A DNA stretch of 38,291 nucleotides from an uncultured Clostridia bacterium (GTDB taxonomy: Bacteria > Bacillota > Clostridia > Christensenellales > Aristaeellaceae), in NCBI GenBank assembly GCA_945948915.1, contig CAMFCQ010000020.1, positions 1 through 38,291 on the forward strand. The letters run 5' to 3'. The position numbers and the translations under genes are program-made. Under the pieces are notes generated by a model. That model made no database searches. It was not told where the DNA came from and saw nothing but the letters and a program-made list of their open reading frames with translations. Below, piece by piece: positions 1-38,291 of the stretch; position 1 is the first letter of the stretch, and each line of letters starts with the position of its first letter.

Positions 1-934
1 TTTCTGCCTTGTGCATCCCGTCAGCGGCCTCGATCAGCGCTGCCATCCGCTGCTGAAGCTCCCCGGCCTGCCTTGCTACCTCGCGCATCTCCTGTACCAG
101 CGCGTCCCAGGCGGTCGGCTCGTCCTGCGCAACGTCCGGCGTTTCCTCGATCTGCCCGTCCTCGGTGTCATCGCTGTACTCCAGCGCCTTCCAGGTCAGC
201 GGCCCGACCACGCCGTCCACTGTCAGGCCGTGAGATTCCTGGAACATCTTGACCGACAAAAACGTGTCCCCGCCGAAGATGCCGTCCTCGTCAATCTCCG
301 CGCCGTATCGGCCCTTGTTGAGTAGCTGCTGCAGGTAGACCACGTCCTCGCCCTTGCTTCCCTTGCGCAGCGTCGGCAGAACATGGAACGTCCCTGCGGA
401 TTCCAGCTCGTCCTCATCGTACAGACCATCTGGAATGGCGTAGTTCGTCCAGCCGCTGTCCGTCACCCGACCTGTCTGCACCCCTGCGCTGCAGTGGATG
501 ATTTCGCCGCCGCCGATGTGCATGCCTATGTGGGCCATCGTGCTGCCGGTGCGCTTGAATACCGCGCAGACCACGTCCGGCATGGCGCTGATTTCGCCGC
601 GTTCCGACCAGTTGGCAGCATGGTTGTACATGCTTGTCGCGCCCTCGCCTTCGATTTCGATTCCGACCTGACGGAGCAGCCATGCAACAAATCCGCGGCA
701 GTCGTAGGCCAGTCGTCCCTTGTATTTGCAGCCCTCGCAGTTTCCCGCTCCGTCGTTCAGCACCTGGCACGCCTTGTAGATTTTTCCCTTGTAGTCTGGG
801 TTGTAGCCCGCGTACTTCTTCCGCAGCGACGGTGTGCAGGGGTCACCCCACGCGCCGAACACATAGGGGTCTCCCAGGTGCTCCCGGGCCAGTACAGTTA
901 TTTTTTCTGCCCTGTCGTTCATGTGCAACTCCAT
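1..934 (-). CDS. Endolysin, NlpC/P60 endopeptidase with peptidoglycan-binding domain (5' part; gene runs off the window edge)
   Basis: Cell-wall hydrolase that releases progeny, working with the holin at 37733-37939. The 311 codons read here contain an NlpC/P60-type domain with the nucleophile in the motif YDCRGFVAW (Cys79) and the partner His in AHIGMHIGGG (about residue 135), then a peptidoglycan_binding_1 repeat (about 187-252, with DGIFGGDT and DGVVGPLTW), then an acidic linker and a helical tail. There is no stop before base 1. Reading on from base 38291 keeps the frame for another 24 codons including the stop, giving about 335 aa in total. Start: ATG at 934 has AAAGGA 4 nt upstream; the in-frame ATG at 922 with GGAG 6 nt upstream is an equal alternative. 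It lies 16 nt after the tail-fibre gene. Domain assignment rests on visible motifs and order. Confidence 0.88.
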   Translation of the reverse strand, partial: MELHMNDRAEKITVLAREHLGDPYVFGAWGDPCTPSLRKKYAGYNPDYKGKIYKACQVLNDGAGNCEGCKYKGRLAYDCRGFVAWLLRQVGIEIEGEGATSMYNHAANWSERGEISAMPDVVCAVFKRTGSTMAHIGMHIGGGEIIHCSAGVQTGRVTDSGWTNYAIPDGLYDEDELESAGTFHVLPTLRKGSKGEDVVYLQQLLNKGRYGAEIDEDGIFGGDTFLSVKMFQESHGLTVDGVVGPLTWKALEYSDDTEDGQIEETPDVAQDEPTAWDALVQEMREVARQAGELQQRMAALIEAADGMHKAE

Positions 935-950
935 TTCGTCCTTTGATCTG

Positions 951-1658
951 TTATTCCATGTAGTATTGTCCGTTTCTTTCCGTCAGTTCCGTGTCCGATG
1001 CGACGCAGCATGCGGGGCGAAGATAATTGTTGGTTGTCACCGATGCGTTTGCCTCCGCGCCTGTTGTCCCGATCGTCTTGGCAAAGTTGTTCATTCCTCC
1101 AACGACGGATCTTGTCCAATATGCTTTTTCGCTCGTTCCATCCGTTGCGATTCGTGAGGATGCATCCGTAAACCATGAAATGTGCGATCCTTCAACCTGT
1201 ACCCCATCGCCGGTTAATTCCATCGTTGACAGCGCGAAGAAGTTTGCGCTGAAGCTTTCTCCCACCGTGCTGCTGTTTGCGGATTCCCGCACAGGGATTC
1301 CCACAGTCTGAATCTTCTTCCTTGTTGCTTCCGGCAGTGCGTTGAAGAGCAAAGCCATCTGGTTTTTCAGCGTGGAGGTTGAATACCTGTTGTAATACGC
1401 GCTGGAAGGAGCTGAGTTGTGGAAATTGCAATACACGCTCACATTCTTTCTCAGCATTGTTGTCATTCCTGCTCCGTGATGACCGTGCGCAATCACAATG
1501 TATGGCGTGTACTCGGTTTCCATCATGTAAACAACCGTTCCTGTCGGAAGATCACCAATCGCACTGCCTGATTTCCACAGCAATACACCGCCGGATGAAA
1601 TGCTTTTTACCTCTCCTTCCGGGATGACCAGGCTTTTCACGGCTGAAAAATCCATCAT
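951..1658 (-). CDS. Tail fibre / receptor-binding protein, DUF6273-like
   Basis: 235 aa. The N-terminus (IPEGEVKSISSGGVLLW) is the short beta motif often found at the start of Firmicutes phage baseplate or fibre proteins. The rest resembles the DUF6273 fold, ending with the characteristic YWTRSV...LRPACCVAS stretch. It probably sits at the tail tip and contacts the host surface. The ATG overlaps the stop of the upstream fibre gene by 4 nt (ATGA), so the two are probably translationally coupled. The last structural gene before the endolysin is the usual place for a host-recognition protein. The fold is inferred from resemblance, and the receptor is unknown. Confidence 0.7.
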   Translation of the reverse strand: MMDFSAVKSLVIPEGEVKSISSGGVLLWKSGSAIGDLPTGTVVYMMETEYTPYIVIAHGHHGAGMTTMLRKNVSVYCNFHNSAPSSAYYNRYSTSTLKNQMALLFNALPEATRKKIQTVGIPVRESANSSTVGESFSANFFALSTMELTGDGVQVEGSHISWFTDASSRIATDGTSEKAYWTRSVVGGMNNFAKTIGTTGAEANASVTTNNYLRPACCVASDTELTERNGQYYME

Positions 1659-2371
1659 GCCAGGATCACCTGCTTTTCCACCGTCGTCCCGTCTGCCAGC
1701 GTAAACGTCCAGGTTTCCTTGTTTGCTACCTTTCCGTCCACATATGTCTTGACCGCGCCGCCCGACACTGCGTTTGCGCTTCCCTCTGTCACCTGCTGAT
1801 CTACCGTTATCGCCGCACTCTGCAAGTTTTCGATGGCTTTATTCACGCGTCCTACAGCATCGTCCGCTTGATTATTGGCATTTAATGCTGCCTGATTTGC
1901 CTGATTCGCTGCCTCTTGTGCCGCTGCGGCCTGCGTTTGTGCGGCTTGTGCTGCTTTTTCTGCATTGTCTGCCGCCGTCAGCGCCTTGTCACCTGCGGCG
2001 TTGATCTGATCGATCCATGTCCCTGCATACTCCGGCGGTTCTCCCGCCGTTCCCTCGATCCTCCCCAGAATCTTTGTGTCAGACGCCGCTGATACCTTCT
2101 TTTTATCGTCCAGCGTCCCGACGATTTCGATGCTCCCTTTGCCTGGCACTGCCGTGTCTGCGTTTGTGATGGTCCATACCAGATCATTGCCGTCCATCCC
2201 TGTCGATGCGATATAGACCGTATCCTCCGGATTTTTTGCAATCATGGAGACAGACATGCCCGGCCATTTCTCCAGCCACGGAGAAACGTCAAACCTGATT
2301 TTCGTCACGCCGTTTTCCGTTTCCCGTCCGATGATGATTTCCCTTGGCATTTTTGCAACGCTGTAGCTCAT
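1655..2371 (-). CDS. Baseplate / tail-fibre shaft protein with BppU-like N-terminus
   Basis: 238 aa. Residues 1-105 look like the beta-rich N-terminal domain of BppU-type upper baseplate proteins, which attaches fibres to the tail. About residues 115-185 are an Ala/Gln-rich heptad region (NAEKAAQAAQTQAAAAQ) predicted to be a trimeric coiled coil. The C-terminus carries the SANAVSGGAVKTYVD motif common in fibre linkers. GGGAGGGAGACA precedes the ATG. It follows a terminator at 2433-2460, so the fibre-lysis genes depend on read-through or on a promoter I could not identify with confidence. A TATGAT hexamer lies upstream but lacks a good -35. Confidence 0.68.
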   Translation of the reverse strand: MSYSVAKMPREIIIGRETENGVTKIRFDVSPWLEKWPGMSVSMIAKNPEDTVYIASTGMDGNDLVWTITNADTAVPGKGSIEIVGTLDDKKKVSAASDTKILGRIEGTAGEPPEYAGTWIDQINAAGDKALTAADNAEKAAQAAQTQAAAAQEAANQANQAALNANNQADDAVGRVNKAIENLQSAAITVDQQVTEGSANAVSGGAVKTYVDGKVANKETWTFTLADGTTVEKQVILA

Positions 2372-2432
2372 GTGTCTCCCTCCCTGCTTCTTTCGGTTTG
2401 ATCATATCATCCCGTAATCACTTTTCGGAGTC

Positions 2433-2460
2433 GTAAAAGCCCGGAGCGATGCTCCGGGCC
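2433..2460 (-). terminator. Rho-independent terminator after the giant gene
   Basis: On the minus strand a perfect 9-bp stem (GCCCGGAGC/GCTCCGGGC, 3-nt loop) is followed by TTTTA. It lies 6 nt beyond the stop of the 3493-aa gene and 62 nt before the fibre gene. It probably reduces transcription into the fibre and lysis genes. Confidence 0.8.
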
Positions 2461-2465
2461 GGTTG

Positions 2466-5400
2466 TTATTCTGTCAGCCACTTCTGGATGTCCTTCAGCT
2501 TTTTCTCCCGGTCATATCCCAGCACCTGGTAGGCCGTGAGAATTCTCGCCTGCAGATTGGCGTATGCTGTTCTGTTCGTCCTGTACAGCTCCTTCATCTG
2601 CTCTTTGTAGTTTCTTTTAATGCTGTCTGCCAGCGTTTTTTCCGTTACGCCGTGGCTTGTGTACTCCTTGATGACATCCTTCAGATTTTCTCCGGATTCC
2701 AGCGCTGCGTAGAATTCATCATACTTCCTGTATTCCTCCGTCGATTTCCCTGTTTCCTGTGCAAATTTCCAGCTTTTCACCGTCCAGTACGCATCGTTCT
2801 TGTCCTCCTTCAGACCGTAATCTATCAGGATTTTCAGCGCCTTTTCACCATCCACCAGACCTTCCGTCATGATTCCCTTCAGTTCAGACGTCAGCGTTGA
2901 TTTCGTCACGCCATGGGTCAGGTAGTCCTCAATCACCTCTTTCAGATTCTCCCCGGATTCTACCGCCTCTCTGAAATCGTCGTACTTTTTGTAGTCGTTG
3001 GGCTTTCCTCCGTTCTCGTAGGCTTTTACCCATTTATCCACCTCGAAGTACGCCTCGTTTTCGTCTTTCATCAGCCCGTTTTCAACGATGAAGTTCAGTG
3101 CTGTTTCTCCGTCCATCTCACCTTCTGTTACGCGAGCTTTAATCTCATCCTTGATGCCGGATGCCAGTTTCTCCTCGCTCACGCCCTTGCTTTCCAGCAT
3201 GTATGCGGTCAGGCTCTCCGTTTTGTCCTGGTCGCCCCTGACCATAGCGGTCACGATGCGCTCGTAGTACGCGGTGTTCTTGCTGTCATATCCCGGCAGG
3301 TTTTCCGCCATCGCGTATCCCACGTTGGACGCATCCGGCGCCGACCAGTCGGTGCGGAGGATGAGGTTTTTGCCTCTGCGGATTTCCCGCATGATGTTCT
3401 TCACCGGCACGCCGATCAGGTTGGCCCATGTCCCCGCGAAGTTCTCCCAGTCCTTGCTCGTCAGCTCCTTTCCTTCCTTCACCTTTCCACGGAATTTCAG
3501 CGTGTATTTGAGCAGGTCTGAAATGACGGCCATGTCCGCGCGTTCCACGTCGTATCCCTCGCACAGGCTGATGATGTCGCGGATATATGGGATCATGTTC
3601 GCCGGGTTGATGTTGCCCAGCACGTTGCCCGTCGCCCTGTCCGCGTATTTCTCCGCCCAGTTGCGCTCGTCATCATCGTCATTCCATGCCTGCACCAGCG
3701 CCGCCGCGAGGCCCGCGAGGATGTTTGACGCCATCACGCCGCCTACCATCGCCGCGCTTTCCTTTGCTGTGTGCTTTCCTCTGAACGCATCATAGAACAT
3801 GTTGATGGACATCGTCGGCTCTGCCATGAAGGTGGTCGCCATCTTGTGCAGCGCGTTTCTGGATCTCATCAGGTCGCTTTTTGTCAGGATGCTGTCGTAC
3901 ACCTGGGTGTGGTCGATGACATCGTCGAAGCGTTTCCCCACCATGTCGAGGAATTCGTTGCTTGTGGTGTCCATGCCAGGATTCAGCTCCGCGGTTTCCT
4001 TCTTCACCGCCTGCCAGATCAGCCCCCATGCCCACTGGTCAGCCAGGCCAGGCAGCGCGTTTGCCTTGTCCATGGTCAGCTTTCCGGCTTTTTTGATCTG
4101 TTCCCATGTGTCTCCTGCATCTCGGCCCTTCCTCTGTTTCCACAGCTTTCCCCACGCCTGGAGCGCCGTTTCGTCCTCTCCCCGGATGTATTCGCTGGCA
4201 GTCAAGCCAAGGCCCACGTCGAATTTGCCCATGTCCTTGATGATGGCTGTTCCGCTGTGTGCCAGCATCTCGTCCCATACGCCCTTGCTCGGTCTGTAGA
4301 ACGGGTTGTTGAGGAAGTATTTCGGGTTGACCATCGCCATGGCGCGGGCGATTGCGGTCGGCTGCTGCAGCGTGACGGACGCCGACATGCTTACAGCTCC
4401 TCGCTTGAAGGCGCGGATGAGGTAATCCAATCCCTTCATGGCCCGGTTGTCTGACTGTGCTGCGCCGTTCAGATCCTTGAGGAAGTTCATCAGGTAATCC
4501 AGCGTTGTCTTCCCGTATTTCTGCGCGATCAGCTCCCTGTAAGTCTGGATGCTGCCATCCTCCCGCAGCACCTGGAAGTTCAACAGGCGCTTGAGCGCTT
4601 CGATCGGCTGCACCATGGATGCGTATGCCGCCATGGATTGCATGTGATCGACCGCCACCGTTGTGAAATCGTCCATCACCAGCGCCGTCTTTGCGCCCCT
4701 CTGCAGCTTCTTTGTGTAGGATGCATTTTTGACCCTTCCTGTTCCGCTGTCCTGCCCTGCTGCGCCTTCATCTCCGTGCAGATGGCGGTTCATCTGCGAT
4801 GTCTGGAACGGGAAGTAGTAGGGTTCGTTGAATTTCTTGTATCCGAACATCTCCATGCTCGCCTGGTTTCCGTAACCGCCCATGGTGGTGGACAGGTATT
4901 CCACCACTTCGTCCGCGTAGGCCTTCTGTTCTTCCGTCAGCCAGCTTTCTACGGCGGCGATGTCTTTCGCGTCCATCAGGTGCGAGATATCCGTCTGCCG
5001 GACGATGCCGTCCTTCAGCGCCTGCTTGTAGTGGAAACCGCCCACTTTCAGGTGCTCTGTTTTTGTCAGCACATTGGTTCTCTCGCGTTTCGCGGTCGCG
5101 TAGAGCCACATGGCCTGCTCCCTCGTCAGCTCGATTCTGTGCCCCTGCACCGTCGTGAGCGTCAGTTTCCCGTCGTCCATCCACCTGCCGTAATGGTGCT
5201 TCCTCTTGATTGCCTCCACCTCGGCCTTTGCGTCATGGACGATGTGGGCATACCTGGTCTGACCGTCGCGGATGTCGTTGTAGATCTGCATGACCCCGTC
5301 GTTTTCCAGCTGCTCGAAGAAGTAGATTGGCGTCTTGTTCCCGGTTCTGATGAGGGCATCCATGGCCTGCTGTGCCTCGCCCAGCTCGTCTGCCAGCACC

Positions 5401-8400
5401 ACCTTGTCCTTTCTCTCGTTCATCTGCCTTGCGGATGCCTCCGCGAACTGGTCGAAGTTAACCTTCTTTCCGTTGATGAACTGGCGGTTGTGGTTTTCGA
5501 TCATGTACAGCACATTCTCGATGATGTCATTTGCCCGTGCGAGGATCTGGCGTTCCATCTCGTACTTTTCTGTGCTTCTCGCCGTCTTGATGCCCTCTTG
5601 CGCGTATTCCTCGCTCAGCTGCTGCATCTCGTCGATGCTCTGGGCGATTTCATCGTCCCAGTAATAGCTGAAATCATTTTCCTGGTTCAGCAGCTGGCTG
5701 TAGTATTTCTGCAGCATCGCCGTCTGCGTCGGCTCAAAGGCGAAATGAGCCAGATTCCCTTCGGTGAATGTTTTCATCACCATGTCCGTCACATGCTGCA
5801 GCTCCTGGGGCACATGATCACGATCCGTTTCGTTTTTCCTCAGCCTGTTCAGCCGCTTCACGTTCCTGGCAATCCTGTCTCGCATGGTGTTCGCGTTGAC
5901 CTTCGCGCTCCAGTATTCGTTGGCTTCCTGCTTCTGTGCCAGCACCTTCTCCCTGATCTGCTTTGCGGTGTCCGATGTCAGTTCTTTTTCCAGCCTCTGC
6001 TTCTGTTCCCGCAGTTCCATCAGCCTGCGCTGCCTCTCCAGTTCCCGGTAGTAATCAACCGCCTTGCTTGTCAGCTCGCTGTTCCTGACCGCGGCAACCC
6101 ACATGCCGGACGCCCTGTCTGCTGTTCTTTTTGCCCGTTTGAGCGCCTCCTCCACCATCTGTCTTGCGGCTTCGTTCTGTCCTGCGTATTTCTGCATTTC
6201 ATTTCTCAGGTATTCCATGGCCTCCGCGTTCTGTGTCGTTGGCAAATCCGCGGATGCCAGCTCGGCCATCAGCACGCCGATGCTTTCCGCTTCCGTCATG
6301 CCCTCGAACTTGCCTGCGCCTTCGCTGGCTTTTTCCCGCTGGATGGTGTCATACAGCGCCATCGCCATGTCTGTTTCGTTCTCCGTTCCCAGCAGGGCTG
6401 TTACGGATACACCGCCATAGTATTCCGCGCTGCTGGCTTGGCTTCCCAGGTCGCTTCCTCTGTCCGTTACCCGCACATAGGGTGAAAGCGCTCGCTTGTA
6501 CTGCGCAACGGTCAATCCGGCGTTCCTGATCTCCTGCTTGTCCGTTTCCGTCAGGCTGATGACCGGAATCTCCTCCGCAATCATCCGAAGCGTTTCGCTC
6601 CTGTATCTGTAACCGCTGGTGCTGATGATGTCCTGCGCCAGCTCCTTGAGCTGCTCTGCGAAATTCTTCGCGCCCTGCTGACCGTCCTTGGCGTATAGCT
6701 CCGCATAGGCCAGTGCCAGACGGTCTGCAATGACCTTTGCGCTCATGCTGCTGGCGTTGTCTGCTTTCACCTTCTTTGCCGCCTGCTTGAGCTTCTCCTG
6801 GTCAAACAGGCCTCGTGCGACGGCGTTTCTCTGCCCCTGGGCTGCAGCCTCCACCTTTTTGTCCACGTCCTTCAGCTGCTCCGTCAGCCCGTTGATTTCC
6901 TCCACCAGCTTGTCGTGCGCATCGGATACATTGTCCGTCATGTTGTTGATGTACTGGTCTACTACATTTCGTGATGTCGCCATGATGCCTGCGAATCCCT
7001 TGGCGCTTTCCATTCCGGCAACGGTTTTTGCCAGCCTGTCCGCCTGGTTCTTCAGCACCTTCCTGCGGTTTGTGGCCTTCATCAGCTCCTCGCCGGTCGC
7101 CGTTTTGATGATCTCCTCCTGCTCCGCCACGGCCCGCTGCTTCTCCTGCAGCTCCTTCAGCTTGCCCTGGTATCGCTTCAGCAGCTCCACCTCCGTGTCG
7201 TTCATGTAGCTCTTCGGCTTCATCTCGGCGAGGTATTCCCGCACGGATACCGCGTCTGTCTGGTCGCGGGTGGAGTAACGTATGTCTGCTGTTTCCTGGT
7301 CGAAGGTTCCCACATTGTCCGTGGCGGATTTGATCTGTTTCGGTGAGAATACAATGTATGTGTGCACGTTCTCTCTGTTTCCGTTTACCCACCTGTGCCC
7401 ATCATATCCCAGCTCAATCCCGTCGTAGCCGCTTTCCCCTGACAAGAAGAAATCGTTCAGCAACGCTCGCATCTGTCCTCTTATCTTTCTTTCTATCTCT
7501 CCCATCCTTGCAATCAGCTCATCTTCGATGTCTGATAGCTCTTCATATCTTTCTTCAGATGTTTTCTGATTGAACATTTCATCTTCGATGGCCTTGAATT
7601 GCGGATCGAATTCAGCCATCTTCTTGTCAAATTCACTTTGCAGCTTGTCGTACCCTGGAACGTGCTTTCGATACCATGCATTCGCCTCGGAACGGTTCGC
7701 AAATGTCAGAATGTTTTCTGCCCTCAGATAAACAGCCATCTGTTTTGATCCGCCGATTCCAATGTCGTGGTCGTTGTCCTTGAAGAAGATCCCGTTGGGC
7801 GTTTCGCTGTCATTCAGCCCTGCGACAGGATGGTCCGTATTGAACACGGAAAAGTCTGCGGCTGTCTGATGGTAAACAATCTTCGGTGTTCCGTCCGCAT
7901 TGACGACCTTGCTTTTCCCAAACCACCGCTTGAACTGCTGCGTGTTAGTTTGATTTTCAATCATTCTCCTGTTGACTTCTGATCCCGCATCGAATATACT
8001 ATGGATGAGGCCATCCTGCACAGAGCTTCCGGGCAATTGGAGCCCGGCACTTCTATACAGGTTTTGAGCCTCTTTTTTATTCCAGTAATATACGCCGATG
8101 GTGTTTCCTGCACTTGCTTCGTCATTTAACGCATCTGTCAGCATTTTTGTCAAAGCGTTGCCTTTGCCAAAGACAGTCGCAACGGTATTGCTGTCAATAC
8201 GCAGGCTGTTGTTCGTGCTTACACCATTTACATAAACGGGAGCAATGATTTGCTTTCCGTTAATTTTTTCCTCCAAAATCACAACAACACTGTTTTCAGC
8301 ATCTGTATCAGAACGAATCACCGCAACTGGCCTTTTGAGCATTTCCGGCAGTTTTTTCAGCCACGCTTCACCCATGAAGTGATCTACGTCCTTTGTTCCG

Positions 8401-11400
8401 TTGACGATGTAGTCTACATGCGTTTGATTGATCGTCATCGGCAAGTCACCCATGCCAATCTGACGATACAATTCCGGCGTGCGTCCTACAAGCAGAGAAT
8501 CTCCCGTCGGGAAGTTACCGTTTTTCCAATCGTCCACCTGCTTTTCAAACGACTTGCTGTAGTCGTATTTTTCCCTCATGGAGTATTGTTTCACCCTGTC
8601 GTCGGCTTCCATCTGTTCGCCGTCAGGCCCTTGCCACTTGGTCGGTTCCACGCCGTTCTCTCGGAGAATCTCATCAACCTCTGCGCGGCTGAGGATCTTG
8701 TTGACCTTCATCGCGCCTGTGATAACCCACGGTACGGTGCTGGGGTCAGGATTCGTTCTGTAGTGATAGTAGCCATCCACCGGAAGTCTCGGCAGACCTG
8801 CCAGAGAGTGCTGGAATTTTCCGCTTGCGTTGTAGCCGTAGCTCATCGCTTCTTCCTGGTAGTCAACGTCCATGGCGTATTCGCACTCTGCCCAGACAAA
8901 GTTGTAGGGGAACAGTTCCTTCACGCCTGTTGCCTTGTTGAGGCGGTTGAACTGCGATGCCTTGGGGATATCTCCAAGGTGCCAACCCGGACGGAAGGCC
9001 AGAGAGCCTGATCCTCCCTGCGTTCCCTTGCCGCCAGCCTTTACCTGAAGACGCCCTGTCTTGGAAGGAGGAGCAGCAGCACCTACATCAGCGTTCAGCC
9101 ATACGCCGACAGGCGTGTCCGCTCCGCCCGGATTCGCTACCATGGGCGGGTATAGCTTGCCGTTTTTCTCAAAGAACACCTTGTACGCGATGCCTGTCTT
9201 CTTGGGCGGGTCTTCCTCGCGGATAGAGAACTTCGTATTCCCGTCCGACAGTTCGCCAGCCTCTACCCCCGTCTGCTGCTCCTGCGCCATGGCGGTGCCG
9301 TTCATCGCCGGGATCGTGTCCTCCATGCCCGCGTCCCACAGCTCCTGCAAATCGTCGATGTACTTCATCAGACCGTCCGCCATCTCCCGCAGCGCTGCGG
9401 CTTCCCTGTGGCTCCTGCCGATGCCCAGTGTGCGGAAGATTGCCTTTACCTTCTCCGCGAATCCCTGCACAAAGTCCTGTACCTTCTTTTTCAGTCCCGT
9501 GTCCAGGCGCTTGGTGAAAGCGCTGTCCTGCAGCATGTACTCGGATGCGTCCGCCACAACCTCCGCCTCCGCGCCCATGCGGGTCAGCTTCCGTCCTTCC
9601 TTCGATGCGTTCTTGATCTTTTCCCGCACAAGCTCCGTCCAGCTCTGTCCGTTCTCCTTCAGCCTGGCCTTCACCGCCGCCTTGTATTTTGCGTATCCCT
9701 CCGCTGATGTCGCTTCCATGTGGTGGGTCAGCTCGTGTGCAAGCGTCATATTCATCGCATATCCGATGGTGTTGTTTTCCTTCCCCGTCTGGATGCCCTG
9801 CGCTGTCGCCGCGCCGCTGTTGATGTCCAGATAGATCGTGTGGGTTGTCTCGTCGTACATGCCGTTTGCGATCTGCTGCACGTTCTGCGCGTCGCTCTCG
9901 TACAGCACCACGTTGACCTTCATTTCCCTGGCGAATGCCTGCACAACCTCCACCGTGGTTCTCTGGCTCTCTGTCATGCCCTCCAGCGCCCCGGAAAGGG
10001 CCTCCTGATCGCCTGTTCCTCTGATGGCATTGTTATCCCTTACCACGCCCAGCCAGGCCACCGTGCCCTCCGCAGCGTCCCTGACGCGCTGCGCTTTCGC
10101 CACCCGGTTTGCCTCTGCTTCTTCTCCTTCCTTCTTCGCCTGCTCATAAACGGCCTGCTGTACGTCATCCTGCAGCAGACCCCGCTGCGCTTCGATGCCC
10201 GCAAATCCCGCGCTGTATACCTCCTCAAAGCTGTCGATGAAGTTTCCTGCGTCGCCTCCCTGCTTGTTGTAGGCGGTCATCAGCGTGTTTGCTTCCGCTT
10301 CGCTCATATTGTGCTTCGCGCTTGACACATATTCGATGATGGTGGCTGTCCCGTAGCCTCCCTCTGTTTTCATGTCATCGATTTCAATGGTCGTTTCTCC
10401 GCTTTCCGTTTCGACCACCGCCTGCATGCCGTCGTTTGTCTTTTTGAATCGCAGGAAGGTTCCCTTGGCTTCCTCTCCGCTTTCGGAGAATGTGACCTCC
10501 TTTGAGGTGCTTCCCTTCGCCTTGTAGTCTGTTTTCCCCTCTGTCTTCTGCTTTGCCTTTTCCTGCGCTGCTTGGACGTCCGGGCTTTGCTCCTTTGCGA
10601 ACGCGGATGCCAGATCGATCTGCTTTGCCGTCACGTCCCTTGTCTGAAGGGCGTTTTTGATTGCCGCCTTTGTCTGCCAGGACGCTCCCGTTCGGTTCTC
10701 TTCTCCTTCCGCAATCGGCTTTGCCAGCTCCTTGACCACCTGGCTCGCGTTCCCGTCCCATTTTACCCGTGCTTTTTCGATGGCGGACAGCTCCTGTCCG
10801 AAGGCAATCTTCCGTACAGCCGCCTTGTTCTTGATGGCTGTATTCCGATCGCTCCCCAGCTCCACCATGCGCTCCTCGATGGCGTCCTCCATCACCTGAT
10901 TGGTGATCGCGGATTGCTCCTCCGTCAGCTCCTGCTCCAACTGGAACGACAGCATGCCAAGCTGCGGAAGGCTTGCCTTCTTGCCTCCCGCTGTTTTCTG
11001 CCTGATTTCCTTTGCCGTCTCTGCGGCCTTTGATGTTTCCCCCATGCTCTCCGCGATGGAAAGAATCTTCTCCACGCTGCCGTTGCTGGTGATGGTCTTT
11101 CCGCTCTTGACGTTCCGTCCCCTGATGCTCATCGCGCCGGGCGTTCCCATCATGCCGGAGGAAATGGCGGTGGTAATCCATGTTTCGGTCAGCCCCTGCC
11201 AGAATTCCTCGCCGCTCTTGATTTGCGGCTCATAGTCAAACAGGAAGCCAACCGCCATCTCCAGCACATCCTCGGAGAGGTAGTTGATTGTTTCCTCACC
11301 CAGCTCCGATGCAAGGAGCGTCTTGATATAGTCCAGCGCCTTGGCCTGTCCCATGTCAAAGAGCTTGTCCAGGCCAATCTTCTCCGTGCCCATCTCAAGG

Positions 11401-12947
11401 GCGCCGGTTCCGATGGCCTTGACGATCTTCGCCGCCGCGCTCATGTCGTCTCGCTGCGAGCTTTCGTGCAGGGAGGAGGAAGTGGCGGACAATCCCGCGC
11501 CGATCAGCGCGACGGTCGGATTCCCGCCCGCCAGCAGCAGGCGTACTCCGTTGTCCGCCGCGCCCGTTGCTCCATTGTAGGCGAAGGACGCAACGCCCTT
11601 CAGCCAGTCCGCCATCTCCGCGCTTTCGATGGCTCCCAGCTGGGCCTCCGCTGTCCATGCTGACAGGTTATTGACGTCAAATACCGATGAATAGGGGTCA
11701 TCCCGTCCCTTCGCCGTTTCGTACATCTGGAACGGCACCATGAATACCTTTCCGACCTCGTTTCCTCTTGCCTGCAGCCATGCGTCTGGTGCTGTGAATC
11801 CGTTCGCCGTCGCATAGGCTTCCGTGTATGCCTTGTTGACCATCGCGCGCCTGTACAGCAGCTCTGATCGCAGCAGCTCCAGGTATTCCGCGGCTTCCTC
11901 CTTCCGCCCCGTGTTGTAGAGGTAGTTGTAGTCTGCCAGCTCGTCATCTGTCAGCATGTCATAGCCTTCGGCGAGATAATCCCTGACGGCAATTGGTGCT
12001 TTTGCAGCCGCCTGCTTCTGCTCGTAGGTCGCTTCGCTGTTCAGGAAGCTGTACAGGTCGCTGATGATCCTGAAATCTTCTCTGTTCTGCATTCCTCCAC
12101 CCAGGAATGCGCCCTCTGAAACCTGCTCTCCCGTATAGGCGGAGAGCCTCTCAAAATCTGCCTCTCCCCGGATGCTGCGCTGGAGTTCGCTCAGCCTTTG
12201 TCTTGCTTCGCTGGTTTTTGTGACGAAGTCCAGCCAGCCCTGATAGGTTTCCGCTTTCCCTGCGTGTGGGCTTGTGCTGCTGCCTGTCAGCGATGTCCAA
12301 TCCAGATTGTCGTACTGATCCTTCAGGCGCTTTTCCTCTGCATAGTAGGTTGCATCGTCCATGGCCTCGTACTTTGCGTTGATCTTCTCAAAGTCGAACA
12401 GCTCATCCCGATCCCCCAGTAGATAGTCCGCCATCAGGTAGTTGTACCACTGGTCTGCTTCGCTTTTCGCATCCTTAGACTGATACAGCTCCTGCCATCT
12501 TGCCTTTGTTTCAGGGGTTTGCCCTGCCTTTTCATCCGCCTGCTTTGCAAGACCGATTTTCTTTTCCAGCTCCGGAGCCAGCGCCTTCAGATACGCATCC
12601 GACACCAGCATTACCGTCTCCGGGTTCACCGCGTACTTCTCCTGGTCAAACATCCCGTATTGACGCACGTCATGGATGGAGGACGCCTGGTCCTTCACGG
12701 TCTGCTGCATCACGTCCCAGTCCCATGTTCCAAGGTCGCCCTGCTTTCTCTGGATCATGCCTGTGGTCAGTGTGTTTGCCGCCTCGTTTTTGTTTTTCTC
12801 GCCCTGCATCGCAAACTTCATGGTTGCGTCCAGCGCCTTTTTGTACGCTGGCGAAACCTTGCTTTGCGCTGCGCTTTTCTTCTTTTTCTCCTCCAGCGCC
12901 TTCTCCAGCGCTTCGTTCCTTTTCTTCCCGGCCTTGATCACAGGCAA
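2466..12947 (-). CDS. Giant polyvalent virion/ejection protein with zincin, MuF-C-like and ART-PolyVal-like domains
   Basis: 3493 aa. Order seen: helical N-terminus (1-430); Gly/Ala-rich hydrophobic segments (about 430-620); zincin-like metallopeptidase with HELTHH (His1071, Glu1072, His1075); a conserved domain of unnamed type (about 1242-1432, LYPPMVANPGG, GGKGTQGGSGSLAFRPGWHLG, NFVWAECE); a MuF C-terminal-like domain (about 1457-1640, PMTINQTHVDY, PVYVNG, RIDSNTVATVFGKGNA); an ART-PolyVal-like ADP-ribosyltransferase module (about 1672-1880, KIVYHQT, GIFFKDND); long coiled coils (about 1900-2500); an LPD38-like region (about 2763-3190) with a hydrophobic helix near 3050-3080; and two to three C-terminal repeats. 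This mosaic is typical of polyvalent proteins that some phages eject with DNA to counter host defences. Its place between an internal-virion-like protein and the fibres fits packaging in the particle. Domain boundaries are estimates and the enzymatic activities are inferred. Confidence 0.85.
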   Translation of the reverse strand: MPVIKAGKKRNEALEKALEEKKKKSAAQSKVSPAYKKALDATMKFAMQGEKNKNEAANTLTTGMIQRKQGDLGTWDWDVMQQTVKDQASSIHDVRQYGMFDQEKYAVNPETVMLVSDAYLKALAPELEKKIGLAKQADEKAGQTPETKARWQELYQSKDAKSEADQWYNYLMADYLLGDRDELFDFEKINAKYEAMDDATYYAEEKRLKDQYDNLDWTSLTGSSTSPHAGKAETYQGWLDFVTKTSEARQRLSELQRSIRGEADFERLSAYTGEQVSEGAFLGGGMQNREDFRIISDLYSFLNSEATYEQKQAAAKAPIAVRDYLAEGYDMLTDDELADYNYLYNTGRKEEAAEYLELLRSELLYRRAMVNKAYTEAYATANGFTAPDAWLQARGNEVGKVFMVPFQMYETAKGRDDPYSSVFDVNNLSAWTAEAQLGAIESAEMADWLKGVASFAYNGATGAADNGVRLLLAGGNPTVALIGAGLSATSSSLHESSQRDDMSAAAKIVKAIGTGALEMGTEKIGLDKLFDMGQAKALDYIKTLLASELGEETINYLSEDVLEMAVGFLFDYEPQIKSGEEFWQGLTETWITTAISSGMMGTPGAMSIRGRNVKSGKTITSNGSVEKILSIAESMGETSKAAETAKEIRQKTAGGKKASLPQLGMLSFQLEQELTEEQSAITNQVMEDAIEERMVELGSDRNTAIKNKAAVRKIAFGQELSAIEKARVKWDGNASQVVKELAKPIAEGEENRTGASWQTKAAIKNALQTRDVTAKQIDLASAFAKEQSPDVQAAQEKAKQKTEGKTDYKAKGSTSKEVTFSESGEEAKGTFLRFKKTNDGMQAVVETESGETTIEIDDMKTEGGYGTATIIEYVSSAKHNMSEAEANTLMTAYNKQGGDAGNFIDSFEEVYSAGFAGIEAQRGLLQDDVQQAVYEQAKKEGEEAEANRVAKAQRVRDAAEGTVAWLGVVRDNNAIRGTGDQEALSGALEGMTESQRTTVEVVQAFAREMKVNVVLYESDAQNVQQIANGMYDETTHTIYLDINSGAATAQGIQTGKENNTIGYAMNMTLAHELTHHMEATSAEGYAKYKAAVKARLKENGQSWTELVREKIKNASKEGRKLTRMGAEAEVVADASEYMLQDSAFTKRLDTGLKKKVQDFVQGFAEKVKAIFRTLGIGRSHREAAALREMADGLMKYIDDLQELWDAGMEDTIPAMNGTAMAQEQQTGVEAGELSDGNTKFSIREEDPPKKTGIAYKVFFEKNGKLYPPMVANPGGADTPVGVWLNADVGAAAPPSKTGRLQVKAGGKGTQGGSGSLAFRPGWHLGDIPKASQFNRLNKATGVKELFPYNFVWAECEYAMDVDYQEEAMSYGYNASGKFQHSLAGLPRLPVDGYYHYRTNPDPSTVPWVITGAMKVNKILSRAEVDEILRENGVEPTKWQGPDGEQMEADDRVKQYSMREKYDYSKSFEKQVDDWKNGNFPTGDSLLVGRTPELYRQIGMGDLPMTINQTHVDYIVNGTKDVDHFMGEAWLKKLPEMLKRPVAVIRSDTDAENSVVVILEEKINGKQIIAPVYVNGVSTNNSLRIDSNTVATVFGKGNALTKMLTDALNDEASAGNTIGVYYWNKKEAQNLYRSAGLQLPGSSVQDGLIHSIFDAGSEVNRRMIENQTNTQQFKRWFGKSKVVNADGTPKIVYHQTAADFSVFNTDHPVAGLNDSETPNGIFFKDNDHDIGIGGSKQMAVYLRAENILTFANRSEANAWYRKHVPGYDKLQSEFDKKMAEFDPQFKAIEDEMFNQKTSEERYEELSDIEDELIARMGEIERKIRGQMRALLNDFFLSGESGYDGIELGYDGHRWVNGNRENVHTYIVFSPKQIKSATDNVGTFDQETADIRYSTRDQTDAVSVREYLAEMKPKSYMNDTEVELLKRYQGKLKELQEKQRAVAEQEEIIKTATGEELMKATNRRKVLKNQADRLAKTVAGMESAKGFAGIMATSRNVVDQYINNMTDNVSDAHDKLVEEINGLTEQLKDVDKKVEAAAQGQRNAVARGLFDQEKLKQAAKKVKADNASSMSAKVIADRLALAYAELYAKDGQQGAKNFAEQLKELAQDIISTSGYRYRSETLRMIAEEIPVISLTETDKQEIRNAGLTVAQYKRALSPYVRVTDRGSDLGSQASSAEYYGGVSVTALLGTENETDMAMALYDTIQREKASEGAGKFEGMTEAESIGVLMAELASADLPTTQNAEAMEYLRNEMQKYAGQNEAARQMVEEALKRAKRTADRASGMWVAAVRNSELTSKAVDYYRELERQRRLMELREQKQRLEKELTSDTAKQIREKVLAQKQEANEYWSAKVNANTMRDRIARNVKRLNRLRKNETDRDHVPQELQHVTDMVMKTFTEGNLAHFAFEPTQTAMLQKYYSQLLNQENDFSYYWDDEIAQSIDEMQQLSEEYAQEGIKTARSTEKYEMERQILARANDIIENVLYMIENHNRQFINGKKVNFDQFAEASARQMNERKDKVVLADELGEAQQAMDALIRTGNKTPIYFFEQLENDGVMQIYNDIRDGQTRYAHIVHDAKAEVEAIKRKHHYGRWMDDGKLTLTTVQGHRIELTREQAMWLYATAKRERTNVLTKTEHLKVGGFHYKQALKDGIVRQTDISHLMDAKDIAAVESWLTEEQKAYADEVVEYLSTTMGGYGNQASMEMFGYKKFNEPYYFPFQTSQMNRHLHGDEGAAGQDSGTGRVKNASYTKKLQRGAKTALVMDDFTTVAVDHMQSMAAYASMVQPIEALKRLLNFQVLREDGSIQTYRELIAQKYGKTTLDYLMNFLKDLNGAAQSDNRAMKGLDYLIRAFKRGAVSMSASVTLQQPTAIARAMAMVNPKYFLNNPFYRPSKGVWDEMLAHSGTAIIKDMGKFDVGLGLTASEYIRGEDETALQAWGKLWKQRKGRDAGDTWEQIKKAGKLTMDKANALPGLADQWAWGLIWQAVKKETAELNPGMDTTSNEFLDMVGKRFDDVIDHTQVYDSILTKSDLMRSRNALHKMATTFMAEPTMSINMFYDAFRGKHTAKESAAMVGGVMASNILAGLAAALVQAWNDDDDERNWAEKYADRATGNVLGNINPANMIPYIRDIISLCEGYDVERADMAVISDLLKYTLKFRGKVKEGKELTSKDWENFAGTWANLIGVPVKNIMREIRRGKNLILRTDWSAPDASNVGYAMAENLPGYDSKNTAYYERIVTAMVRGDQDKTESLTAYMLESKGVSEEKLASGIKDEIKARVTEGEMDGETALNFIVENGLMKDENEAYFEVDKWVKAYENGGKPNDYKKYDDFREAVESGENLKEVIEDYLTHGVTKSTLTSELKGIMTEGLVDGEKALKILIDYGLKEDKNDAYWTVKSWKFAQETGKSTEEYRKYDEFYAALESGENLKDVIKEYTSHGVTEKTLADSIKRNYKEQMKELYRTNRTAYANLQARILTAYQVLGYDREKKLKDIQKWLTE
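2649..3182 (-). repeat. C-terminal protein repeats in the giant gene
   Basis: Two tandem units of 91 and 87 residues, plus the start of a third, lie in the last 290 residues of the giant protein. Each unit starts with HGVT or GVSE, has a D/G-GE-AL-I-GL core followed by KYD-F--A-ESGENLK-VI, and is about half identical to its neighbour. They look like helical-bundle repeats, possibly for anchoring in the capsid or for oligomerisation. Confidence 0.75.
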
Positions 12948-12951
12948 TCCC

Positions 12952-13689
12952 TCACTTTCTCAACCCCAGCAGGGTGTAGTACCAGTTTTCCAGTTCGTTC
13001 TGATTCTGCATCTTCTGCGGCGATGCCATCGCTCCTACCGCGGCACCGTAGGCAGACAGAGCCAGCATCTGCTGCAGCTTCTCCGTGTCGATGCTGTCAT
13101 CGTCTGTTTTTTTCTGCTGCTCCTTTCCCTGCATCGAGGTATAGGTGGGCTTCAGCGCCGCCAGATACTCCGGGTGCGCCGCCGCCAGCTGATAGAGCTG
13201 AAACAGTCGGTCTCCCTCTCCCTGCCATACTTTGTATGCCTGTTCATACAGCGCTGGCACCTGATCGTTGAGGGAGGCCAGGTACTGCTGGTACGCCTGA
13301 TTCCCGACCTGCTGGGCGTAGCTGTTGCCGTATCCGCCTGTCAGCGCCGCCGCCTGTCCCATCGTGTCGCGCATGGCGTCCTTGCCCATCTGGGTGTAAC
13401 GGTCCGCCATCTGCCTGTAGAGCATATCGCCGTTCAGGTCGTATGAAAACGGCCCTCTGTTCATGATCTTCCCATAGATGCTGTTCATCTGGTCGATGTA
13501 TTGCTGGTTTGCGTTTCCCGCAGTGTAGACCTTTGTTCCGTTCCGGTTGTCCTGCTCCTGCTTCTGCTGCGTCGCCGCCGGATAGGTGCCCCGCTTGTAC
13601 ACATCGTCCGGCAGAACGCCCGCCGTGCCCCCCAGTTCACCCATCTGCTGCATGGTCAGCTCATCCTTTGTTCTCTTCGGCATTTCCAT
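12952..13689 (-). CDS. Internal-virion-like structural protein
   Basis: 245 aa, polar and Gln/Tyr-rich. The central block (about residues 80-165, PFSYDLNGDMLY, MGQAAALTGGYGNSYAQ, QLNDQVPALY-like) is a conserved unit I associate with Clostridial phage virion genes of unassigned function. It is encoded just before the giant protein with only a 4-nt gap, so both are probably made together and may form the ejection apparatus. No enzyme motif is seen. Two starts are possible, Met1 (GGGG 3 nt upstream) or Met3; the listed start overlaps the preceding 56-aa gene. Confidence 0.6.
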   Translation of the reverse strand: MEMPKRTKDELTMQQMGELGGTAGVLPDDVYKRGTYPAATQQKQEQDNRNGTKVYTAGNANQQYIDQMNSIYGKIMNRGPFSYDLNGDMLYRQMADRYTQMGKDAMRDTMGQAAALTGGYGNSYAQQVGNQAYQQYLASLNDQVPALYEQAYKVWQGEGDRLFQLYQLAAAHPEYLAALKPTYTSMQGKEQQKKTDDDSIDTEKLQQMLALSAYGAAVGAMASPQKMQNQNELENWYYTLLGLRK

Positions 13690-13831
13690 CTTCCCCTTTC
13701 CCGCTCAGGCTGTTGATGATGTTCTCCAGCTGCTCCGACAGCTTCCACAGGTATCTGTATACCTGTTCCCACTTTTGCTCCTCGGTTCCCCTCGGCCTTT
13801 CCGGCCTCTTGATGGCATGATAGCCCGGCAT
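13661..13831 (-). CDS. Small phage structural-operon protein (56 aa)
   Basis: 56 aa, starting MPGYHAIKRPERPRGTEEQ, basic at the N-terminus and then an amphipathic helix with the WKLSEQLENIINSL pattern. Its ATG overlaps the stop of the 747-aa upstream gene in a TGATG arrangement, and its 3' end overlaps the next gene by 29 nt, so it sits in a coupled chain. I do not recognise a named family. Size and place suggest a minor virion component or assembly factor. Confidence 0.65.
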   Translation of the reverse strand: MPGYHAIKRPERPRGTEEQKWEQVYRYLWKLSEQLENIINSLSGKGEDGNAEENKG

Positions 13832-16074
13832 CAGCCGTCCCTCCCTTTTCTCAGCACGCGGGCAATGGAATAAATCCTGACGCTTCCTTTTCCGCTAAGG
13901 CGCACCTGGCAGTGATCGCACCTGCGGGGAATGATGGGTAGCAGCACCGTCCGCAGCGCCGCGCATCTTGTTTCACCCGCCGTGTGCCAAATCCCATCGG
14001 AATCGTACATGATTTCCATCTTCATGACGGATCCCTTGCTCATCTGTGCGCGGATGTTGAAGCGCGACAGGTACTTCTGTTCCTCGTACTCAAATCCGAA
14101 GGTGCCGAAGGTTGCGCTCCATAGCATGCTTTCCTCTCCGCCGTCCACCTTCTCAAGCACGGTTCCCGCGCCATTCCTGCTGGCGATGATCAGCTCTCCG
14201 CCCGCGTTTGCCATGCACCGTGCTTCTGTCTCATCCTCGATGTGCCACAGCCCCCTGGCCGTGTCGTACACATACATCCGCCAGGTTGCGCTTTCGTCCC
14301 GCATGCACAGGTAGTACTTGTCCCTGTAGGTTCCGGCGGATGCTTCTGTGAATTTTGCTCTTCCCAGCTTTTCGCTGATGGCGTAGGGGGTCGCGCCGTC
14401 GTAGGCCATCACGTCCTCCCGCGCCTTGTACAGGAGCGTCTCGTTGACCACCGCCAGCGATCTCCAGGATCCATCCTGTACGCCTCTGCACTTCAGCGTG
14501 TTGATCGTGAAGTTTGCCGGGATTGTGCCGCTGATCTTGTGCAGAAAGCCTTCCTTGAACATGATCGGAACGCCCATGTAGCTGAACGCGCCCGTGAATT
14601 TTCCTTCGCTGCCCACCGACATCACATAGCTGTCCGTGCTGACTCCCCGGAAGGTGTACCAGTTCCGGAAGTCTCCCAGTGCGCATGCCCGGATTTCGTT
14701 TGTCAGTTGTCCGTCCGCCCGGTCATAGGCGCATCCCCATAGCCGGTTGTTGGCCTCGCAGATATAGTCCAGGTCGGGGATTCTCCGCTCTGCGATCAGC
14801 GTTCCGTCCAGCGTCACCGCGCCGTGAAGCAAGCCCGCCACGATGATGTAGTTGTCCCCCCGTCCGTAGATGAGGTTGCTGGTGTTGAGCGCCTCCAGCG
14901 TTTTGTCGTCCGCGCTGCTTCCTCCCGCCGTTCCCGATTCATAGGTGACCTCCAGCGCAATCCCCGTAAAGTTGATGGTTCCTCCGTGATCCCCCGATAC
15001 CTGCGCCGTGTTGTAGGATTGGAACACGAATTTCAGGCTCACGTCCCCGTTTCCCGTCACCTCCACCGGCACCAGGTTTTCCTGCCCTTCCCGCAGCTTC
15101 TCGCCGTTGAGGGTCAGCACCTTCGCGCCGTAATGGCTTCCCGACGCGGTCACGCGCAGATTGGCTTGCAGGATTTTTGCTCCTTCCTGGATTCCTGCCA
15201 CCGTGATGGTCATGACTCTTGAAACGGTCTCTGCCGTGGTGCTGCGATAGTCCGTCCCGCCGTAGTGTGTGGTGTGGAACCTTGAATACAGCGAAAAGGC
15301 ATCTCCCGGGAAGGACAAGGTTTGCTGCACGGCCTGCGCTCCTCCCTCCTGCGTCTCTCCGGCCCTTCTCACGCCGGAGAGGAAGACGACGTCCTCCTCG
15401 CGGATGTCCCTTCCGATCCCCTCCGCCTGTATCTTGATGTAGGTGGTCGCCACCTGGATCCACTCCAGATAGATGGCGCTGTACTGCTTGAGCACATGGG
15501 TTTCACCGGATGTGTCCAGCCATAGCTGCTGATCCACCGGGTTCTCCGGCGCTGTGCCGGATACGGTGATGCTTTTCGCGTCATAGTCCGTTCCGTCTTT
15601 CCGGCACATCATGGCGCTGATGGTCACGCCTTCCGCCGCCGTCCACCTTGCGCCCATGTCGCCGTAATCGTCTGGGTTGGCCATGTTAAGATACTTTTTA
15701 TCCGGCCAGATGCATACATAGGCGCCCATGCTGATCAGCTGCTTGGGCTGCATGTGTTCCTCTGCGGACAGCTTCAGCGCGTGCTCCGTGCCGTCCACAT
15801 AGACATCTCCGCCCTCGCAGACCACCAGACGGTCGGTTCCCAGCATGCCTGTTACCTCTCCTGCAAAGGTGCTTTTTCCGCCGCCGTCCATCCCGGGCCA
15901 TGTCTTGATGCCTCGCCCCTTGCGGGTGGAAAGCACCGGGAAGTTATCTGCGCTCATGTTCTGCATGTCCGCCATTTCCCCGTCCGCAATGGAAAGCCCG
16001 CGGTTCAGCCCATAGAAGACCTGCGTGTTGATCGTGCTTGTGCTCTCATGGTTGAGCATCGGATAAAGCGGCAT
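13831..16074 (-). CDS. Tail hub / nozzle or packaged-DNA stabilisation protein
   Basis: 747 aa, beta-rich with repeated aromatic-Gly turns (for example ANNRLWGC, FRNWYTFRG, GKFTGAFSYMG, YLSRFNIRAQMSKG) compatible with a beta-propeller-type podoviral tail hub or nozzle such as P22 gp10-like proteins. It follows the head-tail adaptor and precedes the presumed ejection proteins, the position of the tail nozzle in podoviruses. A good RBS (GGGAGG) precedes the ATG. The Cys-x2-Cys near the C-terminus (RRCDHCQV) may be structural. The family is inferred from size, order and overall pattern. Confidence 0.6.
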   Translation of the reverse strand: MPLYPMLNHESTSTINTQVFYGLNRGLSIADGEMADMQNMSADNFPVLSTRKGRGIKTWPGMDGGGKSTFAGEVTGMLGTDRLVVCEGGDVYVDGTEHALKLSAEEHMQPKQLISMGAYVCIWPDKKYLNMANPDDYGDMGARWTAAEGVTISAMMCRKDGTDYDAKSITVSGTAPENPVDQQLWLDTSGETHVLKQYSAIYLEWIQVATTYIKIQAEGIGRDIREEDVVFLSGVRRAGETQEGGAQAVQQTLSFPGDAFSLYSRFHTTHYGGTDYRSTTAETVSRVMTITVAGIQEGAKILQANLRVTASGSHYGAKVLTLNGEKLREGQENLVPVEVTGNGDVSLKFVFQSYNTAQVSGDHGGTINFTGIALEVTYESGTAGGSSADDKTLEALNTSNLIYGRGDNYIIVAGLLHGAVTLDGTLIAERRIPDLDYICEANNRLWGCAYDRADGQLTNEIRACALGDFRNWYTFRGVSTDSYVMSVGSEGKFTGAFSYMGVPIMFKEGFLHKISGTIPANFTINTLKCRGVQDGSWRSLAVVNETLLYKAREDVMAYDGATPYAISEKLGRAKFTEASAGTYRDKYYLCMRDESATWRMYVYDTARGLWHIEDETEARCMANAGGELIIASRNGAGTVLEKVDGGEESMLWSATFGTFGFEYEEQKYLSRFNIRAQMSKGSVMKMEIMYDSDGIWHTAGETRCAALRTVLLPIIPRRCDHCQVRLSGKGSVRIYSIARVLRKGRDG

Positions 16075-16089
16075 TGGCTTTTCCTCCCG

Positions 16090-16467
16090 TTAAAAGATGA
16101 TCTGCATGCCCTGGCTCCTTGGCATGTGCGTCCTTGTCCAGTAGTCCGAGAACGCCTGATACATGGCGTTGAACAGCAGCGTGTTGTTCTGGTACTTGTC
16201 CAGCTCTCCGTTCTTGCTGTCCATCTTTCTTGCCAGCGCGTGATGATAGACCTCCGCGTAGGCGTCCGGCACCAGCAAAATCGTATCCATGGGCGTTTCG
16301 TCGTTGTATCCCTCAAACGCAAGCCCATCGGGCCATCCTTCGTGGCGCTTGAGTATTTCCTCCACCACCTGGTGTTCCGTCTCGCTGATCCATGCGATTT
16401 TCTGCTGCAGCGAGAAAGCGTTCGGCTTGCACTCGTCGATGCTGTCCAGTACCTGCTGAATCGTCAT
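16090..16467 (-). CDS. Head-tail adaptor (connector) protein
   Basis: 125 aa, mostly helical, with a short N-terminal helix (MTIQQVLDSIDECKPNAFS) resembling small podoviral adaptor proteins that bind the portal ring. It is encoded between the capsid cluster and the tail hub, the usual adaptor position. The RBS is AGGAGGGAGC. No catalytic motif is seen. A terminator-like hairpin lies just upstream (16484-16516), so it may be made at lower levels than the capsid protein. The role is inferred from size and position. Confidence 0.55.
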   Translation of the reverse strand: MTIQQVLDSIDECKPNAFSLQQKIAWISETEHQVVEEILKRHEGWPDGLAFEGYNDETPMDTILLVPDAYAEVYHHALARKMDSKNGELDKYQNNTLLFNAMYQAFSDYWTRTHMPRSQGMQIIF

Positions 16468-16483
16468 TTTGCTCCCTCCTATG

Positions 16484-16516
16484 CAAAATGGGGGAGGGGA
16501 TTGCTCCCTTCCCCCA
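16484..16516 (-). terminator. Partial terminator / attenuator between capsid and tail genes
   Basis: The minus strand carries a G/C-only stem of about 11 bp (TGGGGGAAGGG paired with CCCTCCCCCA, with G-U pairs) followed by TTTTGC. It lies between the 124-aa capsid-adjacent gene and the adaptor gene, inside an operon whose downstream genes still need expression, so partial termination is the likeliest effect. Confidence 0.6.
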
Positions 16517-16539
16517 TGGGGTATTCATTTTACGCCCGG

Positions 16540-16914
16540 TCAGGACGGATAGGCTTCTGTGGGCAGGCCGTCGCGGAATTTGACCTCGTTGGCCTGTGCC
16601 TCCAGCATGATCTGGATTCGCTCGTACAAGGGCAGCGGAACGCTCACGCTCTTCCCGCGCGGCACCTGCCACTTGCGCCCGTTGATGGATACGTAAACGA
16701 ACTGCTCCTCGCCCTTTGTCGCGTAGGGGAGGAAAACCTCCCGCTTCTCCTGCCAGGGGTCTGCGGCGTTTTCCTGCGCAGCCTTCGCCGCTTTCGCCTC
16801 CGTCTTGGCCTGACGCTTCGCCAGCTCCTCCTGTACGCGCTGCTCCACCAGGGCAGTGATGGCTTCCTCCGTCATCTCCTGCTGCTGCTTGATGTCGGTT
16901 TCCTGCTTTGCCAT
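16540..16914 (-). CDS. Small capsid-adjacent protein (decoration or assembly role possible)
   Basis: 124 aa. The first half is a charged Ala/Glu/Lys/Gln-rich helix (about 1-60, coiled-coil-like). The second half is a compact beta segment with the motif FVYVSINGRKWQVPRGK, then a proline and a closing helix. The same two-part shape occurs next to the capsid gene in other Firmicutes phages, where function is unassigned. AAAGGAAG precedes the ATG. It lies 35 nt after the capsid stop. Confidence 0.55.
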   Translation of the reverse strand: MAKQETDIKQQQEMTEEAITALVEQRVQEELAKRQAKTEAKAAKAAQENAADPWQEKREVFLPYATKGEEQFVYVSINGRKWQVPRGKSVSVPLPLYERIQIMLEAQANEVKFRDGLPTEAYPS

Positions 16915-16948
16915 GCTTCTCTTCCTTTCTGTCCGGGCCGGTCAGTCG

Positions 16949-18067
16949 TCAGCCCATGTTGTCCTCATCCACCGCGCCGTACCCGGAGGAGCCGCACTCG
17001 ATGATGACCATGCGCTCCGGGTAGAGGATGCGCGCCGCCATGGAGAACTTGATGCCCGCTGTGCTGTACTGCTCCAGGGGGCCGCCTGCCTGGCTTGCTG
17101 GCTTGTGGATCATCTGCATGCCAGCGCCCTGGGGGTCAACCACGCCGAAGGCGTCCTTGCCGAAAACCATGGGCTGGTAGATGGCCTGGGTGCCGCTCTT
17201 CTTGATGACGGGGCACAGCCCGCTTTCGACAAAGCGCACGCCATGCAGCTTGCCGATTTCGCCGTTGTAGATTTCCTCCGGGGAGGCGTACTTGTGAGCC
17301 TCGATCCAGTCCTTGCTCTTGCGCAGATCGTAGGCGACGGAGGGATGCACCACGCACACGTACTCGTTGCCGTCGAATTTCCTCGCGTTGGCCTTGTTCA
17401 GCACGGTCACGGCCTTGGCGATCATGTCGGGGGTCAGGTTGCAGATTTTGCCGCCGTCCAGGGCCGTCTTGAGGGCCTCACGGGTCGCGGGGGTGCTGAC
17501 GTAGCTTCCGCTGGCGTCGTATGCGTCCGCAAAGATGACGTTGGTACCGCCGGAGAGCACGTTTCGGATCATCTTTTCGTAGGTGCGTCCGCCTGCCGCG
17601 CCCAGCTCCTCCGTCGCGCCCAGCATCATGTCATCCACATGGTGCAGCTCCACCTGCCGGGAGATGGAGACGTACTCGCCGTACTCTGCGATTTCCACCG
17701 TCATGGCTGTCATGCCCAGCTTCTTGCCTTCCGGGATCACCGCCTCCTGCAGCCGGTCACAGTCGGGCAGTGTGTTGATCTTTCGCCACTCGCAGGTCAT
17801 GCCGTGGTTCTGCGGCAGTGTCTGTACCCGTCCGAGCTGCTGATAGATAAATGTTTCTCTCGCGTTTTCCAGCAGTGCGGTGTTGTAGAACACCTTCATG
17901 CCGGGGGACAGGGTGTTGTCACCGGAAAACTCGGTGGTCGCGCCGGTGTAGGCGTTGACGTAGTTCCCGGTGGCGTTGACCAGGTTTCCTGACTCCGCAA
18001 AAAGCTGGAGGTTCAGGAAAAAGGGGATGAGCATCAGATTGCTGATGCACTGTGTGATCTTGTTCAT
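16949..18067 (-). CDS. Major capsid protein, N4-gp56 family
   Basis: 372 aa, the usual size for the N4-gp56 capsid family (HK97-like fold). Recognisable parts are the N-terminal motif NLQLFAE (residues 19-25), the SPGMKVFYNTALLENAR segment, the central VEIAEYGEYVSISRQVE strand, the EKMIRNVLSGGTNVIFA loop, and the C-terminal ARILYPERMVIIECGS. The 18 residues before the motif are hydrophobic and likely removed: NLQLFA resembles the Prp protease recognition sequence known from ribosomal protein L27 and from phage 80alpha capsid proteins, with cleavage expected after Ala24. The scaffold gene is just upstream with the same motif. RBS AAAGGAGCGAAT. Confidence 0.9.
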   Translation of the reverse strand: MNKITQCISNLMLIPFFLNLQLFAESGNLVNATGNYVNAYTGATTEFSGDNTLSPGMKVFYNTALLENARETFIYQQLGRVQTLPQNHGMTCEWRKINTLPDCDRLQEAVIPEGKKLGMTAMTVEIAEYGEYVSISRQVELHHVDDMMLGATEELGAAGGRTYEKMIRNVLSGGTNVIFADAYDASGSYVSTPATREALKTALDGGKICNLTPDMIAKAVTVLNKANARKFDGNEYVCVVHPSVAYDLRKSKDWIEAHKYASPEEIYNGEIGKLHGVRFVESGLCPVIKKSGTQAIYQPMVFGKDAFGVVDPQGAGMQMIHKPASQAGGPLEQYSTAGIKFSMAARILYPERMVIIECGSSGYGAVDEDNMG

Positions 18068-18095
18068 ATTCGCTCCTTTCCCGCAGGAGCAATCC

Positions 18096-19070
18096 TTAGA
18101 AGCGGATGCTTCTGTCTCCTGCGTGTACGCGCCGTGCGATCTCTCGCAGTTCCTGTTTTGTCAGCTTTGACGGGTCGCTCCGGATGTCCACCGCAGGGGA
18201 AGCGCTTCCCACGCCGTTTTCGGTCGGCCGGGCCATGTTGGCCTGAATGGTCTGCGCCGCCTGCTGCTTGGCGCGGTTTGCCGCAAAGAGCATCGCGTCG
18301 TTGGCGATCTCCTGATGATGCAGGGCGAAGTACGCTTCTTCCACGCTGCAGCCTCCGTTGGGGGCCGTCATCGCTACGAAGCGCTCGTTCTGCATCTCCT
18401 TCTGCAGGTCGAAATTGGGGTACTTGGCCTTCAGCGCCTCTCCCTGCTGGATCAGATGGAGGATGTGCCGCCGGTTCTGTTCCTCTTCCGTGAAGCGGGA
18501 CACCTGCGCCTGCGCGTCATTGCGCTGCTTTTCCATCTGCTTGAGCTGCTTGAGCACGGAGATGGGCGTACCCGTTCGGATGCTCTCCTCCTCATAGAGG
18601 CTGTCATCGTCCAGGTACCTTGCAACGATGCCGTCCACATCGTCTTCCTTCAGGCCCATTTTTTCCGCCATGGCCTTCAGCATCGGAGCCAGCTTGTCCA
18701 TCCGTGTTTGATTCTCCTCCGCGCCCTTCAGGCGCCCTTTGAGGATGGTCTGCACGTCTTGGTCAAACTGCTTTTTGTACTTCCCGTTTTTCAGCTCGTT
18801 CCATGCATCGGCTTCGTCCTTCGGCTCCTTTGTGCCCGCCTGCGCCTGCGCTGGCTGCTGCGGCTCGTCCTGGATGCCGAATCTGACGTTTGCCAGGGGA
18901 TTGCGTTTTCCCATCCGCTTTCCAGCAGCGGCGACCTGCTGTGTTACGCCCGTGTCAGCAGCGGCGTCCTGCTGTGTTACGCCCGTGATGCCTGCTCCGT
19001 TGCTGCCGGTTGCGCCTGCGCCAGCGCCGCCCTCTGCAAAAAGCTGCAGGTTGATGGGATACTTGACCAT
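18096..19070 (-). CDS. Scaffolding protein
   Basis: 324 aa. Met-Val-Lys-Tyr-Pro-Ile is followed at once by NLQLFAE (residues 7-13), then a Gly/Ala/Gln-rich flexible stretch with a short internal repeat, then long charged helices (about 85-300) typical of procapsid scaffolds, and a basic C-terminus (LREIARRVHAGDRSIRF) of the kind that binds the capsid protein. The start at 19070 is chosen because GGAGGG stands 5 nt upstream and the motif is then N-terminal as in the capsid protein; a longer upstream reading lacks an RBS. Cleavage after Ala12 by Prp is expected if the motif is used. Confidence 0.82.
   Translation of the reverse strand: MVKYPINLQLFAEGGAGAGATGSNGAGITGVTQQDAAADTGVTQQVAAAGKRMGKRNPLANVRFGIQDEPQQPAQAQAGTKEPKDEADAWNELKNGKYKKQFDQDVQTILKGRLKGAEENQTRMDKLAPMLKAMAEKMGLKEDDVDGIVARYLDDDSLYEEESIRTGTPISVLKQLKQMEKQRNDAQAQVSRFTEEEQNRRHILHLIQQGEALKAKYPNFDLQKEMQNERFVAMTAPNGGCSVEEAYFALHHQEIANDAMLFAANRAKQQAAQTIQANMARPTENGVGSASPAVDIRSDPSKLTKQELREIARRVHAGDRSIRF
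18935..18987 (-). repeat. In-frame 20-bp direct repeat in the scaffold gene
   Basis: An identical 20-bp block occurs at 18935-18954 and 18968-18987, 33 bp apart, encoding the repeated peptide TGVTQQ in the flexible linker. It looks like a recent slippage or duplication in a tolerant region. Confidence 0.85.
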
Positions 19071-19156
19071 GTTAGCCCTCCATTTTCTTTTGTCGGTTCC
19101 CCGTCGATTGTATGATAGCATGGAAGATCTGCCTTTTGAAGTCGCAAAAGAGGCCG

Positions 19157-19462
19157 TCACCTTTCCACCCGGATGCACTTGGGATATGCCTTTTCCAGCA
19201 TGCATAGCCCGTCCTCCAGCATCTTCAGCCGTGCCCGGATACCCTCGTCCCTGTCCGCTTCTTCCAGCTCAACCCGGCTGTTCCCCGGCTCCAGGTCGTA
19301 GGACGCTCTGTATCCTGCATTGACCGCACTGATCAGAAAAGCCTGCAAAAGCACTGATGCCGCGCAGCATACCAGGTCATGCCCTTGTGCGTTTCGTTCC
19401 GCCCCCGCATGCCCCTCCACCGAGATGATGCCCTTGCTCCTGTCAATCCTTGCCTTGATCAT
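19157..19462 (-). CDS. prp: Prp-type cysteine protease (phage prohead protease candidate)
   Basis: 101 aa, matching the ribosomal-processing cysteine protease Prp family. The family signature is clear: GHAG with the catalytic His18, then GHDLVCCAAS with the nucleophilic Cys32, followed by the long helix LLQAFLISAV. Prp removes the N-terminal extension of ribosomal protein L27 in Firmicutes, and in phage 80alpha it trims scaffold and capsid proteins at an L27-like motif. Here the gene lies between portal and scaffold, where many phages encode their prohead protease, and the next two genes carry NLQLFAE near their N-termini. The start is chosen because the RBS GAGGTG overlaps the portal stop, giving a 10-nt gap; a longer reading into the portal gene lacks one. 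Confidence 0.87.
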   Translation of the reverse strand: MIKARIDRSKGIISVEGHAGAERNAQGHDLVCCAASVLLQAFLISAVNAGYRASYDLEPGNSRVELEEADRDEGIRARLKMLEDGLCMLEKAYPKCIRVER

Positions 19463-19472
19463 CCTGCTCACC

Positions 19473-21452
19473 TCAGTTCGGACGGATGGATTCGTCCAGC
19501 GCAGCCCGCATCCGATCAATGGCGGGGGAGGTTGCTTCCCCCTCCTCGGATTTTCCCGCCTCCACCGCGTCCTCCTGCGGCTTTTCTTTCTGCTCTGTTC
19601 GCTCCGGCATCTGCGCAGTACCTTGCATTCCCATCAGCGCCTGCTGCATGGCCATCATCTGCTGCCCCTGCATGATCTTCTGTACCATGCTGTCCTTGCC
19701 CTTGAACTCCATCATGGACAGCATCATCAGCGATTGCTGGGCCATCATCGGATTAAAGATGCCCATCTGATAAAACTGCGTCGCCAGATCGTTGAGGGCC
19801 ATGCGGGTGTAGGCGCCTTCCCGCTGCACATGCACCTCCACGTCGATGACCGGCAATCGGTATGCCGGCAGTCCGTCAATGCCCATCGTCTGCTGCATCT
19901 GCAGCCCGGCGTTTGAGTACGTCATGTACTGCATCGCGCCGTCCTCTCCCACGATGCGGAACTGCCTCTCCATCGTGTAAAACTGCCGGATCCGCTCGAT
20001 CACCATCGTGTACAGGCGCTTCATGGCCCGGTAGCTCGTCCGGCTGGCGTCCTTGCTGGATCGTCCCGCGTCCTCCTTCAGCGCCTGGATGGCGATGCCG
20101 CTGGTCACGCCGCTCGGCACCGTTCCGTTTTGTACGTCCGTGTTGCCGGTGATGAATTTCAGCTCCTCGATCTTGCTCTGATACATCTGCAGCGCGTTCC
20201 CGTGAAGCTGCGGCGTCGTGATCGGCATCACCGAATCGCTGCCGAGGCTGGCGTTGCTCTCCACGATGGCGTTGGACATGTCCATGAACTGCTCCAGGTT
20301 GATACCAGCCGCCTTCGATGCGAAATATCTCGGCGTGGATGATACCGTCGCGTTTGTCACCATCGCCTGGGACATGGTGTCAATGTCCGCCTGGGTGTCC
20401 TTTCCCACGTCGATGTAGCCGATGCCGTAGATGCTGTCCGCCACAGGGAAAAGCACGTCTTCCACAAAGGGGTATAGCCCGTCGGCGTAGTAACCGTCCT
20501 CCGCGCAGGCCGGATCATCCTCCGATGCGTACAGGACGGTGTCGCCCACATACTGGCAGTAGTGCAGCACCTGCTTCCCGCCCTGCCACAGTTTGTAGTA
20601 CCAGTCCACCACCATGGCCTTATCCGTGCTGTCCACGTTGTCATCGTGGATGTACTCCGCCACCTTCCGCGGGTTGCCTCCCAGTTTCCCCTTCAGCTCA
20701 GGATAGCGCTGCTCCAGCAGCTCCTTATGCACCATCTTGACGTGGAAAACGTTCCGGCTGTCCTGGATCTCGTCGATGCCCGGCTCCGCGAAGAAGTTAA
20801 GGACGTTGATCTTCTTCACCTTCACGTCCCCCAGGCCGTTCATCGCCCTCCCGTCCCAGAAAACTCCGTAAAGCGCCGTCCCCTCTGTTTCCTTCTGCCA
20901 TGCGCACTGGCTGTAGGTTTCCTCAAATCCGTTCTGCGCCAATACCACCGGCACGATGGCGCTCAGGTGCTTCGCCTCGATTTCGTCGCTCTTTTCCCTC
21001 GCCAGAAAAAGCGGCTCCGGGAAAGCGTCCATCGCCTCCGCGTGCTTGCCCACGATGCAGTTCCATAGCCACGCCGTGTTGGATTTCCGCTTCTGCGTTC
21101 CCTTCGTGCCCCGGTCTGCCTCGATCTGCTCCCAGTTTCGCATCTTCCACCACTGCTGGGCGCTGATGATCCGTTTTTCCACGCTTGCTTTCCCTGCCCG
21201 GTACTTTTCCAGCGTCTCCGTTGCTTCCCGCAGTCGGTCTTCGTTCATGCACTTCATAGGCTTCTGCATGATCTCCATCGGCTTTTGATCCGCCGTCATG
21301 CGCTCCTGTTCGCCGCGCTCCTGCAAAACCCCGGCTCCCTCCGGCGCCCCCTGTCCCGCTTTCCGCATCCGCTGAAGCTGCATCAGCTCCTCGGGCGTCG
21401 GCAGTGCCATCCCTCCTGCCTTAGTTTTCCTTTCCTGCTTTTCCATGTCCAT
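19473..21452 (-). CDS. Portal protein
   Basis: 659 aa, the size of podoviral portals with a helical barrel tail. It forms the dodecameric ring at the capsid vertex through which DNA enters and leaves. Visible landmarks include the RRIISAQQWWKMRNWEQ-like N-terminal region, LYGVFWDG, the long central segment ending in ITGNTDVQNGTVPSGVTSG, and the arginine-rich helix DASRTSYRAMKRL. The C-terminus is rich in Met and Gln (residues about 585-625), like a flexible barrel. It is directly downstream of the large terminase with a 12-nt gap and has the strong RBS GGAGGGACGAAG. Confidence 0.87.
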   Translation of the reverse strand: MDMEKQERKTKAGGMALPTPEELMQLQRMRKAGQGAPEGAGVLQERGEQERMTADQKPMEIMQKPMKCMNEDRLREATETLEKYRAGKASVEKRIISAQQWWKMRNWEQIEADRGTKGTQKRKSNTAWLWNCIVGKHAEAMDAFPEPLFLAREKSDEIEAKHLSAIVPVVLAQNGFEETYSQCAWQKETEGTALYGVFWDGRAMNGLGDVKVKKINVLNFFAEPGIDEIQDSRNVFHVKMVHKELLEQRYPELKGKLGGNPRKVAEYIHDDNVDSTDKAMVVDWYYKLWQGGKQVLHYCQYVGDTVLYASEDDPACAEDGYYADGLYPFVEDVLFPVADSIYGIGYIDVGKDTQADIDTMSQAMVTNATVSSTPRYFASKAAGINLEQFMDMSNAIVESNASLGSDSVMPITTPQLHGNALQMYQSKIEELKFITGNTDVQNGTVPSGVTSGIAIQALKEDAGRSSKDASRTSYRAMKRLYTMVIERIRQFYTMERQFRIVGEDGAMQYMTYSNAGLQMQQTMGIDGLPAYRLPVIDVEVHVQREGAYTRMALNDLATQFYQMGIFNPMMAQQSLMMLSMMEFKGKDSMVQKIMQGQQMMAMQQALMGMQGTAQMPERTEQKEKPQEDAVEAGKSEEGEATSPAIDRMRAALDESIRPN

Positions 21453-21464
21453 CTTCGTCCCTCC

Positions 21465-22865
21465 TTATCGCCTTTTCACCATGTCCAGCGGGTCGCTCCC
21501 GTATGCCGGATGATACTCGCCCACCTCCATGTGAGGCTGTATCGGCCTGGACATGCAGAAGTAGCGCCACTCGTCCGCCGCGTGATCCTCTCCATGAGTG
21601 TCCAAGTCCTCCGGGTTGTGCTCCGAGTATACCAGCGTCGGAATCGTGCGGATGAAGTCCTCACAGCTGTCCAGCACATACATCCGCGGATATCCCTCGC
21701 TGTCAAACTGTAGCCTGTAATGACACTGCATCCATCCGCTCACCCGCTCGTGATCGCCTTTTACGAAGTGTATCCCGTATGACGCTGCGGTTTCCGCAAT
21801 ACTTTTGCCCGTCTGCGCGTCCCAGATCGCCGGGTCTGCCACGCCGTACTCGATCCTGTGTCCCCGCAAAAGCGGGTGCTCCCTTTCCATGCGGGAGATC
21901 TCCGCAAAGACCTGATCCGGCGTCTTCCGCACACCCTCGTCCGGCATCACCTGCCCGGACATCTTCTTCACGCCGTACAGCTCCGCGATGCGGTAGATGA
22001 CGCCATCGTAGTCCACCGCCCACCACCCGCAGGAAAACGGTTTGTTGTAGCCCCAGTCAAAGGATCGGTAGACAGGCCATGTCCTGGGCAGGGTGAAGCC
22101 CTTTGCGGGGATGACGTGGGTCCATTGCCTGGTCGCCGCCTGCTCCGGCCGGTTGGCAAACTCTTCGAAAAACTGACCTTCAAAGATGTCCCAGTCTCCC
22201 TCCAGCCATGCCTTCCTCAGTTTGGGCGGCAGCGCCATCAGCTCCTTGACGTAGTCCGGATCCGCGTCCAGCAGGGCGCGGTTGTCCGTCACCAGCGCCT
22301 TGATAAAGTGATAATCCTCCGGATGCTCTCCCGGCTTGTATACCTTCTCGATGAAAAGCCGCTTGAAAAAGCTGTGGCTCTCTCCGCCCGGGTTCATCGT
22401 GTATATGCACTGCTTGGGGAAGGCGTTTTTGCCGCGGTTACAGGCGCGTATCCTGATGATCCATTCCTCCTTGAATTGCGTCGCCTCATCGATGAAAATC
22501 CCGTCGTATTCCTGTCCCTGATACCTGCGCACATCCTTATCGGAGTCGCAGTAGCCCAGCTGGATCATGCTCCCATTGTGGAAGGTGAATCGCTTTTTCC
22601 CGTCGTGGTACCTGGCGATGCCGTCCAACAAGCCCAAAAGCGGTTGGATGTGGTTGCTTTCCAGCTCCGGGTAGGTTCGACGGAGGATCAATGCCCTGTA
22701 GCCCCTGTATTGCAGGCAGTTTTTGCTCGCCTTGGCTCGTACCGCCCAGCTCTTTCCTCCACCCCGCGCACCTCCATACCCCAGATGGTGCGCCGTGGAC
22801 TCAATAAATTCAGCCTGCTGGGGCGATACCTCCCAGTCAATCCTGATCTGCTTCTTCTCCCGCAT
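21465..22865 (-). CDS. terL: Terminase large subunit
   Basis: 466 aa. This is the packaging motor ATPase and headful nuclease. Walker A is GGARGGGKS (residues 31-39), Walker B is IFIDEA (123-128), and the C-terminal RNase-H-like nuclease shows acidic positions in FDWGYNKPF, VADPAIWD and ADEWRYF. The start lies within the small-subunit gene, with a 29-nt overlap and GAGG upstream, giving coupling. Length and motifs are normal for terminase_6-type large subunits. Confidence 0.93.
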   Translation of the reverse strand: MREKKQIRIDWEVSPQQAEFIESTAHHLGYGGARGGGKSWAVRAKASKNCLQYRGYRALILRRTYPELESNHIQPLLGLLDGIARYHDGKKRFTFHNGSMIQLGYCDSDKDVRRYQGQEYDGIFIDEATQFKEEWIIRIRACNRGKNAFPKQCIYTMNPGGESHSFFKRLFIEKVYKPGEHPEDYHFIKALVTDNRALLDADPDYVKELMALPPKLRKAWLEGDWDIFEGQFFEEFANRPEQAATRQWTHVIPAKGFTLPRTWPVYRSFDWGYNKPFSCGWWAVDYDGVIYRIAELYGVKKMSGQVMPDEGVRKTPDQVFAEISRMEREHPLLRGHRIEYGVADPAIWDAQTGKSIAETAASYGIHFVKGDHERVSGWMQCHYRLQFDSEGYPRMYVLDSCEDFIRTIPTLVYSEHNPEDLDTHGEDHAADEWRYFCMSRPIQPHMEVGEYHPAYGSDPLDMVKRR

Positions 22866-23406
22866 CTTTTCTTGCCTCTTCCGCGCTCCTGATGGTCATG
22901 GTCAGCTGCACCTCCGTCTCCTTGCTTTCCTCCGCCGCCTTTCCCTCCTCGAAGCGCTGCTTGCGCTGGTCCAGCGCCAGTCGCTGCCTTGCCAGCTTCT
23001 GCGCAGCCTCCTGCGCAGGCGTCTGGATGCCGTAGAGCTTGATCATCGTCTCGGTGTTTGCGTAGATCGCGCTGGCCAGGGCGGACATACCCTTTAGGTT
23101 TTTCACCCGCTTCTCCGGCGGCTCCTGTCCCAGCTCCTCCACCGTCCTGTCAAGCAGATTGGCCATCTTGCCCGCCGCCGTGCTGATGACCTCCAGCTCC
23201 CTCGCGCGCAGGCGCGACGCGCGCGCGACGTACTTTTCCTCCGTTTTCTGCCGGATTTTTTCCTTCAGCTTTTTCCAGCCATCAGATGTAGCTTTTTTGT
23301 AAATCCGGCTTTCGCTCACGTCCCATTTTTGGGCGATTTCCCGCACCGTCATTTCGCCCGCCAGGTAGTCCTCCCGGATCCCTGACCATTTTTCCCGATC
23401 GTCCAC
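22837..23406 (-). CDS. terS: Terminase small subunit
   Basis: 189 aa. Residues 15-45 form a helix-turn-helix (MTVREIAQKWDVSESRIYKKA) of the type found in Firmicutes phage small terminases; the middle and C-terminus are charged oligomerisation helices. It binds the packaging start site and loads the large subunit. The start is GTG at 23406, with GGAGGAGGTG upstream. It is the first gene of the late operon. No consensus sigma-70 promoter is visible in front of it, suggesting that a phage factor or read-through is used. Confidence 0.85.
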   Translation of the reverse strand: MDDREKWSGIREDYLAGEMTVREIAQKWDVSESRIYKKATSDGWKKLKEKIRQKTEEKYVARASRLRARELEVISTAAGKMANLLDRTVEELGQEPPEKRVKNLKGMSALASAIYANTETMIKLYGIQTPAQEAAQKLARQRLALDQRKQRFEEGKAAEESKETEVQLTMTIRSAEEARKDAGEEADQD

Positions 23407-23624
23407 GCCTGCACCTCCTCCCTGATCTTTTCCCTTTCTTTCACTTTATCTCAATGACTGCCCTTTTTGAAGTCGTGCAGCCTTCCACCGTTCAAGCTAT
23501 CCGCACTGTCGTTCCTCCTGCTTTGAAGTTTTGATTCTTTTCGATATTTCTCAAATTTTCTTTTATAATTCAAAAAATTTTTCAAAAACCTATTGTTATT
23601 TTCAAAAAAATTTTCGAAAACCTA
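23407..23624. promoter_or_regulatory. Divergent control region between late operon and plus-strand cassette
   Basis: No gene is seen here. The left half is the untranslated leader of the terminase operon, and a clear minus-strand promoter could not be found in it. The right half is very AT-rich (runs of A and T) and contains an 11-bp direct repeat, AAAACCTATTG, at 23585-23595 and 23617-23627. The copies start 32 bp apart, three helical turns, and the second overlaps the -35 box of the plus-strand promoter. This is the layout of a two-site regulator. Confidence 0.6.
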
Positions 23625-23653
23625 TTGACATGTCACCCAATGGGTGGTATAAT
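23625..23653 (+). promoter_or_regulatory. Consensus sigma-70 promoter with a palindrome in the spacer
   Basis: TTGACA (23625-23630) and TATAAT (23648-23653) are separated by exactly 17 bp. The spacer holds the palindrome CACCCA-A-TGGGTG (23634-23646), an operator position that would block RNA polymerase. Transcription would start near 23660 and drive the four plus-strand genes. Confidence 0.9.
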
Positions 23654-23709
23654 CATAGTGTCGGGAGGGCAAGAAAGACAGAAGCCCGCCGAGCGAAGGA
23701 GAAAAGACC

Positions 23710-24042
23710 ATGACCGAGATCAAGATCACCCGCGAAGTTGACGAAGGCTCCTACACCTCTATGGAGTATGTGATGCTTCTGGACGGCAAGGAGATCGGCT
23801 GGGCTACCCTGAGCGTTGACCGCAAGTCCGCCTACTGCGAGCGCATCGACATCGACGAAGCGTACCGCAATCAGGGTCACGGCACTGAGATGCTCAAGAC
23901 CCTGAGCGATGAGTTCGGCAGCATCTTCCTTGCTCCTGACAGCGAGGACTCGCAGCGCCTGTACGACCGCCTGGGCTATGATGTCACCGATAAAGCCGAC
24001 TGGTGGGCAGTGGATCAGGGCTACGGCGTGTACGAAATCTGA
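23710..24042 (+). CDS. Short GNAT-family N-acetyltransferase
   Basis: 110 aa. Acetyl-CoA binding motif A is present as AYRNQGHG (Arg53, Gly56, Gly58), preceded by the beta4 strand AYCERIDID and followed by a helix and the LYDRLGY motif near the C-terminus. It therefore has the catalytic core of GNAT enzymes but is shorter than usual (about 140-170 aa), lacking part of the N-terminus. The substrate is unknown. It is the first gene of the isolated plus-strand cassette, with GAAGGAGAAAAGACC before the ATG. Some GNAT enzymes are tRNA-acetylating toxins, but the separate antitoxin layout is not the standard one here. Confidence 0.78.
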   Translation: MTEIKITREVDEGSYTSMEYVMLLDGKEIGWATLSVDRKSAYCERIDIDEAYRNQGHGTEMLKTLSDEFGSIFLAPDSEDSQRLYDRLGYDVTDKADWWAVDQGYGVYEI

Positions 24043-24089
24043 TGAAAATCCCGCCCCGGAGGTTACGAGGGCAGAAAGGAAGCGAGAGC

Positions 24090-24284
24090 ATGAAAGTTAA
24101 GGCATGGGGCATCAAGCAGGGCGTGTGGGGCGGAAAGCCGAGGTACTACTACTTCATCAGCAAGGAAGCCCGTGACGAGTACTATGATAGTCACGATTAC
24201 TGCGACAAGCTCCGCTGCAAGAAAGTTGACGCTGAATTTGTGTACGATAGCGTGGAAGCGCTGAACGCCGCGGAACGCTTGTAA
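24090..24284 (+). CDS. Hypothetical small protein in the plus-strand cassette
   Basis: 64 aa, aromatic and basic (KPRYYYF, EYYDSHDYCDKLRCKKVDAEFVYDS). The start at 24090 is chosen because it is preceded by GGCAGAAAGGAAG, the same leader found before the next gene. Upstream in-frame codons lack an RBS. I recognise no family; the pattern resembles small viroplasmin-like or RNA-binding folds, but this is weak. It is co-transcribed with the GNAT gene (47-nt gap). Confidence 0.6.
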   Translation: MKVKAWGIKQGVWGGKPRYYYFISKEARDEYYDSHDYCDKLRCKKVDAEFVYDSVEALNAAERL

Positions 24285-24332
24285 TAGTTCATGGCCGTTC
24301 GTCTAATCCACGGCAGAAAGGAAGTAAAGACC

Positions 24333-24692
24333 ATGATCATTAAGCTGACCGACATCATGAAGGCCCTCATCAATAACCAGTCCCTCGAATGGGAGTACGA
24401 CCATTGGACGTACTATCTCCATCTGGCTGATGTGCTTCCAGGTGCTGACGACGAGTGCTTCACCGCCAGCCCTGCCCGTGTCTGGAGCGACTACGAGAGC
24501 GATAACCCCGATTACATGTACAACGTCCTTGAGCGCGAGGACAACCAGTACTTCATCGACATCTGCCGCGACCTGCTGGATCAGCTGAGCGAAGAAGGCT
24601 ATGAGGTGCTTGATGACTCCGACACACTGCCCGCCAGCAAGTACATCGACCCTCCTGCGCGAGACGATGACGACGAGGACGATGAGGACTGA
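24333..24692 (+). CDS. Hypothetical acidic protein
   Basis: 119 aa, strongly acidic, ending in an almost pure Asp/Glu tail (RDDDDEDDED). The middle has aromatic and acidic repeats (EWEYDHWTYYLHL, YESDNPDYMYN). Overall negative charge with a compact size is seen in DNA-mimic inhibitors of restriction enzymes or nucleoid proteins, but no specific family is recognised. The leader GGCAGAAAGGAAG nearly repeats that of the previous gene. Confidence 0.65.
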   Translation: MIIKLTDIMKALINNQSLEWEYDHWTYYLHLADVLPGADDECFTASPARVWSDYESDNPDYMYNVLEREDNQYFIDICRDLLDQLSEEGYEVLDDSDTLPASKYIDPPARDDDDEDDED

Positions 24693-24743
24693 CCGACACG
24701 CCGGGCCTGGGCGGATAATCCCCGGCAGAAAGGGTGATCCATC

Positions 24744-25148
24744 ATGAACATCAAAGAGCTAAGGACGGCCGCATGCATGACACAGCAGGCCTTCGCCAGA
24801 TACTTCGGGATCCCTAAGCGGTCAATCGAGAACTGGGAGGGTGGGAAGCGTGAGTGCCCCGCCTACCTGCTGGATCTTATCAGCTACAAGCTGGAGCATG
24901 AATCGCTCCAGCCGCCCATGACCGTCACCCAGGCCCTGCTCCTTTTCGCGGAGCACGCGCCTTACCACACCGAGCAGTGCCTGGAGCTCATCCGCCATAT
25001 CGAGCTGGGCGACAAGGAGATCTTCGGCCGCAAAGGCGTGCAGTACATCGCGGCCCATCTGGATGAGTATCTGGATTTCCCTGTCGAGGTTCAGCAGCCG
25101 CTCCGTCAGGTGATTGACAGATGGATGGCGGAGCATCCTGCCACTTGA
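24744..25148 (+). CDS. XRE-type helix-turn-helix protein
   Basis: 134 aa. Residues 2-48 form an HTH_3/XRE-like domain (LRTAACMTQQAFARYFGIPKR with the recognition helix SIENWEGGKR), as in antitoxins and autoregulators. The rest is a helical domain (about 60-134) likely used for dimerisation or ligand binding. It is the last gene of the cassette and may bind the palindrome in the cassette promoter. RBS AGAAAGGGTG. A terminator follows at 25161. Confidence 0.8.
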   Translation: MNIKELRTAACMTQQAFARYFGIPKRSIENWEGGKRECPAYLLDLISYKLEHESLQPPMTVTQALLLFAEHAPYHTEQCLELIRHIELGDKEIFGRKGVQYIAAHLDEYLDFPVEVQQPLRQVIDRWMAEHPAT

Positions 25149-25160
25149 TCCTGACCACAC

Positions 25161-25193
25161 AAAAAAGGCGAGGATGAATCCCCGTCTTTTTTT
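25161..25193. terminator. Bidirectional terminator between convergent operons
   Basis: AAAAAA, then GGCGAGG paired with CCCCGTC (one mismatch and one G-U, 6-nt loop), then TTTTTTT. It works for the plus-strand cassette and, with the A run read as U, for the leftward early operon that stops at 25192. Confidence 0.82.
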
Positions 25194-25446
25194 ATTCGTC
25201 CTGGTAGATCTCCCGCATCATGACACGGTAGTGCTCGCACTTGTCGTAGTTCCGTTCGCAGTAGGTGTGCTGATAAAATGATTTTCTCTTTTCCTCCCGG
25301 AAGATGATGGCGTTTGTGCACCCCTCCATCACCCCTTCACAGTGGATTTGCTTGCTGGAGTGCTGGCGGAAAAAAGGGCACTTGATATCTCTTGTCCCTC
25401 TTGTGGATGACAGCTTGTCCTTTCCTGTGCTCTTCTTCCCGTCCAT
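25192..25446 (-). CDS. Small cysteine/histidine-rich (zinc-binding) phage protein
   Basis: 84 aa, with two clusters that could bind zinc: CPFFRQHSSKQIHCEG and YCERNYDKCEHY. This pattern is common in Firmicutes phage early regions but has no assigned function. AAAGGAGATCAGGC precedes the ATG. It is the last gene of the leftward early operon. Confidence 0.65.
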   Translation of the reverse strand: MDGKKSTGKDKLSSTRGTRDIKCPFFRQHSSKQIHCEGVMEGCTNAIIFREEKRKSFYQHTYCERNYDKCEHYRVMMREIYQDE

Positions 25447-25458
25447 GCCTGATCTCCT

Positions 25459-25806
25459 TTACGCTTTCGCGTCTCTGATCATGTCAAACAGCGTTTCTCC
25501 CGTTTCTCCCCGGATCGTCGCTCTGAATCTCTCTGCCGCCGTACACATCTTTACGGCTTCCACCGCCAGACTGAAGCACTCCTGTTCCAGGATATCTGCT
25601 TCCCACATTCTTCCTGGATCTGCCGTCTCGATCAGCTCTGCCATGGCCTGTGCTTTCTTCCTTACGGATTTTGCCATTTCCATCATCCGCCTTTCGATCA
25701 CCTGCATATCCCCGAACCCTTCCGTGAGGGACGCATATCCCATCCCTTCCAGTTGATTCCGCTCCTCCACCCCGATGCTGATCGCCCTTCGGAGCTGATC
25801 AATCAT
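25459..25806 (-). CDS. Hypothetical protein
   Basis: 115 aa, helical, with no recognised domain. The motif RRMMEMAKSVRKKAQAMAELIETADPGRMWEADILEQE looks like a two-helix hairpin, and a Cys pair is present. The listed start has no strong RBS, so an internal start is possible. It follows the zinc protein gene with a 4-nt gap. Confidence 0.5.
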   Translation of the reverse strand: MIDQLRRAISIGVEERNQLEGMGYASLTEGFGDMQVIERRMMEMAKSVRKKAQAMAELIETADPGRMWEADILEQECFSLAVEAVKMCTAAERFRATIRGETGETLFDMIRDAKA

Positions 25807-25810
25807 GCGC

Positions 25811-26008
25811 TCATACGCGCTTTTTCATCTTCCTTTCTGCCTCTCTCATGCAGCTGTAGTTGCAGTAGTACTTGTCCCCGAGCTTGTATCCCCAATCCGC
25901 GCTTGGCCTGACGAATTTCGCCCCGCAGTTTTTGCACTTTGTGTCGATGCCGAATCCGTATAGGAGCACTTTTCCCGGCTTTCTGCCTCTTGCTTTATCC
26001 TGCTGCAT
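25811..26008 (-). CDS. Small zinc-ribbon protein
   Basis: 65 aa. A four-Cys ribbon is visible: CKNCGAKF...YCNYSCMREAERKMKK. The N-terminus is basic, so nucleic-acid binding is possible. The start at 26008 is chosen because GGGAG lies 7 nt upstream; the longer reading to 26041 has no RBS and would overlap the preceding gene more. It overlaps that gene by 14 nt. Confidence 0.6.
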   Translation of the reverse strand: MQQDKARGRKPGKVLLYGFGIDTKCKNCGAKFVRPSADWGYKLGDKYYCNYSCMREAERKMKKRV

Positions 26009-26315
26009 TTTCTGCTCCCTCTCTTTCGTACCATCCGTCAATCATCTTCGGCTCCTGCTTTCTGATCGTCTCGCATGCCACCGAAAACTTCAGCACCTCC
26101 CTGGTGCCCTCCACCCGCAGCAGAGCGCTTTTCGGCCCTTCCCGGTCGTTATACCTGACCAGCACATGCTCCTCCGCGCCGGATTCGTCCTTTGTGCGTG
26201 TGAGCATGTAGGACCTGACCACCCGCACCCGCTGTGCGCCCAGCGATCTCATGTACATGTCCGCCTGAACCTTTACTGTCCCCAGCACCAGCTCCCGGCA
26301 TCTGATCCGTGTCAT
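25995..26315 (-). CDS. Hypothetical protein
   Basis: 106 aa, basic, predicted beta-alpha mix (VRVVRSYMLTRTKDES, EEHVLVRYNDREGP). No family recognised. AGGAGGCAGAGAC precedes the ATG, and the ATG overlaps the stop of the methyltransferase-like gene by 4 nt, so they are coupled. Confidence 0.6.
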   Translation of the reverse strand: MTRIRCRELVLGTVKVQADMYMRSLGAQRVRVVRSYMLTRTKDESGAEEHVLVRYNDREGPKSALLRVEGTREVLKFSVACETIRKQEPKMIDGWYEREGAENAAG

Positions 26316-26875
26316 GTCTCTGCCTCCTGGATTATCTCGTCTTCAAATCTGTGATGATTTTCTTTTCCGTATAATTCCTCCGCGATTCTCCTGAGCACGT
26401 CCACCGCGCATGGGAGCGCGATGCCGTTGCCCCACATCTTGTACCGGGCGGAATCACTGCCCTCCACGCCGTCCTCCCACCAGTCCGGGAAGCCCTGCAA
26501 CCGGCAGCACTCCAGCGGCGTCAGGCGGCGGACGATGTACTTGCGTGGTGGCTTGCCTGAAGTAAGCACCGCTTGCTGATCGTGCATGCAGTCCAGGGTG
26601 TTCATCTGCTCTGCCATGCTCATCTGATGGAGTTGACCATTTCCGACGCACAATGCGGTATCCGGCGTGTAACCGTCCATTAGGCGGTCTATCTCATCCA
26701 ACGTATCTTTCGTGATTTTGTACGTGCAATAGTAATCATGATACAGAGTTTCAATCCTGCACACATTGTTAATTAAGTCATCCATGTAGTTTGCCATCGC
26801 CAGCTTTCCAAGGCCGCAAACCATGTTGCACAGGTCGTTGTCAGCCAGTAGGGCCTGTTTGATCTTCACAAGCAT
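26312..26875 (-). CDS. Truncated C5 cytosine-methyltransferase C-terminal lobe fused to an unknown N-terminus
   Basis: 187 aa. From about residue 100 it matches the C-terminal half of DNA (cytosine-5) methyltransferases: RRLTPLECCRLQGFPDWW is motif IX and GNGIALPCAVDVLRRIAEEL is motif X. The first half has no SAM-binding FxGxG, no catalytic Pro-Cys and no ENV, so it cannot methylate alone. The N-terminal 90 or so residues look unrelated, and the DNA there is AT-richer than its surroundings. It may be a remnant or a domain captured for another use. An alternative start at 26935 overlaps the upstream gene more. No RBS is good, so the start is uncertain. Confidence 0.65.
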   Translation of the reverse strand: MLVKIKQALLADNDLCNMVCGLGKLAMANYMDDLINNVCRIETLYHDYYCTYKITKDTLDEIDRLMDGYTPDTALCVGNGQLHQMSMAEQMNTLDCMHDQQAVLTSGKPPRKYIVRRLTPLECCRLQGFPDWWEDGVEGSDSARYKMWGNGIALPCAVDVLRRIAEELYGKENHHRFEDEIIQEAET

Positions 26876-26903
26876 GGAAACGCTTCTCGCCGGGACTTTG
26901 AAA

Positions 26904-27122
26904 TCACCTATGCTTTTCCACCTCCAGCGTTCCATCGTCGTAGAGCACTATGCGGTCACCCTGACATGCCATCATCGGGCCGTTAGGCGTTGGAACTAGG
27001 AGCTTGCGTTCCATCGGGTAAACCGTGATCCGCGTACCGATCAGCCGCTGCAGCCGAACGCCGGGCATACTCGGCCCAGATGCCGTTCCGCCGATGGTAA
27101 AGCTATCAATCACTGCAGTCAT
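26904..27122 (-). CDS. Hypothetical protein
   Basis: 72 aa, beta-rich (ITVYPMERKLLVPTPNGPMMACQGDRIVLYDDG), SH3-like in pattern, with no family recognised. It overlaps the preceding gene by 4 nt (ATGA) and has GGAGGTG as RBS, so coupled translation is expected. Confidence 0.6.
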   Translation of the reverse strand: MTAVIDSFTIGGTASGPSMPGVRLQRLIGTRITVYPMERKLLVPTPNGPMMACQGDRIVLYDDGTLEVEKHR

Positions 27123-27439
27123 TTGTCCGCACCTCCGTCCTTCTTCGCGCCATCAGCGCAGTAAAATTCAAACGGTCTCTCTCCAAGCCCATTATTGCAT
27201 AGCCGCAGAGCGCGGTTGTAATACTTGCACTGCCTGCACCGCACCACCTGCACCAGCTCTCCCTTTGCCATCTGATGCATCTCGTGCAGATCCGCAATGG
27301 AAGCATATCGCGCAGGCTCAAACTGCGGACACTTCGGTGCCACATCGTTCGAGATGGACACCGCCCACATGTGGCACGCGGAGAAGTGGAAGCAGTCGTC
27401 ACAGGTGCGGGAAGGCGTTTGGTTATCTTTCTTTGCCAT
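27119..27439 (-). CDS. Cysteine-rich phage protein with two zinc motifs
   Basis: 106 aa. Pairs of Cys/His are seen in CDDCFHFSACHMW and CRQCKYYNRALRLCNN, plus a C-terminal FYCADG. Such small zinc proteins fill early regions of Firmicutes phages; their role is unknown. The start at 27439 is chosen for GGAGGAAGAGC directly upstream. Confidence 0.65.
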   Translation of the reverse strand: MAKKDNQTPSRTCDDCFHFSACHMWAVSISNDVAPKCPQFEPARYASIADLHEMHQMAKGELVQVVRCRQCKYYNRALRLCNNGLGERPFEFYCADGAKKDGGADK

Positions 27440-27704
27440 GCTCTTCCTCCTTCGCGTCCATCTTCGCGCCGCAGTTTGGGCAATAACCAGACCCGAATGG
27501 GTCTCTTGTATCGAAAGCGCCGCATAAGCTACACTCGCCATCATTCAACCACCGCCCGTACCGCACGGGTTCAGCGTCCACGGCAGGAACATCCTTTATT
27601 GCGCAGATGCATTTTGCAACAGTCCTTGCGTTCTTCTCCGAAAGCTGTGCACCAAGCGCCGTGAGCGCTCTTTCTGCATCTTTTCGCTTGATAAGATCAT
27701 CCAT
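27423..27704 (-). CDS. Zinc-ribbon phage protein
   Basis: 93 aa. The layout is typical of a very common phage early protein: a helix with KRKDAERAL, the VPAVDAEPVRYGRW linker, then a C-terminal ribbon CSLCGAF...YCPNCGAKMD. It may bind host or phage nucleic-acid proteins. The start is the ATG at 27704 with GGAGG about 12 nt upstream, rather far, so a nearby alternative is possible. It overlaps the next gene by 17 nt. Confidence 0.65.
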   Translation of the reverse strand: MDDLIKRKDAERALTALGAQLSEKNARTVAKCICAIKDVPAVDAEPVRYGRWLNDGECSLCGAFDTRDPFGSGYCPNCGAKMDAKEEEHGKER

Positions 27705-27711
27705 GTCCGTA

Positions 27712-27831
27712 TCACACCTCCCACGGAAATTCCTGACGGAAGCAGTCACCCATGATCTCCCGTAGGCTCTCCTTCATGAATACCTTCACGCCAGTAATAG
27801 AAGCCTCGTCAAGAATCACAAACAACCGCAT
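27712..27831 (-). CDS. Possible 39-aa protein after the radical SAM gene
   Basis: Short reading frame starting MRLFVILDEASITGVKVFM, overlapping the 3' end of the radical SAM gene by 23 nt and ending within the RBS of the next gene. The composition looks protein-like and the frame fills the only gap between two coupled genes. No family and no strong RBS are seen. Confidence 0.4.
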   Translation of the reverse strand: MRLFVILDEASITGVKVFMKESLREIMGDCFRQEFPWEV

Positions 27832-28708
27832 GCTTATGTGTGTCATATTCTGCAAACGTTCTTACGCTATTGAATATGGCCTTGTGGTTGACCCATCGGG
27901 CAAACGCTTTCATTTCCTTCGTCGGCTCCATATTGTTTTCAAAGTCCCGGTACGGCTGCGCAAATACCTCTGCGCCGACTTCTCGCAGGGCAATGGCTCT
28001 CCTTTCTGCCGATGCAATATCCTGCACAAGCAGATACACGAATACCCTATACGGCTTTACACCGCATTCCTCCAGCATCCGTATTGCTCTGATTACTACG
28101 TCCAGCATAGCATCTGTATCGCAGCTCATGCGGATAAACCTGATCCATCTGAGATTTGATAACAGCTTTGCAATCTCCGGCGTTATCAACCGTGCATCAA
28201 GTCCCTGGTTGAAGTCTATCCGCACGTTCTGACCAACCATACTTCGCATCTGCTCGATTCCATGTGCGCAGGCCAGCACATTGTTGTCCATGAAAACAAT
28301 ATCCCGTCTATCCGGGCGTTTGATTTCTTGCCATGTGCGATACTGGCGTATGGCTCCTTCTTTCTTCGGTACAACGCACCACGGACAACGCCTGATACAT
28401 CCTCGTGTAAGAAAACCTATGGCATGGTCGCACTCGGGGTAAATGGAATAGTCCGGCTCCATTGCGTCTATCTCCTCAGGCAGCTCCTCGTATATCCCGT
28501 AGCCGGTTCCGCCTTTGATGGTGTCAGGCGGCAGATAGGCGCACTCCGGCGTGAAAGTAAACACTTTGCTGGAATACACCCGGTCGAACGGAAACATTGG
28601 TGCCCACCATTCCACAGTATCTCCCTGCGCCTTGTGCCATGCGGATATTTTCATCAACGCCAGATTTGGGAATCCAGTTTGATCGCTGTCATGCAGTCCG
28701 ATATGCAT
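27809..28708 (-). CDS. Radical SAM family enzyme
   Basis: 299 aa. The 4Fe-4S-binding motif C-x3-C-x2-C is clear in GCIRRCPWCVVP (middle of the chain), with a preceding YGIYEELPEEID region and a following TIM-barrel-like half (IDFNQGLDARLI, RFIRMSCDT). The N-terminus (HIGLHDSDQTGFPNLALMKISAWHK) resembles the B12-binding-like fold found in related uncharacterised phage and bacterial radical SAM proteins. The substrate is unknown; modified nucleotides or a peptide are possibilities. The start at 28708 has AGGA 7 nt upstream; an alternative at 28744 has GGGGAG. Confidence 0.82.
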   Translation of the reverse strand: MHIGLHDSDQTGFPNLALMKISAWHKAQGDTVEWWAPMFPFDRVYSSKVFTFTPECAYLPPDTIKGGTGYGIYEELPEEIDAMEPDYSIYPECDHAIGFLTRGCIRRCPWCVVPKKEGAIRQYRTWQEIKRPDRRDIVFMDNNVLACAHGIEQMRSMVGQNVRIDFNQGLDARLITPEIAKLLSNLRWIRFIRMSCDTDAMLDVVIRAIRMLEECGVKPYRVFVYLLVQDIASAERRAIALREVGAEVFAQPYRDFENNMEPTKEMKAFARWVNHKAIFNSVRTFAEYDTHKHAVVCDS

Positions 28709-28733
28709 GTTATTTCCTGTCCTACTGATCAAA

Positions 28734-28913
28734 TCAAGTCTCATGCTTCTCCCCATCCGTCAATCGTATCATCCCCCGCACCGCTCCGTCCACATCCCCG
28801 GCTCGGAGCTGCCCCCGGATTGTCCGGTACTGCTGCACCGTCAGCCTGCGGCGGATGGAGGCCAGCAGACGATATGGAGCGCATGTCTCGTCAATCATCC
28901 GAACGTCATCCAT
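28734..28913 (-). CDS. Small helical phage protein
   Basis: 59 aa, basic, with the RLTVQQYRTIRGQLRAGDVDGAVRGM-type repeat pattern common to small phage early proteins of unassigned role. The start at 28913 has GGAGG 3 nt upstream and overlaps the previous gene by 8 nt. Confidence 0.58.
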   Translation of the reverse strand: MDDVRMIDETCAPYRLLASIRRRLTVQQYRTIRGQLRAGDVDGAVRGMIRLTDGEKHET

Positions 28914-29268
28914 CAGCCTCCACCTCCTCAATCCTTTCAAACGGTTCTCGGAAGTTGATTCGGATGCCCATTTCCTCATAGACCTGATCAATCAGCTCCT
29001 CGGTTGTCAGCCTGTGCGCGATAATCTCATCCATCTCGCTCATCAGCTTCATGCCGCCGTTGTGGCCGTAATTGCCCAGCTTCTTCATCGCCAGCAGGGC
29101 AGCGGCGTAGCATTCCTTGATGGTGTATCGCACCGCATGTTCGCTTCCGGCGTTATATCCCATGTTGTAGGCCATCTGCACGACAGGGTCCTTCTGCATA
29201 CGGGCCTTTACCTTGGCTTCAGCCTTTGCAATCAGGCGCTCCTCCTTGCGGATCTGCTGCCTTGTCAT
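28906..29268 (-). CDS. Conserved hypothetical phage protein
   Basis: 120 aa. Charged N-terminal helix (RKEERLIAKAEAKVKARMQK), then a hydrophobic alternating segment (YAAALLAMKKLGNYGHNGGMKLMSEMDEII). It resembles small early proteins conserved in Firmicutes phages, function unassigned. The start at 29268 is chosen for AGGAAACGGTG. Confidence 0.58.
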   Translation of the reverse strand: MTRQQIRKEERLIAKAEAKVKARMQKDPVVQMAYNMGYNAGSEHAVRYTIKECYAAALLAMKKLGNYGHNGGMKLMSEMDEIIAHRLTTEELIDQVYEEMGIRINFREPFERIEEVEADG

Positions 29269-29296
29269 CACCGTTTCCTCCCTCCTCCCCGAAGGG

Positions 29297-29485
29297 TCAT
29301 TCCTGCCCGTCCACGAAAACCTTCTTCTGCCAGGCAACCAGATATGCCCCCACCACCTGATCCCATGCAATTGCCACAATCTGATCCGCGCCCCGCAACG
29401 GGTGCTCATCGTCCCTGATCAGATCGTTGATCACCTTTGGCGCCGTAACGTACTCATATTCCAGTTCGTATCGGATGCGGCCCAT
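29297..29485 (-). CDS. Hypothetical protein
   Basis: 62 aa, with a hydrophobic stretch QIVAIAWDQVVGAYLVAWQKK in the second half, possibly a core beta-alpha unit rather than a membrane helix. No family recognised. GGTGGAGGC precedes the ATG at 29485. It overlaps the end of the replication initiator gene by 55 nt. Confidence 0.6.
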   Translation of the reverse strand: MGRIRYELEYEYVTAPKVINDLIRDDEHPLRGADQIVAIAWDQVVGAYLVAWQKKVFVDGQE

Positions 29486-30387
29486 GCCTCCACCCCCTTC
29501 TCGTCCTTTTGTGTCAGTACCGCGTAGATGTACGCTCCTCCCACCCACTCGCTCGTTTTGACCTGCATCTCCAGCACTTCATATCCCGGATAGCATGCCT
29601 CCATGTGCATGCGTGCGATGTCCGGATCTCGCTTGATTTCCTGCGCGATCTTCTCCACGCGCCTCCTGCTGATTTTTTTGTCCGCTTCTGTCGCCTGCGG
29701 CACCTTCAGCCCCTTTGACGCGGCCCACCGGTGCTTCCGCTGGAAGCTGTCCGCCCTGTTCCCCGCGCATACCTGCTTGGCGATGTATCTTGCCCAGCCC
29801 GTCAGCCCCTCCCTCATCCGCTGCGCGCAGCGTGTGTTGCAGATGCCGTGGTGCTTTATCCACAGGTTTTCCACTTCTTCCCGGGCCAGCTCTGCCTTCA
29901 GCACCATGTGGTGGTGGTACCTCGTTCCCCACCTGTTGGAGACCGTGACCTCCGTGACGTATACATAGGCCGGATCAGACGCACCTCGCCTGCGGCACAT
30001 CCGCTTGATGCGTGCCAGGTAGTTGCGCATGTTCTTCTGCGCGTCCTCGATGGTTTCCGGTTCTTTCCCCTGCGCGTAGGTGCATGTGACCAGGTGATCC
30101 CCCGGGCCGAAGTTGGCGTTGACGATCTGTACCAGCCTGTCCTCCGCGCGTTTTGCGTTGATTTTCCGCTGTGCGTCGTTTGTCGTCTTTTTTTCTCGTT
30201 CCCGGCTCAGGCGCTTCTCCGCGTCCCGCCTTGCGGATGTGTCCCAGATGGGGTAGGACGCGCAGTAGAGCAGCGGCCCGGCCTTGATGGTGCGTGTCCT
30301 TTGCTTTTCCACGCCCCGCTGCCATCCCGGCTGGATTTCTCTGTCCTTGCTGATCTCCATCAAAAGGCGGATGTCCTGCTCCCTCAT
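29431..30387 (-). CDS. HUH-type replication initiator (Rep, ORF2/G2P-like)
   Basis: 318 aa. The central region matches the RCR Rep pattern: LVTCTYAQGKEPETIEDA (motif 1-like), the HUH metal motif RYHHHMVLK, and a downstream conserved Tyr in GWARYIAKQV that could be the nicking residue. Such proteins nick one strand and start rolling-circle replication, as gpA does in P2. The C-terminal part is basic and helical. It is the only clear replication gene in the window, so phage replication probably combines it with host polymerase. RBS GGGAGGGACACAG. Confidence 0.78.
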   Translation of the reverse strand: MREQDIRLLMEISKDREIQPGWQRGVEKQRTRTIKAGPLLYCASYPIWDTSARRDAEKRLSREREKKTTNDAQRKINAKRAEDRLVQIVNANFGPGDHLVTCTYAQGKEPETIEDAQKNMRNYLARIKRMCRRRGASDPAYVYVTEVTVSNRWGTRYHHHMVLKAELAREEVENLWIKHHGICNTRCAQRMREGLTGWARYIAKQVCAGNRADSFQRKHRWAASKGLKVPQATEADKKISRRRVEKIAQEIKRDPDIARMHMEACYPGYEVLEMQVKTSEWVGGAYIYAVLTQKDEKGVEAWAASDTNWNMSTLRRQR

Positions 30388-30685
30388 CTGTGTCCCTCCC
30401 CCTGAGCCACTCCAGGGAGGTGGCTTCGCTTCGCTTGCCCCCTCCCGCCGTGGCGGGCGCCCACCCCCTTCCGCTGCCTTCCTCCACCGGAAAGCAGCAT
30501 CAGGAGGATTCTTTTCGTTTTGCTTCTCTGAATGCTTGATTTTTGATTACCGCATTCAAGCCTGCGCAGAGGGTCTTTCACCCTCTCCTTTTAATAGGTA
30601 GATTCTCATGATTTCCCGTGATTCTCAAGCGCCACCCGGGCCTTTTCTGATGGCCCGGATGGCGTTGTTTTCTTTGCTGTTTCGC
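30388..30685. other. Intergenic region upstream of rep; candidate replication origin
   Basis: About 300 bp without a convincing gene. It contains a CCCGCC/GGCGGG hairpin, purine-rich runs, and a minus-strand GTG-started frame (30581-30384) with AAGGAGAGG upstream, whose TGA overlaps the rep ATG; its composition looks non-coding, so I do not call it a gene. HUH initiators usually nick next to a hairpin close to their own gene, making this the best origin candidate. Confidence 0.4.
30628..30666. terminator. Strong hairpin, terminator-like
   Basis: A 15-bp stem with one mismatch (AGCGCCACCCGGGCC against GGCCCGGATGGCGTT, 9-nt loop). The plus-strand 3' side is T-rich (TTGTTTTC). It lies 20 nt past the stop of the leftward 111-aa gene, so it probably marks a transcript end or RNA-stability element before rep. 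Minus-strand U enrichment is weak. Confidence 0.5.
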
Positions 30686-31021
30686 TTATTCGACGATTCG
30701 ATTCAGGAACTCGTCCTTTGCTTCCATCACATCGTCAAATCTTCCTGTCGCGGAGAATTTCAGCCCGTCGTACTCGATGTGTACGGTCATCGGCTGTTCC
30801 CAGACCCATGCGTCCTCGCGCTTGTCTTCATTGCCCATGCGCGTTGTGTTCATGGCTCCCTTTTTCTCCTGTCCCTCCTTGATCAGCACCGGAAGGCCGT
30901 CGTTCTTCAGCGCTTCCAGCATGATTTCCCTGATCTCGTCCCAGTCCATCCTGCCTCCCACGCTTTCGCGCATGTCTCCGTCCTCGTCGTAGATTTCGAT
31001 GCGAACCTTGTCCTTCTTCAT
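30686..31021 (-). CDS. Hypothetical protein
   Basis: 111 aa, acidic N-terminus (VRIEIYDEDGDMRESVGGRMDWDEIREIM) with a possible beta hairpin, then a C-terminal half ending in TVHIEYDGLKFSATGRFDD. No family recognised. The start at 31021 is chosen for GGAGGAGCAAC. It is transcribed with the tRNA and structured-RNA island just upstream. Confidence 0.6.
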   Translation of the reverse strand: MKKDKVRIEIYDEDGDMRESVGGRMDWDEIREIMLEALKNDGLPVLIKEGQEKKGAMNTTRMGNEDKREDAWVWEQPMTVHIEYDGLKFSATGRFDDVMEAKDEFLNRIVE

Positions 31022-31059
31022 GTTGCTCCTCCTCGGTTGTTTTTGCACATCTGTGCGAA

Positions 31060-31131
31060 AGCCCCCTGCGGGATTTGAACCCGCAGCCTGCTGATTACAA
31101 ATCAGCCGCGCTGCCGTTGCGCCAAAGGGGC
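31060..31131 (-). tRNA. tRNA-Thr(UGU)
   Basis: Complete cloverleaf: acceptor GCCCCTT/AGGGGGC (one G-U), D stem GCGC/GCGC with GG in the loop, anticodon stem GCTGA/TCAGC with loop TTTGTAA (anticodon UGU), T arm GCGGG-TTCAAAT-CCCGC, discriminator U. No CCA is encoded. It reads the ACA codon and lies downstream of the structured RNA. Confidence 0.95.
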
Positions 31132-31570
31132 AAGAGCGATCCTTTGCGGCTTTTCGCCGAGGATCGCGGCCTGGGGGAAGTTGTCATCCCAGCGCCTGGC
31201 CTTATAGGCCTATGGAGGATGTAACAAAGGCTGCTGCTTAAAGCCTTTGTCTTGTGCGGCGCGCGGGTCCTGCCCCCGCTCCATCCGTTGCCAGTCGGAC
31301 GTCTGTCTTCACCAGCGTCGCATCCAATGGCAGGATTCCCTTTGCCCGCCCTGGATGGGAGGGAATCCATCGTGAGTCTTACACCCACCGACCGGGCTGC
31401 ACTTTGCCCTAAGGAGGCCGGACGGATCATGCCTGAATCCGCCCTTGGTGCGGCCGGACGGAGTTGCACCGTCCTGTCCTGTCTGCCGCATGTGCGCCGG
31501 GCCTTCAAGCACCATTCCCGGCGCGGTATGAAATTGTCCGCTTTCGCGGAGGGCGTGTTGGCGCCGCCCC
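31132..31570 (-). ncRNA. Large structured RNA candidate between two tRNAs
   Basis: A 439-nt GC-rich stretch with no plausible gene but many long perfect stems: 31136-31143/31160-31167 (8 bp), 31198-31202/31206-31210, 31224-31231/31243-31250 (8 bp), 31255-31262/31315-31322 (closing a junction containing 31263-31267/31275-31279 and 31284-31287/31296-31299), 31333-31340/31361-31368 (8 bp), 31449-31454/31485-31490 enclosing 31456-31461/31469-31474, 31494-31501/31517-31524 (8 bp), and 31537-31541/31546-31550. On the minus strand the last is capped by a GAAA tetraloop, pointing to minus-strand RNA. Size, ornateness and tRNA neighbours resemble the phage ROOL and GOLLD classes; identity is inferred. 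Confidence 0.6.
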
Positions 31571-31646
31571 TGGAGCGGCGAACGGGAATCGAACCCGCAG
31601 CCTACGGCTTGGAAGGCCGTTGCTCTGCCAGTTGAGCTATCGCCGC
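31571..31646 (-). tRNA. tRNA-Gly(UCC)
   Basis: Complete cloverleaf with encoded CCA: acceptor GCGGCGA/TCGCCGC, D stem GCTC/GAGC with GG in the loop, anticodon stem ACGGC/GCCGT with loop CTTCCAA (UCC, reads GGA), T arm GCGGG-TTCGATT-CCCGT, discriminator U. Same strand as the structured RNA that follows. Confidence 0.96.
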
Positions 31647-31681
31647 ATGGGCCGGTTCCCCGGCCATCTGATTCGTTTTTT

Positions 31682-31879
31682 TCAGAAACTCATCCGTTTC
31701 TTTTTTTCCCCAACCCATATCACCCGCTGCTCCGGCGGCGTCCTGTCCTCGTGATATAAGCTGCAGTCCTTGTTTTTGTTCTCCAGCTCGCCGAATGCGC
31801 TGCATGGCCTGCTTGCCCGCTCCGGGTGATAATAGGTGCAGTGGACGCAGTCCCGCTCCCCATGCTTCGCCCATGTCAT
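31682..31879 (-). CDS. Small Cys-rich protein
   Basis: 65 aa, starting MTWAKHGERDCVHCTYYHPE, with Cys-x2-Cys and further Cys (PCSAFG, DCSLYHE) that may form a zinc site. It is similar in type to the other small metal proteins of this operon, function unknown. Its ATG overlaps the stop of the upstream membrane-protein gene (ATGA). Confidence 0.62.
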   Translation of the reverse strand: MTWAKHGERDCVHCTYYHPERASRPCSAFGELENKNKDCSLYHEDRTPPEQRVIWVGEKKKRMSF

Positions 31880-32067
31880 GCGCAGATCGCCCCCAGGATC
31901 ACCATCGCCGCCCAGCAGATCCCTGCCATCGCCGCGGCAAAACCTGCCCCGATGATGATTCCTTGCGCATTCGCCCGATGCGGTTTTCCCGTCTGGATCA
32001 TCCACCTGCTCTCGCTTCGGTGGGTTGTTCTCGTCACATAGTCCGGCAGTTTTCCCGCTGCGTACAT
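31876..32067 (-). CDS. Small membrane protein
   Basis: 63 aa. A polar, basic N-terminus is followed by one clear hydrophobic segment (GIIIGAGFAAAMAGICWAAM, about residues 36-60). RBS GGAGGAAG. No family is recognised. Confidence 0.62.
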   Translation of the reverse strand: MYAAGKLPDYVTRTTHRSESRWMIQTGKPHRANAQGIIIGAGFAAAMAGICWAAMVILGAICA

Positions 32068-32084
32068 CTTCCTCCACCCCCTGA

Positions 32085-32399
32085 TTATTCATCCTCAACC
32101 AGTGCCATGATCATGGCTTCATCCGACCTCAACGGGCAGGACGCGAATTCATCCCCCGCTGCCCCTGCCGCGACAACCGTTCCGCACAGCCAGTCCCCTC
32201 GGAACGGAAAGTTTCCCGGAAGGCCCTTCAGCTTTCCCTCCTCGTTGACGATCAGGATCAGCTCCTCATTCACCGTCACCGTCTCGATGTACCCTCCGAC
32301 CAGCTGCTGAAAATCTTCCAGCCTGTTCTCGATGTTCCATGGGTTCCAGTTTTCTCCCGGCTCCTTGACCATCACCACAATGCGGCTCTTCTTCTCCAT
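32085..32399 (-). CDS. DUF3846 domain protein
   Basis: 104 aa, covering the whole DUF3846 pattern: VVMVKEPGENWNP, LEDFQQLVGGYIETV, LILIVNEEGKLKGLPGNF and CGTVVAAG. The family is common in phage and plasmid early regions; function unknown. The start has GGGGGGCAGAATGAT upstream and the gene starts 1 nt after the stop of the HTH gene. Confidence 0.8.
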   Translation of the reverse strand: MEKKSRIVVMVKEPGENWNPWNIENRLEDFQQLVGGYIETVTVNEELILIVNEEGKLKGLPGNFPFRGDWLCGTVVAAGAAGDEFASCPLRSDEAMIMALVEDE

Positions 32400-32400
32400 A

Positions 32401-32643
32401 TCATTCTGCCCCCCTGATTTTTCCCTGCCAGCCCATGTAGCGCAGGAATGGGATGCGCGGTATCTTGGTATAGCGTCCCACCCTCATCACGGGGAAGCCC
32501 AGGCCATTGCGGCCCTCCTGGGTCTGTGCCATCACGCTGATGTAGTATGGCGAGCTCCCCGTTACGCTTGCCACCTGGGCAGGCGTCAGCATGTTGCAGT
32601 CCATGTCCGCCAGATCAGCCAGCGTCAGTCTCTTTTTTTCCAT
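32401..32643 (-). CDS. Helix-turn-helix protein (excisionase- or regulator-like)
   Basis: 80 aa. LTPAQVASVTGSSPYYISVM is an HTH_17/MerR-like segment, then RVGRYTKIPRIPFLRYMG as in small excisionase-type proteins. It could act as an excisionase, although it is far from the integrase, or as an early regulator. RBS AGGAAG. Confidence 0.6.
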   Translation of the reverse strand: MEKKRLTLADLADMDCNMLTPAQVASVTGSSPYYISVMAQTQEGRNGLGFPVMRVGRYTKIPRIPFLRYMGWQGKIRGAE

Positions 32644-32660
32644 TTCTCATGCTTCCTCCC

Positions 32661-32891
32661 TTATCCGGCACGGCATACCGTCAGGCCGTAAGCCTCTGTT
32701 TTGATCAGCCTGCCCATGCGGATGCCCAGCAGCTTGCCCATCCATTCCTCCCGTGCCGCGTGGGTCATGCTTGCCCCGTTCACAGCGCTGTATGCGCTGC
32801 ACACGGCGTCCAGCGCCTCGCTGGCTGTCTGGCACATGCAGGTGAAGCATGCGTTTCCCATCTGCATCGTCACCTCGATGCTGTAGCTCAT
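32661..32891 (-). CDS. Hypothetical protein
   Basis: 76 aa, helical with Cys pair CFTCMCQ and a basic end. No family is recognised. The start at 32891 is chosen for GGAGGCAAAGGAA upstream. Confidence 0.58.
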   Translation of the reverse strand: MSYSIEVTMQMGNACFTCMCQTASEALDAVCSAYSAVNGASMTHAAREEWMGKLLGIRMGRLIKTEAYGLTVCRAG

Positions 32892-32927
32892 TTCCTTTGC
32901 CTCCTGTTGTGTTGGATTTGGTGGCGT

Positions 32928-32961
32928 GGAAGCCTTTTCGGTTGTATAGGCCGAGGCTTCC
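32928..32961 (-). ncRNA. Bulged hairpin of the second structured island
   Basis: Eight-bp stem GGAAGCCT/AGGCTTCC, a 3-nt one-sided bulge, then CGG/CCG. The same architecture and the same CCT..CGG/CCG..AGG core occur at 31136-31167, next to tRNA-Thr. It lies between the tRNA-like element and the RBS of the 76-aa gene. Confidence 0.6.
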
Positions 32962-33019
32962 CCCGTTGGCATGCAGAAACCAACCGGGCGCGCCGCACTT
33001 CGCGCTTTCCGAAAGGATG

Positions 33020-33037
33020 CCGGGGCGTCACCCCCGG
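33020..33037 (-). ncRNA. Hairpin at the 3' side of the tRNA-like element
   Basis: CCGGGG/CCCCGG stem with a 6-nt loop, directly after the CCA of the tRNA-like element on the minus strand. It may act as a processing or 3'-end signal. Between it and 32961 are further short stems (for example GCGCG/CGCGC near 32990). Confidence 0.5.
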
Positions 33038-33133
33038 TGGCGCGGCAGGCAGGATTCCAACCCGCATACACGGTTATCCCTCGTCGTCCAGGCGAGCTTG
33101 GATGTCCGTCGCTCTTTGTTGAGCTACCGCCGC
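33038..33133 (-). tRNA. Atypical tRNA-like element, Ser-like
   Basis: A 96-nt element with acceptor GCGGCGG/CTGCCGC (7 bp, one G-U), discriminator G, encoded CCA, and D-stem-like GCTC/GAGC. The T arm GCGGG-TTGGAAT-CCTGC is canonical except for C56 replaced by G. The D loop is short (AACAAA) and lacks the GG needed to pair with C56, so both partners of that contact are lost. A 14-nt insert precedes an imperfect anticodon arm (CTCGC-CTGGACG-ACGAG, anticodon GGA if used). Discriminator G and a GGATAACC variable arm, shared with attP, fit serine. It may be a tRNA pseudogene or a tRNA mimic. Confidence 0.5.
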
Positions 33134-33155
33134 ATATGCCTCCCGCAGGGGAGGC

Positions 33156-33311
33156 TTACTGCTTTACTTTCTTTTCCTGCTGTGCTTTCCAGGCTTCAAA
33201 GCGCCGCATGTTCTCCGGCTCTGCGTAGAACGCCCTCGCCGCCTCCAGCAGGATCGACGCCGCCGTGTCCTTCAGACCCTCCGGCAGCTTTTCCGCTCCG
33301 GCTTTGCCCAT
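33156..33311 (-). CDS. Small early protein (51 aa)
   Basis: 51 aa, helical, starting MGKAGAEKLPEGLKDTAAS, charged C-terminus. It lies next to another small gene in the early leftward operon, with GGGAGGGGG upstream of the ATG. No family is recognised. Confidence 0.55.
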   Translation of the reverse strand: MGKAGAEKLPEGLKDTAASILLEAARAFYAEPENMRRFEAWKAQQEKKVKQ

Positions 33312-33329
33312 GCTCCAGCGCCCCCTCCC

Positions 33330-33467
33330 TTAGTTGCTGTCCTTGCTGTCCTTCATCGCGGCCAGATACCCGGCCAGGAAGTCGTGTGCCCGTGCGCACT
33401 GCTCCGGCGTCAGCGATTCCAGCTCGTCCCGCAGTTCCTCCTGCCAGGTCTTGGTGGTGTTTGCCAT
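33330..33467 (-). CDS. Small early protein (45 aa)
   Basis: 45 aa, helical and acidic, with the core WQEELRDELESLTPEQ. It is the first gene after the leftward early promoter at 33546-33574. RBS GGAGGAATCACC. No family is recognised; a small regulator is possible. Confidence 0.55.
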   Translation of the reverse strand: MANTTKTWQEELRDELESLTPEQCARAHDFLAGYLAAMKDSKDSN

Positions 33468-33529
33468 GGTGATTCCTCCTTCTTCTGTTTCCGTGCTTCA
33501 TAGCTTCGGGTGTTTTTATTCGCCCTTTG

Positions 33530-33574
33530 TTATATCTGCAACTATATATTATCACCATTTATTATATCTGTCAA
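33530..33574 (-). promoter_or_regulatory. Leftward early promoter with duplicated operator
   Basis: On the minus strand TTGACA (33569-33574), 17-bp spacer, TAATAT (33546-33551). The 9-bp word TTATATCTG occurs at 33530-33538 and 33562-33570, 32 bp apart, covering the -35 and the start region, so the repressor at 33658 is the likely binder. Confidence 0.82.
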
Positions 33575-33608
33575 TATATTTTTCTTCAAAAAATTCAGAA
33601 AAATACTC

Positions 33609-33637
33609 TTGTGAATATATTCTTTTCGTGATATACT
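33609..33637 (+). promoter_or_regulatory. Repressor promoter
   Basis: TTGTGA (33609-33614), 17-bp spacer, TATACT (33632-33637), followed by GGAGGTGATTTC and the TTG start of the repressor. It lies back-to-back with the early promoter, giving a lambda-like switch. Confidence 0.78.
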
Positions 33638-33657
33638 ATAAGCGAGGAGGTGATTTC

Positions 33658-34008
33658 TTGAAAGATCGTATCAAGCAGATTCGGAAAGATGTTAAGCTGA
33701 ATCAGACTGAATTCGGTTCTGAGATCGGTTGCTCTCAGGCTGCAATTACCAGCTATGAAACTGGACGAGTCGTCCCCGACAAATCGATCCGTCTTCTGAT
33801 CTGCGAGAAATTCAACGTCAACGAGGCGTGGCTGGAAACGGGGGAGGGCATGCCGTACCGGGAAGGTCTGATTCCCGGCCTTGTGCACGCGCTGAGCATC
33901 ATGCCCGATGTCCGCGCCATGCTGGAGGAAAAGCTGCCCCACGTGTCGGACGAGAGCTGGCGGAAGATGAACGAAGCCTTCAAAGCGTTCCTGGATGACA
34001 TGAAGTAA
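33658..34008 (+). CDS. cI-like repressor, XRE HTH family
   Basis: 116 aa. Residues 5-55 form the HTH (LNQTEFGSEIGCSQAAITSYETGRVVPD), with a linker WLETGEGMPYRE and a short helical C-terminus. No LexA-like peptidase domain is present, so RecA-stimulated self-cleavage is unlikely and induction must use another route. The start codon is TTG, 5 nt after GGAGGTGAT. It probably represses the early promoter through the TTATATCTG repeats and lies opposite the early operon. Confidence 0.87.
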   Translation: MKDRIKQIRKDVKLNQTEFGSEIGCSQAAITSYETGRVVPDKSIRLLICEKFNVNEAWLETGEGMPYREGLIPGLVHALSIMPDVRAMLEEKLPHVSDESWRKMNEAFKAFLDDMK

Positions 34009-34035
34009 AAAAAGCTGCCTTTCGGCAGCTTTTTT
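34007..34035 (+). terminator. Rho-independent terminator after the repressor
   Basis: AAAAAA, AGCTGCC/GGCAGCT stem with a TTTC loop, TTTTT. Ends the repressor transcript and can act in both directions. Confidence 0.9.
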
Positions 34036-34149
34036 CATTTGTTCTCTTGTTTGTTCGCTTCTCATATGTGTATGATTAGTTGATGAAATGTTGATCTTAC
34101 CAATATATCCATTCTTTTATTTACGACAACTTTGTAGAGGATGATCATC

Positions 34150-34320
34150 ATGACAGATAATAACTTTCGAGATAGCGCTGAAGGTGTCATCATTTACATT
34201 GTCATTGGCTTGGTAATTGCTCTTATTTTCGAGCTTCTTCCAGAAGGTTCTTATCATTTTTTCTCATTAGTGTTTTGGCCTGTTCTTTTTCTATTGGCTA
34301 TATTCAAGAAAAACAAATAA
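34150..34320 (+). CDS. Small two-helix membrane protein (possible superinfection exclusion moron)
   Basis: 56 aa: a short polar start, hydrophobic segment IIYIVIGLVIALIFELL, short loop, hydrophobic segment FFSLVFWPVLFLLAIF, and a lysine-rich end. It has its own terminator upstream and another at 34353, and its AT-rich codons differ from its neighbours, marking a late acquisition. A position between repressor and integrase with independent transcription is typical for lysogenic conversion genes, including exclusion proteins. Start ATG at 34150, with GAGG about 8 nt upstream. Confidence 0.65.
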   Translation: MTDNNFRDSAEGVIIYIVIGLVIALIFELLPEGSYHFFSLVFWPVLFLLAIFKKNK

Positions 34321-34352
34321 TACGTCCAGCATCTGGCTGTTCTTGATAAAGC

Positions 34353-34382
34353 AAGAGCCGCCCATCTTCGGGCGGCTCTTTT
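34353..34382 (+). terminator. Rho-independent terminator
   Basis: AAGAGCCGCCC/GGGCGGCTCTT stem of 11 bp followed by TTTT. It ends the membrane-protein transcript and faces the convergent 53-aa gene. Confidence 0.88.
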
Positions 34383-34543
34383 CATGCCTTGCATTTCTGT
34401 TTTTCCCTGCATTTCTGATACTGTCTGTTGAGCTTTTTCGCCGCATACTCCTGAAGGATCCTTTTCACCTCTTCCAGATCCCGTTCCTCCACCAGCTCAG
34501 CATAACGGTGGATCATCTTTCGCTCCGCCTTCGTATACTTCAT
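34382..34543 (-). CDS. Small protein behind an SOS-box promoter
   Basis: 53 aa, basic helical, starting MKYTKAERKMIHRYAELVEE and ending with QYQKCREKQKCKA. AAGGAGG precedes the ATG by 8 nt, a strong RBS. A LexA-type box and a minus-strand promoter lie upstream, so it should be induced by DNA damage. Since the repressor lacks a cleavage domain, a small SOS-controlled protein here could act as an antirepressor. No family is recognised. Confidence 0.62.
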   Translation of the reverse strand: MKYTKAERKMIHRYAELVEERDLEEVKRILQEYAAKKLNRQYQKCREKQKCKA

Positions 34544-34565
34544 CACGTCAACCTCCTTCTATTGT

Positions 34566-34581
34566 GAGAACGTTCGTTCTC
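34566..34581 (-). promoter_or_regulatory. LexA/DinR-type SOS box
   Basis: Minus strand GAGAACGAACGTTCTC contains GAAC-N4-GTTC with the spacer fitting the Firmicutes consensus (RNRY = GAAC). It is a perfect 7-bp inverted repeat around 2 central bases and lies just downstream of the promoter below. Confidence 0.72.
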
Positions 34582-34594
34582 TTCTCTCGTATAT

Positions 34595-34623
34595 AAGATA
34601 ACACATTCTTCTCTTCTCGTCAA
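34595..34623 (-). promoter_or_regulatory. Promoter of the SOS-controlled small gene
   Basis: TTGACG (34618-34623), 17-bp spacer, TATCTT (34595-34600) on the minus strand. It is followed by the SOS box and the strong RBS of the 53-aa gene. Confidence 0.68.
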
Positions 34624-34750
34624 GTCTCTTTTATTTTTGTGTTTTCTTCTATGTGCTTCCATGCTCTTGTAAACTCTCGTATGTTGGTGTATACTCTTTT
34701 CATCGCAACACATTTCCCCATACGAATCGATTTGCTTGCAGGAGGCCCTC

Positions 34751-35974
34751 ATGAATTGCCGTAAATGCTCCCGCGCCATCCCTGATGATTCCGTTTTTTG
34801 TTGTTATTGCGGTTTGAAGCAGGAAATTACGCGCCGTTCACGCCGTCGTTCCAACGGCACCGGCACCGTTTTCCGCTACCGCAACGGATGGGCCATCGAA
34901 TACACCGACGGGTGGGCAGCATCCGGCGATACCATCCGCCGCGTCTATCGTCGGAAAAGCGGATTCAAATCCGCAAGAGAAGCGGAAGAAGCCCTGCTGA
35001 AGCTGCGCGACAATTCAGAAGATTCATCGACCACCAGCAGCCGCCACATCATCACCAAAACCGTCCGCGAACTGTGGGAAAGCTATTCATCATCTGAATT
35101 GCAAAAACGCGGCGCCTCCACCCGCCAGGCCTATGAAATCGCATGGCGGAAGCGCATCAACGGCACGATCGGCGACAAGCACATCGACGAAGTGACGCTT
35201 GATGACCTAAATGGCATCGTTGCCAGCTGCACCTACGATCCCGCAAAGGATGTGCGCGACTTGATGTCCATCCTGTTTCAGCGCGCGATCGTTGACCGGC
35301 AGACCACCGTAAACCCCACTAAGCTCATGACCATGCCAGACCAGGCACCCAAGGAAATCACACCCTGGCTCGGCAGCGAAATTACATCCTTGTGGACTGC
35401 ATGGGGAAGCGGAGAGCGCATCGCCGGTTACTGCCTGCTGATGATCTACTCCGGCATGATGACCGGCGAGCTTCTTCGCCTGAAGGAGGATATGATCAAT
35501 TGGGATGATCAGCAGATCATCGGATGTGGCCTGAAAACAAAGAAGCGCAAGGAAATGCCCATCATCTTCCCGGACATCATTGAGCCGATCCTGCGCGAGC
35601 TGTGCGCCACAAAGTCCGGCAAGCGCGGGTCTGAAGGTTATGTCATGGATGTGAGCGAACGGGTTTTTTACGACCGTTTTTCCAAAATGAAATCTTCCCT
35701 TGGCATCCGCCCTGAAGTTGTTCCATATTCGTCCCGGCATTCTACCGGCACCGAGCTTACCCTTATGGGTGTTGATCCCGCCATTATCATCGACATCATG
35801 CGCCACAAAAATTATACGACCACCCTGAAGCATTACACAAAGATACCATCCAGCGTCCTGCTTGATGCGCTAAACGCCATGGCGGATCATGATCGCCATA
35901 TGATGTCCGCCCATTCCAGCGATAGTAACGATGATAGTAGCGATGGTAGTAAAATGATAGTAGTAGACGCATAA
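34751..35974 (+). CDS. int: Tyrosine-type site-specific integrase with N-terminal zinc ribbon
   Basis: 407 aa. An N-terminal ribbon (CRKCSRAIPDDSVFCCYCG) is followed by an arm-binding region, a SAM-like core-binding domain (about 105-190) and the catalytic domain. Catalytic motifs read SGMMTGELLRLK where the first Arg is normally expected (Met here), a Lys in GLKTKKRKEMP, SSRHSTG where the usual His is Tyr or Ser, and the nucleophile region RHKNYTTTLKHYTKI with Tyr. It adjoins attP in a tRNA-Ser fragment. It is either a divergent, functional subfamily or partly inactive. The start at 34751 is chosen for GGAGG. Confidence 0.88.
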   Translation: MNCRKCSRAIPDDSVFCCYCGLKQEITRRSRRRSNGTGTVFRYRNGWAIEYTDGWAASGDTIRRVYRRKSGFKSAREAEEALLKLRDNSEDSSTTSSRHIITKTVRELWESYSSSELQKRGASTRQAYEIAWRKRINGTIGDKHIDEVTLDDLNGIVASCTYDPAKDVRDLMSILFQRAIVDRQTTVNPTKLMTMPDQAPKEITPWLGSEITSLWTAWGSGERIAGYCLLMIYSGMMTGELLRLKEDMINWDDQQIIGCGLKTKKRKEMPIIFPDIIEPILRELCATKSGKRGSEGYVMDVSERVFYDRFSKMKSSLGIRPEVVPYSSRHSTGTELTLMGVDPAIIIDIMRHKNYTTTLKHYTKIPSSVLLDALNAMADHDRHMMSAHSSDSNDDSSDGSKMIVVDA

Positions 35975-36050
35975 GTCTAAAAACGTGGTACAAAATCTTA
36001 CCACTTTTTGCACCCTCTCGAATACTACCGCACTGCCTTAAAAAGTATAC

Positions 36051-36088
36051 AAAAAGCCGCAAACCCTTGAAATCAGCGGGTTTGCGGC
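36051..36088. terminator. Terminator between integrase and attP
   Basis: GCCGCAAACCC/GGGTTTGCGGC, 11 bp, 11-nt loop. The minus-strand 3' side is TTTTTG, so it mainly stops leftward transcripts. Confidence 0.8.
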
Positions 36089-36092
36089 CATT

Positions 36093-36156
36093 TGGCGCAG
36101 ATGGAGAGATTCGAACTCTCGCACCGGTTATCCCAGTCTACTCCCTTAGCAGGGGA
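36093..36156 (-). other. attP: attP core: 3' part of a tRNA-Ser(GCU)
   Basis: On the minus strand about 64 bp match a tRNA-Ser(GCU) from the anticodon stem (TCCC-CTGCTAA-GGGA), through variable arm and T arm (GAGAG-TTCGAAT-CTCTC), to acceptor and CCA. The D half is absent, as expected for a phage attP that restores the host tRNA after integration. It lies 120 bp downstream of the integrase gene; the flanks (36157-36241 and 35975-36050) are AT-rich, as for arm sites, and hold no gene. Confidence 0.88.
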
Positions 36157-36241
36157 TTCTTTCATCAGTAAAATCAAGCCATTCAATTCTTTTGTCAGTC
36201 ATTTGATAGTCATAGCATCACAATTGTTGATTGATCCTTTC

Positions 36242-36273
36242 AAAAAATTGCGGCCAGCCCGAAGGCCAGCCGC
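36242..36273 (-). terminator. Terminator, first copy of an identical pair
   Basis: Minus strand GCGGCTGGCC-TTCG-GGCTGGCCGC hairpin (UUCG-type loop) followed by AATTTTTT, ending the leftward zinc-protein operon. The same 24-bp hairpin occurs at 37702-37725. Confidence 0.85.
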
Positions 36274-36276
36274 CAT

Positions 36277-37011
36277 TCAATCCATTACTTCTCCTCCCTT
36301 CTCCCGCTCCTTCCGTCTCCGGTAATTTTCCCTTGCCCTGGCGTTGATCTCATCCCGCTGCTCCCGCGTCATCCCTTCCGCCTTCTCCCGCACCCGTGCA
36401 GCCTTCTGCGCGGCGTGCGCCATCGAGTACTGATGCTGGTACTCCCTGTACGCCTCCTTGCGGCAAGCGTCACTGCAATAGTCCACCCGCGTCCTTGCTT
36501 CAAACAACTTTCCGCAGCGTTTGCACGTCCGCTTTTTCGTCACGATCCGCTTTGCCTGACGGATCTCCTCAGACTTTACAGGATCAGCTCGCTGCGCAGC
36601 GGCATATACCCGCTTGTGTTCCCGTATGCTGTCCCTTGTCGCCACAGCGGAGCAAGCCTTGCAGTATTTTTGCGTTCCGGCCTCGACCGTGTACTCCTTC
36701 CCGCACCGCTGGCATAGGTCGATGCTCCCCAGCTGGCGCCTCGGCCCGGTGGACTTGATCTCAGCATCCCTTCTGCGGTCGTATGCATCCTGGCAGTCCT
36801 TGCAGCGTACGCACTTGATCGGTCGGTAGATCTCCGCGCCGCAGCTTATGCAAGTTGTGTGCCACATCATCTGCTGATTTCCGCGCGGCTTTCCGGAGTT
36901 CACGCGCTTCCGTCCGGCCTTCGCTGCCCTGGCGCATGCGTCGCAGCAGTAGCGCGTCCTGCGCTGCGGGAGCTCACCGCCGCAATGCATGCAAGCGCGC
37001 TTGTCATCCAT
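36277..37011 (-). CDS. Protein with four zinc-finger modules
   Basis: 244 aa, with four Cys4 modules of similar plan: CMHCGGEL..YCCDAC, CISCGAEI..CKDC, CQRCGKEY..YCKAC, and CKRCGKLF..YCSDAC, then a basic Arg-rich C-terminus (REKAEGMTREQRDEINARARENYRRRKERE). The modules suggest nucleic-acid binding; no named family is recognised. The start at 37011 has AGGTGAT upstream; the gene overlaps the preceding HTH gene by 8 nt. Confidence 0.68.
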   Translation of the reverse strand: MDDKRACMHCGGELPQRRTRYCCDACARAAKAGRKRVNSGKPRGNQQMMWHTTCISCGAEIYRPIKCVRCKDCQDAYDRRRDAEIKSTGPRRQLGSIDLCQRCGKEYTVEAGTQKYCKACSAVATRDSIREHKRVYAAAQRADPVKSEEIRQAKRIVTKKRTCKRCGKLFEARTRVDYCSDACRKEAYREYQHQYSMAHAAQKAARVREKAEGMTREQRDEINARARENYRRRKEREKGGEVMD

Positions 37012-37345
37012 CCATATCACCTGCCATGTCCGCAATCACAGCGTACGCGATCAGCGGCATCTGCCATTCGGGCGGATTACGCACACCTGCCGACCATTGC
37101 TCCACCGTCCTGGCCGGAATGCCAAGCCTGATGCCGATCTGCCTGACGGAGATGCCGCATGCCGCTGCAATCTGCTTGATTGTCATGCCATCATGCGCCA
37201 TGTCCCAGATGGCTCCCAGCATCTTCACCGTCTCTTTTTCCCCGCCAATGCGCACGGATCCTGACTGCGCCCTGATATAGCTGTCCAGGTCGCTGCAGTC
37301 ATTAACAGCCGCGACCTGGCGCAGAAATTGGTTATATGTGATCAT
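37004..37345 (-). CDS. Helix-turn-helix protein
   Basis: 113 aa. The C-terminal half contains an HTH (MTIKQIAAACGISVRQIGIR, then a second LGIPARTVEQWSAG) of the phage early-regulator type. The N-terminal half is helical. It lies in the operon with the zinc protein. The start at 37345 gives an AAGGA spacing of 8; an earlier Met at 37354 abuts the Shine-Dalgarno. Confidence 0.62.
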   Translation of the reverse strand: MITYNQFLRQVAAVNDCSDLDSYIRAQSGSVRIGGEKETVKMLGAIWDMAHDGMTIKQIAAACGISVRQIGIRLGIPARTVEQWSAGVRNPPEWQMPLIAYAVIADMAGDMDG

Positions 37346-37395
37346 GTCATTCATCCTTATTCCGTGGCTATCCGCCCGGCCCGGCGTGTCGGTCA

Positions 37396-37587
37396 TCAGA
37401 AATCCCGAATCTCGTCGATGCAGTAGTCGTCTTCCGGGTCGATCACTGCGATGTAGGCCTCCTCATCGCCGGACTTGCGCATCTTGTTTGCCATCTCGAT
37501 GGCCTTCTCCAGGTCGCGGCTGCCGTAGCCGTGGTCGGTGTCCTCGTTATCCCTCATCACCGCGTACCATACCTTCTTGCTTTCCAT
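37396..37587 (-). CDS. Hypothetical protein
   Basis: 63 aa, starting MESKKVWYAVMRDNEDTDHG, with a helix ending KMRKSGDEEAYIAVIDPED. Small and acidic. No family is recognised. It is the first gene after the promoter at 37637-37665. Confidence 0.6.
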   Translation of the reverse strand: MESKKVWYAVMRDNEDTDHGYGSRDLEKAIEMANKMRKSGDEEAYIAVIDPEDDYCIDEIRDF

Positions 37588-37636
37588 GTTTCCTGCTTCC
37601 TTTCTTTCGGGCTTTCCTTGCCCTCTTTATACTGTT

Positions 37637-37665
37637 ATTATACCATTCAATGACTGGTATGTCAA
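37637..37665 (-). promoter_or_regulatory. Consensus promoter with an inverted repeat in the spacer
   Basis: Minus strand TTGACA (37660-37665), 17-bp spacer, TATAAT (37637-37642). The spacer holds an imperfect palindrome (CCATTCA-A-TGACTGG, one mismatch). It drives the leftward operon ending at 36277. Confidence 0.85.
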
Positions 37666-37689
37666 TCATTTTCAAACTTTTTTGTTTTT

Positions 37690-37725
37690 TGCAAAAAAAT
37701 AGCGGCCAGCCCGAAGGCCAGCCGC
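37690..37725 (-). terminator. Terminator, second copy of an identical pair
   Basis: The same 24-bp UUCG hairpin as at 36250-36273, followed on the minus strand by TATTTTTTT. It ends the late transcript after the holin. Confidence 0.9.
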
Positions 37726-37732
37726 CCGTGTA

Positions 37733-37939
37733 TCACTCCGTCTTGTCCAACTCCGGCAAACCCGCCACGCTGGTGAGCAGGGACAAAATCCCCGCCAACA
37801 GAGCGGAGCTGCCGACCATGAGCCAGTTGACCTCGCCCATGACAGCGGACGTGCCGATGGTCGCAATCGCCGCCTGGGCCACCGTCTTGATTGCGCGGAT
37901 GCCCGCCGCCTTGATCCAGTCTTTGACCTTGTACTGCAT
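37733..37939 (-). CDS. Holin, r1t-like
   Basis: 68 aa, with a hydrophobic pair of segments (AIKTVAQAAIATIGTSAVM and WLMVGSSALLAGILSLLTSV) and a short charged end. The KAAGIRAIKTVAQ segment resembles the r1t holin family. It opens the membrane for the endolysin. The start at 37939 has GGAGGGCAACAT upstream; the gene follows the DUF6275 gene. Confidence 0.85.
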   Translation of the reverse strand: MQYKVKDWIKAAGIRAIKTVAQAAIATIGTSAVMGEVNWLMVGSSALLAGILSLLTSVAGLPELDKTE

Positions 37940-37952
37940 ATGTTGCCCTCCT

Positions 37953-38204
37953 TTATTCATCCTTCACGCAGACGTTTTCCCACTTCTTGTATGCGTCCAC
38001 GTAGGTTTCGCGCTTGTCGCCGTTGTGGGTGACTTCGTAGTACATGCCATCGGCGACGGTCGTGGAGAGAAGCGCCTTCCAGTTCTGCAGGGTCTTGCAG
38101 AACCATACGACAAAAACATCATCAATGGTGATGCTCTTTCCGTCCGTAACGTCAGTGCGTGCGTTGTAGTAGTCAACCACAAGTTTCTTTGCCTGATCCA
38201 TCAT
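37953..38204 (-). CDS. DUF6275 family phage protein
   Basis: 83 aa, with the family pattern DVFVVWFCKTLQNWKALLST and MYYEVTHNGDKRETYVDAYKKWENVCVKD. It is common near phage lysis genes, function unassigned. It starts directly after the endolysin stop, in the same operon. Several start Met codons are possible; 38204 is chosen for a spacing of 8 nt from GGAGG. Confidence 0.75.
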   Translation of the reverse strand: MMDQAKKLVVDYYNARTDVTDGKSITIDDVFVVWFCKTLQNWKALLSTTVADGMYYEVTHNGDKRETYVDAYKKWENVCVKDE

Positions 38205-38217
38205 AATCATACCCTCC

Positions 38218-38291
38218 TTACTTGCTCAGCAGATGTGCCTGGATTTTTCGGCTCGCGTCCTCCATCTGCTGGCTGTTTCCGTTGTGCAGCT
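38218..38291 (-). CDS. Endolysin 3' end (continuation from base 1)
   Basis: Reading from base 38291, two bases complete the last codon begun at base 1, then 23 codons follow (LHNGNSQQMEDASRKIQAH...) and TAA at 38218. GGAGGG for the next gene stands just after the stop. Frame and sense are preserved across the edges, which supports circularity. Confidence 0.82.
   Translation of the reverse strand, partial: LHNGNSQQMEDASRKIQAHLLSK

Follow-up and report, generated by a model that had tools for sequence, protein, structure and literature searches.

A stretch of 439 nt between the tRNA-Gly and tRNA-Thr genes of a clostridial prophage shows no gene-like codon usage, carries hairpins and a tRNA top-half minihelix beyond what chance would give, bears a partial likeness to a covarying RNA family of same-genus genomes, and matches no known RNA family. 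Our preferred reading, to which we assign a probability of about 0.42, is that it is a phage-specific non-coding RNA freed from a minus-strand tRNA transcript by tRNA-processing enzymes; that the stretch is transcribed, processed and stable, and that it has any role, is what we infer. The underlying observation of the first-pass annotation, a hairpin-rich non-coding stretch between phage tRNAs, is confirmed.

The prophage and its gene order

The window is the whole stretch of DNA that we analysed, a contig of 38,291 nt from a draft host genome of 2.9 Mb in 158 contigs. By content the contig is a prophage, with an integrase and a terminase recognized by Pfam and a portal assigned from its position. 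Read 5' to 3' on the minus strand, the order is small genes, tRNA-Gly(TCC), the 439-nt stretch (hereafter the element), tRNA-Thr(TGT), a 120-aa gene and a REP_ORF2-G2P gene (rep), whose product we take to be of the HUH type. All of these share the minus strand with the adjoining annotated frames, and rep lies 0.7 kb downstream of the element. Since ARAGORN and Rfam together place the two tRNA genes, the gap between them is 31132-31570. On the same strand, 2466-12947 is a 3493-aa open frame, sized like a large polyvalent phage protein.

31571..31646, minus strand: tRNA-Gly (TCC), CCA encoded, upstream neighbour (ARAGORN; Rfam gives 31574-31646)
31132..31570, minus strand: 439-nt non-coding hairpin-rich stretch between the tRNA genes (ARAGORN, folding, codon usage, stem count)
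31060..31131, minus strand: tRNA-Thr (TGT), no CCA encoded, downstream neighbour (ARAGORN and Rfam)
30686-31048, minus strand: 120-aa gene between tRNA-Thr and rep
29431..30387, minus strand: REP_ORF2-G2P replication protein gene, downstream (PF23343, E 2.1e-7)

Non-coding character and folding

The gap had been described as about 440 nt without a plausible gene, and codon usage bears this out. With a codon table trained on 16 phage genes, which themselves score +0.10 to +0.75 bits per codon, four of the overlapping frames in the gap score -0.12 and -0.40 (minus strand) and -0.37 and -0.65 (plus strand). Wrong-frame controls average -0.43 and reach -0.16 at most, which puts the best gap frame just above the best control and below all 16 genes. 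The test covers these four frames, and on their codon usage we reject a protein-coding reading of 31132-31570.

The four perfect stems that had been reported are present, with lengths of 8-9 bp, and the claimed GAAA-capped hairpin appears in the minus-strand fold.

31537..31550, minus strand: hairpin UCCGC-GAAA-GCGGA with a GAAA tetraloop (fold)
31494..31524, minus strand: perfect 8-bp stem GCGCCGGG/CCCGGCGC (stem count)
31333-31368, minus strand: perfect 9-bp stem inside the segment resembling RNA family A, described below (stem count)
31224..31250, minus strand: perfect 9-bp stem ACAAAGGCU/AGCCUUUGU (stem count)
31136..31167, minus strand: perfect 8-bp stem GCGAUCCU/AGGAUCGC, topped by CGGC-GAAAA-GCCG (fold, stem count)

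Counting perfect pairing of at least 8 bp with loops of 3-30, 1000 dinucleotide shuffles of the element contain 0.22 such stems on average, and four are reached in 1 of the 1000. Across 87 tiles of the window the maximum is three, a count reached by two tiles; one of these two shares sequence with the element. As RNA, the minus strand folds at -200.7 kcal/mol (z -4.01, with 0 of 100 shuffles as good), compared with z -1.56 (6 of 100) for the plus strand; with DNA parameters both strands give z -4.57. The claim that a phage tRNA island contains a structured stretch here is supported. On its own, folding energy carries less weight than one might suppose, as it is not unique to the stretch: among 43 minus-strand tiles (every second one, the element included, 30 shuffles each), three besides the element reach z -4.3 or below and, with the element, four have z of -4.2 or lower, which counts against the reading. 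The multi-branch junction that had also been proposed is present in the minimum-free-energy structure, but the centroid structure differs, and the local hairpins are therefore the secure part while the junction is not established.

Two short words recur in other phages. The 11-mer ACAATTTCATA lies near tRNAs in three related phages (window 31537, L062:11775 and L211:3043/L212:6460) and is absent from the other loci among the 97 window and phage loci scanned, save for one extra copy in the unrelated L010; the 12-mer GATGGATTCCCT is common to the window and L071. Both are too short for inference.

A tRNA top half and tRNA-like genes with enlarged anticodon regions

Within the element, a pattern scan for acceptor stem, T-arm and CCA picks out a 44-nt piece with the shape of a tRNA top half. 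Its acceptor stem forms six of seven pairs (one mismatch) and stacks on a 5-bp T-arm with the 7-nt loop UGCAACU, followed by A-CCA, and a 9-nt linker replaces the D and anticodon arms. The same pattern occurs in 3 of 8000 shuffles of the element, a test designed after the piece had been spotted by eye, which counts against it. Across the 38-kb window the scan returns three places, tRNA-Gly, 31446-31489 and 33038-33146, all on the minus strand; the plus strand gives none. The minihelix goes unmatched by the Rfam tRNA model (RF00005), and neither this model nor ARAGORN finds a cloverleaf inside 31132-31570, reporting the flanking tRNAs only.

31446..31489, minus strand: 44-nt tRNA top-half minihelix (acceptor/T-arm/CCA pattern scan)
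33038..33133, minus strand: tRNA-like gene, 1.4 kb upstream (stem pattern, 33038-33146; Rfam 33041-33133, 37.4 bits)
L070:11080-11174, minus strand: tRNA-like gene with enlarged middle (Rfam model)
L062:12217-12328, minus strand: tRNA-like gene with enlarged middle (Rfam model)
L062:11935-12078, minus strand: tRNA-like gene with enlarged middle (stem pattern only)
L055:1193-1300, minus strand: tRNA-like gene with enlarged middle (stem pattern only)
L076:15912-16082, minus strand: tRNA-like gene with enlarged middle (stem pattern only)

Neither ARAGORN nor Rfam run over the whole window reports the upstream tRNA-like gene; its 37.4-bit Rfam match appears when a short stretch is searched. Its anticodon region spans 32 nt, against 9 in the Rfam model, it has no D-loop GG, and its T-loop reads UUGGAAU; its acceptor and T stems are still paired. 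Among five loci that carry a rep gene of this type, four of six Rfam tRNA matches exceed the model's anticodon-region length, by one nucleotide in L212 and L055 and more widely in L070 (32 versus 11) and L062 (56 versus 17), and the other two, both in L062, are ordinary in this region. A tRNA-Val that ARAGORN places in L063 has no counterpart in this Rfam scan. These comparisons suggest that enlarged anticodon regions may be a recurrent oddity of this phage group.

Relatives, synteny and the spacer alternative

Homologues, which the first-pass annotation had proposed to seek by BLASTN, did not appear at full length. A blastn search of 100 related genomes returns, besides the element itself in its own genome, one match below E 1e-3 (G004, 29 nt, 93%, element positions 207-235), and the 99 other genomes and the GenBank phages contain no full-length homologue. 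A GenBank phage match, in two records of one phage (43 nt, 81%, E 0.1), falls inside a gene and was taken as chance; the 10 kb around the element have no near match among GenBank phages. Exact core patterns find nothing in IMG/VR. The best blastn value is E 0.36 among 80 of the 118 terminase-related IMG/VR loci, many of them too short to reach the corresponding place, and E 1.0 among 16 rep-linked loci. A diverged structured RNA could escape such sequence searches; that the element is one sequence only, with no full-length homologue found and hence no covariation within it to support the structure, counts against a stable RNA.

The neighbouring genes differ in their spread. The 120-aa gene matches 1 of 308 family genomes, its own, and has no pattern match in IMG/VR. 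The rep protein matches 24 of 300 genomes, its own included, also without a pattern match in IMG/VR, and a rep relative is present in 7 of the 80 (of 118) terminase-related loci. Of 21 mapped rep loci, counting that of the window, 6 carry ARAGORN tRNAs in the 3.2 kb upstream of rep. The nearest arrangement is in prophage L062, which has the identical tRNA-Gly/tRNA-Thr order with a spacer of 121 nt that has no excess structure (z -0.63), which counts against our reading, and the 88 nt before its tRNA-Gly give z -4.09. In L068, a tRNA-Pro and a tRNA-Ser are separated by 99 nt (z -1.90) and followed by 320 nt (z -1.65). What lies in the spacers that we read is not repeated from one to the next, which points to fast turnover.

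Could the element, then, be a fast-evolving spacer with tRNA debris, in which the minihelix is one of several remnants of lost phage tRNAs and the rest is structured filler that serves spacing only? Spacers do vary in length and sequence among relatives (121, 99 and here 439 nt), blastn finds nothing below E 1 in the rep-linked loci or below E 0.36 in the terminase-related ones, and the neighbouring tRNA-like gene has lost its D-loop GG and altered its T-loop. However, debris would not be expected to retain four perfect stems of 8-9 bp, and that same tRNA-like gene keeps its acceptor and T stems paired though its loops have changed. We consider this reading unlikely, though it survives better than the other alternatives.

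The nearby rep gene raises another alternative, that the element acts as single-stranded DNA and forms all or part of a structure, such as an origin, used by the HUH-type Rep encoded downstream. The identity of that gene as REP_ORF2-G2P and the equal folding of both strands with DNA parameters would fit, as would the strong structure of the gap directly before rep (30388-30685, minus strand, 298 nt), which folds more strongly still (z -5.94) and is itself a candidate replication origin or leader. That gap, however, is the more natural origin; the element is flanked by tRNA genes, RNA folding favours its minus strand, and relatives keep tRNAs before rep, not this hairpin set. A DNA origin at this place therefore seems distinctly improbable.

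Two further structured features were seen in the related prophages. A hairpin with the loop GGAAAGAC (GGAGAGAC in L068) recurs upstream of rep in L055 (twice), L062 (twice), L063, L068, L070 and L071; it is often preceded by GACA, its stems vary (GCCG/CGGC, GCCC/GGGC and GATC/GATC, for example), and it is boxB-like in look. These upstream positions make up 8 of the 19 places with a stem of at least 3 in 98 loci, the other 11 lying elsewhere, and the hairpin is absent from the element. In L062, 14092-14326 (plus strand) gives a FuFi-1 RNA match that is significant (E 5.6e-8) although its 50.9 bits fall short of the gathering score of 59.6; it lies near that prophage's cI-like match.

RNA family A and its relation to the element

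One segment of the element resembles an RNA family of same-genus genomes, which we call family A. It has seven copies in five genomes (two each in G004 and G002, one each in G015, G016 and G024).

L079:1338-1538, minus strand: family A copy
L082:607-806, plus strand: family A copy
L080:1346-1539, minus strand: family A copy
L140:3364-3576, plus strand: family A copy
L137:7684-7849, plus strand: family A copy
L141:6244-6395, minus strand: family A copy
L148:639-779, plus strand: family A copy
31295..31375 of the window, minus strand: segment resembling the 5' part of family A, an AUCCA-loop hairpin, then GGAUGC..GCUGGUG (R1 and blastn)

An 18-base core with at most one mismatch is found in 4 of 60 genomes, the window's own included, and a backward control pattern in none; the place in G001 reads as coding by eye. 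The G015 place and both places in G004 are mutually related and lie outside long frames taken as genes. When 308 genomes of the bacterial family were searched with the G004 sequence, 14 gave matches with E no higher than 0.01, which brought in G016, G024 and two places in G002; eight of the 14, from other genera (E 0.001-0.009), were dropped because in a sequence comparison they shared only short pieces with family A. Model R1, built from six sequences with the window left out, was run over 150 genomes with an E limit of 0.1 and reports seven, namely the five of family A (G024 at 59 bits), G365 (26.2 bits) and G110 (18.1 bits), and does not report the window's own genome. Its run over 391 class genomes gave no match and shows little, because no positive genome rang.

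With all seven sequences aligned to the structure, 89.9% of cells are paired, where slid versions reach 36-51%. Changes on both sides affect 16 of 44 pairs; shuffles give 7.1, and 0 of 500 come to 16. Fitting the alignment to the structure favours this covariation result. Family A is a covarying structured RNA for which no Rfam counterpart was seen: scans of six of its loci (all but L137) and of L149, with E limits of 5 or 3, give no match that overlaps the RNA. Its fold opens with a hairpin whose loop reads AUCCA, or AGCCA in G016; behind it, GCCGGAUGCAUACGGCUGGUGG pairs with CACCCUCUGGCUUUGUGCGUCCGG in a long helix. Most members end in a T-run and have, by eye, an upstream promoter-like site. 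ARAGORN finds no tRNA in the seven loci (2-8 kb each), and by eye the downstream genes look phage-type.

Other pattern matches were set aside, four as coding by eye (L078, L083, L138, L143), two for want of further similarity by eye (L084, L085), one inside a 343-aa frame (L136) and one without an R1 match (L156). A looser motif occurs in 70 of 308 genomes, its backward control being absent from those listed; places beyond family A were judged unrelated, without each being tested, because the sequence between the motif halves differs. Seven wider relatives (L149:1501-1650 and, from IMG/VR, L153, L154, L155, L157, L158 and L159) score 16.5 to 29.2 bits with R1. They have GCCGGATGCATACGGC and, before a T-rich stretch downstream, a more or less complementary strand, without the AUCCA hairpin; in appearance this is a leader or terminator that phages and other mobile DNA carry. 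L149:1501-1650 precedes what looks by eye like a ParA gene, and L149:1728-1803 (plus strand) gives a pemK RNA match of 34.6 bits, just below the gathering score of 34.8.

How closely does the element follow this family? The best R1 match in the window is 31295-31375 (16.4 bits, E 0.0023 over the window; next 9.5 bits). This score is weak because antisense strands of true members reach 27.8 bits, and it is not independent because this same similarity led to the loci on which R1 is built. The window hairpin at 31333-31368 has the AUCCA loop and is identical with G004 over at least 21 nt, and both continue into GGAUGC..GCUGGUG. In an in-register test of the 40 nt after the identity, 36 (G004a), 28 (G004b), 99 (G015) and 79 (G016) of 5000 shuffles are as good; in the first local flank test the counts are 139 to 184 of 5000 for four family A sequences and 1083 for G002b. 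The 60 nt before the identity show no similarity (3462, 3579, 1904 and 316 of 5000 shuffles as good for G004a, G004b, G015 and G016). Where family A has its core GCCGGAUGCAUACGGC, pairing long-range with CACCCUCUGGCUUUGUGCGUCCGG, the window has GGAUGCGACGC and no partner strand is seen; the long helix cannot form, since both the GCCGGATGCATACGGC core and the 3' partner strand are missing. The window also lacks the T-run, and its only promoter-like sites lie far upstream at 33546-33589. A further difference is the lack of ARAGORN tRNAs in the family A loci.

A diverged, incomplete member of this leader-like family would explain why a model built without the window finds its best match here, and why identity with G004 extends into an in-register flank that 36 of 5000 shuffles equal. 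The missing core and partner, the dissimilar upstream sequence (316 of 5000 in G016, the best of four), the dependence and weakness of the R1 score and the silence of R1 on the window's own genome make membership improbable. We read the segment as a module probably shared with family A.

A proposed processing model

We return to the reading of the element as an RNA released from a tRNA transcript. In bacterial tRNA operons, flanking tRNAs set defined ends through RNase P and 3'-processing, and an acceptor/T-arm minihelix is the minimal shape accepted by bacterial RNase P. The element would be carried in the minus-strand transcript of the phage tRNA genes, with its upstream end produced by an endonuclease or by trimming at the tRNA-Gly 3' end and its downstream end by the RNase P cut at the tRNA-Thr 5' end. 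As the minihelix with its CCA has that minimal shape, a further cut near 31490, or tRNA mimicry, is possible. The perfect hairpins might then shield the freed RNA from exonucleases. Promoter-like sites upstream, at 33546-33589, are near chance (two seen, 1.1 expected), and no minus-strand terminator-like site is found in 30300-33600, which counts against a stable RNA. A role as a stable phage RNA or a tRNA mimic is our best guess and not a result.

A bolder version, which we regard as quite unlikely, would make the element the first member of a new kind of phage tRNA-island RNA carrying tRNA mimics that lack an anticodon. Such tRNA-shaped RNAs, their anticodon arms enlarged or absent, would be found throughout the phages of this bacterial lineage, upstream of HUH rep genes, serving as decoys for tRNA-handling or tRNA-cleaving enzymes such as the anticodon nucleases of host defence.

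If the element is a tRNA-island RNA at all, one shorter than ROOL and GOLLD, outside both and with a built-in tRNA top half, it would suggest that tRNA islands contain several unrelated RNA inventions with tRNA processing as their way out, of which this would be a small testable case. The search also yielded two by-products, the covarying family A without an Rfam match and, in related prophages, the tRNA-like genes whose anticodon regions are enlarged.

Comparison with known RNAs

The first-pass annotation had likened the element to ROOL or GOLLD, and this likeness did not survive. Over the whole window, Rfam 15, a library that we take to include GOLLD, reports only the two flanking tRNAs above threshold. 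Over 30950-31760 at E up to 10 it gives 15 rows, the two tRNAs and 13 sub-threshold unrelated families, with neither ROOL nor GOLLD among them; the absence of GOLLD is judged from these rows, the positive control being that of ROOL alone. The ROOL model (RF03087) matches 0 of 5 genomes, the window's own included, and 0 of 14 built-in control genomes, while the ROOL-carrying plasmid pMP118 scores 130.4 bits against a gathering score of 99.1. On these grounds we reject a ROOL or GOLLD identity. A limited search of open-access literature (few terms, titles and beginnings of abstracts) returned no description of the element, of family A or of enlarged anticodon regions in such phages.

The setting is nevertheless similar. 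According to PMC12286853, ROOL and GOLLD are structured RNAs of phage tRNA islands with no known function, often near such islands; phages and prophages encode ROOL, a large structured non-coding RNA, while GOLLD is longer than 800 nt in many cases and sometimes has tRNAs in its linker. A covariation-supported fold with several pseudoknots and assembly into an octameric cage are further marks of ROOL. The element shares with ROOL its place in a prophage near tRNAs, but it has no model match or homologues found and, as had been noted, is shorter (439 nt versus 574 ROOL model positions). Compared with GOLLD it is about half the length, well below the roughly 800 nt that many members exceed, and it shows no match to the conserved 3' region of GOLLD, as judged through Rfam only. 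A ROOL or GOLLD variant assembling into an RNA cage would account for the tRNA-island position, but with that length, no match in Rfam at E up to 10 and a silent ROOL model we hardly credit it.

Two other systems offer parallels in kind. The tRNA cluster of phage T4 contains extra stable small RNAs (RNA C and D), transcribed among the tRNAs and of unknown function; T4 is an unrelated phage, and its RNAs are shorter than the element. RNase P minihelix substrates and mascRNA-type tRNA-like 3' ends likewise stack an acceptor stem on a T-arm, end in a 3' CCA and have no anticodon arm, a design that the minihelix of the element shares, differing from them by one mismatch in its acceptor stem.
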